Shown in pieces: positions 1-64,000 of a DNA stretch of 64,000 nucleotides (position 1 is its first letter; every line of letters begins with the position of its first letter). Origin of the DNA: Longibacter salinarum. Its GTDB lineage: Bacteria; Bacteroidota; Rhodothermia; Rhodothermales; Salinibacteraceae. The position numbers were made by a program, and so were the translations under genes. The notes below the pieces were generated by a model. That model saw only the letters and a list, made by a program, of their open reading frames with translations, had not been told where the DNA came from and did no database searches. The stretch covers positions 1 to 64,000 of the forward strand of contig NZ_PDEQ01000003.1 in NCBI RefSeq assembly GCF_002554795.1, read 5' to 3'.

Positions 1-93
1 TCGGGTGCCGAACATCTGCTGCAGTGGCACCAAATCTACCGGCACCATCCGGACCGGTGGGCCGAGTGGTTCCCCGCATCTGAGCCGGATTGA
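1..93 (+). CDS. 3' end of an unidentified protein gene (partial)
   Basis: An open frame runs from the first base of the window to a TGA at 91-93 and encodes the last 30 residues of a protein. The tail is rich in His, Trp and acidic residues (it contains QWHQIYRHHPDRW). I cannot assign a family from this fragment. The start lies outside the window. That it is a real gene end is inferred from the uninterrupted frame and from the repeat and terminator region that follows it. Confidence 0.45.
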   Translation, partial: SGAEHLLQWHQIYRHHPDRWAEWFPASEPD

Positions 94-122
94 TCCTCCC
101 TTCGTCTCACAGTGTTGACATG

Positions 123-170
123 CTACCAAACTTCCAAACTTTTAAACCTCCAAACCTCGAAACCTCAACC
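123..170 (+). repeat. Octamer tandem repeat, six units
   Basis: Six consecutive 8-base units resemble C(Y)TCCAAA: CTACCAAA, CTTCCAAA, CTTTTAAA, CCTCCAAA, CCTCGAAA, CCTCAACC. The array begins about 30 bp after the stop of the gene at the window edge. It is A/C-rich on the plus strand, like the other short-period arrays in this window. No function is known to me. Confidence 0.7.
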
Positions 171-200
171 CCATTCTCCCTATCCCCAAAACCCATCCCA

Positions 201-237
201 CAAAAACGCCCCATCCCGGGCGGACCGAGACGGGGCG
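201..237 (-). terminator. Probable rho-independent terminator of manC
   Basis: CGCCCC (207-212) pairs with GGGGCG (232-237). Read on the minus strand, the stem is followed by TTTTTG. It lies downstream of the minus-strand mannose-1-phosphate guanylyltransferase gene, beyond the heptamer array. The stem is short and the loop is 19 nt, so moderate confidence. Confidence 0.5.
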
Positions 238-323
238 GAGAGGCAAAAAATGTAGGCGTCACCGTATCACACAGGTCAGCGACGCATTCGGGGTTCAGCA
301 CATGCTGTCACCGAAGCAGGACT

Positions 324-358
324 CTGAACATTGAACTCTGAACATTGAACCCTGAACG
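324..358 (-). repeat. Heptamer array, five YTGAACN units, behind manC
   Basis: Five exact 7-base periods on the plus strand read CTGAACA, TTGAACT, CTGAACA, TTGAACC, CTGAACG. In the direction of manC transcription the array reads as GTTCAGR/GTTCAAT units and begins 15 bp after the manC stop codon. The same heptamer recurs at 24906, 30467, 30609 and 31085. Confidence 0.8.
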
Positions 359-373
359 GCGAAGCGAAGCGAG

Positions 374-1468
374 CTACACGTATTCGTCAAGCTGGTGCGA
401 GCGGAGATAGTCCACGACGTTCTTGACCTGTTGCGCATTTTCGCGGTCGCAGACGAGGATGGCGTCCTCCGTGTCGACAACGACGGTGTCGTGCATGCCG
501 ACGAGGACGACGAGCCGGTCGTCGCTATTGACGAGACAGCGCGAGGAGTCGTGAACGATGACGCGAGCATCATCAGGGACGACATTGCCCTGGTCGTCAT
601 CCAGGCCGCGTCGCTGGCTTTCTTCGAAAACGGCTTTCCAATCGCCGACGTCATTCCACCCGAACGATCCGGGCACGACGAACACACGATCCGACTGCTC
701 CATCACGCCGTAATCGATCGAAATGCGGGGGCTATCCTGGAAGGCTTCCGCTACGCGCTGTTTTTCCTGGTCGGTGTCGACGGCGGGACGCACCGGTTGA
801 AAGGCAGAGTAGCAGTCCGGAAGGTGCGTCTCGAGCTCCGACAGGATGGTGTCGGCGCGCCAGATGAACATGCCGCTATTCCAGAGGAAGTCGCCGGAGT
901 TCAGAAAGCGGGCGGCCGTCTGCTCGTCCGGCTTCTCGGCGAACGTTTTCACCGGAAGGGCCTCGTGTCGGTCCTCGTCGGATTCTGCCGTCTCATCGTA
1001 CTGAATGTAGCCGTAGCCGGTGGCCGGATACGTCGGCTCGATTCCAATCGTGACGAGCGATCCCGGGTCCTGCGCCTTCTCCAGCGCGACGTTGAGCACC
1101 GAGTGGAAGCTTTTCACGTCGCGGATCACGTGGTCGGCCGGGAGGACGACCATGGTGGCGTCGGGGTCCCGTTCCGCGAGTTTGACCGCCGCATATGCGA
1201 TGCACGGTGCCGTATTTCGACTGATGGGCTCGGCCAGAATGTTTTCATCCGGCACGGCCGGTAGCTGCTTCTTCGTCTGTTCCACGTAGCGTTCGTGGGT
1301 CACGATGAGGCAGCGCTCCGGAGGAATGAGGCCCTGGAGCCGGGCAACCGTGTTTTGTATCAGCGTCGCGTCGCCGAAGACGTTCAGAAATTGCTTCGGC
1401 ATCTCCTGACGACTGCGAGGCCAGAACCGGCTACCGATTCCCCCGGCCATGATGACGGCGTAGTGCAT
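374..1468 (-). CDS. manC: Mannose-1-phosphate guanylyltransferase (GDP-mannose pyrophosphorylase)
   Basis: This 364-residue enzyme is expected to make GDP-mannose from mannose-1-phosphate and GTP, for surface polysaccharide or glycolipid synthesis in the cytoplasm. The N-terminus carries the nucleotidyltransferase signature GGIGSRFWPRSR followed by PKQFL (about residues 9-27). Further family motifs are EPISRNTAP, LPADH, the FAEKPD segment and FLWNSGMFIW. The length fits the single-domain type I enzyme; the C-terminal isomerase domain of bifunctional ManC/AlgA proteins is absent. The ATG start gives the hydrophobic first strand MHYAVIMAGG with no useful upstream extension. The gene is alone on the minus strand, with a heptamer array and a terminator behind it. 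Confidence 0.95.
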   Translation of the reverse strand: MHYAVIMAGGIGSRFWPRSRQEMPKQFLNVFGDATLIQNTVARLQGLIPPERCLIVTHERYVEQTKKQLPAVPDENILAEPISRNTAPCIAYAAVKLAERDPDATMVVLPADHVIRDVKSFHSVLNVALEKAQDPGSLVTIGIEPTYPATGYGYIQYDETAESDEDRHEALPVKTFAEKPDEQTAARFLNSGDFLWNSGMFIWRADTILSELETHLPDCYSAFQPVRPAVDTDQEKQRVAEAFQDSPRISIDYGVMEQSDRVFVVPGSFGWNDVGDWKAVFEESQRRGLDDDQGNVVPDDARVIVHDSSRCLVNSDDRLVVLVGMHDTVVVDTEDAILVCDRENAQQVKNVVDYLRSHQLDEYV

Positions 1469-1877
1469 ATGTTGCGTTGGGTCGATAAGTGTTCAGTCGA
1501 TTCGTCAACACGAACGTACGGTGCCGCGCGGAGAGTTGCAGGATGTTCGGCGTTTGTTTGTCTGGGCGGTAGCCTGTCGGGGCGCTAAAGCGCGATGGAC
1601 TGAAGATAAACCGTCCTGCAGGATGTCCGGGCACCACCGTCGTTGCTCAATGAAGCGATTTCTTTATGCGACCAACGCTCCGTACACACTGCTTTCGAAC
1701 ATGCGACCGTTCTTGTCACCATTGCGGTAGGAATCCACCGAGCTTCGCTTGCCCGAAACTCCAATGCCGGGAACGGAATACGTGACAGCGCCCCAGGCGC
1801 GCCAGGATGCTCGATCCGTCCACGGGTCCATTATGGCGTTCTTGTCTATCCCGAGAGAGAAATAGGAGTCACTTCTT
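1469..1877. other. Divergent intergenic region between manC and hisD
   Basis: About 410 bp separate the divergent starts of manC and hisD, so promoters for both probably lie here. I found no open frame with convincing coding character, no His-rich leader peptide and no obvious attenuator. An AGGAG lies 13 bp before the hisD ATG, which is unusual in this window and could be fortuitous. Confidence 0.5.
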
Positions 1878-3236
1878 ATGATCCCGATCATTGACCCGTC
1901 CGACCGCGCACGGCTGGACGCGATTCTTAGCCGTGATGCGACATTCAGCGATGAGGTCGACCAGGCGGTTGCATCAATTCTTCTGGATGTTAGGAAGCGA
2001 GGCGATGCAGCACTGCAAGAACTGTCCGAACGGTTTGATGGTGTCCGGCCGGATCCGATCCGCGTGCCGGTAGAAGAGCTTGAGGCCGCGTCTGATGCGC
2101 TCGACCCGGAGCTCCGCCAGATCCTCAAAGATGCAGAGGCCAACATCCGCCAGTTTCACGCGCGGCAGGTACAGAACTCCTGGTTTACCGATGACGGAGA
2201 TGGAGTCCTCCTCGGCCAGCGTGTGGTTGCCATGGATCGTGTCGGGCTCTACGTGCCGGGGGGGACGGCCTTCTATCCGTCCAGCCTTTTGATGAACGCG
2301 ATTCCTGCCCAGGAGGCGGGAGTCGAGGAAATCCACCTTGTGTCGCCACCGAAAGAAGGCGGCCGACCCCACCCTCTCGTGCTGGCGACGGCCCATCTTC
2401 TAGGACTGGAGCATGTCTATGGTGTGGGCGGAGCGCAGGCCGTGGGGGCGCTTGCTTACGGAACGGAAAGCGTTGCTTCCGTGGACAAGATCGTGGGACC
2501 GGGCAACGCCTACGTCGCGGCGGCCAAGAAGCAGGTGTTTGGTCGCGTGGACATCGACAGCGTGGCGGGACCGAGCGAGATCGGAATCCTCGCAGACGCC
2601 ACCGCCGATCCGGAGTACGTCGCTGCTGATCTGTTGTCGCAGGCAGAGCACGACGAGCGGGCATCTGCGATTCTCGTCACGCCGCATCACGACCTGGCAG
2701 AAGCCGTGCAGGAGCACGTCGAGCGGATGGTGCCGTCGCTGCCGCGAAAGAAGACCATTGAGACGGCCCTCGCCTCGTACGGCGCCTGTATCGTAACCGA
2801 GGATATGGAGGAGGCGATCGACATCATGAACGAGCTCGCGGTCGAGCATCTTGAAATCATCACTGAGGACGACTGGAGCATCATGACGCGCATCCGCCAT
2901 GCAGGTGCCATCTTTCTCGGTCCGTACTCGTCCGAGCCTGTAGGAGACTATTTCGCGGGGCCCAACCACGTCCTCCCGACGGGTGGGACGGCCCGGTACG
3001 CGTCGGCCCTCAGCGTCGACGATTTCATCCGGAAGCAGTCGATCATCTCATATACAAAAGAACGCCTCGCGGAGACGGGACCGTCCATCGCCACGCTCGC
3101 AGATGCAGAAGATCTGCAGGGGCATGCCGAGGCCATCCGTGTTCGACTCCGACGTTTTGCCGAGGAATCCGGCGATAGCGAGCCAGAATCGATGACCGTA
3201 TCCGTGACGCAATCGGTTGACGCGAAAAACAAATGA
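1878..3236 (+). CDS. hisD: Histidinol dehydrogenase
   Basis: It catalyses the last two steps of histidine synthesis, oxidising L-histidinol to L-histidine with two NAD+ and a zinc ion. The 452-residue product has VDKIVGPGNAYV (about 202-213), SVAGPSEIGI (228-237) and QAEHD (255-259). Expected zinc ligands can be placed at Gln255, His258, Asp357 (in GDYFAGPNH) and His416, and the catalytic Glu-His pair in AVEHLEI at 323-324. An acidic C-terminal tail of about 25 residues is extra. hisC follows after 92 bp on the same strand, consistent with a small his operon; the other his genes are not in the window. Confidence 0.97.
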   Translation: MIPIIDPSDRARLDAILSRDATFSDEVDQAVASILLDVRKRGDAALQELSERFDGVRPDPIRVPVEELEAASDALDPELRQILKDAEANIRQFHARQVQNSWFTDDGDGVLLGQRVVAMDRVGLYVPGGTAFYPSSLLMNAIPAQEAGVEEIHLVSPPKEGGRPHPLVLATAHLLGLEHVYGVGGAQAVGALAYGTESVASVDKIVGPGNAYVAAAKKQVFGRVDIDSVAGPSEIGILADATADPEYVAADLLSQAEHDERASAILVTPHHDLAEAVQEHVERMVPSLPRKKTIETALASYGACIVTEDMEEAIDIMNELAVEHLEIITEDDWSIMTRIRHAGAIFLGPYSSEPVGDYFAGPNHVLPTGGTARYASALSVDDFIRKQSIISYTKERLAETGPSIATLADAEDLQGHAEAIRVRLRRFAEESGDSEPESMTVSVTQSVDAKNK

Positions 3237-3328
3237 TGTGGGCGCGCTTCTCTTTGCTCGGGTGTATATTGTCTCCGTTCGGGTTTAGCGCAACCACAGC
3301 CGTTTCCTTCACCAAATAGATTTGCCGC

Positions 3329-4447
3329 ATGATGAACTCTACGCCTGCGCTCTCTTCCATTGACGACGTCATTTCGCTGATCCGGCCCTCCGTTCGGAAC
3401 GAGCACGCGTACGTGGTTGGTGCGCCGAGCCATTGCGAGGTTAAGCTCAACCAGAACGAGAGCCCGTTCGATCTTCCGGCGGATCTCAAGGAGGAGTTGG
3501 CGGAGGCGTTTACGAAGATTGAGGCGAACCGTTACCCGGACGAGCAGCCAACCAAGCTTCGCAACGCGTTGGCTGAACGGGACGGCGTCGATCCGGAAGG
3601 GATCATCGTTGGGAATGGCTCGAACGAGCTGACGTACACCTTCGGGACGGCATTCATCGATCCCGGCACACCGGTTGTGATGCCGCGTCCCATGTTCTCC
3701 CTCTACGAGAAGGTCGCTCGCATCTGCGGCGCCGATCTCACACCGGTCGCCCCGAGCGAGGACCTGTCGTTCGACGCAGGCGCCATCGAGAAGGCGGTTG
3801 TGGAAACGGACGCCGTGATGACGGTCCTGACCACGCCGAACAATCCGACCGGCCTCGCGATGCCGATGGAGGAGATCGAGCAGATCGTGAGTGCGGCGAA
3901 CGGCGTCGTTGTCGTCGATGAGGCGTACGTGGAGTTCAACCCCGTCGGCTCAGCGACGCATCTCTTGGAGAAATATCCCAATGTTGTCATCTTGCGGACC
4001 CTTTCGAAGGGCATGGGCCTGGCCGGTGTACGCCTCGGCTACATGATCGCGCGACCGGAGCTGGCACATGAGGTTATGAAGTCCCGTCTCCCGTTTATGG
4101 TCGACCGGTTTTCGGAGCAGATTGCTCTGTCGCTCTTGGACCGGGAAGACCTCTTGGCTGAGCGAGTTGGTCTGATGAAGCAGGCGACCCAGAAATTGAT
4201 CGCTGCGCTCGAGGAGATGCCCGGGGTCGATGTGGTGCCGTCGGACGCCAACTTCTGCATCTTCCGGACGGACCGTGATGCCGACGCTCTTCAGGCTGAT
4301 CTGGCCGATGCGGGGGTGCTCGTTCGCAACATGAGCGGCTACCCCGAACTACCCGGTTATCTGCGGGTCAGTGCGGGTACCGAAGCGGAGAACAAGGCGT
4401 TTCTGACTGCGTTGGAACGGTCGCTTAGAGGTGCCGATACCGCTTGA
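3329..4447 (+). CDS. hisC: Histidinol-phosphate aminotransferase
   Basis: A PLP-dependent class I/II aminotransferase (372 residues) expected to convert imidazole-acetol phosphate and glutamate to histidinol phosphate. Visible landmarks are KLNQNESPF near residue 39, the GNGSNE loop at 95-100, NNPTG at 171-175, VDEAYVEF at 196-203 with the PLP-binding Asp, and TLSKGMGLAGVRLGY with the Schiff-base Lys at about 227. Position directly after hisD supports HisC over a related aminotransferase. Two ATGs lie in tandem (3329 and 3332) and either may be used. Acidic residues are abundant and Lys is scarce. Confidence 0.95.
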   Translation: MMNSTPALSSIDDVISLIRPSVRNEHAYVVGAPSHCEVKLNQNESPFDLPADLKEELAEAFTKIEANRYPDEQPTKLRNALAERDGVDPEGIIVGNGSNELTYTFGTAFIDPGTPVVMPRPMFSLYEKVARICGADLTPVAPSEDLSFDAGAIEKAVVETDAVMTVLTTPNNPTGLAMPMEEIEQIVSAANGVVVVDEAYVEFNPVGSATHLLEKYPNVVILRTLSKGMGLAGVRLGYMIARPELAHEVMKSRLPFMVDRFSEQIALSLLDREDLLAERVGLMKQATQKLIAALEEMPGVDVVPSDANFCIFRTDRDADALQADLADAGVLVRNMSGYPELPGYLRVSAGTEAENKAFLTALERSLRGADTA

Positions 4448-4691
4448 TTTAGGCGGTGACCGCCGGTTCTGCTGCGTGCCGGGGCGGGTCATGATGTTGT
4501 TGTCTCCACCCGCGCGCTCATCACGCAGAGACCTTTACGGAATGATTGCATCTTGAAGGTCGCTGGCTACGTCTCGGCACGAGCGAACGGCTGAACGTCT
4601 ATGGTTGCATAGGACATTCTACGGTCGAGGCGGTGGGTACAGCCCGCTACGTCTCGCAGTTTTCGAATACACTACGGTTGCTGACATCGCG

Positions 4692-5291
4692 ATGGATTTT
4701 ACTCGGGTTGACATCATTGGCCTTTCCACGAGTCCGTCTAGCGGCGGTGCGTACGCGCTCGTCCTCGGCGAGGTGGAAGGAAACCGCCGCCTGCCCATTA
4801 TTATCGGAGCTTTTGAGGCGCAGGCGATCGCGCTGGAACTGGAGAAGATCCAGCCGCCGCGGCCGATGACGCACGACCTGTTACGCGACACGTTCGAGTC
4901 TCTGGACGTTGAGGTTGATGAGGTCGTGATTGACGAACTCCGGGAAGGGACGTTCTTCGCGAAGATCCGATATACGGTCGACGGCGACCAGCGACAGCTC
5001 GACTCGCGCCCCTCGGATGCAGTGGCACTGGCCGTTCGCGTCGACGCGCCCATCTTCGTAGCACCGATGGTGCTGGACGAAGCGGGTATCGTGGCCGAAG
5101 ACGAAGAAGGAAGCGTGTCGTCCCTCACAGAAGGGGAAACGTCGGGTGCCGAGGAAGAAATGTCCGGAGGTACACGGCTCGAACGCATGCAAAAGCAGCT
5201 CGACAAGGCGGTTGAAGAAGAGGACTACGAAAAAGCCGCCGAACTTCGCGACGAGATTGAGAAGCTACAGCAGGAACAGAACAAGAATTAG
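4692..5291 (+). CDS. Bifunctional nuclease (DUF151) family protein with C-terminal UVR motif
   Basis: The 199-residue product begins with a BFN/DUF151 domain (about 1-130), recognisable by GGAYALVLGEVEG, LPIIIGAFEAQAIA, TFFAKIRY and SRPSDAVALAVR. After an acidic linker, a UvrB/UvrC-type motif follows (about 160-195: MQKQLDKAVEEEDYEKAAEL). This architecture is common in Bacteroidota and Rhodothermota. Nuclease activity has been reported for family members, but the cellular role is uncertain. I place the start at the ATG at 4692 (MDFTRVDIIG) because the upstream extension to 4605 has no family character. A terminator follows at 5320. Confidence 0.9.
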   Translation: MDFTRVDIIGLSTSPSSGGAYALVLGEVEGNRRLPIIIGAFEAQAIALELEKIQPPRPMTHDLLRDTFESLDVEVDEVVIDELREGTFFAKIRYTVDGDQRQLDSRPSDAVALAVRVDAPIFVAPMVLDEAGIVAEDEEGSVSSLTEGETSGAEEEMSGGTRLERMQKQLDKAVEEEDYEKAAELRDEIEKLQQEQNKN

Positions 5292-5319
5292 CTCTCGGTT
5301 CTATCGCTGTTGTACAAGA

Positions 5320-5347
5320 GCCTCGGGATCTTCCCCCCGAGGCTTTT
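5320..5347 (+). terminator. Rho-independent terminator after the DUF151 gene
   Basis: GCCTCGGG (5320-5327) pairs perfectly with CCCGAGGC (5336-5343), with an 8-nt loop and TTTT directly after the stem. It separates the DUF151 gene from bshC. Confidence 0.8.
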
Positions 5348-5476
5348 CCATTGTAGGACTGTTGCATTCCAGAGGGCGCAAATGGGCCGGTGTGGCGTAC
5401 GCTTTGCACCACTACTGGGCCATTGCCTGCCCGCTTTCCGACCGAACGATTCATTCTCGCTCTCCCCACGTCCCGC

Positions 5477-7150
5477 ATGCCAACCCGCACGCTTCCGTCT
5501 GTCCAACGCATCTCTCTCTCCAGCCTGAATGCCTTTCCGGACTTGTTTGTCGATGTGGCCGAACGGCGCGAGTCGGCGCTCCGGTTCTACGATGGCGACT
5601 GGAAGGATCCGGCCGCGCGGAAGGCTAAGGCTGATCGTGTTGCCGCGCAGCCAGCCGATCGGGATGTGCTCGCGGATGCGTTGATGGACCATAACGCCGA
5701 ATGGTCGGAAGCGGGAGAGGTGTCCGACGCCGTGCGGAAAAACATCGACCGGCTACGCGACCCGGAGTCGGTGGCTGTTGTCACCGGGCAGCAGGTCGGG
5801 TTGCTCTCGGGACCGTTGTACACGATCTACAAGACGATCACGACGCTTCAACTCGCGGAGGAGATGGCCGCCGACCTCGACCGGCCTGTTGTGCCGGTGT
5901 TCTGGGTGGAAGGGGAAGACCATGACTTCGAGGAGATCGCCCACGCTTCGTTTTTCCATCGAAACGAGCTCGTCGACGTTGACTATCCGACCGAGCTGGA
6001 GGCGTCGCCGGATGCGGAAAACGTTGGCCCCGTTGGGCGTCTGCCTCTTGATGGTAGAATCGATACGGTGCTGGGTGAACTCGATGAGATTCTTCCGCCG
6101 TCGGACTTCAAGCCGGAGATCATGTCGGCCTTACGACAGGCGTATGCGCAGGGCACGTGCATCGAAGATGCGTTCGCCCGGCTCATTCGCCACCTCTTCC
6201 GGGGCACCGGACTCGTGTTGATGAACCCGGATGATCCGAAGTTGAAAGCGCTCGTGCGGCCGCTTTTCCGGCGTGATCTAACCGACTCGCAAAGCGCCGT
6301 CGATGCCATCCAGGAAGCGAGCGCGGATCTGAAATCCAGTGGCTATCACGCTCAGGTCCACGCAGCGCCGACCAATCTTTTCTTGTTAGAGAAGGATGGG
6401 CGTCTCCCGATTGACGTTGATGAAGACCGTGGCGGGTTCACCCTTCGTGGGACGGGCCGGCATGTCTCGGAGGAAGAGATGCTCGATCGTCTCGAGACCG
6501 CGCCCGAGGATTTCAGTCCGAATGTCGTTCTCCGACCGCTGATGCAAGACGCTCTGCTTCCGACCGCGGCGTACGTGGCCGGTCCGGGTGAGGTGTCCTA
6601 TTTTGCACAGTATCGCGGCGTGTACGAGTGGGCCGAATTGACGATGCCGCTCATTCATCCGCGTGCCAGCGTGAGTCTCGTTGAGAGCAAGGTGCAGTCC
6701 GTTCTCGATGCCTTCGACCTCTCCGTGTCCGATTTGACGGGAGATGTGGAACAGCTATTTCAGGAGATCGTCGTCCGGCAGATGGATGTCGATGTCGATG
6801 CCGTATTTGGAGAGGCGCTTGCCCAGATCCACGGCGCGATTAATGATCTGAAGCCGGCGGTGGAAGACGTGGACCGGACGCTCGTAAAATCCGCCGAGGC
6901 TGCGCGGGCAGCCATTGCACAAGAGATGAGTGACCTGAAGCAGCGGGTTGTGCGGGCCGAGAAGCGCCAGCACGATGAGGTGCGCGCAAAGTTGAGTAAG
7001 GCGCGCGTCAATCTGGTGCCGGAGGGGGGTCTCCAGGAGCGACGCATCAACGTGCATTACTTCCTGAACAAGTACAGTCCCGACCTGCTAGATGACCTCC
7101 GGAGCGTTCTTTCGACGGATACGTCGTCCCATCAGGTCGTGATGCTCTAG
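5477..7150 (+). CDS. bshC: Bacillithiol biosynthesis cysteine-adding enzyme BshC
   Basis: BshC is the presumed last enzyme of bacillithiol synthesis, adding cysteine to glucosaminyl-malate in the cytoplasm. The 557-residue protein shows the family hallmarks VTGQQVGLLSGPLYTIYKTI (about 105-124) and FWVEGEDHDFEEIAH (about 143-157), then VLRPLMQDALLPTAAYVAGP and a C-terminal coiled-coil region ending in RRINVHYFLNKYSPDLLDDL. I chose the ATG at 5477 (MPTRTLPSVQ); the in-frame extension to 5390 has no resemblance to the family and reaches towards the preceding terminator. bshB1, the deacetylase of the same pathway, lies far away at 35 kb. bshA is not in the window. Confidence 0.93.
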   Translation: MPTRTLPSVQRISLSSLNAFPDLFVDVAERRESALRFYDGDWKDPAARKAKADRVAAQPADRDVLADALMDHNAEWSEAGEVSDAVRKNIDRLRDPESVAVVTGQQVGLLSGPLYTIYKTITTLQLAEEMAADLDRPVVPVFWVEGEDHDFEEIAHASFFHRNELVDVDYPTELEASPDAENVGPVGRLPLDGRIDTVLGELDEILPPSDFKPEIMSALRQAYAQGTCIEDAFARLIRHLFRGTGLVLMNPDDPKLKALVRPLFRRDLTDSQSAVDAIQEASADLKSSGYHAQVHAAPTNLFLLEKDGRLPIDVDEDRGGFTLRGTGRHVSEEEMLDRLETAPEDFSPNVVLRPLMQDALLPTAAYVAGPGEVSYFAQYRGVYEWAELTMPLIHPRASVSLVESKVQSVLDAFDLSVSDLTGDVEQLFQEIVVRQMDVDVDAVFGEALAQIHGAINDLKPAVEDVDRTLVKSAEAARAAIAQEMSDLKQRVVRAEKRQHDEVRAKLSKARVNLVPEGGLQERRINVHYFLNKYSPDLLDDLRSVLSTDTSSHQVVML

Positions 7151-7190
7151 CAATACCTGTCTCAACCGACTCGTAAAACGTGTTGCCATT

Positions 7191-7892
7191 ATGAATCTTG
7201 ACGCGTCCCATTCTTTCGGCGTGCAGGCCGGAGCCGACCCATTTTCGCCGCTGATCGAGCTGGCTATCGAACTGGCTGCCGAGTGGCATCAGGGGCAGCA
7301 CCGGAAAGGGCGTTGGCGGCCTCCGACGTTCGAGTACGAGGAGGAAAATGTTGCCGTCCGCGTGCCTGTGATGGCGCACCTTACGTCCGTCGCATCCATC
7401 GTGCAGCGAGCGGGGTGGCCCGATCCTGTGGTTGCCGCGGCCTATCTCCACGACATTCTCGAAGACAGGAATCGGGAGGGACAGTACTACGATCGCTCAG
7501 CGTTGATCGATGCCGTCGGGGAAGAAGTGACGGGATATGTCGAAACGCTGACAGAGACCAAGCTTGGACCGGACGGTTCGTACCTGTCGTGGAGGGAGCG
7601 GAAGGAGGAGTACATCCAGCAAATCCGTGAGGGCACGCCGGAGGCCGCGGGGATCAGTCTGGCGGACAAACTCCACAATCTGTGGACGATGAACCAGAGC
7701 CTGGATTTGGGCATCAACATCTTCGCGGACTCAAAGGGACGCAAGGGGCTGAGTGCAGGACCGGAACGACAGCTCTGGTTTTACTCGGCCGTTCTAGAGG
7801 CCACACGAGAGCACGAGGATCCTCGTCTTCCTCCGATGCGCGAGCGACTGCAGTACGAGCTCGACCGCTTTAAGGAATTCACGGCTAGGTGA
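7191..7892 (+). CDS. HD-domain hydrolase related to the SpoT/MESH1 (p)ppGpp hydrolase family
   Basis: A 233-residue single-domain protein with the layout of the SpoT-type HD hydrolases: VMAHLTSVASIV (metal-binding His), AAYLHDILEDR (HD plus ED), and ISLADKLHNLWTM, the second metal-binding stretch. No synthetase or TGS/ACT domain is present, as in the small alarmone hydrolases (MESH1 type). Family knowledge suggests hydrolysis of ppGpp or NADPH-like phosphate esters; the true substrate here is inferred only. It starts 40 bp after bshC and may be co-transcribed with it. Confidence 0.8.
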   Translation: MNLDASHSFGVQAGADPFSPLIELAIELAAEWHQGQHRKGRWRPPTFEYEEENVAVRVPVMAHLTSVASIVQRAGWPDPVVAAAYLHDILEDRNREGQYYDRSALIDAVGEEVTGYVETLTETKLGPDGSYLSWRERKEEYIQQIREGTPEAAGISLADKLHNLWTMNQSLDLGINIFADSKGRKGLSAGPERQLWFYSAVLEATREHEDPRLPPMRERLQYELDRFKEFTAR

Positions 7893-7960
7893 GCCGAAGC
7901 ACACTTTTTTACGTGTAGCAATCATTTTCTCGCTCACGGCAACCAACAAGTCATCGATTT

Positions 7961-8692
7961 ATGGCGGATCCGACGAAAGGCGTCATCCTGATTACCGGTT
8001 CGAATCGGGGCATTGGGCTTGAAATGGTCCGCCAACTCGCCTCCTCGGCCGCCACCGTAATCGCCACGTGCCGACGACCCGACGAGGCAGACGATTTGCA
8101 TGAGCTGGCGGACGCACACACGGATACGGTCGACGTTCTACAGCTCGATGTAACGGACCCTGACGCCATTTCTGGTGCCCGGTCGATGGTAGAAGAGCGA
8201 TACGGCGCTCTCAATCTGCTCATCAATAACGCCGGTGTAAACGGCGGCGGGACGGCTGATACGTTCGATCATGTCGATATGGAAACGCTGATGCACACGT
8301 TTCAGGTCAATGCGGCTGCTCCCCACATCATGACGAGGGCGTTCGCGTCACTACTGAAGGCCGGAGCCGCGGACGGAAACAGTGCGGTGGTTAACATCAC
8401 GTCGCAGCTTGGCTCGATCACCAATACGAAGGGGCGTGGCACCTGGCAGAGCTATAAAGCCAGCAAGGCGGCCCTGAACATGCTTTCGCGTCTCGAGGCG
8501 CATGAACTGCGTGCCGATGGCGTCGTGGTCGTCGCGATGCATCCGGGCTGGGTGCAGACCGACATGGGTGGATCGAACGCACGTCTGACGCCGGAAGCCT
8601 CGGTGTCGGGCATCCTGGACGTTGTGCGATCCCTCTCGCCAGATGACGCAGGACGGTTTCTAACGCACGATGGGAGCGAACTGCCGTGGTAG
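7961..8692 (+). CDS. Short-chain dehydrogenase/reductase (SDR)
   Basis: A classical SDR of 243 residues, predicted cytosolic and NAD(P)(H)-dependent. The cofactor motif TGSNRGIGLEM is near the N-terminus, LLINNAGVN follows at about residue 86, NITSQLGSI holds the catalytic Ser region, and SYKASKAALNM contains the YxxxK active site. The spacing and the HPGWVQTDMGG segment resemble the C-factor/sniffer subgroup. The substrate cannot be told from sequence. It follows the HD gene by 68 bp on the same strand. Confidence 0.88.
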   Translation: MADPTKGVILITGSNRGIGLEMVRQLASSAATVIATCRRPDEADDLHELADAHTDTVDVLQLDVTDPDAISGARSMVEERYGALNLLINNAGVNGGGTADTFDHVDMETLMHTFQVNAAAPHIMTRAFASLLKAGAADGNSAVVNITSQLGSITNTKGRGTWQSYKASKAALNMLSRLEAHELRADGVVVVAMHPGWVQTDMGGSNARLTPEASVSGILDVVRSLSPDDAGRFLTHDGSELPW

Positions 8693-8931
8693 TCGAGGAG
8701 CCGGTCGAGCAGCGACCGGGCAACGGGGTGTCGACCGCGGACGGCGAACGTAGTGCCGTTGGGGGCAGTCGTCTCGGTGATTCCCCCACAACAGTGTCGG
8801 TCGTTCCCGGGCGAACCCCCGACACCGGGGTATCTAGCCTATTCATCAGTGACCGGACAGAGCCTCTGCACTGCGAGGACGGGTTCGGCACGTACTGATG
8901 AGTCGCTGTTCTCCCATTCCCCGAGGCGGTT

Positions 8932-11613
8932 ATGGCTACCACCACTGCACAAGATGTATCTGTCCCCCGTGAGGCGTCAACGACCTGGGTATACCGTTTT
9001 GGCAACGGTCGATCGGACGGCTCCAAAGACCAGAAAGCGCTCCTAGGTGGCAAGGGCGCCAATTTGAGTGAGATGAGCGGAATCGGCTTGCCCGTACCGC
9101 CCGGCTACACGATCACCACCGAAGCCTGCGAGTACGTCGTCGAGCACGACGGCACGTGGCCGGACGAACTGGATGATCAGGTTCGTGCCGGCATTCGCCA
9201 CGTAGAGGAGGCCATGGGTCGGACCTTCGGTGATCCGGAGAACCCGCTACTCGTCTCCGTTCGTTCGGGCGCTGCGCTATCTATGCCCGGCATGATGGAC
9301 TCCGTTCTGAATCTCGGGCTCAACGATCAGGTCGTCGAGGGAATCGCCCGGCAAACCGGGAACGAACGATTTGCTTACGACGCCTATCGTCGCCTGATCG
9401 ACATGTTTGGCGATGTCGTCGTCGGAATCGATCGCGAGAAGTTTGAGCACGCCATCACCTCGATGAAAGAGGAGCGTGGGGTCGAGAACGACATTGACCT
9501 CAACGCGAATGACTTGCGCGAGCTCGTCGATCGCTACAAGGCGATTTATCGGAAAGAGACGGGTCGCATGTTTCCGGACGATCCATGGCAGCAACTTCGC
9601 TTTGCGATTGACGCCGTGTTCGGTTCGTGGACGAACGAGCGGGCCGTCAAGTACCGGGAGATCAACAGCATCACCGGCCTGAAGGGCACGGCCGTGAACG
9701 TCCAGGCGATGGTGTATGGCAACATGGGCGAGGACTCCGGCACCGGCGTCTGCTTCACACGCAACCCGGCGACCGGCGAAAACAAGCTGTATGGCGAGTT
9801 TCTACTAAATGCCCAAGGCGAAGACGTCGTTGCCGGAATCCGTACGCCGAAGGACATCAAGGAGCTCGATCGGCTGATGCCGGAGATCTATGCCGAGCTT
9901 CAGGAGCACACCACGCGACTGGAGCGGCACTACGGCAACATGCAGGATATCGAGTTCACAGTCCAGCAGGGAGAGCTCTTTATTCTGCAGACGCGCGACG
10001 GTAAACGTACGGGCCCGGCTGCAATTCGGATCGCCGTCGAAATGGTGGACGAAGGCTTGACCTCCGAGTCCGACGCTGTCCGTGATCTCGTCGAGCCGGG
10101 GCACGTCGAGCAGCTTTTGCACCCGCGATTTAAAAATGAGAATGGGTACGCGGAGAAGGTTCTCGGTACCGGGCTCCCCGCTTCTCCGGGTGCGGCGGTC
10201 GGACGGGTTGTGTTTACGGCCGACGATGCGGAAGAGTGGAATCAGCGTGGCGAATCCGTGATTCTCGTGCGCGTGGAGACGTCGCCAGAGGATGTGGGCG
10301 GAATGGATGCTGCAGAAGGCATTCTGACGTCGCGCGGCGGTATGACCTCCCACGCGGCGGTTGTCGCGCGCGGCTGGGGAACGCCCTGTGTCGCCGGGTG
10401 CGATGATATCGTCGTCAACGCCCAGCGGAAAACGTTCACGAACGGTGAAGTGACGGTTCAGGAAGGCGATTGGATCTCGATCAACGGTTCAACCGGCGAG
10501 GTCATTCTCGGCAAGCAACCGCTCGTTGATCCGGAGCTGAGCGGCGAGTTCAGCCGGTTCATGACGTGGGCGGACGACCTGCGCACCCTCGGCGTTCGCG
10601 CCAATGCCGACACGCCAGAAGATGCGCGGCAGGCCCTGGAGTTCGGGGCGGAAGGCATCGGGCTGGCCCGCACGGAGCATATGTTCTTCGGGGATGACCG
10701 CATCGCGAAGATGCAGCGCATGATCCTCGCGGATTCTGAAGAGGAGCGACGGGATGCACTCGAAGCCCTATTGCCGTTCCAGCGTGAAGACTTTGCTGGA
10801 CTCTTCCAGGCGATGAAAGGACGGCCGGTGACCATCCGGCTCCTCGATCCCCCACTGCATGAGTTTCTCCCGCATGACGCGGAGGAACAGGAAGTGCTGG
10901 CAGAACGCCTGGAAATGCCGGTTCGTCGTGTGCGCGAGAAAATCGAGCAGCACGCTGAAATGAACCCGATGCTCGGTCACCGTGGATGTCGCCTTGGCGT
11001 CACCCACGCGGAGATCACCGAGATGCAGGCCCGAGCGATCCTGGAGGCGGCCATCGACGTGTCGACGGACGATGCGCCAGTGCGACCCGAGATTATGGTG
11101 CCTTTGGTGTCCACCAAGGCTGAGTTTGACCATCAGCGGAGCGTCATCGACGAAGTGGCCGCAGCCGTTTTCGAAGAGCGCGGCAAGGAAGTTCAGTATC
11201 GCGTCGGTACGATGATCGAAATCCCGCGAGCTGCATTGCGGGCCGGAGAGATTGCCGAAGCCGCCGATTTCTTCTCGTTCGGCACCAACGACCTGACACA
11301 GATGACCTTCGGGTTCAGTCGGGACGACGCTGGCCGATTCCTCCCGTATTACGTGCAGGAGAATCTGCTGCCGGCCGATCCATTCCAGACGCTCGACCAG
11401 GAGGGCGTGGGCGAGATGGTGAGCATCGGGACCAACCGGGGCCGAAAGGTGAAGCCCAAGCTGCAGGTGGGAATCTGTGGCGAACACGGAGGCGATCCAG
11501 CATCCGTCAAGTTCTGCCACGACACGGACCTCGACTACGTGTCCTGCAGCCCATTCCGCGTTCCGATTGCGCGGCTGGCCGCAGCACAGGCCGTTACGGA
11601 GGACGATCGCTAA
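8932..11613 (+). CDS. ppdK: Pyruvate, phosphate dikinase
   Basis: PPDK interconverts pyruvate + ATP + Pi and phosphoenolpyruvate + AMP + PPi, so it can act in glycolysis or gluconeogenesis. The 893-residue length is normal for the bacterial enzyme. The N-terminal ATP-grasp part has [13 protein letters not shown] and [17 protein letters not shown]. The swivelling phospho-His domain has [20 protein letters not shown] (His about 473). The C-terminal PEP/pyruvate TIM barrel has [41 protein letters not shown] and the GICGEHGGD segment with the catalytic Cys. The 239-bp gap upstream shows no gene. Confidence 0.97.
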
Positions 11614-11642
11614 CGGTAGGTCGACCTCTTAATCTCAAAACG

Positions 11643-11685
11643 ACAACGCCTGCCCTGGAGACGCAACCTCCCGGGCGGGCGTTGT
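11643..11685 (+). terminator. Strong hairpin after ppdK, possible terminator
   Basis: ACAACGCCTGCCC (11643-11655) pairs with GGGCGGGCGTTGT (11673-11685) with one mismatch and a 17-nt loop, 29 bp after the ppdK stop. No T-tract follows, so its termination activity is uncertain. Confidence 0.5.
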
Positions 11686-11780
11686 TATGTTCAGTCGACG
11701 CTTCGCAACTTGGCCGGCACAGGGAATGGTCGCCCACGTTGACGACGTTCCGCTGACTGTTTTCACCAGACGCAAAGCCC

Positions 11781-12209
11781 ATGCCCTCCGAAGCCGCCCA
11801 GACCGGACTATCAGGCGTACTGGAAACATGTCTGTATGCTCACGACCTCGATGCCGCGGCAACCTTCTACGGCGACGTGCTCGGACTCGAATTCGTCTCG
11901 CGCTCCGAAGGTCGGCACGTGTTCTTTCGGTGTGGGTCGCAGATGGTGCTTATTTTCAACCCAGACGCGACCAACGACCCCGAGGGCACGCTCCCACCGC
12001 ATGGGGCAGAGGGGGCAGGGCACGTTGCGTTCGGTGTCACAGAGGCTGAGTTAGATGGGTGGCGCAGCCGCCTACGGTCTCGAAACGTCGAGATTGAGAA
12101 AGACATGGAATGGGGCGAAGCGGGTCAGTCGATTTACGTGCGTGATCCCGCGGGAAACAGCGTTGAGCTGGCGACGCCGAGCATCTGGCCCGTGGACGCA
12201 GGGACGTGA
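11781..12209 (+). CDS. VOC (glyoxalase/bleomycin resistance) superfamily protein
   Basis: A 142-residue vicinal-oxygen-chelate protein. It starts with GVLETCLYAHDLDAAATFYGDVLGLEFVSR, the typical first beta-alpha-beta unit, and ends with SIYVRDPAGNSVELATPSIWP, which carries the usual metal-ligand Glu. GHVAFGV supplies another likely ligand His. This grouping covers glyoxalases, dioxygenases and resistance proteins; the substrate is not predictable. It converges with the NTF2-like gene at 12227, only 17 bp away. Confidence 0.85.
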   Translation: MPSEAAQTGLSGVLETCLYAHDLDAAATFYGDVLGLEFVSRSEGRHVFFRCGSQMVLIFNPDATNDPEGTLPPHGAEGAGHVAFGVTEAELDGWRSRLRSRNVEIEKDMEWGEAGQSIYVRDPAGNSVELATPSIWPVDAGT

Positions 12210-12226
12210 GCGACGGCTTCGATTCT

Positions 12227-12772
12227 TCACTGCCGACTCGACGTCTGCGCGGGGGCGAGTGCATCGTATGCCTCATCCGGTGCTTTGCTGTAGGCATCAA
12301 CGACGAATCGCCACTGACCGTTATCGGCGCGCCGGAGGACCGTCGAAAACTTACCGGTGGACGCGCTTGTCACCTCGCCGTCGTGCAAAACCCGCACCCG
12401 GTAGTAGCCGACATCGTATGCTATGTCGCCCTTCATATTCCGGCTAACGAAGCGGAAGTCGATCGTTAGTTGAGCCTGCTGCAGGGCCGCCGCCTCGAAA
12501 AAGCCCTCATACACGGCTCGAATCGAATCCCGTCCGACGACCACGCCGCGATTTGTGTCCGGGAGAATGTACATCGCATCCTCCGCGTAGATGTCGGCAA
12601 TGGCATCCAGATCTCCGAGTTCGTACGCAAGCGTGATCCGGTCGTATGCGTCCTGGATACTGTTCGAACGAGTGGATACTGACTGGGCAGCGGCGGCCGA
12701 ACTCGAAATGCTGAGGACGAGGGCGAGAAAAAGTGAGATCCGCGGTAGCATGATAAGCAGGGCTCGGTGCAC
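12227..12772 (-). CDS. Secreted NTF2-like (SnoaL/DUF4440-type) protein
   Basis: The product (181 residues, or 174 from the second Met) has a clear Sec signal peptide, with a hydrophobic stretch ISLFLALVLSISSSAAAAQS. The rest fits a cone-shaped NTF2-like fold: YDRITLAYELGDLDAIADIYAEDA, VGRDSIRAVYEGFF, and a final beta strand NGQWRFVVDAYSK. Members serve as ketosteroid-isomerase-like enzymes or ligand-binding proteins; no catalytic residues allow a choice. It is likely periplasmic. It points tail-to-tail at the VOC gene. Confidence 0.8.
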   Translation of the reverse strand: MHRALLIMLPRISLFLALVLSISSSAAAAQSVSTRSNSIQDAYDRITLAYELGDLDAIADIYAEDAMYILPDTNRGVVVGRDSIRAVYEGFFEAAALQQAQLTIDFRFVSRNMKGDIAYDVGYYRVRVLHDGEVTSASTGKFSTVLRRADNGQWRFVVDAYSKAPDEAYDALAPAQTSSRQ

Positions 12773-12914
12773 GAATCGGCTGGGGACGCCGGGAGAAGCG
12801 AGATGGTTGCACCGGCGGGCTAGACCACGGATCCGCCGAATTCGCCTGAACGACAGATCGAAAGGAGAGTATCACGTTCTCGGTCTACCCCTTCTAAGTT
12901 GATGCGTTGTTTCC

Positions 12915-14309
12915 GTGCCCGATCGTTCCTCTAGACGAATCCTCCTTGTTCTCTTTTTCGGAGTCCTGATGGCCGCGCTCGATCTGGCCATCGTCGGTCC
13001 CGTGCTGAGACCGATTCGGGAGAGCTTCGGCGTTTCGGCGCGAACAGGAGCGTGGGTGCTGAACGTGTTCGTTCTATTCAACCTTGTCGGTGTCCCGGTG
13101 ATGTCGCGCCTGGCCGACCGGCTGGGCCGACGTCGGGTCTACACGTCGGCCGTTCTGACCTTTGGCGTCGGCGCTTTGGTCGTCGCGGTTGCCCCTACGT
13201 TTGAATCGCTTCTCGTCGGTCGCGCGATTCAGGGTGTCGCGGCATCTGGCATTTTTCCCGCCGCAAGCGCTGTCGTAGGTGATTCCTTCGCTGTTGAAAA
13301 ACGGGGCCGTGCTCTCGGCGTACTCGGCGCGGTCTACGGAATTGCGTTTCTCGTCGGTCCGGGTTTGGCCGGTGCCTTCCTCGCCATGGGAAGCTGGACC
13401 TGGCTCTATCTTCTGATCGTTCCGTTTTCTGCTGTCGTCGCTGTTGCAGCATGGCGGGTGTTGCCACGGGCCCCACGCGCCTCGGAAGAAGGCGTCGACA
13501 TCGCTGGGTTAGCGATGCTCGGGGTTGGGCTGGCAGCGCTGGCCATCGGGATCAACCGGATCGACGCGCAGTCGGTGGTATCCAGCCTGGCGTCCCTGAG
13601 CGTAGCCCCATTCCTCATCGGGGCGGCTACCATGATCGGCGGGTTCGTTGCGGTCGAGCGGCGCGTGGAGTACCCGATGCTTCGACTCGGTCTCTTTCGC
13701 CATCGCTCCGTAAAGATCGCTGCCGTTCTAGCCATCGGAGCGGGTCTCGCAGAGGCATCGTTCATTTTCTTCCCCGAGTTTGCTGCCTCATCGTTCGACG
13801 TGCCGAGCTCCACGGCGTCCTTCATGCTGCTGCCGCTTGTCGGGGCTGTTGCTGTCGGCTCGCCGGTAGCCGGACGGTTGTTGGATCGAATCGGCGTCCG
13901 TCGAATCGTCACGGTAAGCAGCGTGCTCTTCACAGCAGGACTTGCCACGATCTCGGCTCTCCCGGGTGGTCGGGTCGCGTTCTACTCGGGATCCGTGCTC
14001 CTCGGTTTTGGGCTTGCCGGATTGCTTGGTTCGTCGCTGAGTTACATTCTTCTGAACGCCGCTCGGGAGACGGAGCGGACCGTCGCGCAGGGCGTGATCA
14101 CGCTTTTTCTCGGGATCGGGCAGCTCGTCGGAGGGGCGATGATCGGCGCCGTAGCTGTGACCGCGGGCGGTACGGGAGAGGTCGCGGGACCGGAAGGGTA
14201 TGCTGCCGCCTTCGGGGTCGTCGCCGTCGTCGGGGTGATTTGTGTTGGGCTCGGACTCCTTCTACCGTCGAAAACGAGCGCCGTGTGGGCAGGTCGTGCA
14301 GGCAGTTAA
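12915..14309 (+). CDS. MFS transporter, drug/efflux type
   Basis: A 464-residue integral membrane protein with many hydrophobic segments, starting from GTG at 12915. The first helix pair is ILLVLFFGVLMAALDLAIVG, and the loop between helices 2 and 3 carries SRLADRLGRRRVY, the MFS signature. Motif C-like GIAFLVGPGLAGAF follows near helix 5. The pattern suggests the DHA (drug:proton antiporter) group. Helix count appears close to 14, as in the DHA2/QacA type, but I have not resolved every segment. Substrate unknown. It is divergent from the NTF2-like gene. Confidence 0.88.
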   Translation: MPDRSSRRILLVLFFGVLMAALDLAIVGPVLRPIRESFGVSARTGAWVLNVFVLFNLVGVPVMSRLADRLGRRRVYTSAVLTFGVGALVVAVAPTFESLLVGRAIQGVAASGIFPAASAVVGDSFAVEKRGRALGVLGAVYGIAFLVGPGLAGAFLAMGSWTWLYLLIVPFSAVVAVAAWRVLPRAPRASEEGVDIAGLAMLGVGLAALAIGINRIDAQSVVSSLASLSVAPFLIGAATMIGGFVAVERRVEYPMLRLGLFRHRSVKIAAVLAIGAGLAEASFIFFPEFAASSFDVPSSTASFMLLPLVGAVAVGSPVAGRLLDRIGVRRIVTVSSVLFTAGLATISALPGGRVAFYSGSVLLGFGLAGLLGSSLSYILLNAARETERTVAQGVITLFLGIGQLVGGAMIGAVAVTAGGTGEVAGPEGYAAAFGVVAVVGVICVGLGLLLPSKTSAVWAGRAGS

Positions 14310-14316
14310 ATGCTGA

Positions 14317-14343
14317 CCACGCGTGAACGTTGAGAGCGCGTGG
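14317..14343. terminator. Hairpin between convergent MFS and GH15 genes
   Basis: CCACGCG (14317-14323) pairs with CGCGTGG (14337-14343), in the 46-bp space between two convergent stop codons. There is no T-tract on either side. It may act as a bidirectional terminator, but that is inferred from position. Confidence 0.4.
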
Positions 14344-14355
14344 CAAGACACGTTC

Positions 14356-16203
14356 TCACTTTCCGTTTAGCGTTCGGTCGAGGTTGAACGCGGCGCTGAT
14401 AAGGGAAAGGTGCGTGAAGGCCTGCGGAAAGTTTCCGAGTGCTTCGCCTCGCGGTCCTGTTTCCTCCGCGTACAGGCCGAGCGGATTCGCATATCCAAGC
14501 ATTTTTTCGAAGGTTAGCCGCGCTTGCTGGAGTCGCTCGGGGTCGGTGCGTCCTGCGCGCGTCAGGGCTTCAACGAGCCAAAACGTACACATGTTAAACG
14601 TACCCTCGAGCCCAGGGAGACCGTCGTCTACTTTCGACTGGTCATACCGGTACACCAGGCTATCGGACCGCAAACCTCCGTCCATCGGCGGCTCCATGAT
14701 CGCGTCCAGCGTCTTCGTCATGCGCGGATCGTTGGGTGCCATGAAGAAAACGAGCGGCATGATCAGGTGCGAGGCGTCGAGGGCATCGCTGCCATAGTGC
14801 TGCGTGAACGCCTGCCGTTCCTCATTCCATCCGCGCTCCATGACCTCCTTGTAAATGTTGTCGCGGCACGTGCGCCACGTGTCGAGGTCGGCCGGAAACG
14901 AACGTTTTTCCGCGAGGCGGATGCCCCGGTCGAAGGCGACCCAGCACATGAGCTTCGAGTAGACGAAATGTTTGCGCTCGGATCGAACCTCCCAGATGCC
15001 GTCGTCCGGCTGGTCGTAGTTTTCCGTCAGCCAATTCAGTATGTCCCGAAGGCTCGTCCAGAAATCGTACGAGATGGGCGCCTGGTATTTGTTCGCAAGA
15101 TACACGGCATCCATCAACTCGCCGTAAATGTCGAGCTGGAGTTGATTTGATGCCTCATTTCCCAGGCGGACCGGGCGCGACCCGCGGTAGCCATCGAGGT
15201 GATCGAGCGTGATCTCGTCGAGGTCCGTCTCGCCATAGATGTTATACATGATATTTAGCGGAGCACCGGGATCGCAGTCGTGACAGCGCTCGCTGATCCA
15301 TTCCATGAAGCCCTCCGCCTCGTCGGTGAAGCCGATTCGTAGGAGACCGTAGACCGTGAAGGCCGCGTCGCGAAGCCACGTGTAGCGATAGTCCCAGTTG
15401 CGCACGCTCCCGATCGATTCCGGCAGGCTCATCGTCGGAGACGCAATCATCGCTCCCGTCGGGTCGTGCGTCATCAACTTCAGGACGAGCGCCGAGCGGT
15501 AGACTTCATCGCGCCAGCGCCCATCGTAGGTGCACTGGCTGATCCAGTCCCGCCAGTACGTCAGGGTGTGGACAAACAGGTCGTTTTCGCGCTCCGCCGA
15601 AAAGGCACCCGCTCGGGACGGGCCGTGCGTCGTCGGGTAAAGCACGAAATGATTGCGGTCGCCCGCCGACATCTCAAACGTCGCTTTTGCCGCGTCGCCT
15701 TCGGCTTTGAGTGGGACGGTCGCATCCAGCCCGATCCGCTGCGTTTGGCCGTCGAATTGGGCGCCTCCGTTTCGGACCTGCGTGTCGTGGATGGTGAGCG
15801 TATGGTCGGCTCGGGCATAGTCGAATGCCGGATGGCACGTCATCTCCATCGTCATCTTCCCACGGATGACCTCGACGCGCCGGATCAGTGTCTGATAGCC
15901 CGGATTCCCCGGGTCGAGGTCGGGCGGCATGTAATCGACGATCTCGGCGACGCCGTCATCCGACAGAAACCGGGTGATCAGCACGTTGCTGTCCGGCCAG
16001 TACATGTGCCGCTGCGTAACGTCGTTTTCTTCCGGGGCGATCTGGAACGTACCTCCCTTTTTATCATCCAGAATCCCTGCGAAGACACTCGGGTCGTCGA
16101 AGTTCGGCCAGCACATCCAGTCGATTGCCCCGTTCTGCCCGACGAGAGCAGCCGTATGCATGTTGCCGATGAGTCCGTAATCCTCGATGGGGAGGTAGCT
16201 CAT
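14356..16203 (-). CDS. Glycoside hydrolase family 15 protein (glucoamylase/trehalase-like)
   Basis: A 615-residue cytosolic GH15 enzyme without a signal peptide. The start is the hallmark [20 protein letters not shown], followed by [18 protein letters not shown]. The N-terminal beta-sandwich gives way to an (alpha/alpha)6 barrel with [20 protein letters not shown] and a late GLYAEE, which contains the expected catalytic base Glu (about residue 585). Bacterial members hydrolyse alpha-glucans, maltooligosaccharides or trehalose to glucose; the substrate is not resolved here. It lies 61 bp downstream of pgl and is probably the last gene of a gnd-zwf-pgl-GH15 operon, feeding glucose into that pathway after phosphorylation. 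Confidence 0.93.
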
Positions 16204-16264
16204 GAAAGAAAGCAGCGTTAGAAGAAGGGGCAGAAGGGAGCCACGTCAGGGCTATGAAAGCGGG

Positions 16265-17020
16265 TTACGACGAATTATACGTTTCGCTACGTGTCGTGGG
16301 CGGCTTCGCGGCAGCATCAGGGTCCAAAAACCAGGTAAGTCGCCCGCGGGGTGAAATGTGCGATGCCGGGAGCGCTGGATCGCCTGCCTGCGCCCGTTGC
16401 ACGGCGCTTTGTTTCCCTTCTCCTGAAGCGAGAAAAACGGCTTCGCTCGACGAGTTGAATGCCTTCAGGGTGCACGTAATCCGATCACGGACATCGTAGG
16501 TGTCGGGGGCCTGGACGGCCCGAACCAATCGATCATCCGGGTGGTCCGTCACGGCCATCGGGTCGTCTGGAAAAAGCGAGGCTGTGTGTCCATCGCTACC
16601 GATGCCGAGAACAGCAAGGTCGAATGTGTGATCACGCCCGGACAGAACGGAGTTGATCTCCTGTTCGTAGCGCCGCGCTGCAGCCGCCGGTGAGCCAGCG
16701 TCCGTCGGAATGGGATGAACATTCGAGGAGGGCACGTCGATCGACGAGAGAAGTCTGCGCCGGGCCATCCGCTCGTTGCTTTGAGGAGACGAAGAAGGGA
16801 CAAATCGCTCATCGCCCCAGAAAAGATGAACGCGTTCCCACGGAATACGAGGAAAGCCCGAGGCAAGCAGTTCGTAGGTTCGTTCGGGCGTCGATCCCCC
16901 GGCGAGGGCAAGCGCGTAGACGTCCTGATCGAGGAGGACCGTCTGGACATGGGCGGCGATGTGCTGCGCCGCCGCCCGGCTCAGCGCGTCGAGGGTGGGA
17001 AAAACATGTACGTCACTCAT
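16265..17020 (-). CDS. pgl: 6-Phosphogluconolactonase
   Basis: It hydrolyses 6-phosphogluconolactone to 6-phosphogluconate, the second step of the oxidative pentose phosphate pathway. The 251-residue protein is of the DevB/SOL type: LALAGGSTPERTYELL, VHLFWGDERFVPSSSPQSN and LGIGSDGHTASLFPDD are the standard motifs. The last 25 residues are variable. It starts 57 bp after zwf on the same strand, which supports the assignment. Confidence 0.95.
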   Translation of the reverse strand: MSDVHVFPTLDALSRAAAQHIAAHVQTVLLDQDVYALALAGGSTPERTYELLASGFPRIPWERVHLFWGDERFVPSSSPQSNERMARRRLLSSIDVPSSNVHPIPTDAGSPAAAARRYEQEINSVLSGRDHTFDLAVLGIGSDGHTASLFPDDPMAVTDHPDDRLVRAVQAPDTYDVRDRITCTLKAFNSSSEAVFLASGEGKQSAVQRAQAGDPALPASHISPRGRLTWFLDPDAAAKPPTTRSETYNSS

Positions 17021-17077
17021 GGATGCGGCATCGTTTGATCCACATTGAAAACGCGATGTGCAGGATAATGGGAGCGA

Positions 17078-18565
17078 TTAACGGCGGCCGTCGTCGCGGA
17101 GATCGCCGTCGACCCATGATGGAAGCAACTCGAACGTCTCGTCGGGGCCCCAGCTTCCGGCGGGATAGTCGTGGACGGGGAGGTCGGCGTCCAGGAGCGG
17201 TGTATACAGCCGCCACGAGGCTTCAACTTCATCGCTTCGAACGAACAGTGTTTGATCGCCGGTGATAACGTCCCGGAGCAGGGTCGTGTACGCATCAGGA
17301 ATGGGACCAAATGCATCGCGGTACGAAAAGCTGAGGTGCTGCGTGTCGAGTTGCATGTCGCCGCTATTGGTTTCCGGCGACTTTACTTCAAAGCGCAGGT
17401 CGAACCCCTCATTCGGCTGGAGGGTGATCAAAAGAACATTCGGCTCAGCGGAGCAGCCGGCCTCTTCGGGAATACACGGCTCGCCGCCAGGTTGGAACAG
17501 AGCGATCGGGGCTCGCTGAAACACGACCGCGATCTGAGTTCGTTTCTTATCCAGGCGTTTGCCCGAACGGATGTAAAAGGGAACGCCCCGCCATCTCCAG
17601 TTGGCGATCTCCAGGCGGAGAGCGACGAACGTTTCCGTGTCCGAGTCGTCCGGGACATCCGGCTCGTCCGTATAGGCCGGTACGCGTTCGCCGCCGACCT
17701 CCCCCTCGCTGTACTGGCCGAACACGACATCCTCCGGCGAAGGCGGCATGACGGCGCGCAGGGCCTTGACCTTCTCCTGACGGATCTCGTCTCCCTCCAT
17801 CGCGGCCGGCGGCTCCATCGTGACGAGTGAGAGGAGTTGCGTGATGTGATTCTGAAGCATGTCGCGCACGTGCCCGGAGCTGTCGTAGTAGCTCGCCCGG
17901 TCCCCGACGCCGAGGTTCTCCGAAACCGTGATCTCGACGCGCTCGATGCGATCACGATTCCAGAGCGACTCGAACATGGCGTTCGCAAAGCGAAAGACCA
18001 GTAGGTTCTGAACGGTTTCTTTCCCGAGGTAGTGGTCGATCCGAAAGACCTGATCTTCCCGGAAGGCCGCGTGAACCGTGTCGTTTAGCTCCTTCGCGCT
18101 TTCGAGGTCCTGTCCGAACGGCTTCTCGATAACCACCCGTGTCCACCCGTCGCTTTCGGACAGACCCTGTTCCCCGAGCTGCTTGATCGTCGGGCCGTAC
18201 GTCCGAGGCGGGAGCGACAGGTAGAACGCTCGATTCTGTGGCAGGTCGAACTGCTCTTCAATGTCCTCGATACGATGTTGAAGAGCCTCGAAGTCGGCCC
18301 CGTCCTCTCCGAGGGATTGGTAGAAAAGGCGTTGATCACACCATGCGTCAATGTCGGCCTCGTCGAAGTCCGCGTTGCGGAGCGCTTCTTTGGCTACCGA
18401 GCGAAATTTGTCATCGGACCAATCTGAGCGCGCTGTACCGAGGACGTGGCATCGCTCGGCGATGTCTTCATTCTGCATCAGGTGAAAGAGGGCGGGGATG
18501 AGCTTCCGCTTCGTGAGATCACCTGTGGCGCCGAAGATGACGAAGACATGCGGGTCAATGGACAT
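17078..18565 (-). CDS. zwf: Glucose-6-phosphate 1-dehydrogenase
   Basis: The NAD(P)+-dependent first enzyme of the oxidative pentose phosphate pathway (495 residues). The dinucleotide-binding motif FVIFGATGDLTKRKL is at the N-terminus, VIEKPFGQDL in the middle, and RIDHYLGKETVQN contains the substrate-binding His and Lys. I place the start at 18565 (MSIDPHVFVIFGATGD), since the in-frame extension to 18622 adds 19 residues before the Rossmann strand that the family does not need. It sits between gnd and pgl, so all three oxidative-branch steps are encoded together. Confidence 0.96.
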   Translation of the reverse strand: MSIDPHVFVIFGATGDLTKRKLIPALFHLMQNEDIAERCHVLGTARSDWSDDKFRSVAKEALRNADFDEADIDAWCDQRLFYQSLGEDGADFEALQHRIEDIEEQFDLPQNRAFYLSLPPRTYGPTIKQLGEQGLSESDGWTRVVIEKPFGQDLESAKELNDTVHAAFREDQVFRIDHYLGKETVQNLLVFRFANAMFESLWNRDRIERVEITVSENLGVGDRASYYDSSGHVRDMLQNHITQLLSLVTMEPPAAMEGDEIRQEKVKALRAVMPPSPEDVVFGQYSEGEVGGERVPAYTDEPDVPDDSDTETFVALRLEIANWRWRGVPFYIRSGKRLDKKRTQIAVVFQRAPIALFQPGGEPCIPEEAGCSAEPNVLLITLQPNEGFDLRFEVKSPETNSGDMQLDTQHLSFSYRDAFGPIPDAYTTLLRDVITGDQTLFVRSDEVEASWRLYTPLLDADLPVHDYPAGSWGPDETFELLPSWVDGDLRDDGRR

Positions 18566-18675
18566 AAAAGCAGCCAAGATGCTGTTTGATAAAAGGCAGC
18601 GACGCTGCGTACCGGCGCGCACAAAACCAGGAGATGAACCGCGGACGCCGATGTGGCAGGGGGATGACGTGGGGA

Positions 18676-19584
18676 CTACTCCGCCTCCTTCATAGCATGT
18701 CCGCCGAACTCATTCCGCAGGGCGGCGAGAAGTCGATGAGCATACGTGTCCTGCTGACGTGACTGCAGGCGCTGGATGAGGGCATCGGTGATCACCGGGG
18801 CCGGCACGTCCAGGTCGATCGCCTCCTGGACCGTCCACCGGCCTTCACCGGAATCATCAACCCACGCCGCGATCTCTTCCAGGTCTTGGTTCTTTTCCAG
18901 AGCTTCCGCCGCGAGGTCGAGGAGCCACGAACGGATGACACTGCCGAACCGCCAGATTTCGGAAATCTGGTGCAGATCGAAGTCGAACTCCTCTTTTGCC
19001 TTCAGGATGTGAAAGCCTTCCGCATAGGCCTGCATGACGCCGTACTCGATGCCGTTGTGGACCATCTTGACAAAGTGGCCCGCACCAACCTCGCCGACGT
19101 GTCCCCAGCCTTTGTCCGCGCTAGGGGCCAGCGTTTCGAAGAGCGGTGTCAGGGCGTCGATAGCTTCGTCCGGTCCGCCGACCATCAGGCTGTATCCCTG
19201 TTCGAGTCCCCAGACGCCGCCGGAGGTCCCGACGTCGATGTAGCTGACGCCGACCTGTTCAGCGCGGCCTGCTCGTTTGAGCGTGTCGGTGTAGCGTGAG
19301 TTGCCGCCGTCCACGAGCCGATCCCCTTCATTCAATAGCGGTAGCAGCGCATCGAGCGTGGAGTCCACGGCGTCGCCTGCAGGCACCATCATCCAGAGTG
19401 TCCGCGGCGCCTCCAGGTGATCGACGAGCGCTTCAAGAGACGTCCGGGTCTCTCCACCGTCCTCCTCCAGAGCCATCATCGCGTCCTCGCTCAGGTCGTA
19501 GCCGACGACATCATGGTCATTTCGAAGGAGCCGGCGCGACATGTTCGCACCCATTTTTCCGAGACCGATCATTCCAATCTGCAT
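18676..19584 (-). CDS. gnd: 6-Phosphogluconate dehydrogenase, short (GntZ/YqeC-type) form
   Basis: It is expected to convert 6-phosphogluconate oxidatively to ribulose-5-phosphate and CO2. The Rossmann start is MQIGMIGLGKMGANMSRRLL; LVDGGNSRYTDT, DVGTSGGVWGLEQGYSLMVGG and GHFVKMVHNGIEYG (catalytic Lys and His) follow. At 302 residues it belongs to the short class often described as NAD-preferring, not to the roughly 470-residue classical enzyme. The C-terminal DDSGEGRWTVQEAIDLDVP is typical of that class. It is the first gene of the gnd-zwf-pgl-GH15 cluster. Confidence 0.93.
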   Translation of the reverse strand: MQIGMIGLGKMGANMSRRLLRNDHDVVGYDLSEDAMMALEEDGGETRTSLEALVDHLEAPRTLWMMVPAGDAVDSTLDALLPLLNEGDRLVDGGNSRYTDTLKRAGRAEQVGVSYIDVGTSGGVWGLEQGYSLMVGGPDEAIDALTPLFETLAPSADKGWGHVGEVGAGHFVKMVHNGIEYGVMQAYAEGFHILKAKEEFDFDLHQISEIWRFGSVIRSWLLDLAAEALEKNQDLEEIAAWVDDSGEGRWTVQEAIDLDVPAPVITDALIQRLQSRQQDTYAHRLLAALRNEFGGHAMKEAE

Positions 19585-19790
19585 AGCAGGTTGTGGATAT
19601 GTAGAAGAAGCGAGACGTCGGGGCGAGCGTGCCGATCACAAATCCGACCATGGCAAACGTAAGTCGATGGTCGACGAGAGGCAATGACCTCGCGGGACCA
19701 TGATGTAACGGTCTACCCTTTCGGGTGAGACGATGAGACCAACGGCCCATCCCGAGGCGACGTGGTTTCTGGTTCAGGGGCACGTTGATG

Positions 19791-20558
19791 TCAGGCCCCG
19801 GATTCCCAGCCCTCGGTAAAGATGCGATCGGGATCAATGTCCATCGCGTCCGTCAAGAGCTCTTCGGTATCCACGACCATCTGGGGAACGCCGCACGCGA
19901 AGAAGTGAGCGTTTTCGCGTAGATCGCTGTCGAGGAGATCGTCTAGATGCTCCTGTACGTGGCCGTGGCGAACTGCTGGTGCACCGGTCGCTGCACGTTG
20001 GGATTCGGTCCATCCCGCTCGTTCTTCGGCGGATTCGGGCTCCGACAACACATATGCGACATCGATTCGCTCGCTGCTCGATGTCCACATATCCAAGACA
20101 TTGCGGTACGCGAGGTGATTGAGGGACCGTTCACCGTACACGAGCACGGCTCTGCCTTTCCCGTGCTGGCGGTACGCCTGAAGCATCGACATCATCGGAG
20201 TCAGGCCCGTGCCGGTAGCAAGAAAGACGGCATCGCGGTCCGTGTCGTGGAGCTGGAGGTTTCCTCGGGGATCGGTAAGTGGAATGGTGTCGCCTAGGGC
20301 CCTTTCATGTAACCAGACCGAGCAGGTCCCGTCGTCGTACCGCTTGACCATCAAGGTGATGGTGTCGGTGCCGGGAAGGCTGACCGGGGAATACGGCTTG
20401 TGGACGATTCCGTCTTCGTCCGATTCGTACGCGACGCCCACGTGGTGACCGGGCTCGAAATCGAATTGATGCCCTGGCACTCGAAGTACGAGCTGTGCCG
20501 TGTTGGGAGTGAGCATGTCTGAGGCGATGAGTGTCGCATCGAGGGTGTTCAGACGCAT
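19791..20558 (-). CDS. Ferredoxin--NADP+ reductase-like flavoprotein
   Basis: A 255-residue FAD/NAD(P)-binding oxidoreductase of the plant-type FNR superfamily. The FAD barrel contains HKPYSPVSLPGTD (RxYS-like FAD motif with Lys-Pro) and a PLTDPRGNL segment; the NADP domain contains FLATGTGLTPMMSML and VLVYGERS, and ends with HFFACGVPQMV and an aromatic-containing C-terminus (FTEGW). It may reduce ferredoxin or flavodoxin, or supply electrons to another partner; no partner gene is adjacent. The 206-bp gap to gnd has no gene. Confidence 0.88.
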   Translation of the reverse strand: MRLNTLDATLIASDMLTPNTAQLVLRVPGHQFDFEPGHHVGVAYESDEDGIVHKPYSPVSLPGTDTITLMVKRYDDGTCSVWLHERALGDTIPLTDPRGNLQLHDTDRDAVFLATGTGLTPMMSMLQAYRQHGKGRAVLVYGERSLNHLAYRNVLDMWTSSSERIDVAYVLSEPESAEERAGWTESQRAATGAPAVRHGHVQEHLDDLLDSDLRENAHFFACGVPQMVVDTEELLTDAMDIDPDRIFTEGWESGA

Positions 20559-20926
20559 ATATTCGACGGCGTGCAGATTTTCGTGGGAGATAGCTAGTGT
20601 TTGTACAGGCGGCTCCGGTGAGCGACAGGTCGATGAAAGCGATAAGAGGGCCCTTTTCGAAGATCCGCCTTGTAAGTGACTCTACATGATGGTATGATAA
20701 CACCCTGCCGATGGGCAGGATACACGCATGCTGTGATTCGTTCGTAATCGCTGCAGGCTGTGTTATCATCTCCACGTCGTTTTTCCATCTCTCCATTCCT
20801 GCAACTAACCAACCCGGCCTGACCTCTGCCCGGTACTCGTCGTGCATGTGCGGACGAATCGAGCGGAGAGTCAAATGATAAGGTACGTCTGCCTGCCAGG
20901 GCGTTACGTGTCGGGGTTGATTCCAT
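20559..20926. other. Divergent intergenic region upstream of the FNR-like and LamG/T9SS genes
   Basis: About 370 bp between two divergent starts. It contains a small hairpin (CTGCC, four bases, GGCAG) near 20704. I see no gene, and no promoter that I would place with confidence. Confidence 0.4.
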
Positions 20927-22648
20927 ATGCAGCGATCGATTGGGACGTGCTGGATTGTCACCCTGTTTGTGTGGCTTGTGGCGAGTGTTCATGTGCCTGT
21001 CGCCGGCGCTCAGTCGTCACCGCGGACGGCCGTTCGATCCGCGGAGGAGCCGACGCGTCTTTTCGCTACGCTCGATGTACCTGAGGAAACGGATGGTCTA
21101 GTCGTTTCGCTACCGTCGCGGTGGACGCTGGAAGACGTTTCGCTTCTCCGATATGGGTCCACGGCTCGGGATGTGCGCGTACGGCGAGACGGCGCATCCT
21201 ATGTGCTGGCGTCGCCTTCACCGATTCGAGGGCCGCACGACCTGTCGCTTCTGGTTACGCCCAATGGCCCTGGCGACGCGTTGAGCTGGTCCATCCAGCC
21301 GTTTCGGGCGGCCGCCGATGATGGATCCGTTCAGAGAGTGGGATCCCCGTGGGAGCAGAAAATCCGGATGGTCCGTGGAGGCGGCGAACGAACGGATAAT
21401 CGAGTTCTCGAATTTGCTCCCGACGCCTCCCAGCCGGTCGTTATCGATGCCCACAGCATTCCGGCATTCGAGCGATCGGTTTCGTTTACGACCGAGTTTT
21501 GGATCTCGACCATCGGGCTCGGTGAGGTCGTGATGTCTACATGGACGGGCGAAGAGCGTCGTCATTACCCGTTCGAAATTGTCGTAGATGCGAGTGGGCG
21601 ACTCCGTTTCTACTGTGGTCAGCCCGGGCGCCACACATCGATGTCGTCCGGTCGGCCGATTGCGGACGGCCGGTGGCATCATGTGGGTATCGCGTACGAT
21701 GGGGAACGCCGTTTTCTTCGGTTCATGATCAACGGTGTCGCCGTCGACTCCGTCGAGCAGGTGTCGCTTCCAGGCGGATATCTACGCCCCGACCTCGCGG
21801 TTGGTGGACGCCTGTCGGACGGAAGACGCGACGCACCGCACGCCTCGCTTTTCTCGGGCCAGCTCGACGTCTTGCGCATCTGGGATTCTGCTCGCACGCC
21901 GATGGACGTTCGCCAGACCATGCGCGATGCTGCGCTTCACGCTGCCGCAGACGACGAGAATCGGCAACAGCCCACGCGTGTCACGCTTACCTTCGACAGA
22001 AAGCCTCCCGCCCGACTTGTACGCCGGTGGCCTCGTGGTGCCCAGCGTCCTCGCGCTGCCCTGCGGCTTCGGCAGTCGCTGCATGATCTTCGTGCATCCA
22101 CGGAAGGAGAGGTCGTTCAACTGCAGTGGCACGCCGATGCCACGACGGTGTCAGCCTTTCTCGTAGAGCGGTCGTCGGATGGGATCAACTTCGAAGAGGT
22201 GGAACGATTGACGCCGGAGATGGCTGAGCCCGTCGCCGAACATGGCGATGCTTTGTTCACTGCGAGCGACGATCCATCATCGCGTGTTGCGTACTACCGC
22301 ATTCGAGAAGTCTTTTCCGACGGATCGACTGATGTTTCGGGGACCTTCAAGGTCGGCGTCGGGCCGGCAACTGTAGAAACCAAGGAGGGTACGCGGATTA
22401 TTGGGAATTACCCCAATCCGTTTTCCCGGTCCACTACGGTCGAGTTTCAGTTGAATGAGGCTGCCCCGGTCCGCATGACGCTCTGGGACGTGTCCGGAAA
22501 GCGTCTGGGTGTCGTCTACGACGGGTCTGACGAAGCCGGCACGCATTCGTTTGAATTGCCTGCCCGGGATCTACCCAGTGGTACCTACTTTCTACGATTG
22601 GAGACGGGGCGAGCCGTCGATTCGCACCCCGTTGTCGTCTTGAAATAA
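20927..22648 (+). CDS. Secreted LamG-domain protein with T9SS (Por) C-terminal sorting domain
   Basis: A 573-residue exported protein. Residues 1-28 form a signal peptide (CWIVTLFVWLVASVHVPVAGA, cut into pieces by Thr/Val, ending AGAQS). A concanavalin/LamG-3 domain lies at about 170-320 (TEFWISTIG, WHHVGIAYDGERRFLRF, SGQLDVLRIWDSARTP). A fibronectin-like strand region follows, and the last 80 residues are a type IX sorting domain (NYPNPFSRSTTVEFQL, DVSGKRL, LPSGTYFLRLETG). It is expected to be secreted through T9SS and attached to or released from the cell surface. Ligand unknown; LamG domains often bind glycans or matrix. Confidence 0.88.
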   Translation: MQRSIGTCWIVTLFVWLVASVHVPVAGAQSSPRTAVRSAEEPTRLFATLDVPEETDGLVVSLPSRWTLEDVSLLRYGSTARDVRVRRDGASYVLASPSPIRGPHDLSLLVTPNGPGDALSWSIQPFRAAADDGSVQRVGSPWEQKIRMVRGGGERTDNRVLEFAPDASQPVVIDAHSIPAFERSVSFTTEFWISTIGLGEVVMSTWTGEERRHYPFEIVVDASGRLRFYCGQPGRHTSMSSGRPIADGRWHHVGIAYDGERRFLRFMINGVAVDSVEQVSLPGGYLRPDLAVGGRLSDGRRDAPHASLFSGQLDVLRIWDSARTPMDVRQTMRDAALHAAADDENRQQPTRVTLTFDRKPPARLVRRWPRGAQRPRAALRLRQSLHDLRASTEGEVVQLQWHADATTVSAFLVERSSDGINFEEVERLTPEMAEPVAEHGDALFTASDDPSSRVAYYRIREVFSDGSTDVSGTFKVGVGPATVETKEGTRIIGNYPNPFSRSTTVEFQLNEAAPVRMTLWDVSGKRLGVVYDGSDEAGTHSFELPARDLPSGTYFLRLETGRAVDSHPVVVLK

Positions 22649-22749
22649 CTATCGACTTTATTTTCGCTGTTGGACGGCTCGTGCAACCGGTCTTTCCGAG
22701 TACAGGCTCGTCCGGCATCAGGAATTACATTTACGCATCTAACACCCCC

Positions 22750-24825
22750 ATGCCCGAATCTACCTCTACGACCTCTTCTGAACCGTCAGCGCGAGCACAG
22801 ACGGGTGGTCCGTACATTTCTGCGTCGACCTCCCTGCCGGAGATCACTCCGAAGGCGCTCTTTCTCGGCTTTATCCTCTCCGCCGTACTGGCAGGTGCCA
22901 ATGCATACCTCGGGCTGAAAGTCGGGATGACGGTGTCGGCGTCGATTCCGGCGGCCGTGATCTCAATGGCGCTGCTGAAGGCGTTCAAAGAGTCGAACAT
23001 TCTTGAGAACAACATCGTGCAGACGGCGGCGTCGGCAGGAGAGTCGCTGGCGGCCGGGGTCATCTTCACGTTGCCGGCGCTGATCATGCTGCGCTACTGG
23101 GAGGGCTTCCCGTTCCTTGAGACCATGTCGGTCGCTCTCTGTGGAGGGATTATTGGGGTCCTGTTCACGATTCCCCTGCGTCGCGCCCTGATACTGGAGG
23201 CCGAGTTGCAGTTTCCAGAAGGCATCGCAACGGGTGAGGTACTCAAGGCCGGTGATCGTGGCGGAGGCGGTGCCAAATACATCGCTATCGCCGGACTCGC
23301 CGGAGCGGCGATGCAATTCTTTCAGACGGGACTGAAGGTCGTCGGGGACTCCGTCTCTGGGGCCGTGACGGCCGGGAAATCGGTCTTCGGAATCGCCAGT
23401 GGGTTGGGCGTGGCGCTCCTCTCCGTTGGGTACATCGTCGGGCTGAATATTGCCACGCTCGTGTTCCTCGGCGGCGCCATCGCGTGGTTCGTCGGGATTC
23501 CGTTGTACACGGCTCTCGCCGATCCGGCGACGCTTCAGAGCATTGTCGGGGATGCGACGGGCTGGGATGCGGCGCTGAGCGTGTGGGATGCGCGCATTCG
23601 GTACATGGGCGTTGGCGCCATGGCGACCGGTGGGCTGTGGGCATTGGTCGCACTTATCGAGCCCATTCGGGATGGCATCCGCTCGTCCATGGATGCCGTA
23701 CGTCGAGCGAAGGATGAGTCTACGCCTGATATCACGAGAACGGAGCGCGATACTCCGATCAACTTCGTGCTCGGTGGCGCAGCGGCGATGGCTGTTCCCA
23801 TATTTATCGTGTTCACCTTCGTGGTGGATCAGACCGGGTTGGGCATCTCGAGCGGGCTGTACTGGCTCACGATCGTGTTTGGCGTCCTGTTCGCGTTCGT
23901 AGCCGGGTTCCTTTTCTCAAGCGTAGCCGGCTACATGGCCGGTCTCGTCGGGTCGTCTAATAACCCGATCTCTGGCGTGACGATCGCAACCATTCTGACC
24001 GTGTCGCTGATTCTACTCGTACTGCTCGGCTCGCAGATCGACTTTGCCGTGGACACGTCGCAGGCCGCTGCCGCCGCGGCAACGGCGATTCTTGTCGGAG
24101 CCGTCGTATGCTGCGCCGCTGCAATCGCAGGCGACAACATGCAGGACCTGAAGGCGGGTCACATCGTCGGGGCGACGCCCATGAATCAACAGATCATGCA
24201 GGTCGTGGGTGTGGTTGCCGCGTCCCTCGCCATTGCCCCAGTCATGGACCTCCTATTCAGTGCGTACGGGTTCGGGGACGTATTGCCGAGAGCGGGGATG
24301 GACCCGTCGGAAGCACTCGCCGCGCCACAGGCCACGCTGATGTCGAGTGTGGCGGATGGCGTCTTTTCCCGCAACCTGCCGTGGACGATGATCGGCCTCG
24401 GCGTATTGATCGCCATCGCGATTATTGTCTGGGACAAGTGGCTGGAATCCCGCGAATCCAGTTTCCGCGCGCCGGTTCTCGCCGTAGCCGTTGGTATCTA
24501 TCTTCCGATCGATCTCTCGGTGCCGATCTTCATCGGCGGACTCATCGCCTACTTTGCAGCGCGCAGTGCCACGAAGAAAGCAGGTGAGGAGGAGCCGGAA
24601 AGTCAGCGAGGTTTGCTGTTCGCTTCGGGGCTCATCACCGGAGAAGCCCTGGTCGGCATCTTCCTCGCGATTCCGTTCGCGATTCAGGAGGACGCGAACG
24701 CGCTCGCTATTTCTCCGGACATGCTCGGCCTCAGCCCCGCAGCCTTCGCGACGATGGAGCAAACGCTGGGCGTCGTCCTCTTCGCCGGATTCTGTTTCTG
24801 GCTCTACCAGGTCGCTAAGAAGTGA
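22750..24825 (+). CDS. OPT-family oligopeptide transporter
   Basis: An inner-membrane transporter of 691 residues with roughly 15 or 16 hydrophobic segments. After a Ser/Thr-rich cytosolic N-terminus, the OPT signature ITPKALFLGFILSAVLAGAN and YLGLKVGMTVSASIPAA appear, followed by ENNIVQTAASAGESLAAGVI and the LQFPEGIATGEVL segment. Bacterial members of this branch import small peptides or metal chelates; the substrate is not readable here. I start at the ATG at 22750 (MPESTSTT) and not at the upstream GTG at 22681. The TGA stop runs directly into a G/T-rich repeat stretch. Confidence 0.93.
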   Translation: MPESTSTTSSEPSARAQTGGPYISASTSLPEITPKALFLGFILSAVLAGANAYLGLKVGMTVSASIPAAVISMALLKAFKESNILENNIVQTAASAGESLAAGVIFTLPALIMLRYWEGFPFLETMSVALCGGIIGVLFTIPLRRALILEAELQFPEGIATGEVLKAGDRGGGGAKYIAIAGLAGAAMQFFQTGLKVVGDSVSGAVTAGKSVFGIASGLGVALLSVGYIVGLNIATLVFLGGAIAWFVGIPLYTALADPATLQSIVGDATGWDAALSVWDARIRYMGVGAMATGGLWALVALIEPIRDGIRSSMDAVRRAKDESTPDITRTERDTPINFVLGGAAAMAVPIFIVFTFVVDQTGLGISSGLYWLTIVFGVLFAFVAGFLFSSVAGYMAGLVGSSNNPISGVTIATILTVSLILLVLLGSQIDFAVDTSQAAAAAATAILVGAVVCCAAAIAGDNMQDLKAGHIVGATPMNQQIMQVVGVVAASLAIAPVMDLLFSAYGFGDVLPRAGMDPSEALAAPQATLMSSVADGVFSRNLPWTMIGLGVLIAIAIIVWDKWLESRESSFRAPVLAVAVGIYLPIDLSVPIFIGGLIAYFAARSATKKAGEEEPESQRGLLFASGLITGEALVGIFLAIPFAIQEDANALAISPDMLGLSPAAFATMEQTLGVVLFAGFCFWLYQVAKK

Positions 24826-24869
24826 GGTTTGGGGTTTGGCTGTGAAGGTGTGAAGGTGCGAAGGTATCT
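24826..24869 (+). repeat. G/T-rich short repeats fused to the OPT stop codon
   Basis: Directly after the TGA, the sequence repeats GGTTTGG and then GTGAAGGT/GTGCGAAGGT units. It forms the left arm of a locus that continues with a 32-bp palindrome and a heptamer array. Period about 7-10 bases, degenerate. Confidence 0.55.
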
Positions 24870-24901
24870 CACCACCGTCGCACGGCCGTGCGACGGTGGT
24901 G
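24870..24901. repeat. Perfect 32-bp palindrome
   Basis: CACCACCGTCGCACGG (24870-24885) is followed with no spacer by its exact reverse complement (24886-24901). It lies between the G/T-rich repeats behind the OPT gene and a heptamer array. As RNA it could form a long stem, but there is no T-tract after it. Confidence 0.9.
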
Positions 24902-24905
24902 TGCC

Positions 24906-24947
24906 CTGAACCTTGAACTCTGAACCCTGAACCTTGAACTCTGAACT
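24906..24947 (+). repeat. Heptamer array, six YTGAACY units
   Basis: Six exact 7-base periods: CTGAACC, TTGAACT, CTGAACC, CTGAACC, TTGAACT, CTGAACT. The array starts four bases after the 32-bp palindrome and ends about 130 bp before the UPF0173 gene. Confidence 0.9.
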
Positions 24948-25076
24948 CCAACAGAGTCATCTTCCGAGAACGTCGCGTCTGACGGGGCATGATTCGAAAC
25001 AGAAAATCCGTCTCATTTCGTACCATTCGAGTGGCATCGCAGGACTCGGCTCTCTCAAACGAATCTATCCATCGAT

Positions 25077-25757
25077 ATGGACCTGACGTACTTCGGGCAC
25101 GCGACTTTTCAGATCGAGACCGGCGACCATACGCTGCTGTTCGATCCTTTCTTTCAGGACAACCCGCATACGAATGTGGATCCGGCGACATTGGACCCGG
25201 ACTTTGTGCTGGTGTCCCATGCTCACTTCGACCACTACGCCGATGTCGAGGCGTTTACCGGAGAGGATGGACCGATGATGATCAGCAACTTCGAGATCAT
25301 CTCCCGGATTGGCAACGACTACGGACATGAAAACGTCCACCCGCTGAACGAGGGAGGAACGATCGATCTCGACTTCGGGAGCGTCGAAGCGACCCATGCA
25401 CGCCACACGTCGAGCTTCCCAGACGGATCGTACGGCGGTGTCCCGGAAGGCTTCGTCGTCGACTTCGGTGATCAAACGGTTTACTACACGGGCGACACGG
25501 CTCCATTCGTCGAAATGGAATGGATCGGTGAGGCGTACGATGTCGATGTGATGATCGCTCCGGTCGGAGACGTGGTGACGATGGGTGTCGATGGCGCGAT
25601 CCACGCTGCCGAGATGGTCGAGCCCGATCTCATTATTCCGGTTCATTACAACACCTTCCCGTTCATCGAGGTCGACCTGGACGACGTCCAGGATTCGTTC
25701 GAAGACGCAGGGTTCGACCTGCAAATTGTCGACTTCGACTCGAAGGTGTCGCTGTAA
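25077..25757 (+). CDS. UPF0173-family metal-dependent hydrolase (metallo-beta-lactamase fold)
   Basis: A 226-residue protein with the start MDLTYFGHATFQIETG and the metal motif VSHAHFDHYADVEAF, typical of the YtkL/UPF0173 group related to UlaG-type lactonases. Further metal positions are in ARHTSSFPDGSYGG, YYTGDTAPFVEM and VIPVHYNTFPF. Cytosolic; the true substrate of this family is not established. The start at 25077 is the first ATG in frame and gives the family N-terminus. A good terminator follows. Confidence 0.92.
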   Translation: MDLTYFGHATFQIETGDHTLLFDPFFQDNPHTNVDPATLDPDFVLVSHAHFDHYADVEAFTGEDGPMMISNFEIISRIGNDYGHENVHPLNEGGTIDLDFGSVEATHARHTSSFPDGSYGGVPEGFVVDFGDQTVYYTGDTAPFVEMEWIGEAYDVDVMIAPVGDVVTMGVDGAIHAAEMVEPDLIIPVHYNTFPFIEVDLDDVQDSFEDAGFDLQIVDFDSKVSL

Positions 25758-25784
25758 ACGAGAGCACATTCCCACACGTTTCGC

Positions 25785-25820
25785 ACGGGAACCTGGCACT
25801 GCGCCGGGTTCCCGTTGTTT
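25785..25820 (+). terminator. Rho-independent terminator after the UPF0173 gene
   Basis: ACGGGAACCTGGC (25785-25797) pairs with GCCGGGTTCCCGT (25803-25815) with one mismatch and a 5-nt loop, followed by TGTTTGTT. It ends just before the left TSD of the foldback element. Confidence 0.85.
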
Positions 25821-25824
25821 GTTA

Positions 25825-26171
25825 TACCAAATCCAAATGACAGTGACGGGGCCACGATCGTCTGTGGAAGCGTTTCGCAGGCTTGGCAACCTGTTTGACG
25901 GATGGATCTCGAAACCTACGGGCAGTTCTTCATGCCTATGAGTAAATCTGACAGTCATCTTTTCGCGATGACGCAGCAGACACGGTGCGCGAGATCAATC
26001 AAACCCCGTACTGCGAACATAGCGAGGACCGACCAGCGAGAGGTCCGTACCATCGGATCGCCGGAGGCTGTCCGCCAAACAGGTTATGATTCCTGCGTCT
26101 CCTCCCTTTGTCGATCGAATCGACCCCACATCGTAGGCACGGCATCCGGACGCGATCATTTGAATTCAGTA
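25825..26171. mobile_element. MITE/foldback element, long copy (347 bp)
   Basis: The left end TACCAAATCCAAATGA and the reverse complement of the right end, TACTGAATTCAAATGA, match at 13 of 16 positions. The element is flanked by TTA on both sides (25822-25824 and 26172-26174), a 3-bp direct repeat. It shares its left 57 bp or so and its right 90 bp or so with the copy at 34004-34167 in reverse orientation. Inner arms are also inverted: AACCTGTTTGACGG (25888-25901) against CCGCCAAACAGGTT (26072-26085), 13 of 14 bases. No transposase frame is present, so it would be non-autonomous. The TNA duplication recalls the IS1031 subgroup of IS5, as an inference only. Confidence 0.8.
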
Positions 26172-26245
26172 TTAGCGGTGGAAATCAGGTGGCAACCTGA
26201 CCGGACACACAGCGAACTCTCAGTGCTTCGACGCAATCGACCTTC

Positions 26246-26740
26246 ATGACCACGCTCGGCATCCTCTCGGACACGCATGGATACTTTCATCCCGACCTGG
26301 TGGATGAACTAGATGGGGTCGACCACATCCTCCATGCCGGAGACATTGGCGACCTTTCGATCATCGACGGCCTAAAGGCACTGGCACCGGTGACGGCGGT
26401 GTACGGCAACGTAGACGGCTGGGATATCCGTCACCGCACGGCCGAACATCAACGGATGACGTTCGATGGCGTGAACGTCTGGATGACGCATATCGCGGGG
26501 CGCCCCGGTGCGTGGCAGCGGGGGATGGGAGCGAAGCTGAAGGCAGACCCACCGGATGTATTTATCTGCGGCCACAGTCACATCCTCCGGATCGAGCGGG
26601 TGAAACCGTTCGACAACATGCTCTACCTCAATCCCGGTGCGGCTGGACGCCAGGGGTTTCACCAGAAGAAGACCTGCGTACGTCTCGTCATCGACGATGG
26701 CGCACCCGTGCAGGCCGATGTGATTCATCTGGATGAGTGA
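26246..26740 (+). CDS. YfcE/MJ0936-type metallophosphoesterase
   Basis: A 164-residue calcineurin-like phosphoesterase. All metal-binding motifs of the family are present in order: LSDTHGYF (about 7-14), LHAGDIGD (about 34), YGNVDGWD (about 53), MTHIAG (about 80) and CGHSHILRIE (about 106). Such enzymes hydrolyse phosphodiesters in vitro; the physiological substrate is unknown. It begins 75 bp after the right end of the foldback element, so that element forms part of its upstream region. Confidence 0.92.
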   Translation: MTTLGILSDTHGYFHPDLVDELDGVDHILHAGDIGDLSIIDGLKALAPVTAVYGNVDGWDIRHRTAEHQRMTFDGVNVWMTHIAGRPGAWQRGMGAKLKADPPDVFICGHSHILRIERVKPFDNMLYLNPGAAGRQGFHQKKTCVRLVIDDGAPVQADVIHLDE

Positions 26741-26847
26741 CTCTTCGCCTTTGCCGTACAGCGGTCGGTCCGCCCTGCGGTAGGGTCCGTGCGCTTCCTG
26801 ATCGAATGCGCAATCGACGCATGTAGAATTTCTCCGTGTACTTCTTG

Positions 26848-27771
26848 ATGCCCGACGCATTTTGCTCTGATATCGCCCGGCGAGGTGACGTTGACCTGAA
26901 CGGCTCCGCGACGGTCGCTTCCTACTGGCTCTGCATAGAGCATCCAGAGCCGTGGGAGGAGCGTGAGATTTCGAGTGGGTCGCTTCCGCCCCGCTTGGTC
27001 GAATGCATTGGACAGTGGGAAGAGGCGTTGCCCGGACTGCGCACGCAGGCAATCCGGCGTGAAGTCAACCAATTCGACGAAGCGGGAGGCGTGACCGTTT
27101 TTATCGCCTCGGTTCAGCCGGGCGAACAAAGCCTCCGGCGTCTCCGGTTGTCTTCACTCGAGGCGCTCGCCGATCTGGATGTCCCGGCAATCATCTTGGG
27201 TCACGTCGACGAACCACCCGGACGGCGCCTCGACGCTCCGATCGTTCTCACGTGTACGAACGGGAAACGGGACGCCTGTTGTGCGCTCAAGGGCCGGATA
27301 TTTCAATCGGCGTTGGAAGCAGTCGCTCCACAGGCGGCATGGCAGGCGACACATCTAGGAGGCCACCGCTTCGCGCCGACAGCGCTCGTTCTTCCGCATG
27401 GCCACCAGTACGGTTGGCTTGAGGCTGACGATGCCGATGAGTTCTGGTCTTCAGCGAGCGGCGGTCGTATTTTTCAGTTCGACCGATACCGTGGGTGCAC
27501 AGCGCATCGACGGCCAATTCAGGCGGCTGTCATCGCTGTGCGTCGCGAGGTGGGTGCCGACGCGGTCGAAGATATCGAAGACATTCGGTTTGAGCATCGA
27601 CCTGGAGACGTGTGGCATCTTCGCGTCACGTGTCGCGGGCAAAAATTTACCGTGCGTGTCCGGCGTTGGAAGGACGGGCTGTTGCCGAAGAGTTGCGGTG
27701 GGGATCCCAAGCCCGTGATTCGCCAGTCCGTCTCCGTAGAGGCTGCGTCTACTGAGGACTGTGACCGTTGA
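26848..27771 (+). CDS. Sucrase/ferredoxin-like family protein (thioredoxin-like fold)
   Basis: A protein of about 307 residues resembling the Suc_Fer-like family. It shows CSDIARRGDVDLNGSA near the N-terminus, then TCTNGKRDACCALKGR (the Cys-rich ferredoxin-like stretch), WQATHLGGHRFAPTALVLPHGHQYG, and a C-terminal VRRWKDGLLPKSCGGDP. Related proteins carry a [2Fe-2S] thioredoxin-like ferredoxin domain; whether a cluster is bound here is inferred. The ATG at 26848 is my preferred start; a GTG four codons earlier (26836) is possible. Confidence 0.82.
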   Translation: MPDAFCSDIARRGDVDLNGSATVASYWLCIEHPEPWEEREISSGSLPPRLVECIGQWEEALPGLRTQAIRREVNQFDEAGGVTVFIASVQPGEQSLRRLRLSSLEALADLDVPAIILGHVDEPPGRRLDAPIVLTCTNGKRDACCALKGRIFQSALEAVAPQAAWQATHLGGHRFAPTALVLPHGHQYGWLEADDADEFWSSASGGRIFQFDRYRGCTAHRRPIQAAVIAVRREVGADAVEDIEDIRFEHRPGDVWHLRVTCRGQKFTVRVRRWKDGLLPKSCGGDPKPVIRQSVSVEAASTEDCDR

Positions 27772-28133
27772 AATGTCAGCGTAGATATCAATTGGGGCTG
27801 CGTTGTTGATACCGGTCGAGTTGACGTTCTCGGTTGAGTTCCCTTTCGCTACGATATGGAGCGGGATGTGGAAAAGCTCTCGCTAACGTTAGCGCACGTC
27901 GCGCTTGCACATCTAGACTTGAGTACGTAGTCGACCGTGATGGGACCCTCCGAAGCGTAATGGGGATAGGGTAAACCGTGATTTGCCTGAGCCTCGCTTA
28001 GGGACGAGATCGTAATTATTGAGGTTGAAAATCGATTTCGTATCATTCGCATGTGGTATCTCGGTGGAACTCCGTGCATCCGTTTGGTATACTGCCGCCT
28101 CATTCACTGAAATGTAGTTAGGTGTTTTAGGTC
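27772..28133. other. Intergenic region before the APC permease, with a 14-bp palindrome
   Basis: About 360 bp without a convincing gene and more AT-rich than its neighbours. It contains the perfect palindrome CGCTAACGTTAGCG at 27881-27894, about 240 bp before the permease start, which could be a protein-binding site. TTGAGG and TATCAT with a 16-bp spacer near 28019 look like a promoter but are not distinctive. Confidence 0.4.
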
Positions 28134-30467
28134 ATGGCCACAGACGACCTTCGTCGTGAACTCGGGTTCTGGGATGCTCTGACGATCGGTGCTGGCACCA
28201 TGATCGGTGCCGGCATTTTCCTCCTCGCTGGCGTTGCCCTCGAATTGACGGGGCCCGCTGCAATCTTTTCGTATCTGGCTGCCGGTCTGGTGTGTATGAT
28301 CACGGCGGCCAGTGCGGCAGAGCTTGCGACGGGTATGCCGACCTCGGGTGGCGATTACTATTTCGTGTCTCGCTCGCTCGGACCGGCGCTCGGTGCAATA
28401 TCCGGTGTCGGAATCTGGCTGAGTCTGACGTTTGCCATCTCCTTCTATCTATTCGGGCTCGGGGAATACCTGTCCCAGCTTTTGCCCGTGACCCCGTTCT
28501 GGGGGGCGCTCGTCGGCGGCATTTTGCTCACCGGGCTCAACGTGTACGGCGCGAAGGAGTCGGGGAAAATGCAGGTTTTCGTTGTGCTGACGTTGCTCGC
28601 CATTCTCGGCGGCTTCTGCATACTGGGGTTCTTTCAGATTGAAACCGACAACTTCACGCCGTTCTTTCCCTTTGGTACGGCACCGGTTGCATCCACGACC
28701 GCTCTGGTCTTCGTCTCCTTCCTCGGGTTCGTAAAGATCGCAGCGGTGGCCGAAGAAATTAAGGATCCGGCCAAGAACCTCCCTCGGACGCTGATTGGCT
28801 CCGTCGCGCTTGTGACGCTGCTCTACGTCGTCATTCTCCTCGTGATCGGCGGCATGTTCACGCAGGAAACGATTGGAGACGTACGCGATCCGCTCACCAC
28901 GGCGGCGCGCACCCTTGCGGGTCCGGTCGGCGCCGGATTTATCATCTTCGCCGGCTTGCTCGCGACGGTTTCATCCGCCAACGCGAGCATCATGGCGTCG
29001 TCGCGTATTAACCTCGCCATGGCGCGTGACCGGATGGTGCCAAACGCGCTGTCTACGATCCACCAGCGATTCCTGACACCGCACCGGGCGATTCTCCTGA
29101 CCGGGTTACTCGCTTGCGCCTTCCTTCTGTTCGAAAGCATCGAGGACCTCGCGAAGATAGCCAGTGTCCTCCAGCTGTACAGCTATGCAGCACTGAACAT
29201 TGGCTGCGTCGTTCTGCGCGTCGCCAAGCCGAAGTGGTACGAGCCGTCCTATCGAACGCCTCTTTTCCCGTTCGCGCAGATCTTTGCTGCGCTTGCATGC
29301 GTGGGGATCATCGTGTCCTCGGGCCTCTTCGCGCAGATTGCTATTGTCGTTCTAATCATCGCGAGCCTGGCCTGGTACGCGGTCTGGGGCCGGGGACGCG
29401 TCGAGATTGAGAACGCCATGCCGGAGTTTCAGGAGCGCTGGGGCGCGGAAGGCTTTTCCGCACTGATGGGACCGGCGACGAAGTTCTCCGTCGAGCTCCC
29501 GGAGGTGCTCAAGCCGGGCGAGCGGGCCATCGATCCAAATGAACCCCGGCGCGTCTCTGTCGCGCTGGCGAACCCGGCGACCGAGTCGGATCTGTTACGC
29601 ATTGGACGCTACATCGCAACGGGCAAAGACCGGGGCGGTCACGTGTCGGGCTTGCACCTCGTGCGGGTGCCGCTTCAAACACCATTAGAGGTTGCTCGCG
29701 ATCAGTTCGCTGAGCGTCCATCGCTGGAGCGCGCGATCTCCGGTCTCGTGTCCTCCGGCGATGGAGGGACGACCGAACTTCGGCCTCTCGATGAGACGGA
29801 GTTCGAATCGGTCATTGATGTAGCTCATGACGTGTTCGGTGGGCTAATCACCGAAACGCAGGATCAGCGCTCAGACCTTCTGCTGATGGGCTGGCAGGGC
29901 GGTTTCAACGTCCGCCGCATATATAATAGCCCGATTCAGCGCATCATGTCTGATCTCGCGGCGGACCTCGCCGTCCTCAAGGATCGTGGTGTGACGTCGA
30001 TCAAACGCATTCTGCTGCCGTGGGGCGGAGGCCTACATGCCCAGCTCGGACTCGAGGTGGCCGTCCGCATCGCCGGAGCCACGGGCGCGACGGTCCAACT
30101 GCTCCGTGTGGTGAAGAAAGATGTGGACACAGCTGGCGAGTCGGCCGCACTCTCGGCGACCGTCAAGCAGCTTGTCGGCGAGCAGGAGAACATCGAATAC
30201 CTCGTCCGCGACGCCAACTCGGTTACTGAGGGCGTTGAAGCCGCCATGGAAGAGAATGCGCCCGACCTTGTCATCATTGGCGCATCCCGCGAGTGGACGA
30301 TCCGGCAGGTACTGTTCGGGTCGATCCCGGATGTCGTCGCCGACGCCGCCGATTGCTCCGTGCTGATGGTGCGTCGCTACGTCCCTGATACGCTGTCCAT
30401 CCGCGCGGCCGAAGGCTTCAAGCGCATCAAGGAATCCGCGGGCCTGACGACCTCCCCCGAAGAATAG
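28134..30467 (+). CDS. APC-family amino acid permease fused to universal stress protein domains
   Basis: A 777-residue membrane protein. Residues 1 to about 430 form an amino acid/polyamine/organocation permease: FWDALTIGAGTMIGAGIFLLAG is the consensus first helix, and the GGDYYFVSRSLG and FLGFVKIAAVAEEIKDPAKN segments are typical. The remaining 340 residues are cytosolic and hold one degenerate and one clearer Usp-like domain (from about 620: KRILLPWGGGLHAQLGLEVA to LVIIGASREWTIRQVLFGS, with SVLMVRR). This fusion is known in the APC family (CAT/YfnA-like with Usp tail) and suggests nucleotide- or stress-dependent control. Substrate unknown. Its TAG stop overlaps a heptamer array. Confidence 0.92.
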   Translation: MATDDLRRELGFWDALTIGAGTMIGAGIFLLAGVALELTGPAAIFSYLAAGLVCMITAASAAELATGMPTSGGDYYFVSRSLGPALGAISGVGIWLSLTFAISFYLFGLGEYLSQLLPVTPFWGALVGGILLTGLNVYGAKESGKMQVFVVLTLLAILGGFCILGFFQIETDNFTPFFPFGTAPVASTTALVFVSFLGFVKIAAVAEEIKDPAKNLPRTLIGSVALVTLLYVVILLVIGGMFTQETIGDVRDPLTTAARTLAGPVGAGFIIFAGLLATVSSANASIMASSRINLAMARDRMVPNALSTIHQRFLTPHRAILLTGLLACAFLLFESIEDLAKIASVLQLYSYAALNIGCVVLRVAKPKWYEPSYRTPLFPFAQIFAALACVGIIVSSGLFAQIAIVVLIIASLAWYAVWGRGRVEIENAMPEFQERWGAEGFSALMGPATKFSVELPEVLKPGERAIDPNEPRRVSVALANPATESDLLRIGRYIATGKDRGGHVSGLHLVRVPLQTPLEVARDQFAERPSLERAISGLVSSGDGGTTELRPLDETEFESVIDVAHDVFGGLITETQDQRSDLLLMGWQGGFNVRRIYNSPIQRIMSDLAADLAVLKDRGVTSIKRILLPWGGGLHAQLGLEVAVRIAGATGATVQLLRVVKKDVDTAGESAALSATVKQLVGEQENIEYLVRDANSVTEGVEAAMEENAPDLVIIGASREWTIRQVLFGSIPDVVADAADCSVLMVRRYVPDTLSIRAAEGFKRIKESAGLTTSPEE

Positions 30468-30494
30468 TTCAGGGTTCAACGTTCAATGTTCAGG
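30467..30494 (-). repeat. Heptamer array on the permease stop codon (four units)
   Basis: GTTCAGG, GTTCAAC, GTTCAAT, GTTCAGG run without gaps from 30467, whose G is the last base of the permease TAG stop. This is the reverse-complement polarity of the array at 30609-30643. Confidence 0.85.
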
Positions 30495-30608
30495 GTTGGG
30501 GATGGCGGTTGAGACTTCGAGGAATTGGCAGGCCCCTTCGTCCGTCGTGCCTCTCTACGCGCGCGGCCAATCCTTGTCTTCGGCCACCAACTTCTCAGAG
30601 AAGCGCCG

Positions 30609-30643
30609 TCGAACTCTGAACCCTGGACTCTGAACCTTGAACT
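30609..30643 (+). repeat. Heptamer array on the CoA-binding gene stop codon (five units)
   Basis: TCGAACT, CTGAACC, CTGGACT, CTGAACC, TTGAACT. The last unit overlaps the stop codon of the minus-strand CoA-binding gene (30642-30644). Read in that gene's direction it gives TAGTTCAAGG and so on, the same arrangement as at the convergent permease. Confidence 0.85.
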
Positions 30644-31049
30644 AGATTTTAGCCAGTTCGACGGCAATGCACCGGTTTCGGATGTACGGGAGATTGGCGT
30701 CCTTCGCCAGCGACTCTGCCTCGGGACTCGATACACCGAGTTGCGTCCAGATGACCGGTGTTCGACTCGTTCGTCCTGCGTACTCGATGGCGTCCCGGAC
30801 GACACCGGCCGTATGCTCTGGCGCGCGGAAGACGTTAATGATGTCGACGCTCTCGTCAGGGAGATCCTGAAGTGATGCCACTGCCGGCTCTCCAAGCACC
30901 TCGTCGTAGTTCGGGTTCACGGGTATGATGCGATACCCGGCCTGTTGCAGGTTCTTCGCGATCTGATGGCTCGTACGCTGGGGGCGCCCGGAGAGCCCGA
31001 CCACAGCGATGACATCGGCCTCGCGAAGGATAGAAGGGATATCAGACAT
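30642..31049 (-). CDS. CoA-binding domain protein (YccU type)
   Basis: A 135-residue single Rossmann domain like the N-terminal CoA-binding domain of succinyl-CoA ligases. Visible: VIAVVGLSGRPQRTSHQIAKNL, GYRIIPVNPNYDEVLGE, SLQDLPDESVDIINVFRAPEH and PVIWTQLGV, ending RNRCIAVELAKI. Family members bind CoA; several are thought to store or protect CoA, but the function is not settled. It is divergent from leuS and convergent with the permease. Confidence 0.9.
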   Translation of the reverse strand: MSDIPSILREADVIAVVGLSGRPQRTSHQIAKNLQQAGYRIIPVNPNYDEVLGEPAVASLQDLPDESVDIINVFRAPEHTAGVVRDAIEYAGRTSRTPVIWTQLGVSSPEAESLAKDANLPYIRNRCIAVELAKI

Positions 31050-31084
31050 AAGCCTGCTGACAAATTGTAGTAGGACAGAAACCG

Positions 31085-31140
31085 CTGAACCCTGAACCCT
31101 GAACCCTGAACCCTGAACCCTGAACTCTGAACTCTGAACT
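31085..31140 (+). repeat. Eight perfect CTGAACY heptamers
   Basis: Five CTGAACC units followed by three CTGAACT units, 56 bp with no deviation. It lies in the divergent region between the CoA-binding gene (start 31049) and leuS (start 31328), so here the array is upstream of both genes. Confidence 0.97.
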
Positions 31141-31327
31141 CATCTTCCCCGTGAATTCAGACCGGACGGTTCGGGACATCCGGGGCAGCGTTGTACGTTA
31201 AAACACCATTTCGTGCCGAATATGTTGGCCTCTATTGCCGGTCGGCACCCGCGGTCGTCTTTTGAGTTTCTCCGATGACCGCACGAACTCACCCGCACGG
31301 CCCGATCGAACTGCACACCATCGCTCC

Positions 31328-33970
<2,643 letters not shown>

Positions 33971-34003
33971 ATAATCGCGACGCCTTCGCTCGCGCCAGTG
34001 TGA

Positions 34004-34167
34004 TACTGAATCCAAATGATCGTGTCCGAATGCCGTGCCTCAGATGTAGGGTCGATTCGATCGAAAAAAGGGGACGGGACGCAGGAATCAACGTTTTTTG
34101 GCACCTTCACGCCTGCGAAACGCTTCCACAGATGATCTTGACCCCACATTGTCATTTGGATTTGGTA
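34004..34167. mobile_element. MITE/foldback element, short copy (164 bp)
   Basis: The ends are TACTGAATCCAAATGA and, on the other strand, TACCAAATCCAAATGA, flanked by TGA on both sides (34001-34003 and 34168-34170). It is inverted relative to the copy at 25825-26171. Between CGCAGG and CCTGCG only about 26 bp remain, where the long copy has about 210 bp, so this looks like an internal deletion derivative. It lies 33 bp after the leuS stop. No coding capacity. Confidence 0.8.
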
Positions 34168-34200
34168 TGAGGTGTGTCTTCCGGCTGGCGAGAAGACAAG

Positions 34201-34239
34201 AAAAGCCGGAGCCGACCCTGGGTCGTGCTCCGGCTTTTT
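34201..34239. terminator. Bidirectional rho-independent terminator
   Basis: AAAAGCCGGAGC pairs with GCTCCGGCTTTTT around a 15-nt loop. T-runs occur on both strands, so it can serve leuS (plus, read-through across the foldback element) and the minus-strand ORF at 34351. Confidence 0.9.
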
Positions 34240-34350
34240 CCGTAGGGGCCGGCGACTGGGGGATGAGAGCGGCACCGTATCCGAAGGGGGGAATCGGAGA
34301 GCCCGCGTCTCGCAGTCGCCGGAAATCGAGGTCAAGATTGGAATCAGTCG

Positions 34351-34578
34351 TTAGTTTTTACCCACCACGACGTTTTCACCATCGGATGTGCGTCGAAACG
34401 AATACCATACGAGCATGGCCTCGTCGGTCTCACCGTACGGGCAATTCGCGCCCTTGTATGCGTCCCATGCCTCGCGGTAGATTTTCATAGCGTACTCGCG
34501 CATTTCTGGGCTGAGAATGTCCTCCTGAGGAGGACGGGCACTACCGAAAGGAAGCATCTGAGAGTTTGAAGGCAACAT
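34351..34578 (-). CDS. Hypothetical small protein (75 aa)
   Basis: From the ATG at 34578 the frame encodes MLPSNSQMLPFGSARPPQED, then an Ile/Leu-containing helix-like part (EMREYAMKIYREAWDAYKG), NCPYGETDEAMLVWYSF and a Lys-rich end. The composition is protein-like and is backed by a terminator 110 bp downstream. The frame stays open upstream to 34773, but that part looks non-coding (Pro/Arg-rich). I do not recognise the family. Confidence 0.55.
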   Translation of the reverse strand: MLPSNSQMLPFGSARPPQEDILSPEMREYAMKIYREAWDAYKGANCPYGETDEAMLVWYSFRRTSDGENVVVGKN

Positions 34579-35048
34579 AGACGAGTGGAGAATAAGTCTG
34601 CGTCGGGGGATCGCCGAGGGGTAGAACGGGCCAGAATTCGGCCGATCAGGTAGGGCGCTCGGTTGAGCCAGTATGTGAACAGGCATCTCAAGCACATCAT
34701 GCCTTTCATCAATACGTCTAGGAAGTAGCCCAAAACCATTCCAAAAGAGCGGCGAATCTCGATCTATCAGCAATTCTATGTGAAGGATGCGCGATAGAAT
34801 GGCCAGAAAGACGCCTCTAGGATATGTATTCTGCTACAGACGAGGCGTTTGCCACGCCGATCGAGCGCAGCAAACCCGGTTGTATAGCAGGTCATGGAGT
34901 TACCACTGCGTCGCGGTTCGTTCTGAAACACGCCGACATTTGGTGAGACAGCGACGTTTCGGCGCGGCCGGCAGATGGATCTCGGACGGAGGGATTGCGT
35001 GCGAACCGACCGAATGAGTTTTGCTCGTCCAACCAACTGGCGCCTTTT
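34579..35048. other. Intergenic region between the 75-aa ORF and bshB1
   Basis: About 470 bp, noticeably more AT-rich than the genes around it, with no convincing ORF. ACGCCTC (near 34811) and GAGGCGT (near 34841) can pair as a weak stem. It presumably contains divergent promoters for the two flanking genes. Confidence 0.4.
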
Positions 35049-35810
35049 ATGCCCGAACCTCTCGATGTTCTAGCGCTTGCCGCTCACCCTGACGATGTCG
35101 AACTCTGCGCTGGCGGGACGATTTGCCGTCTGACGGGCGCGGGTCATCGCGTTGGGATTGTCGACTATACTCGAGGAGAGCTCGGGTCGCGCGGTACGCC
35201 GGAGGGGCGAATGGAAGAAGCGCAGCGAGCGGCTGACATTCTAGGGCTCTCAGCACGAGAGAACCTGGGTCTTCCGGATGGCAACATCGCCAACACCAAG
35301 GCGAATCAGCGAAAGGTGATCGAGGCCGTTCGGACGTATCGACCTCGTATTGTGCTCATCAACAGCCTCGAGTGCCGGCATCCCGACCATGGGGCGGCCG
35401 CTCAACTTTCGATTGACGCGATGTACTATGCGGGGCTTCGGATGGTCGAAACGACAGGGGCAGACGGGAAGGCGCAGGAGCCGTGGCGCCCCAGTCACGT
35501 TTTGCATTACATGCAGGCGATCGAGTTCGAGCCGACGTTCGTCGTTGACGTGAGCGACGTGTGGGAGCAGCGCATCGAGGCGCTACAGGCATTCCAGTCC
35601 CAATTTTTTAATCCCGACTACGAGCCGGGGGACGACGAGCCCGAGACGTTTATCTCCAATCCGACCTTTTTCGAATGGATCGAGGGGCGGGCTCGGACCT
35701 ACGGATACAAGGTAGGCGCAACGTTCGGGGAGCCGCTGCTTTACCGTCACGGCCCGGTCGGCGTGGATGATTTGATGACCGTTTTGAAGAAAGACCAGCC
35801 GTATCGGTAG
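35049..35810 (+). CDS. bshB1: Bacillithiol biosynthesis deacetylase BshB1
   Basis: A zinc-dependent LmbE-family deacetylase (253 residues) expected to remove acetyl from GlcNAc-malate. LALAAHPDDVELCAGGTI holds the AHPDD zinc/catalytic motif, DYTRGELGSRGTPEGRMEEA the BshB1-type signature, and LINSLECRHPDHGAAAQL the third zinc ligand. The C-terminal YKVGATFGEPLLYRHGPVGVDDL is characteristic of BshB1. The start at 35049 places AHPDD at residue 12, the family position. With bshC at 5.5 kb, two of the three pathway enzymes are in the window but not in an operon. Confidence 0.94.
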   Translation: MPEPLDVLALAAHPDDVELCAGGTICRLTGAGHRVGIVDYTRGELGSRGTPEGRMEEAQRAADILGLSARENLGLPDGNIANTKANQRKVIEAVRTYRPRIVLINSLECRHPDHGAAAQLSIDAMYYAGLRMVETTGADGKAQEPWRPSHVLHYMQAIEFEPTFVVDVSDVWEQRIEALQAFQSQFFNPDYEPGDDEPETFISNPTFFEWIEGRARTYGYKVGATFGEPLLYRHGPVGVDDLMTVLKKDQPYR

Positions 35811-36193
35811 CCGCCACGGTACGGAGAAGACCGGATCGCGCCCGCTATGAGCGTGAATTGTTTATGACATGCAACGGAGCGGGAGGGGCGAGACCGTCTG
35901 AGGTTGGGAAAATTGCGGATTCTCGGCCGTCTGGCTTCAAATGCCCGTCTTCGGCGTTGACACCCTCGATACCCCCACGGTATATTGGCACACTGTCGCG
36001 AAAACGCGGCGTGGACGAGTCGGTCCAAGGGGCCGGTTTTTCCAGCGATGAGCTGCGCTCGGTTTGCCCGAATGGATGCGAGCCGAACATGCACCGGACT
36101 TCTGCTTGCAATGTACTTGGGCAGAGCCAAAGCTATGCGCTGGCGCTGTCGTCCTCCTCGACCGACGTGCATCACGATTTACCTTGACGCAAG
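35811..36193 (+). other. Intergenic region upstream of efp
   Basis: About 380 bp between bshB1 and efp on the same strand. I see no coding frame with support, no strong hairpin and no clear promoter. Confidence 0.35.
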
Positions 36194-36775
36194 ATGGCAA
36201 GCACGAGTGATTTCCGTAACGGCCTGATGATCATCTGGAAAGATGACATCTGGGAGATGATCGATTTTCAGCACGTGAAGCCCGGGAAGGGTGGAGCGTT
36301 TGTTCGGACCCGCCTGAAGAATGTCAAAGACGGGCGTGAGTTGGATAACACGTTCCGTGCAGGGGCCAAAGTGGAAGAGGTCCGTGTCGAGAAGCGTCCG
36401 CACCAGTACCTCTACGAAGACGACTACGGTCTTCACTTCATGAATACCGAGACCTACGCGCAGTTTTCGCTGCCGCCGGAGCAGGTCGAAGGCATGGAGT
36501 ACGTGAAAGAGGGAGGGTCCGTTGACATTCTCTTCCGCGCCGACACCAACGAGCCGATGCGGATGGACATTCCGCAGAAGGTAGAACTGGAAGTCGTCGA
36601 TACGACGCCGGGCGTCAAGGGAGACACCGCGCAGGGGGGATCCAAGCCTGCAACCCTGGAGAGCGGAGCGACGGTAGACGTTCCGCTGTTCATCAACGAA
36701 GGCGACGTCGTGCGCGTCAGCACGCAGACGGGAGAATACGAAACCCGTGTGTCGACGGCGCCGAACGCGATATAG
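36194..36775 (+). CDS. efp: Elongation factor P
   Basis: A 193-residue translation factor that rescues ribosomes stalled at polyproline. The N-terminal KOW-like domain contains QHVKPGKGGAFVRTRLKN with the tip Lys in KPGKGG, the site that is modified in many bacteria. Two OB domains follow; the final YETRVSTAPNAI is close to the usual ending. No epmA/epmB modification genes are nearby. It precedes accB and accC by about 100 bp, an arrangement (efp-accB-accC) that is widely conserved. Confidence 0.97.
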   Translation: MASTSDFRNGLMIIWKDDIWEMIDFQHVKPGKGGAFVRTRLKNVKDGRELDNTFRAGAKVEEVRVEKRPHQYLYEDDYGLHFMNTETYAQFSLPPEQVEGMEYVKEGGSVDILFRADTNEPMRMDIPQKVELEVVDTTPGVKGDTAQGGSKPATLESGATVDVPLFINEGDVVRVSTQTGEYETRVSTAPNAI

Positions 36776-36872
36776 TTCGATCCGGTTGTGCTCCGCTCGC
36801 ACCGTGCGTGTGGAGGCACCGGCGCAGCATCCTGCGTAGCCGTGCCGATCTTTCTTCATACCTATCAGACGC

Positions 36873-37478
36873 ATGAAGCTAGACAAGATTCAGCAATTGC
36901 TCTCGATCGTGGCCGAAAGCGGCGTATCGGAGATTGAGATTGAGGAAGACGATTTCAAGCTCACGATCCGGCAGAATTCGCCTCAGGTGATTATGCAGCA
37001 GCCGTCGCAATACGCGATGCCGTACGGCCCACCGGCGTATGCTCCGCAGCAGGGGTACGCGCCCCAAGGGGCCCCATCGCCGGCGACGCCCCCTCAGGGT
37101 GCGCCGCAGCAGGGAGGCTCTCCGTCGCAGGGTGGAGCAGGGCAGCAGCCTGCGCCCGCACAGGGGCAGAGCGGTTCCGCATCGACCGAAACGTCCTCCG
37201 GGTCGGGTGAAGAGAAAGCCGAAGCAGGAAGCGGTGCGAACGAAGAACTCGTCCGCGCTCCGATTGTCGGCACGTTCTATCGCCGCCCGTCGCCGGATTC
37301 TGATCCGTACGTCGAGGTTGGGGATAGCGTCGGTGACGGTGATGTGCTTTGCATCATCGAGGCGATGAAGTTGATGAACGAGATTGAGTGCGAGACCTCG
37401 GGGACCATCAAGGAGATTCTAGTGGAAGATGCCGAGCCCGTTGAGTTCGATCAGCCGTTGTTTGTGATCGAGAAGTAG
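36873..37478 (+). CDS. accB: Biotin carboxyl carrier protein of acetyl-CoA carboxylase
   Basis: The 201-residue carrier of the carboxylase that makes malonyl-CoA for fatty acid synthesis. The N-terminus ([20 protein letters not shown]) is the conserved assembly region. A Pro/Gln/Gly/Ser-rich linker runs from about 45 to 125. The biotinyl domain at 126-201 has [20 protein letters not shown] and the biotin site [12 protein letters not shown]. The linker is longer than usual. It pairs with accC 160 bp downstream. Confidence 0.97.
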
Positions 37479-37638
37479 ACGGCCCTCAGCCGACCGCGGT
37501 GTCCTCCCTGGGTACCGCCGGCACAGGTTACTGCATCCCCGCCGGACGGTCCGACGCTCCAATCGTGTCCTACACGACCTCGCGTCTGTCTCGGCCGCCC
37601 GGATTCGTCGACGTTGCCCCACGGATATCCACATCACG

Positions 37639-38997
37639 GTGAGTAAGATCAAGAAAGTTCTTGTCGCCAATCGCGGAGAAATCGCCCTCCGCATCATTCG
37701 GACGTGCCACGAGATGGGCCTCAGCACGGTAGCCGTTTACTCGACGGCCGACCGCGACTCCCTCCACGTTCGATTCGCTGACGAGGCCGTCTGCATCGGC
37801 CCGCCGGCGTCCGGCGAAAGCTACCTTCGTCCGGACCGAATTATCGCCGCTGCTGAAGTCACCGGTGCGGATGCCATCCATCCCGGTTACGGCTTCCTCT
37901 CAGAAAATGCGGAGTTCAGCCAGATCTGCCAGGACAACGATGTGAAGTTCATCGGTCCCTCGCCCGAAACGATTCGGATGATGGGGGAGAAGTCGCTCGC
38001 CAAGCAGACGATGGCCGAAGCGGGTGTCCCAACGGTGCCCGGGTCCGATGGCATCGTCGATTCTCTCGAAGAGGCCAAAGAAGTGGCCAAGGAAATTGGC
38101 TATCCGGTTATGGTCAAGGCCTCAGCAGGCGGCGGTGGTCGCGGCATGCGGATGGTTTTCGAACCGGAGAACTTCGCGAAAGCGTACAATAGCGCCCGGT
38201 CGGAGGCGGAAGGTGCGTTCGGCAATCCGGACGTGTATCTCGAGAAAGTCGTTGAGGAGCCGCGCCATGTCGAAATCCAGCTGCTGGGAGACGGTAAGGG
38301 GGGGGTTATGCACTTTGGCGAGCGTGAGTGCTCAATCCAGCGGCGGCACCAGAAGCTCGTCGAGGAGGCGCCTTCACCGATCGTTGACGAGGACCTCCGT
38401 GAGGAGATGGGCCAGGCCGCCATCCGAGGCGCCGAAGCTGTCAACTACGAGGGGGCCGGGACCATTGAGTTCCTCGTCGGAGCGGACAAGAACTTCTACT
38501 TCATGGAAATGAACACCCGGATCCAGGTCGAGCATCCGGTGACGGAGGAGGTCACCGATGTGGACCTCGTCGAATACCAGATTCGCGTCGCGATGGGCGA
38601 GACCGTCCAAAGTCGCAAGGTTCCGATTGACGGCCACGCGATCGAATGCCGCATCAACGCAGAAAACCCGTACCGCAACTTCAGCCCGTCGCCGGGCACG
38701 ATCACGGCGTTTCACCAGCCGGGCGGACACGGCATACGCGTCGACACGCATGCCTACGCTAGCTACATGATTCCGCCGAACTATGACTCCATGATCGCCA
38801 AGCTGATCGTGCGAGGTAAGACACGCGAGGGCGCCATCAAGAAGATGCAGCGGGCGCTCGATGAGTTTGTGATTGAAGGGATCAAGACGACAATCCCTTT
38901 TCATCAGCAGCTGATGAAAGACCCACGCTTCCAGTCTGGTGACTTTACGACCCGGTTCCTGGAGGACTTCGAAATGGAGCCTCCACCGGAAGAATAG
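37639..38997 (+). CDS. accC: Biotin carboxylase subunit of acetyl-CoA carboxylase
   Basis: ATP-grasp enzyme of 452 residues that carboxylates biotin on AccB. It starts with GTG at 37639 ([20 protein letters not shown]). [14 protein letters not shown] is the ATP-binding glycine loop, [20 protein letters not shown] and [20 protein letters not shown] are the catalytic segments, and [12 protein letters not shown] follows. The order accB-accC is standard. Confidence 0.97.
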
Positions 38998-39090
38998 TTT
39001 TCCCACTGAAGCACAGCGCCGTACCCGACGGTATACGAATGGGTGCGGCGCCACCGTTTTCATTCTGACTTCCTCGACCTATTACGCCGA

Positions 39091-39468
39091 ATGACTTTTC
39101 CCGACGACCTGTACTACACGGAAGACCACGAGTGGCTGCGGATGAACGACGATGGCACCGCGACTATCGGTATCACCGACTTCGCGCAGAGTGAATTGGG
39201 CGACATCGTGTTCGTAGAAGTGGAGCCTGACGGAACGGAGCTCGATGAAGGAGACGTGTTCGGCACCGTGGAAGCCGTGAAAACAGTTTCTGAACTGTAC
39301 ATGCCGGTTGCTGGCACGCTGGTCGAGTTCAACGAGGAACTGGATGTCGCACCGGAAAGCGTCAACGAAGAGCCGTACGGCAACGGCTGGCTCGTCAAAA
39401 TCGAGCTTGCTGATGCGTCCGATGTCGACGATCTCATGGATTCGGAAGCCTACGAAGCAACTGTGTGA
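39091..39468 (+). CDS. gcvH: Glycine cleavage system H protein
   Basis: A lipoyl carrier of 125 residues that shuttles the aminomethyl group between the P, T and L proteins. LYYTEDHEWLRM, GITDFAQSELGDIVFVE and FGTVEAVKTVSELYMPVAG (lipoyl Lys in AVKTV) are diagnostic, and YGNGWLVKIEL is near the end. I use the ATG at 39091; the frame extends to 39043 without family resemblance. No other gcv gene is in the window. The TGA stop lies within the first of two 14-bp direct repeats. Confidence 0.96.
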   Translation: MTFPDDLYYTEDHEWLRMNDDGTATIGITDFAQSELGDIVFVEVEPDGTELDEGDVFGTVEAVKTVSELYMPVAGTLVEFNEELDVAPESVNEEPYGNGWLVKIELADASDVDDLMDSEAYEATV

Positions 39469-39491
39469 GGTTCGGGGTGTGAGGTTCGGGG
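39464..39491 (+). repeat. Two 14-bp direct repeats on the gcvH stop codon
   Basis: TGTGAGGTTCGGGG occurs twice in tandem (39464-39477 and 39478-39491). The first copy contains the TGA stop of gcvH. It resembles the GGTTTGGGG stretch fused to the OPT stop. Confidence 0.85.
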
Positions 39492-39520
39492 GATGATACG
39501 ATGTACGAAGGCCCCAACGC

Positions 39521-39584
39521 CTTAGCACTCTAACACCTCAACACCGCAACACCTGAACACGTTAGTACGCAACGCCCCAACGCT
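39521..39584 (+). repeat. Octamer array upstream of guaA (about eight units)
   Basis: Eight-base periods resembling CTCAACAC: CTTAGCAC, TCTAACAC, CTCAACAC, CGCAACAC, CTGAACAC, GTTAGTAC, GCAACGCC, CCAACGCT. The array ends 18 bp before the guaA start, so it is probably in the guaA leader. It is the opposite-polarity partner of the G-rich repeats at 39464. Confidence 0.7.
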
Positions 39585-39602
39585 TTTTAACACCCCCGGT
39601 AC

Positions 39603-41180
39603 ATGCACGAGACGATCATCATCCTCGACTACGGTTCGCAATATACGCAGTTGATTGCGCGCCGGGTACGGGAGGCCGGAGTCTACTCAGAGATTCACCC
39701 CTGCACGATTCCGACGGAGGAGGTGGAGGCAATGAACCCGAAGGGGCTGATCCTTTCGGGCGGGCCCTGTTCGGTATACGATCCGGAGGCACCGCAGCTC
39801 GACGGAAACCTGTTATCGCTGACGCGCGATGACGGATCGCCGGTCCCCGTCCTGGGCATCTGCTACGGCCTGCAGGCAATGGCCCATCTCCTTGGAGGTG
39901 ATGTGGAGGGCGCGGAGCGTCGCGAGTTCGGCCGCGCGCAGATTCAATTTCCTGAAGGGAACGGTGCGTCGGAGCTGTTCGATGGCGTGCCCAGCGGCTC
40001 CACGGTGTGGATGAGCCACGGCGACCACCTGACGGCCCTGCCCGAAGGCTACGAGATTATCGCCAACACGGAAAACGCCCCGGTCGCAGCCGTCCGAAAC
40101 CTAGAGGATCCGCATTACGGCGTTCAGTTCCATCCAGAAGTCGTCCACACGGACTTTGGACGCCAGATCCTGGAAAACTTCGCCTACAAGATCTGCGGAT
40201 GCGAGGGGGATTGGACCCCGGCCTCTTTTATCGAGGAACGAACGGCGGCTCTCCGCGAGAAAGTGGGCGACCGACACGTCATTCTCGGGTTGTCCGGCGG
40301 CGTGGATTCGTCCGTCGCAGCCGCTTTGTTGCACCGCGCCATCGGGGACCAGCTGCACTGCATCTTTGTGAACAACGGCCTCCTTCGGAAAGGCGAATGG
40401 GAGCAGGTGCAGAAAACGTTCCGCGACCATTTCCACATGGACCTGCATGCCGTCGACGCGACGGATCGGTTCCTGGAGGTGCTCGACGAAGTTGTTGATC
40501 CGGAGGAGAAGCGCGTCCTGATCGGAAATACATTTATCGACGTCTTCGAGTCGCAGACGGATGAGATTGCCGAAGAACTTGGGCATCGACCGACGTTCCT
40601 CGCGCAAGGCACGCTGTATCCCGATGTGATCGAAAGCGTATCGTTCAAAGGCCCCTCGGCGACGATCAAAACGCACCACAACGTCGGCGGACTCCCGGAG
40701 GAGCTTAACTTCGAACTGATCGAGCCCTTCCGCGAGCTCTTCAAGGACGAAGTTCGTGAAATCGGCCGGCTGCTCGACGTGCCGGAAGACATCGTCGGGC
40801 GGCACCCGTTCCCGGGCCCCGGGCTCGCCATTCGCATCCTTGGCGATGTGACGCGTGAACGCCTGGACCTTCTTCGCGAGGCCGACGCGATCTTCATCGA
40901 CGAACTCCGCGAAAAAGATCTGTACGACGAGGTATGGCAGGCCTTCGCCGTTCTGCTCCCCGTGCAGAGCGTGGGCGTCATGGGCGACGAGCGCACCTAC
41001 GAAAACGTCATTGCTGTTCGGGCGGTCACCAGCGTCGACGGCATGACGGCCGACTGGGCACACCTTCCCCACGACTTCCTCGGTCACGTGGCGAATCGCA
41101 TCGTCAACGAAGTACCCGGGATCAACCGCGCGGTCTACGACATCACGTCGAAGCCGCCAGCCACGATTGAGTGGGAGTAA
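39603..41180 (+). CDS. guaA: GMP synthase (glutamine-hydrolysing)
   Basis: Converts XMP to GMP using ATP and glutamine. The 525-residue protein combines a class I glutamine amidotransferase domain ([34 protein letters not shown] with the nucleophile Cys near residue 84; [11 protein letters not shown]) with an ATP pyrophosphatase domain carrying the P-loop [15 protein letters not shown] (near 228). The C-terminal dimerisation domain ends PPATIEWE, as in nearly all GuaA proteins. Confidence 0.98.
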
Positions 41181-41461
41181 GGTCGATCGGCACCCTCAAG
41201 GCTGTCGATGACGGATCGCGGTGCAACAGTTTGAGTACACCGGTCATGCGACAATCTTGTGCGAGCCTTCGGTTCACGAACATGACCGAATCGATGAAAA
41301 CGTCTGCTCCGCACGTCCAAGTCGGACGGTAGCCAATCGCGCCCCGCTGGTTTTGGAAATGAGGAGCAGACCGACGCACCCTCTCTCCATCACGCATTCC
41401 TGCATCGAAGCACATCAACGGTTTGAACTTGAACGACAAAAGCAGCACCGGTTGGAACGTG

Positions 41462-43120
41462 ATGAGGAACGCCAGACGTCGTCTTCGTCTTGGCGTCATG
41501 CTGATGGGCATCGTCCTCGCATCCCTTCTGGTCGTCGATACAGCGCGTGCACAGGAGGCCATTCCGCGTCTGCCCCGAGCGGAGCTGGCATTCGAAGACG
41601 CCCGAGCCTCGTTCGAGGGAGGCAACTTTGCTGAGGCAGCGGAGGGATTTCGCTCCGTCATGGAGTTCCCGCTGAATCGCAAGACGACCGCGGCATTCGT
41701 CATGGCGGCGAAGGCGCGGTATCGTCAGGGCGACTATCGGGCTGCGATCGAACTCACGAATACGCTTCTCGAGCGGTATCCCGAAACGTCGTATCGGCAG
41801 GAGGCAATCGATGTCCAGACGAAGGCGGAGGAAGGACTCCGCACGTTTGGCCGCCGGGCCGATACACTCCGGGTTGGAGTGGTGTTGCCCATGCGCGACC
41901 GGGATGCGGATCTGACGCAGGCGTTCTTCAACGGCGTCCGTCTTGCCGTCGACGAACACAACGGCATCCGCCGCCGGTACGTGTTGCCGCCACACCTCCA
42001 GTCGACGCGGTCAGAAGACGTAAGTGTATTTAACACGGCTGAAATGTACGGCGATAGTCTCGCATCGGCGAGTGGGGAGACGACGATTGCCACGCCACGG
42101 GACACGATCCAGGTGGACTCGCTTCAGATTGTGACCGAGCAGGTCGGGCAACCGTCGTACATCGCGAAAATGTATTTCCGGAGCGTCGGCGAGCAGCCGC
42201 CCTCCGCGGGAACTGCGGTCGACTCACTCATCCGTCTGGATCGCGTCGATATTATCATCGGTCCGTTGTACAGTCAGTTCGCGCGGGAAGCTGGTCGGGT
42301 GGCGGAGGAGAACCGAGTCGTTATGGTCGCACCTCTCGCGACCGACGAGAGTGTGTCTCAAGGACGCCAGTTCGTCTTTCAGGCGAATCCGACGATCCCA
42401 ATGCGTGGACGAGCCATGGCCCGGTTTGCTGCAGAGAGCCTGCTGATGGAGTCCGTCGGCATCATTCACGAGGCCTCGGACGAAACGGCAAGACAGATCG
42501 CGAGCGGGTTCAGAGAGGAGGCACGGCAGATTGCATTGAAGACGCCATACACGCTATCACTGTCGTCCAGGCGAGACTGGTCGCGCTTGCCCGGTGCGTT
42601 TGCGGCTGACTCCACCGTCACGGACTCAATGCGCGCGTCGGCGGAAGCGGTCTACATGCCGATCACCGGGCGGGACGCGCAGGGGAAGATCCAGGACGCG
42701 ATGGTTGGGCTCCAGCGCTTTGGGTCGGATGCGCGCATTCTCGGTAACTCGCAATGGCACGACCTATCGGTGAAGCAGGAGGCCAGCAAGGTCCGAGCAA
42801 CATACGCGAACGACTTCTACGTGGACACCTCGCGGAATAACGTCCAGAACTTCATCCGTGACTATCGTCTCCTGACCGGTGACACGCCGGACAACCTTTC
42901 GGTTACGGGACAGCGTCTCGCCTATACCGGGCACGACGTCACGCGCTTCCTCCTGCAATTTCTTCAAGCCGGTCGCACGCGACCGTCGCCCGACGCACTG
43001 CGGAGTCCGCCACGCTACAACGGGCTTGGCATCCGCATCGATTTTCAGACGGGCGACAATGTGAATCGCGCTCTCTTCTTTCACCGGTACCGCGACGGCC
43101 AGATCGAACTGCTCAACTAG
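41462..43120 (+). CDS. Secreted TPR plus type I periplasmic-binding-fold protein (LpoA/LppC-like)
   Basis: A 552-residue exported protein. The signal peptide is basic then hydrophobic (MRNARRRLRLGVMLMGIVL, cleavage likely after ARA). Residues about 30-130 hold TPR-like helices (ARASFEGGNFAEAAEGFRSV, KARYRQGDYRAAIELTN). The rest resembles a substrate-binding protein fold (TLRVGVVLPMRDRD, FFNGVRLAVDEHN, DIIIGPLYSQFAREAGRVA, VVMVAPLAT). The combination is that of penicillin-binding protein activators of the LpoA/LppC type or of amino acid binding proteins; ligand and role are inferred. An ATG at 41423 would add 13 residues. It precedes bamD by about 220 bp. Confidence 0.75.
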   Translation: MRNARRRLRLGVMLMGIVLASLLVVDTARAQEAIPRLPRAELAFEDARASFEGGNFAEAAEGFRSVMEFPLNRKTTAAFVMAAKARYRQGDYRAAIELTNTLLERYPETSYRQEAIDVQTKAEEGLRTFGRRADTLRVGVVLPMRDRDADLTQAFFNGVRLAVDEHNGIRRRYVLPPHLQSTRSEDVSVFNTAEMYGDSLASASGETTIATPRDTIQVDSLQIVTEQVGQPSYIAKMYFRSVGEQPPSAGTAVDSLIRLDRVDIIIGPLYSQFAREAGRVAEENRVVMVAPLATDESVSQGRQFVFQANPTIPMRGRAMARFAAESLLMESVGIIHEASDETARQIASGFREEARQIALKTPYTLSLSSRRDWSRLPGAFAADSTVTDSMRASAEAVYMPITGRDAQGKIQDAMVGLQRFGSDARILGNSQWHDLSVKQEASKVRATYANDFYVDTSRNNVQNFIRDYRLLTGDTPDNLSVTGQRLAYTGHDVTRFLLQFLQAGRTRPSPDALRSPPRYNGLGIRIDFQTGDNVNRALFFHRYRDGQIELLN

Positions 43121-43343
43121 CGGTCACCTCTATGCGGTCGCCAAAATGACCGATAGACGTCATCGCGGCGAGCCGTGCGAATCTCTGTACAATACGTGCA
43201 CGTGTCTCATCGTTACAAGTAAACGGGAGGAACAGGCAGATTGTCGTTCCGTACCGCCCCCGGATATACGCTTTGCTCCATTTGTAGGCCCTGAGGAGGT
43301 CGGCGGCCTCCCATCGATCTCAGACTCATACCGGTTCGTATTC

Positions 43344-44198
43344 ATGCGACTTCGCCTTCCCCATTTCGTCGCCCTTCTGACGACGCTGCTCGTCTTCACT
43401 GCATGCTCGGGCGGTCAACGCCTGCGCTATTCCTCAGCGGAGGAGGCCTACGAAAAAGGCATGGTCGAATTCAAAGATGAGGATTACGATACGGCAATCA
43501 AGTTCTTCCGTGGCGTTTTTCAGTACGGACGCGGAAATGAGTTTGCCGAGGACGCACAATTCCGGATCGCCGAGTCGTACGAGAAGCAGCGACGCTACCT
43601 TCTTGCTGCCGCCGAGTACAACCGATTCGCAAAACTCTATACGGCGAGCCAACGCGTGCCGATCGCAGAATTCCGCCGCGCGAATATGTATTTCAAGTCG
43701 TCGCCGATGTACCAACTCGATCAGTCCGATTCGCGCAAGGCGATCGAGTTCTATCAGCTGTTTATCGAGCGATACCCGCAGCATGAGCTGGTGGCGACAG
43801 CGCAGGAGCACATCGTCGAGCTGCGCGGGAAGCTCGCGCACAAGAAATTTGAGGCTGCTGAACTTTATCAGCGACGTAAGATGTATGAGGCCGCCGCGAA
43901 GACGTACGAAAGTTTGTTCGACAAGTACCCGGAGACGGACTGGGCCGATGACGCACTGTATGGCGCCGTTCGCTCCTACGTCGATTATGCTGACAATAGC
44001 GTTCGAGCGAAGCAGGACGAACGCTACCAGGCAGCCGTCGACAACTACGAGCGCTTGACTCAACTCTTCCCGGAGAGCAACAAGACGAAGGAAGCACAGA
44101 GCCACTACCGGAAGGCCCGGGAGGCGTTGGATCGTCTTCGCAAAGAGGAGGAGGCCGCGGACTCGATTGCAGAAAGCGACTCGACGGACAACCGTTAG
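43344..44198 (+). CDS. bamD: BamD-like outer membrane protein assembly lipoprotein
   Basis: A 284-residue lipoprotein: signal peptide MRLRLPHFVALLTTLLVFTA with Cys21 as lipobox cysteine. Tandem TPR-like helix pairs follow (EEAYEKGMVEFKDEDYDTAIK, with FRIAESYEKQRRYLLAAAEY, and KAIEFYQLFIERYPQHELVATA). The number and spacing match BamD/YfiO, a partner of the BamA beta-barrel assembly machinery on the periplasmic face of the outer membrane. The end is Glu/Asp/Ser-rich. I start at 43344 because the lipobox then sits at the usual place. Confidence 0.88.
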   Translation: MRLRLPHFVALLTTLLVFTACSGGQRLRYSSAEEAYEKGMVEFKDEDYDTAIKFFRGVFQYGRGNEFAEDAQFRIAESYEKQRRYLLAAAEYNRFAKLYTASQRVPIAEFRRANMYFKSSPMYQLDQSDSRKAIEFYQLFIERYPQHELVATAQEHIVELRGKLAHKKFEAAELYQRRKMYEAAAKTYESLFDKYPETDWADDALYGAVRSYVDYADNSVRAKQDERYQAAVDNYERLTQLFPESNKTKEAQSHYRKAREALDRLRKEEEAADSIAESDSTDNR

Positions 44199-44346
44199 AT
44201 CCGCGTCGGCACATCAAACGGCAGCACGGACGGCGTCTCCACGAAGGAGACGTCGTTTCCTCATTCGACCCAGTTGCCGACGTATCCGCCGGCTCCAAGG
44301 CTATAGCGTTCCGCTACTCTCATTCTGCCCACGCTCCCTCGTATCC

Positions 44347-45009
44347 ATGCCTGACGCTCCCGATACCTCCTCGGTCGATCGTGACGCTGCCACGTCGGAG
44401 TCGAACGGTCAGTCGCCCTCCATCGACGTAGGATTGTTCGGTGGCTCATTCAATCCGCCGCACGTCGCGCACTGTGTGGTAGCGAACGTGGTGCGCGACC
44501 AGTTCTCGATGGACGAGGTATGGTGGATTCCGAATGCACAACCGCCACACAAGCCGGAGACAGAACTGGCCTCGGCGCGGCATCGACTGGCGATGACGAA
44601 ACTCGCGACGAAGGACGATCCCCACTTTCGTGTTTCGGACATTGAGATTTGTCGAGAGGGTGTCTCGTACACGGTCGACACGGTGCGCGCGCTGCAGGAA
44701 AAGCACCCGGAGACAAACTTCGCTCTCATCATAGGAAGCGATAGTCTGGACAGCTTTTCATCATGGCATTGCCCGGACGAAATTGCTGATCGCGTACCGC
44801 TCATCGTGTATAAACGGCCGGGCCCGATCGAGTCGGTCGCAGAGGCTCGATTTGTGAACCAAGCGCGTTTCGTCGCGGCGCCCGTGATGGAAATCTCTGG
44901 TACGGAGGTCCGCAAGCGTCGTCAGGCCAGGCGATCCATACGGTACTTCGTACCAGCGCCGGTCCGGCAGTACATTCTGGATCACGACCTGTATCTAGAG
45001 GATACGTAG
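44347..45009 (+). CDS. nadD: Nicotinate-nucleotide adenylyltransferase
   Basis: Adenylates nicotinate mononucleotide in NAD synthesis. After a 25-residue acidic/Ser-rich N-terminal extension, VGLFGGSFNPPHVAHCVVAN carries the GGSFNPPHxAH nucleotidyltransferase motif. EVWWIPNAQPPHKPE, YTVDTVRAL and LIIGSDSLDSFSSWH are family segments, and SGTEVRKRRQARRSIRYFVP is the ISSTxIR-like motif. The length (220 residues from 44347) is normal. It follows bamD by about 150 bp. Confidence 0.94.
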   Translation: MPDAPDTSSVDRDAATSESNGQSPSIDVGLFGGSFNPPHVAHCVVANVVRDQFSMDEVWWIPNAQPPHKPETELASARHRLAMTKLATKDDPHFRVSDIEICREGVSYTVDTVRALQEKHPETNFALIIGSDSLDSFSSWHCPDEIADRVPLIVYKRPGPIESVAEARFVNQARFVAAPVMEISGTEVRKRRQARRSIRYFVPAPVRQYILDHDLYLEDT

Positions 45010-45113
45010 CCAAGAAGAGCGCATCGGCACATCCGGTGTTGCTCTACATCTGCTGCTGCCGCGTCGTGTATCGTTGCCAAACAGGTTCTCATCTCATCAT
45101 CGACTCTCTGGGA

Positions 45114-46742
45114 ATGACGCGTCCTGATGGCATCCGCGAACGCGCCGCGCAGCTTCTGATGGTCCGCCTCGGATCGAATGTGCCGCCGCCAACGGCTGCG
45201 GAAGACGACGCGAAGCGCGTGTCGAACCTTCTGGTCGACTGTCCGGTGGGAGGTCTGATCCTGTTTCGTGGCACGTGGCCCCACGTTCGCCGCACACTGG
45301 ACCAGTTACAGGCCGAAAGCGACGTGCCGCTCCTCGTCGGGTCGGATCTGGAGCGGGGCCTCGGGCAGCAAGTTCGCGGAGGGACACGATTCCCGCATGC
45401 GATGACGGCCGGCCACACTGCCGATCCAGAGGCTGCAGCAGCTGCACTTGCACAGGTAACTGCACGTGAGGCGCGGGCAGCGGGCATTCACCTGGCATTT
45501 GCTCCCGTCGCCGATATTCATCTGCACGCGGAAAATCCCATCATCGGTCCGCGCGCATTCGGCGACTCGCCGGATATGGTATCCCGGTGCGTCGAAGCGT
45601 ACATTCGAGCCGCCCGGGCCGACGGTCTCCTGACCTGCGCGAAGCATTTCCCGGGACACGGCCGGACCGTCTCGGATTCTCACGAAGAGCTTCCGGTCGT
45701 GGAGGCTTCGGAAAAGAACCTTCGGGTGACGGACCTGGTGCCATTTCAACGGGCCATTGAGGCAGGCGTCGACACCGTGATGACGGCGCACGTCGCCTAT
45801 CCGAGCCTTGATCCGAGTGGCCGTCCGGCAACGGCATCCCGTCGCATTCTTATCGACTTGTTGCGGACAGAGATGGGCTTTAGTGGCTGCGTCGTGTCCG
45901 ATAGCCTGTTGATGGAGGGGATTCGGACGAACGCATCCGGGCCGGGCGAACAGGCGGCCGAATTGATCCAGTCCGGTGTGGACTTGCTCCTCGACCCACA
46001 GGAGCCGCGGGCCGTCGTAGATGGACTGGTTGACGCCGTGGCCGCGGGGCGCCTGTCTCGTGCGCGTCTAGACGAAGCATTCGAGCGGGTGTGGGCCCTC
46101 AAGCAGAATGCATTTGCACGTATGGAGCATTCGTCTCCAGATCAGCCAACCGGTACGGTTGGGATGCGAATCCACCACGCAAAGGCCGAACAAATGGCGC
46201 GAGATGGTGCCATCATCCGGCGCGACACCGGACAGCTTCGTCGTCGCAACGGAGGAGAGGGTGTGGTCGTCATTCGGTTCGAAAGCCGGTTCTCCGGTGG
46301 TGCAGAGCCCGAGATGAAACGGACACTGGCCGATCGGTTACCTGCGGCTCAGTTCCGGGTTGTTGATCCAGAGACGCCTCACGATCGCTGCGAATCGGTA
46401 CGGCGAGACGCAGGCGAGCGCGCCGTCATTGTCGTCGCAATTGCGGCTGAACCGGCTGCCTGGCAATCATTCGGCCTTCCCGACGACCTGGAGCGCATGG
46501 CCGCGGAGATCCTCGATGCTGCCGAAGAGAGGGGTGCTGCATCCATGCTCGTGGTTCTGGGAAGCCCGCGCGCAGGCGATCGCGTGGAAGAACGAAGCGC
46601 CGTCGCTGGACGCATCGGGCGCGTCGATTTTTTCAGCGATGAGGATGTCAGCCAGAAAGCGTTCGTCGACGGGCTCGCCCGGCGGCTCGAAGGAACGTCG
46701 GAAGCTGTCAGCGATTCGGATCCGGGTGAGGCGGCGTGGTAA
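45114..46742 (+). CDS. Glycoside hydrolase family 3 protein (beta-N-acetylhexosaminidase-like)
   Basis: A 542-residue GH3 protein. The N-terminal TIM barrel (to about 340) contains ERAAQLLMVRLGS, SDLERGLGQQVRGG, CAKHFPGHGRTVSDSHEELP (the KHFPGHG substrate motif with a His dyad) and CVVSDSLLMEGI with the nucleophile Asp. A weaker second domain of about 200 residues follows. KHFPGHG is the pattern of NagZ-type cell wall recycling enzymes, but the length is greater than single-domain NagZ, so I leave the gene name blank. No signal peptide is apparent from 45114. Confidence 0.85.
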   Translation: MTRPDGIRERAAQLLMVRLGSNVPPPTAAEDDAKRVSNLLVDCPVGGLILFRGTWPHVRRTLDQLQAESDVPLLVGSDLERGLGQQVRGGTRFPHAMTAGHTADPEAAAAALAQVTAREARAAGIHLAFAPVADIHLHAENPIIGPRAFGDSPDMVSRCVEAYIRAARADGLLTCAKHFPGHGRTVSDSHEELPVVEASEKNLRVTDLVPFQRAIEAGVDTVMTAHVAYPSLDPSGRPATASRRILIDLLRTEMGFSGCVVSDSLLMEGIRTNASGPGEQAAELIQSGVDLLLDPQEPRAVVDGLVDAVAAGRLSRARLDEAFERVWALKQNAFARMEHSSPDQPTGTVGMRIHHAKAEQMARDGAIIRRDTGQLRRRNGGEGVVVIRFESRFSGGAEPEMKRTLADRLPAAQFRVVDPETPHDRCESVRRDAGERAVIVVAIAAEPAAWQSFGLPDDLERMAAEILDAAEERGAASMLVVLGSPRAGDRVEERSAVAGRIGRVDFFSDEDVSQKAFVDGLARRLEGTSEAVSDSDPGEAAW

Positions 46743-46885
46743 CAAACGCATCACCTCCGCGTTCGAACTCGCCATACATCCTTTAGTTGAGGAGTGTGAC
46801 GCGAAAGTCAGCGCCGTTCGCACGAGCGGGTTGAGCCTTTTGTCGCGCTCCTCAGGCTGTCGCGTTCAGATGACTCCAAAACCGA

Positions 46886-47548
46886 ATGGGTTTATTCGAC
46901 CTTTTTTCCGACGACCGACCTGCGCTAGTCGCCGAAGCGTTCGTTCGCGTACAGCAGATGCTTGATACGGGGAACGATATGTTTGCTGCGGCTACAGCCT
47001 TCGCCCTCGAAAACGAAATCCTCGATGTCGACCTCGGGGAGCTCGATAGTGAGATTAACGAGGGCGAGCAAGAGCTGCGAAGAGCGGTGCTCGAGCATCT
47101 CACGTTCGACCCGCAGCGCGAGATGGTGTTTAGTTTGAAGCTCGTGAGCATCGTCCACGAGGCGGAGCGAATTGGCGACCTTGCCAAGTCCATCGTCAAA
47201 GCCGGCAAACTCGCCCACAAGCCTCGAATGGGCAAGCACGTCGAATCATTACGTGAGATGCGCGACCGCGTGCTCGTGATGTTCGACCATGCCTATCATG
47301 GCTTTGTGGATGAGGAAGCAGAGGCGGCCCGCAAGCTTATGACGATGCATGAGCAGTTGAAAGACGACGTTACGGTCTATCTCCAAGAGGTTGCGGATGA
47401 CGAGTCGCTAACGGCGAACGAGGGGATCGTGCTTGCACTCCTGGCGCGGCTCCTCAGTCGCGTGGGGTCGCACCTGTCCAACATCGCCTCGACGGTTGTC
47501 TCCCCGTTCGACCAGATTCGGCGCGCACCGACCTGGGAAACCGAGTAA
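46886..47548 (+). CDS. PhoU-domain protein
   Basis: A 220-residue, highly helical, acidic protein. It resembles PhoU-like proteins: VSIVHEAERIGDLAKSIVKAGKL is the core E-RxxD motif (metal-binding in PhoU), and a second half carries VMFDHAYHGFVDEEAEAARKL and LARLLSRVGSHLSNIASTVVSP, another E/R-xG-x-H element. PhoU proteins modulate phosphate transport or signalling; no pst or phoR genes are near, so the role is open. Start from the first ATG (MGLFDLFSDDRP). Confidence 0.78.
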   Translation: MGLFDLFSDDRPALVAEAFVRVQQMLDTGNDMFAAATAFALENEILDVDLGELDSEINEGEQELRRAVLEHLTFDPQREMVFSLKLVSIVHEAERIGDLAKSIVKAGKLAHKPRMGKHVESLREMRDRVLVMFDHAYHGFVDEEAEAARKLMTMHEQLKDDVTVYLQEVADDESLTANEGIVLALLARLLSRVGSHLSNIASTVVSPFDQIRRAPTWETE

Positions 47549-47662
47549 CTCGTCGCTTGAGACGAACCGAGACGCTGCGCTAATCTGACACTCCGGTCTC
47601 TGCTCGTAGTGATCGGAGTGGCTTCACTTGTCGATTCCTGCAACACGATCGTATCTGTATAT

Positions 47663-48256
47663 ATGGCTGTCACCGAATCGAAGATGGCGGAGCTTGGAAC
47701 GCCAGCCCCAACCTTTGAGCTTCCTATTGCCAATCCAGGGGTTGACGACCTGCAGGGTACTCTCCGGGCGCTTGAGGACTATGACAACGCTGAGGCCGTG
47801 GTCATCGTGTTCATGTGCAACCACTGCCCGTACGTGAAGCACATCGAAGACGCTATGGTGGACGTCGCGAACGAGTATCAGGATCGCGGCGTGCAGTTCA
47901 TCGGCATTTGCTCGAACGATGCTGAAAAGTATCCGGCAGATGGATTCGAGCGCATGACCGAACGGGCGATGGAAAAATCGTTTCCGTTTCCGTATCTGCA
48001 AGACGAGTCTCAGAACGTGGCGCGTGAATACGGTGCGCTGTGCACGCCTGATATTTTTGTCTACGATCAGGATCGTGATCTCGTCTATCGGGGACGCTTC
48101 GACGAAACGCGCCCAAACAACGGAGAGGCGCACGGCGGCGATCTGAAAAAGGCGCTGGACGAACTCCTCGATTCAGGTACGATCGAAATGGAGCAGCATC
48201 CGTCCATGGGGTGCAATATCAAGTGGAAACCTGGTAAGGCTCCATCTGCGGCATAA
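47663..48256 (+). CDS. Thioredoxin-like/AhpC-type redoxin
   Basis: A 197-residue thioredoxin-fold protein. VIVFMCNHCPYVKHIEDAM contains the CxxC-type active site CNHC; GVQFIGICSNDAEKYP, YLQDESQNVAREYGALCTPDIFV (cis-Pro region) and GRFDETRPNN follow. It matches the thioredoxin family often annotated as alkyl hydroperoxide reductase/TlpA-like, with conserved end SMGCNIKWKPG. It probably reduces disulphides or peroxides in the cytoplasm. Start 47663 (MAVTESKMAELG); earlier frame from 47609 is not family-like. Confidence 0.88.
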   Translation: MAVTESKMAELGTPAPTFELPIANPGVDDLQGTLRALEDYDNAEAVVIVFMCNHCPYVKHIEDAMVDVANEYQDRGVQFIGICSNDAEKYPADGFERMTERAMEKSFPFPYLQDESQNVAREYGALCTPDIFVYDQDRDLVYRGRFDETRPNNGEAHGGDLKKALDELLDSGTIEMEQHPSMGCNIKWKPGKAPSAA

Positions 48257-48274
48257 CGTTTTGAGGTTGCCTAT

Positions 48275-48502
48275 ATGTTCGATGGCTCCGCATTCCGGAC
48301 CTGGCCCCTTGTTTTTGCCGGTGCGATTGTGTTCGCGACGATGTTCGTCGTGCTGATGCTGCTTGTCGAGCAGGTCCTCGGCAGCGGGGCTGAGCCGACG
48401 CGAGCCGTCGTTGGAATTGGAGGGGCCGCGTTTGTCGGATACGTCGGAACGGCCTGGATCATTCGCCTGGATTTGCCGGAGGTCCATAACCGGGATCGGT
48501 AA
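48275..48502 (+). CDS. Small two-helix membrane protein (75 aa)
   Basis: It starts 18 bp after the redoxin stop. Two hydrophobic segments are clear: about 12-34 (PLVFAGAIVFATMFVVLMLL) and about 45-62 (AVVGIGGAAFVGYVGTAWII), with a short acidic/basic tail. Composition and position suggest a real gene, possibly co-transcribed with the redoxin. I do not recognise the family. Confidence 0.65.
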   Translation: MFDGSAFRTWPLVFAGAIVFATMFVVLMLLVEQVLGSGAEPTRAVVGIGGAAFVGYVGTAWIIRLDLPEVHNRDR

Positions 48503-48811
48503 CGTGGAAGATGACCTCTAGCCTCAATCCTTCGTTTCTGCCAGCGGAGAATGACGAGAATCCCTTTCGGGGTACGGACGGGTACAAGCGGAATCAAATG
48601 CGCGGCTAAGTCATTCTAAAAAACCGTCCCCGTTACACGTCCACGTTCGGACTGATGCCGAAATGGAACCGCTTCCATGCGGGGACGCAGATAGATGTAC
48701 AGGCAAACACTGGCTGCCGAATGTCTCCGTGTTCAGTTCCCCCCTCCGCGGGCGGACTGCGCAGAGCCATCATCTCGCCGCTCGTTCCGATTCACACCCT
48801 AGACTTCCGTT
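48503..48811 (+). other. Intergenic region upstream of phhA
   Basis: About 310 bp, no ORF with support and no clear hairpin. It probably contains the phhA promoter. Confidence 0.35.
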
Positions 48812-49648
48812 ATGATGGACGAACACGCTGTTGACGCAAAGCCCGAGGACGAACGGTCTGCTTATGAGAAGGCCGCGGATGACGAAGAGGTCGATCCGAG
48901 GTGTATTCCGCAGACGCTCGACGAAACCCCGCCGATCGGCGACGAAATTGAGTACCCTGACTATCCGGAAGAAGACCACGATGTGTGGCGGACCCTCGTG
49001 CAACGTCAGATGGAACAGCTGCCTGGACGTGCCTGCGAGGCGTACCTGAAGGGTCAGGATGTGCTGAAGATCGAGGCGGACAAGGTGCCTAGCCTCGCCA
49101 ATCTGAGCCGTCGCCTGAACGATGCGACGGGATGGAAAGTCGCTAAGGTCCCGGGGCTGATCCACGAGAAAAATTTCTTCGAGCTTCTGTCAGATCGGAT
49201 TTTCCCGTCCACGAACTATGTGCGTGGGCGCGACGAAATCGACTACACCCCGGCACCGGACTGCTTCCACGACATGTTCGGCCACATGCCGATGCTGACG
49301 CAGCCGGACTTCGCTGACTTCTATCAGCTCTTCGGTCAGGCCGCTCTCAATGCAGAGGGAGCAGACCGCCCTCGACTCGAACGCTTCCACTGGTTTACGG
49401 TTGAGTTCGGGCTCATCCGGGAGAATGGAGAGAACCGGATCTTCGGTGCAGGCATCGTCTCGTCCAACGATGAAGTCACTCACGCACTGTCTGACGAGGT
49501 AACTGTCCACCCCTTCGATCCTGCTCATATTACGGAGAAGGATTACGACGTCTGGCATCTGCAGGAAGAACTCTTCTTGCTGGAGTCGTTCGAGCAGCTG
49601 GTTGACGGCTTCCGCGACTGGGCGACGTCGCGCAATCTGCTTGCGTGA
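48812..49648 (+). CDS. phhA: Phenylalanine 4-monooxygenase
   Basis: A non-haem iron, pterin-dependent hydroxylase making tyrosine from phenylalanine (278 residues, normal for the bacterial enzyme). The iron site is visible in YTPAPDCFHDMFGHMPML (the two His of FHDMFGH) and FHWFTVEFGLI (Glu). An acidic 45-residue N-terminal tail precedes the catalytic domain and lacks a regulatory ACT domain. No pterin synthesis gene is adjacent. Two ATGs are in tandem at the start. Confidence 0.95.
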   Translation: MMDEHAVDAKPEDERSAYEKAADDEEVDPRCIPQTLDETPPIGDEIEYPDYPEEDHDVWRTLVQRQMEQLPGRACEAYLKGQDVLKIEADKVPSLANLSRRLNDATGWKVAKVPGLIHEKNFFELLSDRIFPSTNYVRGRDEIDYTPAPDCFHDMFGHMPMLTQPDFADFYQLFGQAALNAEGADRPRLERFHWFTVEFGLIRENGENRIFGAGIVSSNDEVTHALSDEVTVHPFDPAHITEKDYDVWHLQEELFLLESFEQLVDGFRDWATSRNLLA

Positions 49649-49689
49649 TATCTGCACTTAGGGCGGTGTTATCGAATACGTCCGACGGG

Positions 49690-49726
49690 CGCCTCACTCC
49701 ATCCGGGTGAGGCGTCTTTTTGTTTT
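49690..49726 (+). terminator. Rho-independent terminator after phhA
   Basis: CGCCTCAC (49690-49697) pairs with GTGAGGCG (49707-49714), with a 9-nt loop and TCTTTTTGTTTT after it. Confidence 0.9.
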
Positions 49727-49906
49727 GCCCCCGTGGTTGCACTTTCATGCCAGGCCCGTTACAGATTTGTTGCTACGAGCTGGTCGCATGGCGCCGAAGG
49801 ATGGAAAAATTTTCTCGACTCTGGGTTCGGGAAACTACTGCCGATGGTCCATATCTTTGAATGCATCAACCTTCAGATCATGAGTTCACATACAGACGCG
49901 ACGATC

Positions 49907-50182
49907 ATGGAGAAACGTCTATCTGCACGCATTACCGGTCGTGTACAGGGCGTAGGTTTTCGACACTTCACCACGACGCGGGCCCAACGGCTTGGATTGA
50001 CCGGCTGGGTTCGGAACGAGGCGGACGGGTCCGTTCGACTGGAGGCAGAGGGTCCGAAAGATGATCTAAACACGCTTCTGGATGCGGTTCACGATGGACC
50101 CTCGTCGGCTCGTGTCGAGAATGTAAATGCCGATTTTAACGAGGCAGAAGGCTCTTTTCAGGGGTTTCGCGTCCGACGGTAG
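49907..50182 (+). CDS. acyP: Acylphosphatase
   Basis: A 91-residue acylphosphatase with the signature RVQGVGFRHFTTTRAQRLG (catalytic Arg in GVGFR) and GWVRNEADGSVRLEAEG, where the Asn holds the catalytic water; it ends GFRVRR. It hydrolyses acyl phosphates such as carbamoyl phosphate in vitro. The ATG at 49907 (MEKRLSARI) gives the family length; 49880 (MSSHTDATI) is an alternative. Confidence 0.93.
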   Translation: MEKRLSARITGRVQGVGFRHFTTTRAQRLGLTGWVRNEADGSVRLEAEGPKDDLNTLLDAVHDGPSSARVENVNADFNEAEGSFQGFRVRR

Positions 50183-50294
50183 GTCGCTGGACACAGACGA
50201 CATTGGGAGGGGATGAGAGCGGAAGTATAACCGTACCCTTTCATTCCTGGCATCAGCGCAGGCCGAGACATTCGGGAACGATTACGAGGCACGG

Positions 50295-51272
50295 ATGATG
50301 GACACGAGGGGGAAAGACGCGGCAAGTACGGATGCGGGAAAAGACGAGCAGTCCTCGAGCGCTGCCTCGTCGCCTGAAAACGGCAATGGAGGGCTTCGGA
50401 GAGGAGCGGTTGCTACCCGGAGCACGTGCATTCGATACGGTACGGAGAGATTGCAGGAAGCCGGTCGGGATGCACCTCGCCGTACGGCCATCTGGCTGCT
50501 CTGCGATCTCGACGAATGCTCCCGGGCGTCGATTTATGGCTATCCGGATCAGGAGGTCGCGTCTGATGTTGTGACACGCTTCATTGACGCAATCGAGCGA
50601 CGGGCCAGTGGTGAGCCGCTGCAGCACATCCTCGGGTACAGCGAGTTCTTTGGGCTCCGACTCCATGTCTCCCCGGACGTGCTCATTCCTCGTCCGGAGA
50701 CCGAAGAGGTGGTAGAGTATGCGCTGAAAACGCTCCGCGGCGTCAATGCTCCTCGCATTTTGGATGCTGGGACGGGTAGCGGCTGCATCGCACTGGCGTT
50801 AAAATCCGAGCGGCCAGATGCAGATGTCGTCGCCTGCGATGTGAGCGAGTCTGCCCTGGAGGTGGCTCGAGCGAACGCTAGAGATCTCAAGCTTGATGTC
50901 GATCTTCGACGGGCGGACATGCTGCATCCGGATTTTCCGTCAGCGCTTGGCACATCGTATGACCTGCTCATTTCCAATCCACCGTACATCCCGGATGAGG
51001 AAGCCGAATCGCTTTCGGACACGGTGCGCGAATACGACCCTCATCTTGCTCTCTTTTCTGGGGACGATGCCCTTCAGTTCTACCGCCAGTTGGCCGAGCA
51101 CGCGGATGTGATGCTGTCGCCCGGCGGTTGCCTCATTGTCGAAACGCATGCGCACTACGCCAGCGGGGTGGCAGACGTATTTGCTCGAGCCGGTCTAACG
51201 GACGTTCAGATTGAGCAAGACCTGGGGGGGCGACCACGGATCGCCCGGGCGTCGAAGCCATCTGCGGATTAA
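50295..51272 (+). CDS. prmC: Release factor glutamine methyltransferase PrmC
   Basis: It methylates the GGQ glutamine of release factors 1 and 2 using S-adenosylmethionine. The 325-residue product has a low-complexity N-terminal extension of about 40 residues (Asp, Ser, Ala, Gly). YRASGEPLQHILGYSEFFGL-like sequence (PLQHILGYSEFFGL), LDAGTGSGCIALAL (SAM motif I) and the catalytic SNPPYIP (NPPY at 228-231) follow. prfA is not adjacent. Its stop overlaps the stop of the convergent HDAC-fold gene by 4 bp. Confidence 0.94.
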   Translation: MMDTRGKDAASTDAGKDEQSSSAASSPENGNGGLRRGAVATRSTCIRYGTERLQEAGRDAPRRTAIWLLCDLDECSRASIYGYPDQEVASDVVTRFIDAIERRASGEPLQHILGYSEFFGLRLHVSPDVLIPRPETEEVVEYALKTLRGVNAPRILDAGTGSGCIALALKSERPDADVVACDVSESALEVARANARDLKLDVDLRRADMLHPDFPSALGTSYDLLISNPPYIPDEEAESLSDTVREYDPHLALFSGDDALQFYRQLAEHADVMLSPGGCLIVETHAHYASGVADVFARAGLTDVQIEQDLGGRPRIARASKPSAD

Positions 51273-52180
51273 TTACGGCCGTTTTTGAATACGCGAGCCG
51301 CCTCCCTGTGCATCACGGCGTGTAAATCCGCGGTTCCCTCGGGCGTCTCTGCGTATCCGCCCGAGAGAAGGAGGACGACGGGAAGGTCTCGATTGCGTAT
51401 CTGCTCGAGCACGTATCCGTCGCGGGCGTGCAATCCGTCACGAGAGAGAGCCATCCGGCCGTATCGGTCGTCCTTCATCACGTCGATGCCGCCGAGGTAA
51501 AAGACAAGATCGGGTTGGGCGGCATCGAGGACGGCGGGCAAATAGTCGGCGAGGGTCTCAAGGTATGCGTCGTCCTCTATATCGTCCTTCAGTGGGACAT
51601 CAAGTGAGGACGGCGGCTTGCGAAAGGGGTAATTCTTTGCCCCATGCATCGAAAAGGTGTAGACCGAGTCATCGTCCCTGAAGTAGGCCGCATTGCCATT
51701 CCCCTGGTGAACGTCGAGGTCGATCACGAGCGTTCTCTGGACCCAGCAGGCACTTTTGAGTACGCGGATCGCTACCCCCACGTCGTTTAAGACACAGAAG
51801 CCCTCTCCGTGTCCGGGCATCGCATGATGCGTTCCGCCGGCCAGGTTGGCGGCTACGCCATCTTGCAGGGCCATGAACGCCGCATTGATGGTGCCCTGTA
51901 CGGCCAGACGTGAACGGTAGACGAGTTGCCTGGACCACGGGAGTCCCATCCGCCGCTCCTCCTGTCGAGAGAGCGTGCCGTCTGCGAGAGCGGAAAGATA
52001 CTCGCGAGTGTGGACGCGGAGAAGGTCTGCCCAGTCCGCCTGGCGCGGGGAGACGATGTCTGATGGGTCCAGAAGATCCTCTCGGACGAGGATGTTGCGC
52101 AGGGCTGGAAATTTACCCATCGGGAAAGGGTGCCCCTCGGGTAGCGGGACGTAGTACCCTTCAGAATAACTCGCGCGCAT
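51269..52180 (-). CDS. Histone deacetylase-fold (AcuC-type) deacetylase
   Basis: A 303-residue class I/II HDAC-like zinc enzyme. HHAMPGHGEGFCVLNDVGVA, VIDLDVHQGNGNAAYF (metal Asp and His) and FYLGGIDVMKDDRYGRMALS (metal Asp) cover the active site. Bacterial members deacetylate acetyl-lysine, acetyl-CoA synthetase or polyamines; the target is unknown. It begins at the ATG at 52180 (MRASYSEGYYVPLPEGHPFP). Tail-to-tail overlap with prmC on TTAA. Confidence 0.92.
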   Translation of the reverse strand: MRASYSEGYYVPLPEGHPFPMGKFPALRNILVREDLLDPSDIVSPRQADWADLLRVHTREYLSALADGTLSRQEERRMGLPWSRQLVYRSRLAVQGTINAAFMALQDGVAANLAGGTHHAMPGHGEGFCVLNDVGVAIRVLKSACWVQRTLVIDLDVHQGNGNAAYFRDDDSVYTFSMHGAKNYPFRKPPSSLDVPLKDDIEDDAYLETLADYLPAVLDAAQPDLVFYLGGIDVMKDDRYGRMALSRDGLHARDGYVLEQIRNRDLPVVLLLSGGYAETPEGTADLHAVMHREAARVFKNGRN

Positions 52181-52769
52181 GGATGAGGGCAGTAGAGAGA
52201 AAAGCAGACGCTGTGGTTGGACGAGCCACGACGCAGGTGGTTCATCGCATCGCGTGTTCTAGGCGACACAGTTTCGTAAATTGAATCATGTCTCATTCGC
52301 GTTCATTACCCGGCAAGACTCCTTTACCGGTAGCCCCCGCGAGTACAGGCTTGTCGACACGGAAACCTGTAATATGAAAACGACGATGAGCCGGTGATTT
52401 CTATTTGTAGATATACGAACGGAGATCGTGAATGAAAACACACCTGTTCAGTATACGCACGTAAATTTATAGTTGTGACTATATGTTACTATTTTTTTGT
52501 AGCGTTACGATTCTTCTACTCGTTTGTATACTCGCGGAGTCTGCTGAGGGAGCGAGAGCCCGTATGCGGTCTGCGTTGCAGGGACGGCGTCTGCATTCCA
52601 TTCGGTCTCTCCTCGTTGGATAAATAGCATCCGTCCGTGACGTGCTGAGCTACGACGTACCGGTACCGCGAACGTTGTACGTCCACGTGGCCCTGCACCG
52701 CTCGTATGGGACCGGGTCCCGCACAAACGAGGCAGCGTGATGAAGCGCGCGTACGTGTCGAAGCACTGC
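52181..52769. other. AT-rich intergenic region between the deacetylase and a lipoprotein gene
   Basis: About 590 bp. The part from about 52380 to 52510 is strikingly AT-rich for this window. It holds the inverted repeat TATAGT-TGTG-ACTATA (52468-52483) and a T7 run just after it. A minus-strand frame at 52505-52825 (106 codons) overlaps the terminator and has no recognisable domain. I treat it as non-coding. The AT-rich patch could be decayed foreign DNA or a promoter. Confidence 0.45.
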
Positions 52770-52809
52770 AAAAAAAAGAAAACGCCCGATGCCGTAGGGG
52801 CATCGAGCG
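52770..52809 (-). terminator. Rho-independent terminator of the small lipoprotein gene
   Basis: On the minus strand the stem CGATGCC/GGCATCG is extended by flanking partly paired bases, and is followed by TTTTCTTTTTTTT. It sits about 70 bp downstream of the minus-strand gene at 52878. Confidence 0.9.
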
Positions 52810-52877
52810 CTTCGTGCTGTCCCATTAAGAATGCGGTCGGGAGTACAGCTGTTCGGAATTGTCAACGCATCCGATCG

Positions 52878-53081
52878 TTAGTCACACTCTGGGTCGCCCT
52901 CGGGGCAGCCGGTATTATGACCGGTCTCTGGCTCCGTATTGGGCGGGTCGTTACTCAATACGTACTCGGTCTCAGCCTGATTTTCCTGCGGCCCGGTTAG
53001 TGAGTTTGCGTCGCATGCTGTAAAGGTCAAGCTTGCGAGGAGAAAGGCGAGGAGGACGACGAACGAGGATGCGCGTTTCAT
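52878..53081 (-). CDS. Small lipoprotein, unknown function (67 aa)
   Basis: MKRASSFVVLLAFLLASLTF then TAC: a typical lipoprotein signal peptide with Cys23 as the modified residue. The mature part is only about 45 residues, rich in Asn, Glu, Pro and Thr, and ends TGCPEGDPECD with two further Cys that could form a disulphide. A strong terminator follows, which supports a real gene. No family recognised. Confidence 0.75.
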   Translation of the reverse strand: MKRASSFVVLLAFLLASLTFTACDANSLTGPQENQAETEYVLSNDPPNTEPETGHNTGCPEGDPECD

Positions 53082-53458
53082 GAGATCTGTCTGGTTCTAA
53101 ACCGTGAAGAAGGTGGGGGTAGGGAAGAGGATGGCAATCTGGGCCCATCCATTTGACTCATTTTGTGATGCGCCAATTGTACATACGATCATGGTGCCAC
53201 AATTCCGACCTAATGCTTGGGCGTAGTGGACATTGATGTTTGGAAACGTCGCGAGATCCATATCATGCGATCCCTTTCGCTGGGAGGGGCGGAAAATGGA
53301 GCGTACGAATGTTCAAGATGTCCTCAAGCGACGTCATTGACCGCGGTGATTGGACATCGTCGTTGGATTTGTCTGCGAAACAAAATGGGGAATTCGGGGT
53401 GCGCACAACACCCTATCGCGTATCACCGCTTACTCTAGGTCCCAGCGGCTCTGCGTCC
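53082..53458. other. Divergent region between the small lipoprotein and the HtrA protease
   Basis: About 375 bp, probably with promoters for both. The plus-strand frame stays open from 53240 to the protease, but that part has no protease-family character, so I leave it non-coding. Confidence 0.35.
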
Positions 53459-55030
53459 ATGCACGACTCACGACGCGTCCATTTCGTCCTCGGTGGAATT
53501 GGCCTGATTCTGATTGGTCTTTTCGCCGGCGTTCTGCTCATGCTGATGAGGGAAGAGTCTCCACCTCGTGAGCAGGTGACGCGTGTCGTGGATCGTGTGG
53601 AACTCGGCAGCAGTCAGCCGCCGCTTTCACCAGCCTCTTCGGACGCTGAGTTGGCGTCGGAGATGCCACAGCCATCGGCGCTCAACCGCCTCTTTCGAGA
53701 CGCGGCCGAGCGCGTGACGCCAGCTGTTGTTTTCATCGAGGTGGCAACGGAGGCTTCCGAGGACGGGTACCATCGATACGACGGTGAGATGCGGGACTTT
53801 TTCCGCAATCCTGCGCCACAACAGAGCGTGGGAAGCGGCGTGATCGTCAGTGAGAGCGGGTATGTGGTGACCAACCAGCACGTCGTCCGGCGGGCGAAGG
53901 AGATTGAGGTCACGCTTGCAGACAAGCGTCAGTTCGGCGCATCCGTCATCGGCACCGATGCCTCCACCGATCTGGCTGTGCTGAAGCTAGAAGCCGAGAC
54001 GACATTCCCCGCGCTTCCGCTCGGAGACTCCGACCAGGTCGAAGTTGGAGACTGGGTCGTAGCGGTCGGCAACCCGTTTCGGCTCACGTCGACCGTCACC
54101 GCTGGAATCGTTAGCGCTCTAGGTCGACAGGTCAACATCATCGACTCTGACTTTCGAATCGAAGACTTTATCCAGACGGACGCTGCAATCAATCCGGGCA
54201 ATTCCGGAGGAGCGCTGGTCAACCTGCAGGGGCAACTCGTTGGAATTAACACAGCCATTGCCACGGAATCGGGTTCGTACGAAGGCTACGGTTTCGCCGT
54301 CCCCTCGAATCTGATGAACCGCGTCGTCAAAGACCTTATCGCATACGGCGAAGTGCGGCGCGGCTTTATGGGCGTGTCCATCGAAGGCATCACGGCGCGT
54401 CGAGCGCAAGAGATCGGTCTCGATTCGATACGAGGGGTCTTCGTCTCGGCCGTACGAAGCGACGGAGCCGCGGATCGCGCGGGAATGCAGAAGGGAGATG
54501 TCGTCCTGAAAATCCAGAGCCAGGCCGTTGATGCGCCGAATGAGTTGCAGAGTGCGGTCGCCCGGCAGCGCCCGGGGGACCGGATCGACGTTACGGTCTG
54601 GCGCAATGGTTCGATCGACGAGTATACCGTTCAGCTACTGGGTCGTGACGACCCTGCGTATCGCGACTGGATTACCGAACTCGATTCACAGTCTGTGGAC
54701 CCACCCCCGTCATCGCCGAGTCCAGATCGACCTTTGCCTGACGTTCCTGAACTTGAGCAGGTGTCGGACTGGGCCATCGGCGTGCGCGCCGTCCAACCGG
54801 GTGAGGCCCACGTCTTTGGTGCTCGGTCCGGAGTCTACGTCGCGTACGTTGATCGAGACGGGTTGGCCGCGAAGGCTGGGCTGCCAAGAAATACGATTAT
54901 CACGCACGTGAATGATGCTCCGGTCGACGATCCGGAGGCTCTCCGTCGCATCGTGCAAGAACTCCGTTCACCGGCCGTCGTGCGCGTGTTGCGCCGAGGC
55001 GGAGTCAGCGCGTTCTACGAGATCCCCTAA
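53459..55030 (+). CDS. HtrA/DegP-family serine protease with two PDZ domains
   Basis: A 523-residue periplasmic quality-control protease. An N-terminal hydrophobic segment (about 8-30, FVLGGIGLILIGLFAGVLLM) anchors or exports it. The trypsin-like domain has His141 (TNQHVVRRAKEI), Asp171 (STDLAVLKLE) and Ser249 (NPGNSGGALVNL). PDZ domain 1 is at about 305-385 (GFMGVSIEGITARRAQ, GVFVSAVRSDGAADRAGMQK), and a second lies at the end (about 420-520: GVYVAYVDRDGLAAKAGL). Start 53459 is chosen because the upstream extension lacks any feature. Divergent from the small lipoprotein. Confidence 0.93.
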   Translation: MHDSRRVHFVLGGIGLILIGLFAGVLLMLMREESPPREQVTRVVDRVELGSSQPPLSPASSDAELASEMPQPSALNRLFRDAAERVTPAVVFIEVATEASEDGYHRYDGEMRDFFRNPAPQQSVGSGVIVSESGYVVTNQHVVRRAKEIEVTLADKRQFGASVIGTDASTDLAVLKLEAETTFPALPLGDSDQVEVGDWVVAVGNPFRLTSTVTAGIVSALGRQVNIIDSDFRIEDFIQTDAAINPGNSGGALVNLQGQLVGINTAIATESGSYEGYGFAVPSNLMNRVVKDLIAYGEVRRGFMGVSIEGITARRAQEIGLDSIRGVFVSAVRSDGAADRAGMQKGDVVLKIQSQAVDAPNELQSAVARQRPGDRIDVTVWRNGSIDEYTVQLLGRDDPAYRDWITELDSQSVDPPPSSPSPDRPLPDVPELEQVSDWAIGVRAVQPGEAHVFGARSGVYVAYVDRDGLAAKAGLPRNTIITHVNDAPVDDPEALRRIVQELRSPAVVRVLRRGGVSAFYEIP

Positions 55031-55092
55031 CCCGGGACCCTCCCCCGGGGCGCGTCCCCTTTACTTTCTCTCTAGTTAGTTTTCCGCAGTAT

Positions 55093-56295
55093 ATGATCCG
55101 TTATCTTACGGCAGGCGAGTCTCATGGTGAAGCGCTCATCGGAGTTGTTGAAGGCATGCCGGCCAAGGTGCCGCTGACGGCCGAGGACATCAATGAACAC
55201 CTGGCTCGCCGCTGGCTCGGCTACGGACGCGGAGGACGCTCAAAGATTGAGAACGATAAGGTTCACATCTATTCTGGAATCCGGTTTTCCGAGACCCTCG
55301 GAAGTCCGATTTCCTTCCGCATCGACAACGGTGCGTACAAGAAGGACCGGGCGGGATGGCCCGAAAAGATGGCTGTCGACGGGGACAGAGGTGATGTTGA
55401 GCGCGTCACCATGCCCCGCCCCGGACACGCCGATCTTGCCGGGATGCAGAAGTACGAGTTTGACGATATTCGCCCCGTTATCGACCGCTCGAGTGCCCGT
55501 GAAACGGCCATGCGAGTTGCATGCTGCTCGGTGGCCCGGCAACTGCTCAACGCGTTTGGTATCCACGTCGGCAGCCACGTGACTCGCATCGGGGAAGTAG
55601 GCTACGACCACCCGGAGGAGTATCTGGAGCGCCGCGAGAGATTGATGAAGGAAGGCGGTGCGCAGGCCGTGTACAGGGCGGCTGATGAGAGCGAGACCCG
55701 AATGCTCGATCCGGAGATGACCGAGCGTTCCATCGAACATATCGAAGAAGCGAAAGCAGCTAAAGACTCGCTCGGGGGGGCGTACGAAGTGATCGTGACC
55801 GGCGTCCCGGTTGGACTCGGCTCGTACGTCCACTGGGATCGGCGCCTAGATGGTCAGTTGGTGCAGGCGATTTGCTCGATCCAGGCGCAGAAAGCAGCCG
55901 AAGTCGGCGATGGCTTTCGGAATGCGGCCCGGCCGGGGTCGAAAGTGCACGACCCAATTGTGCTGGATGACGACGATGATTTCGCCCGGCGCACAAACCA
56001 TGCGGGAGGCATTGAAGGAGGAACAACCAACGGAATGCCTGTCATCGTTCGGGGCTACATGAAACCCATCCCCACCCTAATCAAGCCGCTAGACTCGGTG
56101 GACACAGCGACCAGGGAGCCGAAACCGACGCGTTATGAGCGAAGCGACATTACGAGTGTCCCCGCTGCATCAACGGTGGCGGAAGCGACGGTGGCGTACA
56201 CGATAGCAAACGCGCTGCTGGAGAAATTCGGAGGAGATAGTCTGCCGGAGATTCGCCGGCACATTGAGACGCACCGTGCTAAAACCACGGACTGA
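55093..56295 (+). CDS. aroC: Chorismate synthase
   Basis: FMN-dependent trans-elimination of EPSP phosphate to chorismate (400 residues). YLTAGESHGEALIGVVEGMP, LARRWLGYGRGGRSKIEND, GHADLAGMQKYEFDDIRP and RSSARETAMRVACCSVARQL are the family signatures; GGIEGGTTNGMPVIVRGYMK is a later conserved block. It follows the protease by 62 bp. Confidence 0.97.
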   Translation: MIRYLTAGESHGEALIGVVEGMPAKVPLTAEDINEHLARRWLGYGRGGRSKIENDKVHIYSGIRFSETLGSPISFRIDNGAYKKDRAGWPEKMAVDGDRGDVERVTMPRPGHADLAGMQKYEFDDIRPVIDRSSARETAMRVACCSVARQLLNAFGIHVGSHVTRIGEVGYDHPEEYLERRERLMKEGGAQAVYRAADESETRMLDPEMTERSIEHIEEAKAAKDSLGGAYEVIVTGVPVGLGSYVHWDRRLDGQLVQAICSIQAQKAAEVGDGFRNAARPGSKVHDPIVLDDDDDFARRTNHAGGIEGGTTNGMPVIVRGYMKPIPTLIKPLDSVDTATREPKPTRYERSDITSVPAASTVAEATVAYTIANALLEKFGGDSLPEIRRHIETHRAKTTD

Positions 56296-56516
56296 GTTCA
56301 CCGCCTTGCTGAAGTCGGCGGCTACAGACATTAGGGACCTCGTGGACGGACACTATTCGGAACGCGTTGACCAGATGGTTGAGTCTGGGAACCCGTCTTG
56401 TTATCTTCTCAGATAACGTGCGATGTCCCCGATCGCCTGTGGCGTGTCCATCATTATCGCCTTACCTGCTCTACGCGGTTCTTGCCTCAGGCCGCACGAC
56501 CATTTTCTATCGCTTT

Positions 56517-58622
56517 ATGAGTTCACTTTCGTCGTCGCCATCCACCCGGTCGACACAGGACGTCGGTCCAGATGATCTGATTCGGGTCGAAACGGTTCAG
56601 ACGCTTACGGATCTTGTGGCGTCCATGCCCGGTCTCGTCATCCTGATTGATGACTCAGGCGATGTTCTCGCAGAGACGGAGGCGTGGGCTTATGGGTTTG
56701 GTTCGGAAGCCGATCTGGACAAGATTCCAGAGCGTTCGGATGCCCCCGCTTCTACCTCCGTCTCGGAGAACGACGATCGGGATGTCGACACGTCGTTCTT
56801 TGCCCGTCACGACGTCGATGGGAACTGGAGGAAGGTCGTCCGAACGTGTCTCGATAGCGAGCGGGAGGTGCGAGATTACGACGTGCCCCTGCGGATGCCC
56901 GATGGGGCCACCTACTGGATCGACTTTACGGCGCGACCCTGGCGGGCGCGTGACAGTCAGGGTGTGATGCTACACGCAGTAGACCGGTCGAATGCTCATC
57001 AGGCGGCTGTGATGCGCAGGCAGGTCGAAGACCGGTTCGACATCTTGATTGAGACGATCAGCGAGGGCGTCCTCCTGATGGATCAGAGCGGGGTGTTTCG
57101 CGATTGCAATCACGCAGCTGAAAAAATTCTGGGGCGCCCGGCGGCAGACATTGTCGGTTCGCGTTTTTCAGATAATCAGTGGAAAGGATTACGGCGTGAT
57201 GGGACGCCGCTGCCCAATGCGGAATTTCCATTCTGGCAGGCCGTGGTGGAGCGTGAGGCAATCCACGAAGAGGTCATGGGGCTCTATCCACCGGACGGGC
57301 CGCCGCGCTGGATCCGGGTAAACGCGCAACCGCTCTTCAAGGATGAGGCGGAAGAGGAACCGTACGGTGTTCTTGCCTGCTTCGACGACATTACCGACGA
57401 GCAGTTGAAGGACGAGGCTTTACAGGCCTCGCGTGATCTACTTTCGAGCGTACTCAGCAGTTCGCTCGATGGCATCATGGTGTTCTCTGCGGTTCGAGAT
57501 GATGCAGGCGCGATTGTAGATTTTGAGTGCCTGCTCGTGAATCCGCAGGCTGAGAAGATGCTGAACCGATCCTCCGAGTATCTGATCGGCACGCGGATGC
57601 TCGAGGAAATGCCGGGCCATAAAGAAAACGGACTGTTTGACGCTTACGTCGATGTCGTTCAGACGGGAGAGCCGTTCGAAACTGAAGTACACTACTCCAC
57701 TGACGACTTCGACCGCTGGTTGCAGATTGTAGCCGTTCGCATTGAGGAGGGGTTTGCGTTCACGTTTCGAGACATTTCAGAACGAAAGCGCGCGGCGCAG
57801 GCGATGGCCGCAACGAACGAAAAGCTCGAGCAGCGGAATCGCGCGCTTCGCGATTTTGCCTATATCGCATCTCACGACTTGCAGGAGCCCCTTCGGAAGA
57901 TTGGCGCATTTTCGAACCTCGTCCTGGAGGACTACGGCGATAAAATTGACGAGACGGGGCAGCACTATCTTGAGCGGATGCAAGACGCCGCTCGCCGAAT
58001 GTCTCAGCTTATCAGCGATCTACTCGTCTATTCCCGTATTACGACGCAGGCCCGACCGTTCAAACCTGTCGATCTCGAGACCGTGGTCGAGAATGTGGTC
58101 ATGGATCTCGAGATGCAGATTCAGGACGTGGACGGGACGGTCGATGTTGGCCAGCTACCTACGATCGATGCCGACTCGACGCAGATCCGTCAGGTCCTGC
58201 AAAACCTCATCGGCAACGCGCTCAAGTTTCATCGCCCCGATGTGCCCCCCGTCGTCAAGATTCGATCGGAGATCGTCGAGGCCGGCGATGAGTCCGTTCC
58301 GACCCACGAAACGAATGCGGCTCGGTTTTGTCGCATCATCGTCTCGGACAACGGAATCGGCTTTGAACAAAAGTACGCCGATCGTATCTTTGCACCATTC
58401 AAACGCCTTCACGGACGCAGCGAATATTCCGGCACCGGAATGGGACTTGCGATCTGCCGACGCATCGTCGAACGGCACGGAGGCGACATTCGCGTCGTGA
58501 GCACGCCCGGCGAGGGCACCACCTTCATCGTCCAACTGCCTGTCGACCGTCACGACGCCGACGCGGCAAACGAGCCTTCCGTACAGGATCATGCAACCAC
58601 CCCGGCGACTCTGGATGAGTAA
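56517..58622 (+). CDS. Multi-PAS sensor histidine kinase
   Basis: A soluble-looking kinase of 701 residues with no clear transmembrane segment. Three PAS-like domains lie at about 30-155, 160-300 and 305-425 (second: ILIETISEGVLLMDQSGVFR). The dimerisation domain has YIASHDLQEPLRKIGAFSNL with the phospho-acceptor His near 453, in the HDLQEPLR form of phytochrome-like kinases. The ATPase domain shows LIGNALKFH (N-box), VSDNGIGFE and GTGMGLAICRRI. The stop overlaps the next gene (ATGAGTAA). I start at 56517; the frame is open back to 56367. Confidence 0.9.
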   Translation: MSSLSSSPSTRSTQDVGPDDLIRVETVQTLTDLVASMPGLVILIDDSGDVLAETEAWAYGFGSEADLDKIPERSDAPASTSVSENDDRDVDTSFFARHDVDGNWRKVVRTCLDSEREVRDYDVPLRMPDGATYWIDFTARPWRARDSQGVMLHAVDRSNAHQAAVMRRQVEDRFDILIETISEGVLLMDQSGVFRDCNHAAEKILGRPAADIVGSRFSDNQWKGLRRDGTPLPNAEFPFWQAVVEREAIHEEVMGLYPPDGPPRWIRVNAQPLFKDEAEEEPYGVLACFDDITDEQLKDEALQASRDLLSSVLSSSLDGIMVFSAVRDDAGAIVDFECLLVNPQAEKMLNRSSEYLIGTRMLEEMPGHKENGLFDAYVDVVQTGEPFETEVHYSTDDFDRWLQIVAVRIEEGFAFTFRDISERKRAAQAMAATNEKLEQRNRALRDFAYIASHDLQEPLRKIGAFSNLVLEDYGDKIDETGQHYLERMQDAARRMSQLISDLLVYSRITTQARPFKPVDLETVVENVVMDLEMQIQDVDGTVDVGQLPTIDADSTQIRQVLQNLIGNALKFHRPDVPPVVKIRSEIVEAGDESVPTHETNAARFCRIIVSDNGIGFEQKYADRIFAPFKRLHGRSEYSGTGMGLAICRRIVERHGGDIRVVSTPGEGTTFIVQLPVDRHDADAANEPSVQDHATTPATLDE

Positions 58623-59079
58623 TGACTCCAGCACAATTCATATCCTCCTGGCCGAAGACGATCCCGATGATCGGCTTCTGACCCGACGTGCGCTCGAAAA
58701 GAGCCGTCTGGCGAACACGATTCAGACGGTGGAAGACGGCGAAGAGCTTATGGAGTACCTTCGCCATGAAGGCGAGTATGCGGATCCGGAATCGGCGCCC
58801 AGGCCGGGTCTAATCCTTCTTGATCTGAACATGCCTCGAATGGATGGACGGGAGGCACTGAAAAAAATTAAATCTGACGCGGAACTACGCCGAATTCCCG
58901 TCATCGTGTTAACTACCTCCGAAGCCGAGCAGGACATTTTGCAGAGCTACGATCTCGGTGTGAACGCGTTCGTCACGAAGCCTGTGACCTTCGACGATCT
59001 CGCCACCGCTCTTCAGGCTCTCGGAGACTTCTGGTTCGAAATCGTTAAGCTCCCTCACGAGCGCCAAGCGGACGCATGA
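58615..59079 (+). CDS. Single-domain response regulator (Rcp1-like)
   Basis: A CheY-like receiver of 154 residues. LLAEDDPDDRLLTRRAL supplies the acidic pocket, GLILLDLNMPRMDGREAL the phospho-acceptor Asp (about 70), VIVLTTSEAEQDI the Thr/Ser and AFVTKPVTFDDL the Lys. The insert after beta-1 and the family of the kinase before it recall the Rcp1 partners of phytochrome-type kinases. It overlaps the upstream kinase by 8 bp and the downstream one by 4 bp, so translation is probably coupled. Confidence 0.95.
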   Translation: MSNDSSTIHILLAEDDPDDRLLTRRALEKSRLANTIQTVEDGEELMEYLRHEGEYADPESAPRPGLILLDLNMPRMDGREALKKIKSDAELRRIPVIVLTTSEAEQDILQSYDLGVNAFVTKPVTFDDLATALQALGDFWFEIVKLPHERQADA

Positions 59080-61010
59080 TTGCTAAGAGCGAGGTCTTGG
59101 ATGTCCTCCTCATTGAAGATGACGAAGATGACTATCTAATTACGCGAGCCCTGCTTTCGAAAGCGGAGAGTATCGAGTGCAACCTCGACTGGGCGCGAAG
59201 CTTCGACGAGGGACTGGAGTCCATTCTGTCGAGTCGTTATGATGCGTGCCTGGTCGATTATCGTCTAGGGGCACGAACGGGTCTGGACCTTCTGCAGGAG
59301 GTCAATAACCGTGGTGGCGTGGAGACGCCGATCATCCTCTTGACGGGTCAGGGCGACCTTGAGGTCGACCTCAACGCCATGGCCGCCGGTGCCGCGGACT
59401 ATCTGTCGAAAGAGCGAATCGATGCCCCTCTATTGGAGCGATCGATTCGATATGCGGTCGAACGCAAGGAGGCCGACCAGCGGATTCGCGAGCAGGCGCA
59501 GTTTCTCGACAAAGCCCGTGACGCGATCATCGCGTTCGACATGGATGGACGCGTCGTGTACTGGAATAAGAGCGCAGAACGTCTTACCGGATGGACGGCC
59601 GATGAAATGCTCGGGGCGCGTGCACGCGAGCGCCTGTACGGACCGAGCGAAACGGATAAGCTCGAAGAGTGCCACGAGTCGGTCCGAGAGGATGGAGAGT
59701 GGATGGGCGAGCTTCGCCAGCAAACGAAAGAGGGCGAAGAACTTGTCGTGGAGAGCCGGTGGACCCTCGTGCGGGACAGCGCCGGGCAGCCCACCTCGAT
59801 CCTCGTGATTAATACGGACATCACCGAGCGGAAGCGGCTGGAATCGCAGTTTCTGCGCTCGCAGCGGATGGAAAGTATCGGTCGCCTCGTGGGTGGCATC
59901 GCCCACGACCTCGGCAATCTCCTCGTACCTATTCTCCTCGGTGTGAAGGTACTGAAGCGTCGAGATTCCGGTGACGGAAAGGTGCGACAGACGCTGGAGA
60001 TGATCGAGAAGAGCGCCGAGCGCGGCTCGAACATGGTCGAACAGGTGCTGGCCTTCGCACGAGGTGTTGAAGGAGAGCGCGTAGCGCTACAGGCGCAGAC
60101 GATCATTGAGGAGGTAGCGAAAATTGTGACGGAGACGTTTCCCGATGGAATCGACGTCCAGGTTGCGGTCCCCGACGATCTGAACGACATTGTGGGAGAT
60201 GCGACCCAAGTGCAGCAGGTTCTAATGAACCTCTGCGTGAACGCGCGTGACGCCATGCCCGACGGCGGGACGATTTCGATTCAGGCGTCCGAGACGGAAG
60301 TCACCGAGGCCGAGGCCCATCGGAAGATGGATGCTGAACCTGGTGCGTACATTTGTCTCACCGTTGCAGATACGGGAACGGGAATCCCCGACGAGGCGAT
60401 CGATAAGATCTTCGAACCCTTCTTTTCGACGAAGGCGGAAGGGGAAGGCACAGGGCTCGGGCTGTCAACTGCCTATAGCATCGTGAAAAGCCACAAGGGA
60501 TTCGTGGACGTCGAGAGTGAGGACGGCGAGGGAACGACGTTCCGCGTCTATCTTCCCGTGGCCACCTCGTCGGACCGCACCCGTGGCCCGGCAGATTCCG
60601 GCGAGTTGCGGGATGGGCAAGGGGAATGCATCCTCGTTGTCGACGATGAGGAGTTTATCCTGGACACGGCCCGGCAGACGCTCGAAGACGCGGGATATCG
60701 CGTCATGACGGCTCAGGGAGGACAGGATGCGATCCGCGTGATGGAGCGGAGCGGCGACGACGTGGAGGCGATCATCACGGACTTGCGTATGCCGGAGATG
60801 AACGGGTTCGACCTCATTCGAAAATTGCGCCCGCAGTACCCGAATCTTCCAATCATTGCTGCCAGCGGAATGGCGGATGGTCGTACCGATGATGCTCTCG
60901 AAGCGGGCGCACAGACGTTTCTCGCGAAGCCATTTACCGCTGACAAGCTACAGGCGACGTTGCAGGATGTCTTGCACGAGAACAAGGATGCGGCATCCGT
61001 TGGAGGGTAA
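59076..61010 (+). CDS. Hybrid REC-PAS-histidine kinase-REC protein
   Basis: A 644-residue signalling protein without membrane segments. Domain order: receiver (1-125, LLIEDDEDDYLITRALL and Asp about 58 in CLVDYRLGARTG), PAS (about 135-255), HisKA with GGIAHDLGNLLVPILLG (His about 277), HATPase (FEPFFSTKAEGEGTGLGLST), and a C-terminal receiver (about 520-640: Asp in IITDLRMPEMNGFDL). It can exchange phosphate with its own receivers. It starts on ATGA, sharing bases with the stop of the previous response regulator. Signal unknown. Confidence 0.93.
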   Translation: MIAKSEVLDVLLIEDDEDDYLITRALLSKAESIECNLDWARSFDEGLESILSSRYDACLVDYRLGARTGLDLLQEVNNRGGVETPIILLTGQGDLEVDLNAMAAGAADYLSKERIDAPLLERSIRYAVERKEADQRIREQAQFLDKARDAIIAFDMDGRVVYWNKSAERLTGWTADEMLGARARERLYGPSETDKLEECHESVREDGEWMGELRQQTKEGEELVVESRWTLVRDSAGQPTSILVINTDITERKRLESQFLRSQRMESIGRLVGGIAHDLGNLLVPILLGVKVLKRRDSGDGKVRQTLEMIEKSAERGSNMVEQVLAFARGVEGERVALQAQTIIEEVAKIVTETFPDGIDVQVAVPDDLNDIVGDATQVQQVLMNLCVNARDAMPDGGTISIQASETEVTEAEAHRKMDAEPGAYICLTVADTGTGIPDEAIDKIFEPFFSTKAEGEGTGLGLSTAYSIVKSHKGFVDVESEDGEGTTFRVYLPVATSSDRTRGPADSGELRDGQGECILVVDDEEFILDTARQTLEDAGYRVMTAQGGQDAIRVMERSGDDVEAIITDLRMPEMNGFDLIRKLRPQYPNLPIIAASGMADGRTDDALEAGAQTFLAKPFTADKLQATLQDVLHENKDAASVGG

Positions 61011-61037
61011 GTCGTTCCTCAGCGATCGTAGCGCGAA

Positions 61038-61075
61038 TAAAAAACGCCCGCCCCGGCTTGTGCCGGAAGCGGGCG
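61038..61075 (-). terminator. Rho-independent terminator of the M49-like gene
   Basis: CGCCCGC (61045-61051) pairs with GCGGGCG (61069-61075), with a further small inner stem. On the minus strand the stem is followed by TTTTTTATT. On the plus strand only CTTCT follows, so it serves mainly the minus gene. Confidence 0.85.
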
Positions 61076-61103
61076 CTTCTATGTTTAGAGAAAACGGCAG
61101 CAT

Positions 61104-62804
61104 TCACTGGGCAGCGGACACGTTTTCCGATACGCCATCCAGAAGGGAGGGACCCTGTTCATACGTGATGTCCGTCGGAATGCCCGCGTCCTCCACGCGC
61201 TGAAGATCCTCGTCGAGGAAGTCCGGGCGCTGAGCATATTTCTCTGTGAACGACGCGACGGCTTCGTAGTCGCCGTCTCCCTGGAGGCGAAGAATTTTCT
61301 CAGACAGCGAGTTGACGGCTGCCTCCATCGAGTCGCGATTCACCGTGTAGGTGCCCGTTTCTTCGTCACGGGTAAAGGCCCCGTGCTCCCGGAAGTAGTT
61401 GAACCGAACGAGGTTTGCGGTTCCGTGAGCACTCGATGTACCAAAGCGAATCGATCGGAAGATGCCCGCGAGGAACGTCACGTAGTTATCCATCAACGCA
61501 GTGTCAATCTCGCCCTCTTGCTCAAGCTTTCGCACCATGTACAGGCCGAGGACATCCGCCTTTCCTTCTTCCAGCGGCGAAGCCTGATCCTTTAGAGCTT
61601 CGCGGACCGTCTGGTCCGGTGCGTTGATAACGGTCTTGATCCCGAGGCCATGGGCGACCTCGTGAAACATCGTGTTGCTGAAGAATGCGTCGAATGAAAT
61701 GTGCTGGCGCTGCTCTTCCGCAATCAGAGTCTCACTGATCGGAACGAGGATGGCGTCGTACTTGGCTCGCATCGCGTTCTTAAGCTGCAGGCGGCGTGAG
61801 CCTTTTTGCTGCTGCACTTCCTCGTCGTTGGGGAGGTTGATCGCAATGGTTTTGGCGCCGGCATTCGCGTCGCCCGAAACATACAGCACGTCGTAGGCGC
61901 CGAGGTCGGAGTTGCGGCCAGGCGTGTCTTTCTTGTATGCCTCCGGAACGGGGAGTCCGCGTTGAAGCATCGGAAGCAGCTCCGCGTACCGGTCCAGGCG
62001 CTTGCTCCATTCCATGTCCTTCGCAAGGACAAACGTTTCGGCAGCGGCTTTGGCCCCGAACATTTGGTCCTCATACGTTTCAATCGGGCCGATCACAACA
62101 TCCAGTTCGTTCGTTTTCATGTCCATCCAGGCCATGTCGCTTTCCTGGTATTCGCCCGACGTGAGGGCGTCTGCACGGAGGCGGAGGTAGCGTGCAAACC
62201 CTTCATCCTCAGCCAGTTCGGCCGCGTCTTGAAGGCGTAGGGCGGCCTGCTCCATTTCCGCGGCAAAGAACTCGTGATATGGGATCGCTCTCAGAGAATC
62301 GTTTTCACCGCGGCGGACCATCGTGTAGAGACCGAGGATCTCAGGGTTTGACTCGGCTGCAGCTTCGATTTCCGACCGTGTAGCTTCACTCGGATAAAAG
62401 TTGGCTCCAGCAGGCTTCGGACCCACGCCCTGGATGAATGGCTGATTTCCGTTGAGTCGATCCCAGGGACCGTAGTTGATCTCGACGAAGCTCCGGAGGT
62501 CGGCATTGTCGATCGTGGAAAGCAGGGAGTCTCGGTTTCCATATGCCTGCTCCCAGAACACCTCATCCATGGCCTGGGCGGCCTCGATAAACAGAGGAAT
62601 CATCCGCTGCTGATTTTCCGAGAGGTTTGTCAGGTCAGCTTCGAGCGGGACCTGTTTGTATTTTGCCGTCAGGTTGCTGGGCGACACGTTCTGAGTCGCA
62701 TCATCGGTAGCGGCATCGCTCTCATCTGTGTTGTCCGAGGTCTCACAACCGGTGAGGACGATCAGGGGAATGAATAGGAGGGAGAGGAGGTAACGTAAGC
62801 GCAT
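61104..62804 (-). CDS. Lipoprotein peptidase, M49 (dipeptidyl-peptidase III)-like
   Basis: A 566-residue lipoprotein: MRLRYLLSLLFIPLIVLTGC with Cys20, then an acidic Thr/Ser linker. Zinc-protease signature HEVAHGLG (about residue 380) and the downstream EEGKADVLGLY (about 408) supply the zinc Glu/His. The spacing, the preceding ISFDAFFSNTMF stretch and the overall length resemble bacterial M49 peptidases, but the exact HELLGH form of classical DPP III is not present. It probably acts on peptides at the outer or inner membrane face. A 12-bp inverted repeat lies just upstream of the start. Confidence 0.8.
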   Translation of the reverse strand: MRLRYLLSLLFIPLIVLTGCETSDNTDESDAATDDATQNVSPSNLTAKYKQVPLEADLTNLSENQQRMIPLFIEAAQAMDEVFWEQAYGNRDSLLSTIDNADLRSFVEINYGPWDRLNGNQPFIQGVGPKPAGANFYPSEATRSEIEAAAESNPEILGLYTMVRRGENDSLRAIPYHEFFAAEMEQAALRLQDAAELAEDEGFARYLRLRADALTSGEYQESDMAWMDMKTNELDVVIGPIETYEDQMFGAKAAAETFVLAKDMEWSKRLDRYAELLPMLQRGLPVPEAYKKDTPGRNSDLGAYDVLYVSGDANAGAKTIAINLPNDEEVQQQKGSRRLQLKNAMRAKYDAILVPISETLIAEEQRQHISFDAFFSNTMFHEVAHGLGIKTVINAPDQTVREALKDQASPLEEGKADVLGLYMVRKLEQEGEIDTALMDNYVTFLAGIFRSIRFGTSSAHGTANLVRFNYFREHGAFTRDEETGTYTVNRDSMEAAVNSLSEKILRLQGDGDYEAVASFTEKYAQRPDFLDEDLQRVEDAGIPTDITYEQGPSLLDGVSENVSAAQ

Positions 62805-63607
62805 AAAGGGAGAAGCGTTGGGAAGAGGGGCGCATGGCTCGGCACCGAAGCGGGGTCACGTAGACGCGATACGGGCATCGGCGACGGATCGGTGCCGAGC
62901 GTACGAGCATGATGATAGCGCACGACCGGACCACGATCAACTGAAAGGTGGCGGACTGGGTGACCGCACGTCCGACGGTGCACCGTCGCATGTGCCGTGG
63001 AGACAGAGGCGTCGCGTGACGGTGAAGAAGTTGGAGCTGCTGGTTGCGCTTGACGAAAGCCCAGGGATAGCGGCTTAGAAAATATGTCGCATACAGCACC
63101 GCCCGCCAGTCGGTGAGGGACTGGCGGGCGAGCTGTTCAGAAAACGAGTGGACGAATCCACGCGTCCTCTGGCCGATGCCGACGGGGGTCGGCGAATCTC
63201 GGGGCCGCAACGTCAGGGCAGGATGAAGTTCAAACCTGCTGGTGCGGAGGGTCAGCGTGCGGTCACGTTATACGCGGAGAAGTACACACAATTCAACGGG
63301 TGCCGCATCTATTTGCCGATACGTCATCATGTACAGAAGTCTAGGCACGGATAGATTGAAAAACAAGAGGCAAGAGACCATCAGGTCTTTCCGGTGTCTG
63401 GTTGCCCGGAATTGCGAGGCATTAACGTCGGAAGGCTCACCGTGGCACCGGCCATCATCGGCTCCGACGCGATTGTTGTTTGCCGCGCACCCTATGAGGT
63501 CTCGGAGCGCACCAGGAAGATTCTCTCTGGCGTTGAGCGCGACATATTGATGAATGTTGATTATCGAATCCACGTGCTTTGCGTACGTTTGGCCGTGCAT
63601 GTCTGGC
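62805..63607. other. Gene-free region with two notable inverted repeats
   Basis: About 800 bp without a convincing gene. It holds GCTCGGCACCGA (62837-62848) with its perfect complement TCGGTGCCGAGC at 62889-62900, a 40-nt separation just upstream of the M49-like gene. CGCCCGCCAGTC (63100-63111) pairs perfectly with GACTGGCGGGCG (63119-63130), with a 7-nt loop. Neither is followed by a T-tract. The frames in this stretch have no domain support. Confidence 0.45.
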
Positions 63608-63645
63608 AAAACAAAAATGCCCGCTGCCATGAGGCAACGAGCATT
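63608..63645 (-). terminator. Rho-independent terminator of the Nif3-family gene
   Basis: TGCCCGCTGCC and GGCAACGAGCA pair (two mismatches) around a 4-nt loop. On the minus strand the stem is followed by TTTTTGTTTTG. It lies about 60 bp after the gene's stop. Confidence 0.85.
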
Positions 63646-63698
63646 CGCAAAGCAGATCGGTCCGTCGATTGTACGATCACGCACACGGCGCAGAACGT

Positions 63699-64000
63699 TT
63701 AGTCGACTCCATTGAACGTCCGCATGGGGCTGGTCCGGTGTTGTGTTCTGTGAAACGTCACATCCGGGAAGCGTTCGGTGAGATAATCCTTTAGCAGCTG
63801 TTCGGTCATAGCTTCGGTTTCGTAATGGCCGGCATCGACAACGGCCATCTGGGCCTGACCGTCAGTGTCTAACACGTTGAAGTACTGGTGGTACGTGATG
63901 TCCGAGGTCACGTATGCGTCTGCACCTGCCTTACGGGCCGTTCCGATGAAGTCCGATCCGGCACCACCACAAACGGCGACGCGCTGGACCGAGCCCTCGG
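63699..64000 (-). CDS. Nif3-like dinuclear metal centre protein (partial, N-terminus missing)
   Basis: The reading frame continues without interruption to the window edge: VAVCGGAGSDFIGTARKAGA, then DAYVTSDITYHQYF and MAVVDAGHYETEAMTEQLLK. GGAGSDFI, SDITYH and DAGHYETE are typical of the C-terminal half of YqfO/YbgI (Nif3) proteins, in which His and Glu of GHYETE bind the metals. About 100 residues are visible; the start is outside the window. Function of the family is poorly known. Confidence 0.92.
   Translation of the reverse strand, partial: EGSVQRVAVCGGAGSDFIGTARKAGADAYVTSDITYHQYFNVLDTDGQAQMAVVDAGHYETEAMTEQLLKDYLTERFPDVTFHRTQHRTSPMRTFNGVD

Follow-up and report, generated by a model that had tools for sequence, protein, structure and literature searches.

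Two insertions in the window

The window (the whole stretch of 64,000 nucleotides, C3:1-64000 of a 4.4-Mb draft genome in 22 contigs) carries two related elements, both of them intergenic and adjoining terminators. The first lies downstream of a gene for a metallo-beta-lactamase fold protein, which stops at 25757 and is followed by an intrinsic terminator at 25785-25815 (plus strand). Directly after the T-run of this terminator comes a 347-bp sequence (25825-26171, plus strand), with the outer terminal inverted repeats (TIRs) TACCAAATCCAAATGA at 25825-25840 (plus strand) and TACTGAATTCAAATGA at 26156-26171 (minus strand), both found by pattern match. It is framed by a TTA duplication read directly in the sequence (25822-25824 on the left and 26172-26174 on the right). 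The second element is an uninterrupted 164-bp copy of subfamily A at 34004-34167 (minus strand), flanked by TGA on the left (34001-34003) and on the right (34168-34170), and located between the stop codon of leuS (33970) and, at about 34207-34240, a hairpin that resembles a terminator. A search of the window with the TIR pattern TACYRAATCCAAATGA at up to three mismatches gave five matches versus 0.78 expected, four of which are the ends of these two copies (0, 1, 0 and 0 mismatches). The initial annotation had placed a long copy with a TTA duplication at 25822-26174 and a second copy, in reverse orientation and with a TGA duplication, at 34001-34170, and both the coordinates and the duplications were right. 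No gene-like reading frame was seen in the element, and the two copies are possible candidates for an effect on neighbouring transcripts.

A dispersed family with TNA target duplications

Searches of the own assembly covered everything except six short contigs, C17-C22 (5.2 kb), which were read as N. The 16-bp end TACYRAATCCAAATGA has 25 exact matches in the genome, and a reversed-pattern control gave none. About 24 copies of the outer family were found, which comprise a subfamily A of about 164 bp, a subfamily B of 166 bp and truncated pieces. With the short window copy as query, seven uninterrupted copies (itself included) were recovered together with eight interrupted or partial long ones. 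Subfamily B has four full copies, 93-100% alike, and is related to A through its termini, of which one shares about 40 bp and the opposite one about 30 bp. The family also includes two internally deleted forms of 49 bp and several fragments. Flanking triplets were tabulated for 20 identically oriented copies with both ends, 19 from this genome and one from the congener G003. Perfect 3-bp duplications occur in 11 of the 20, all of them TNA (TAA/TTA in six, TGA in four and TCA in one), whereas those of the remaining nine are off by a single base.

The outer element thus has a length of 164-166 bp, 16-bp TIRs and no transposase, and occurs as many dispersed copies with target duplications, for some of which empty sites are found. 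The 347-bp sequence is a real non-autonomous transposable element, a MITE. The initial claim of a MITE with a 3-bp TNA duplication that had undergone true transposition is borne out by the many copies, the 11 perfect TNA duplications, the paralogous empty sites and the absence of the element in the congener.

Empty sites and relatives

An unoccupied target is seen most clearly in a third repeat of the same genome, which occurs in an empty form of the GAGACGTTATCGTCGAAC type and in a filled form, GAGACGTTA[TACCAAATCC...GGATTCAGTA]TTATCTTCGAAC. Comparison of the two reveals the TTA duplication and fixes precisely where the element begins and ends. In G003, the interval between the same two genes that border the long copy keeps the terminator and its T-run and lacks the element, with a right flank too diverged to define a duplication. 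Moreover, the site of the short copy is without the element in both G003 and G001. True insertion is confirmed by the paralogous empty sites, together with the lack of the element at the corresponding position of the congener's genome.

As for its distribution, the exact 16-bp end is absent from the 26 other genomes of the family. The 164-bp unit as query revealed two clear copies in G003, one of them complete and with a TGA duplication (C205:1131-1295), and this genome also has fragments that represent a third subfamily (C83, C263). Beyond these, the order yielded two matches of 22-28 bases, in G034 and G055. Among the 114 genomes of the order examined, the MITE families were found in a single genus.

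A second MITE inside the long copy

The stretch 25887-26086 of the long copy (plus strand), recognised by repeat matches, is a MITE of about 200 bp with the ends AACCTGTTTGACGGA and TCCGCCAAACAGGTT. It belongs to a separate and more abundant repeat family, here called MITE-II, which occupies about 40 places among the matches listed. Its ends read [C/G/T]AACCTGTTTGGCGGA, and about two thirds of the two-ended copies have TNA duplications of their own, nearly all TCA or TGA. The point of entry into subfamily A is the TGA of GGCKTGAAGGTG. Four A copies (C5:199193, C1:783602, C2:33798 and C1:771500) contain MITE-II in one orientation; the window copy and C4:329863 contain it in the opposite orientation and have lost the outer sequence between two TGA motifs. 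The inner flanks in the window copy are TGG (25884-25886) and TGA (26087-26089), with outer sequence lost between them, so that a clean inner insertion is not visible in this copy itself. The long copy is an A element with an unrelated MITE-II inside, rather than just a longer version of the short one. The initial reading of a "long copy" had recognised a real element and missed that two different MITE families make it up. A further rearranged composite was observed at C1:688660-689075 (L043), where an outer end is followed by what appear to be two incomplete copies of MITE-II that point in opposite directions.

Candidate transposases for the two layers

A TNA duplication of 3 bp marks out the IS1031 group within the IS5 family, and ISLrh, a member of this group, has the ends GAACCTGTCTAGTATCT and TNA targets (PMC12016507). 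Both layers of the composite resemble this group in their duplications. For the inner layer the likeness goes further, as the GAACCTGTCTAG ends of ISLrh (PMC12016507) resemble the inner ends AACCTGTTTGGCGGA, and a matching IS5-family transposase fragment is present in the genome. At three contig ends (the start of C4 and the ends of C7 and C9) both ends of an IS are visible, GAAGCTGTTTGGCGGAT, bordered by TCA or TGA, and the C-terminus of its transposase, GGYRRLIRDYERLPEMSEAMVRVAMIRLMIRRVT, is encoded at C4:9-107 and C9:183741-183839. Elsewhere in the order, full-length homologues of this protein are IS5-family transposases (NF033580; DUF4096 + DDE_Tnp_1), one of them within GAGGCTGTTTAG ends with TTA and another within GAAACCGTTGAGG ends with TGA. 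Since the ends of MITE-II match those of an IS5-family IS, and both these ends and the TNA duplication are like those published for ISLrh, MITE-II is best read as an IS1031-group MITE, a placement within IS5 made from ends and duplication rather than from a tree, and with its own IS seen only in part.

The outer layer has the TNA duplication of the IS1031 group, but its ends TACYRAATCCAAATGA bear no recognisable likeness to the IS1031-type ends found here (GAAGCTGTTTGGCGGA, GAGGCTGTTTAG, GAAACCGTTGAGG). The full-length IS with these ends that the initial annotation had proposed to look for did not turn up: no IS-size element carrying them was found in the own assembly (C17-C22 excluded) at up to two mismatches, nor in G003 at three mismatches, nor an autonomous IS in the family scan or in viral contigs. 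In a wider collection of genome contigs, the combined TNA and TIR pattern gave 57 matches in unrelated, mostly AT-rich genomes, none with a partner end and matching duplication; viral contigs gave 0 and 15 matches with no convincing element, and plasmids gave no match. The transposase of the outer layer is accordingly putative, and the parent element may lie in contigs C17-C22, may have been lost or may belong to another family. The transposase beside a TIR at C1:20952 was weighed as the possible parent IS and rejected: that TIR is part of a truncated copy of subfamily B, and TTTGAAAA-type sequences, which flank the transposase genes at distances of about 0.8 and 1.7 kb, look like their own ends.

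In this line, the outer MITE could have been mobilised, like the inner one, by an IS1031-group IS5 transposase whose parent element was lost, lies in C17-C22 or resides in another strain. The exact TNA duplications of the 11 copies carry the hallmark of that group (PMC12016507) and the genome does contain IS5-family elements, points set against the dissimilar ends and the failure to find any IS carrying them, and we regard the chances as about even. This possibility concerns the enzyme only and would be a refinement of the composite reading given below. The initial attribution to IS1031/IS5 finds good support for the inner unit in its ends, its duplication and the matching IS5-family IS at contig ends; for the outer unit, the TNA duplication is its sole basis. 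Duplications of 3 bp are also known from the eukaryotic PIF/Harbinger (PHIS) elements and Tourist-like MITEs, where they are TWA (PMC4482050); unlike those, the host here is a bacterium and the duplications include TGA and TCA.

Probable transposition of the composite as a unit

The window long copy and C4:329863 agree in inner orientation and in their junctions, and differ in their outer flanks. Moreover, the composite at C5:199193 has a TAA/TAA duplication of its own and lies apart from the third repeat, in which its sister composites are found. This common inner structure at different flanks, together with the duplication at C5, indicates that the interrupted A element was transposed, and movement as one unit is the best reading of these sequences. 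A local insertion of MITE-II into a resident A element, with no ready-made composite involved, would agree with the entry of MITE-II into A copies at TGA sites; it is improbable nevertheless, because C4:329863 shows the identical inner orientation and sequence loss at other flanks, and two identical independent events are unlikely. Even less credible is a repeat with a regulatory or structural function (an RNA element, a terminator or a REP-like sequence) spread by selection without any transposon, for although both window copies are intergenic beside terminators and the short one is predicted to fold end to end (-54.7 kcal/mol, z -2.8, with the ends paired over the terminal 17 bp), the element has exact TNA duplications, empty sites and no Rfam match, and the 347-bp composite folds little better than shuffled sequences (z -1.5).

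Altogether, the locus is very probably occupied by a two-layer composite MITE that was transposed as a unit, with a putative enzyme for the outer layer. The first layer is subfamily A, a transposase-less foldback element of about 164 bp with the ends TACYRAATCCAAATGA, whose movement is recorded in the sequences and which would have been moved in trans by a TNA-duplicating transposase. The second is MITE-II, of about 200 bp, a non-autonomous MITE that is unrelated to A and best read as derived from an IS1031-group IS5 element; it presumably inserted at a TGA in the middle of an A copy. The interrupted A would have kept working ends and transposed as a 347-bp unit, one copy of which would have landed in a TTA directly behind the upstream gene's terminator (25785-25815). 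An uninterrupted A that inserted independently at a TGA accounts for the short copy at 34004-34167.

The composite is an ordinary kind of element with an instructive nested structure. Like the prokaryotic MITEs reviewed in PMC10969869, it falls in the range of 50-500 bp, has terminal inverted repeats and a target duplication, is non-coding and multi-copy, and would be moved in trans; it differs in that three families are nested here and the composite itself appears to have been remobilised. The word "nested" is absent from the text of that review (PMC10969869), and a search of the literature brought up no relevant work on nested MITEs in bacteria. The genome documents an interrupted MITE that can still transpose and nested MITEs that ride at one set position of a third repeat; layering of this kind can yield chimeric "long copies" that mislead annotation.

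The third repeat and the heptamer arrays

Five copies of the third repeat are occupied at a single fixed point, one by a plain A element, three by A with MITE-II and one by a truncated element. Three of the five have a common flank change, with TCA on one side, and such shared changes suggest that the elements at this point spread as passengers of the repeat. It is conceivable, although we hold it as a tentative proposal, that the outer family was moved by an undescribed TNA-targeting transposase with non-IS1031 ends (TACYRAATCCAAATGA) and, at the same time, that this layering of MITEs (II in A in III) allows several transposase systems to spread each other's passenger elements.

Three-layer nesting was observed at several places (L019, L238, L241, L032, L053), with MITE-II in MITE A and some of these within a third repeat ending in TGTCCGGTAGCTAG. 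An IS with TGTCCGGTAGCTAG ends has a DDE_Tnp_1 transposase at the starts of C10 and C12; this IS and the third repeat share the end, and both abut heptamer-array sequence. Ends of this type are located at the contig ends of C2, C4, C5, C9, C10, C11, C12 and C16 (e.g., L115, L117, L118, L126, L130, L135), and 12 of 13 distinct ones run clearly into arrays of the GGGTTCA type, which suggests that the element either inserts specifically into such arrays or makes them itself. The window itself contains intergenic (GAACCCT)n tandem heptamer arrays of telomere-like look at 24908-24942 and 31087-31135, and the stretch 31076-31139 has more than 30 matching places in the congener G003.
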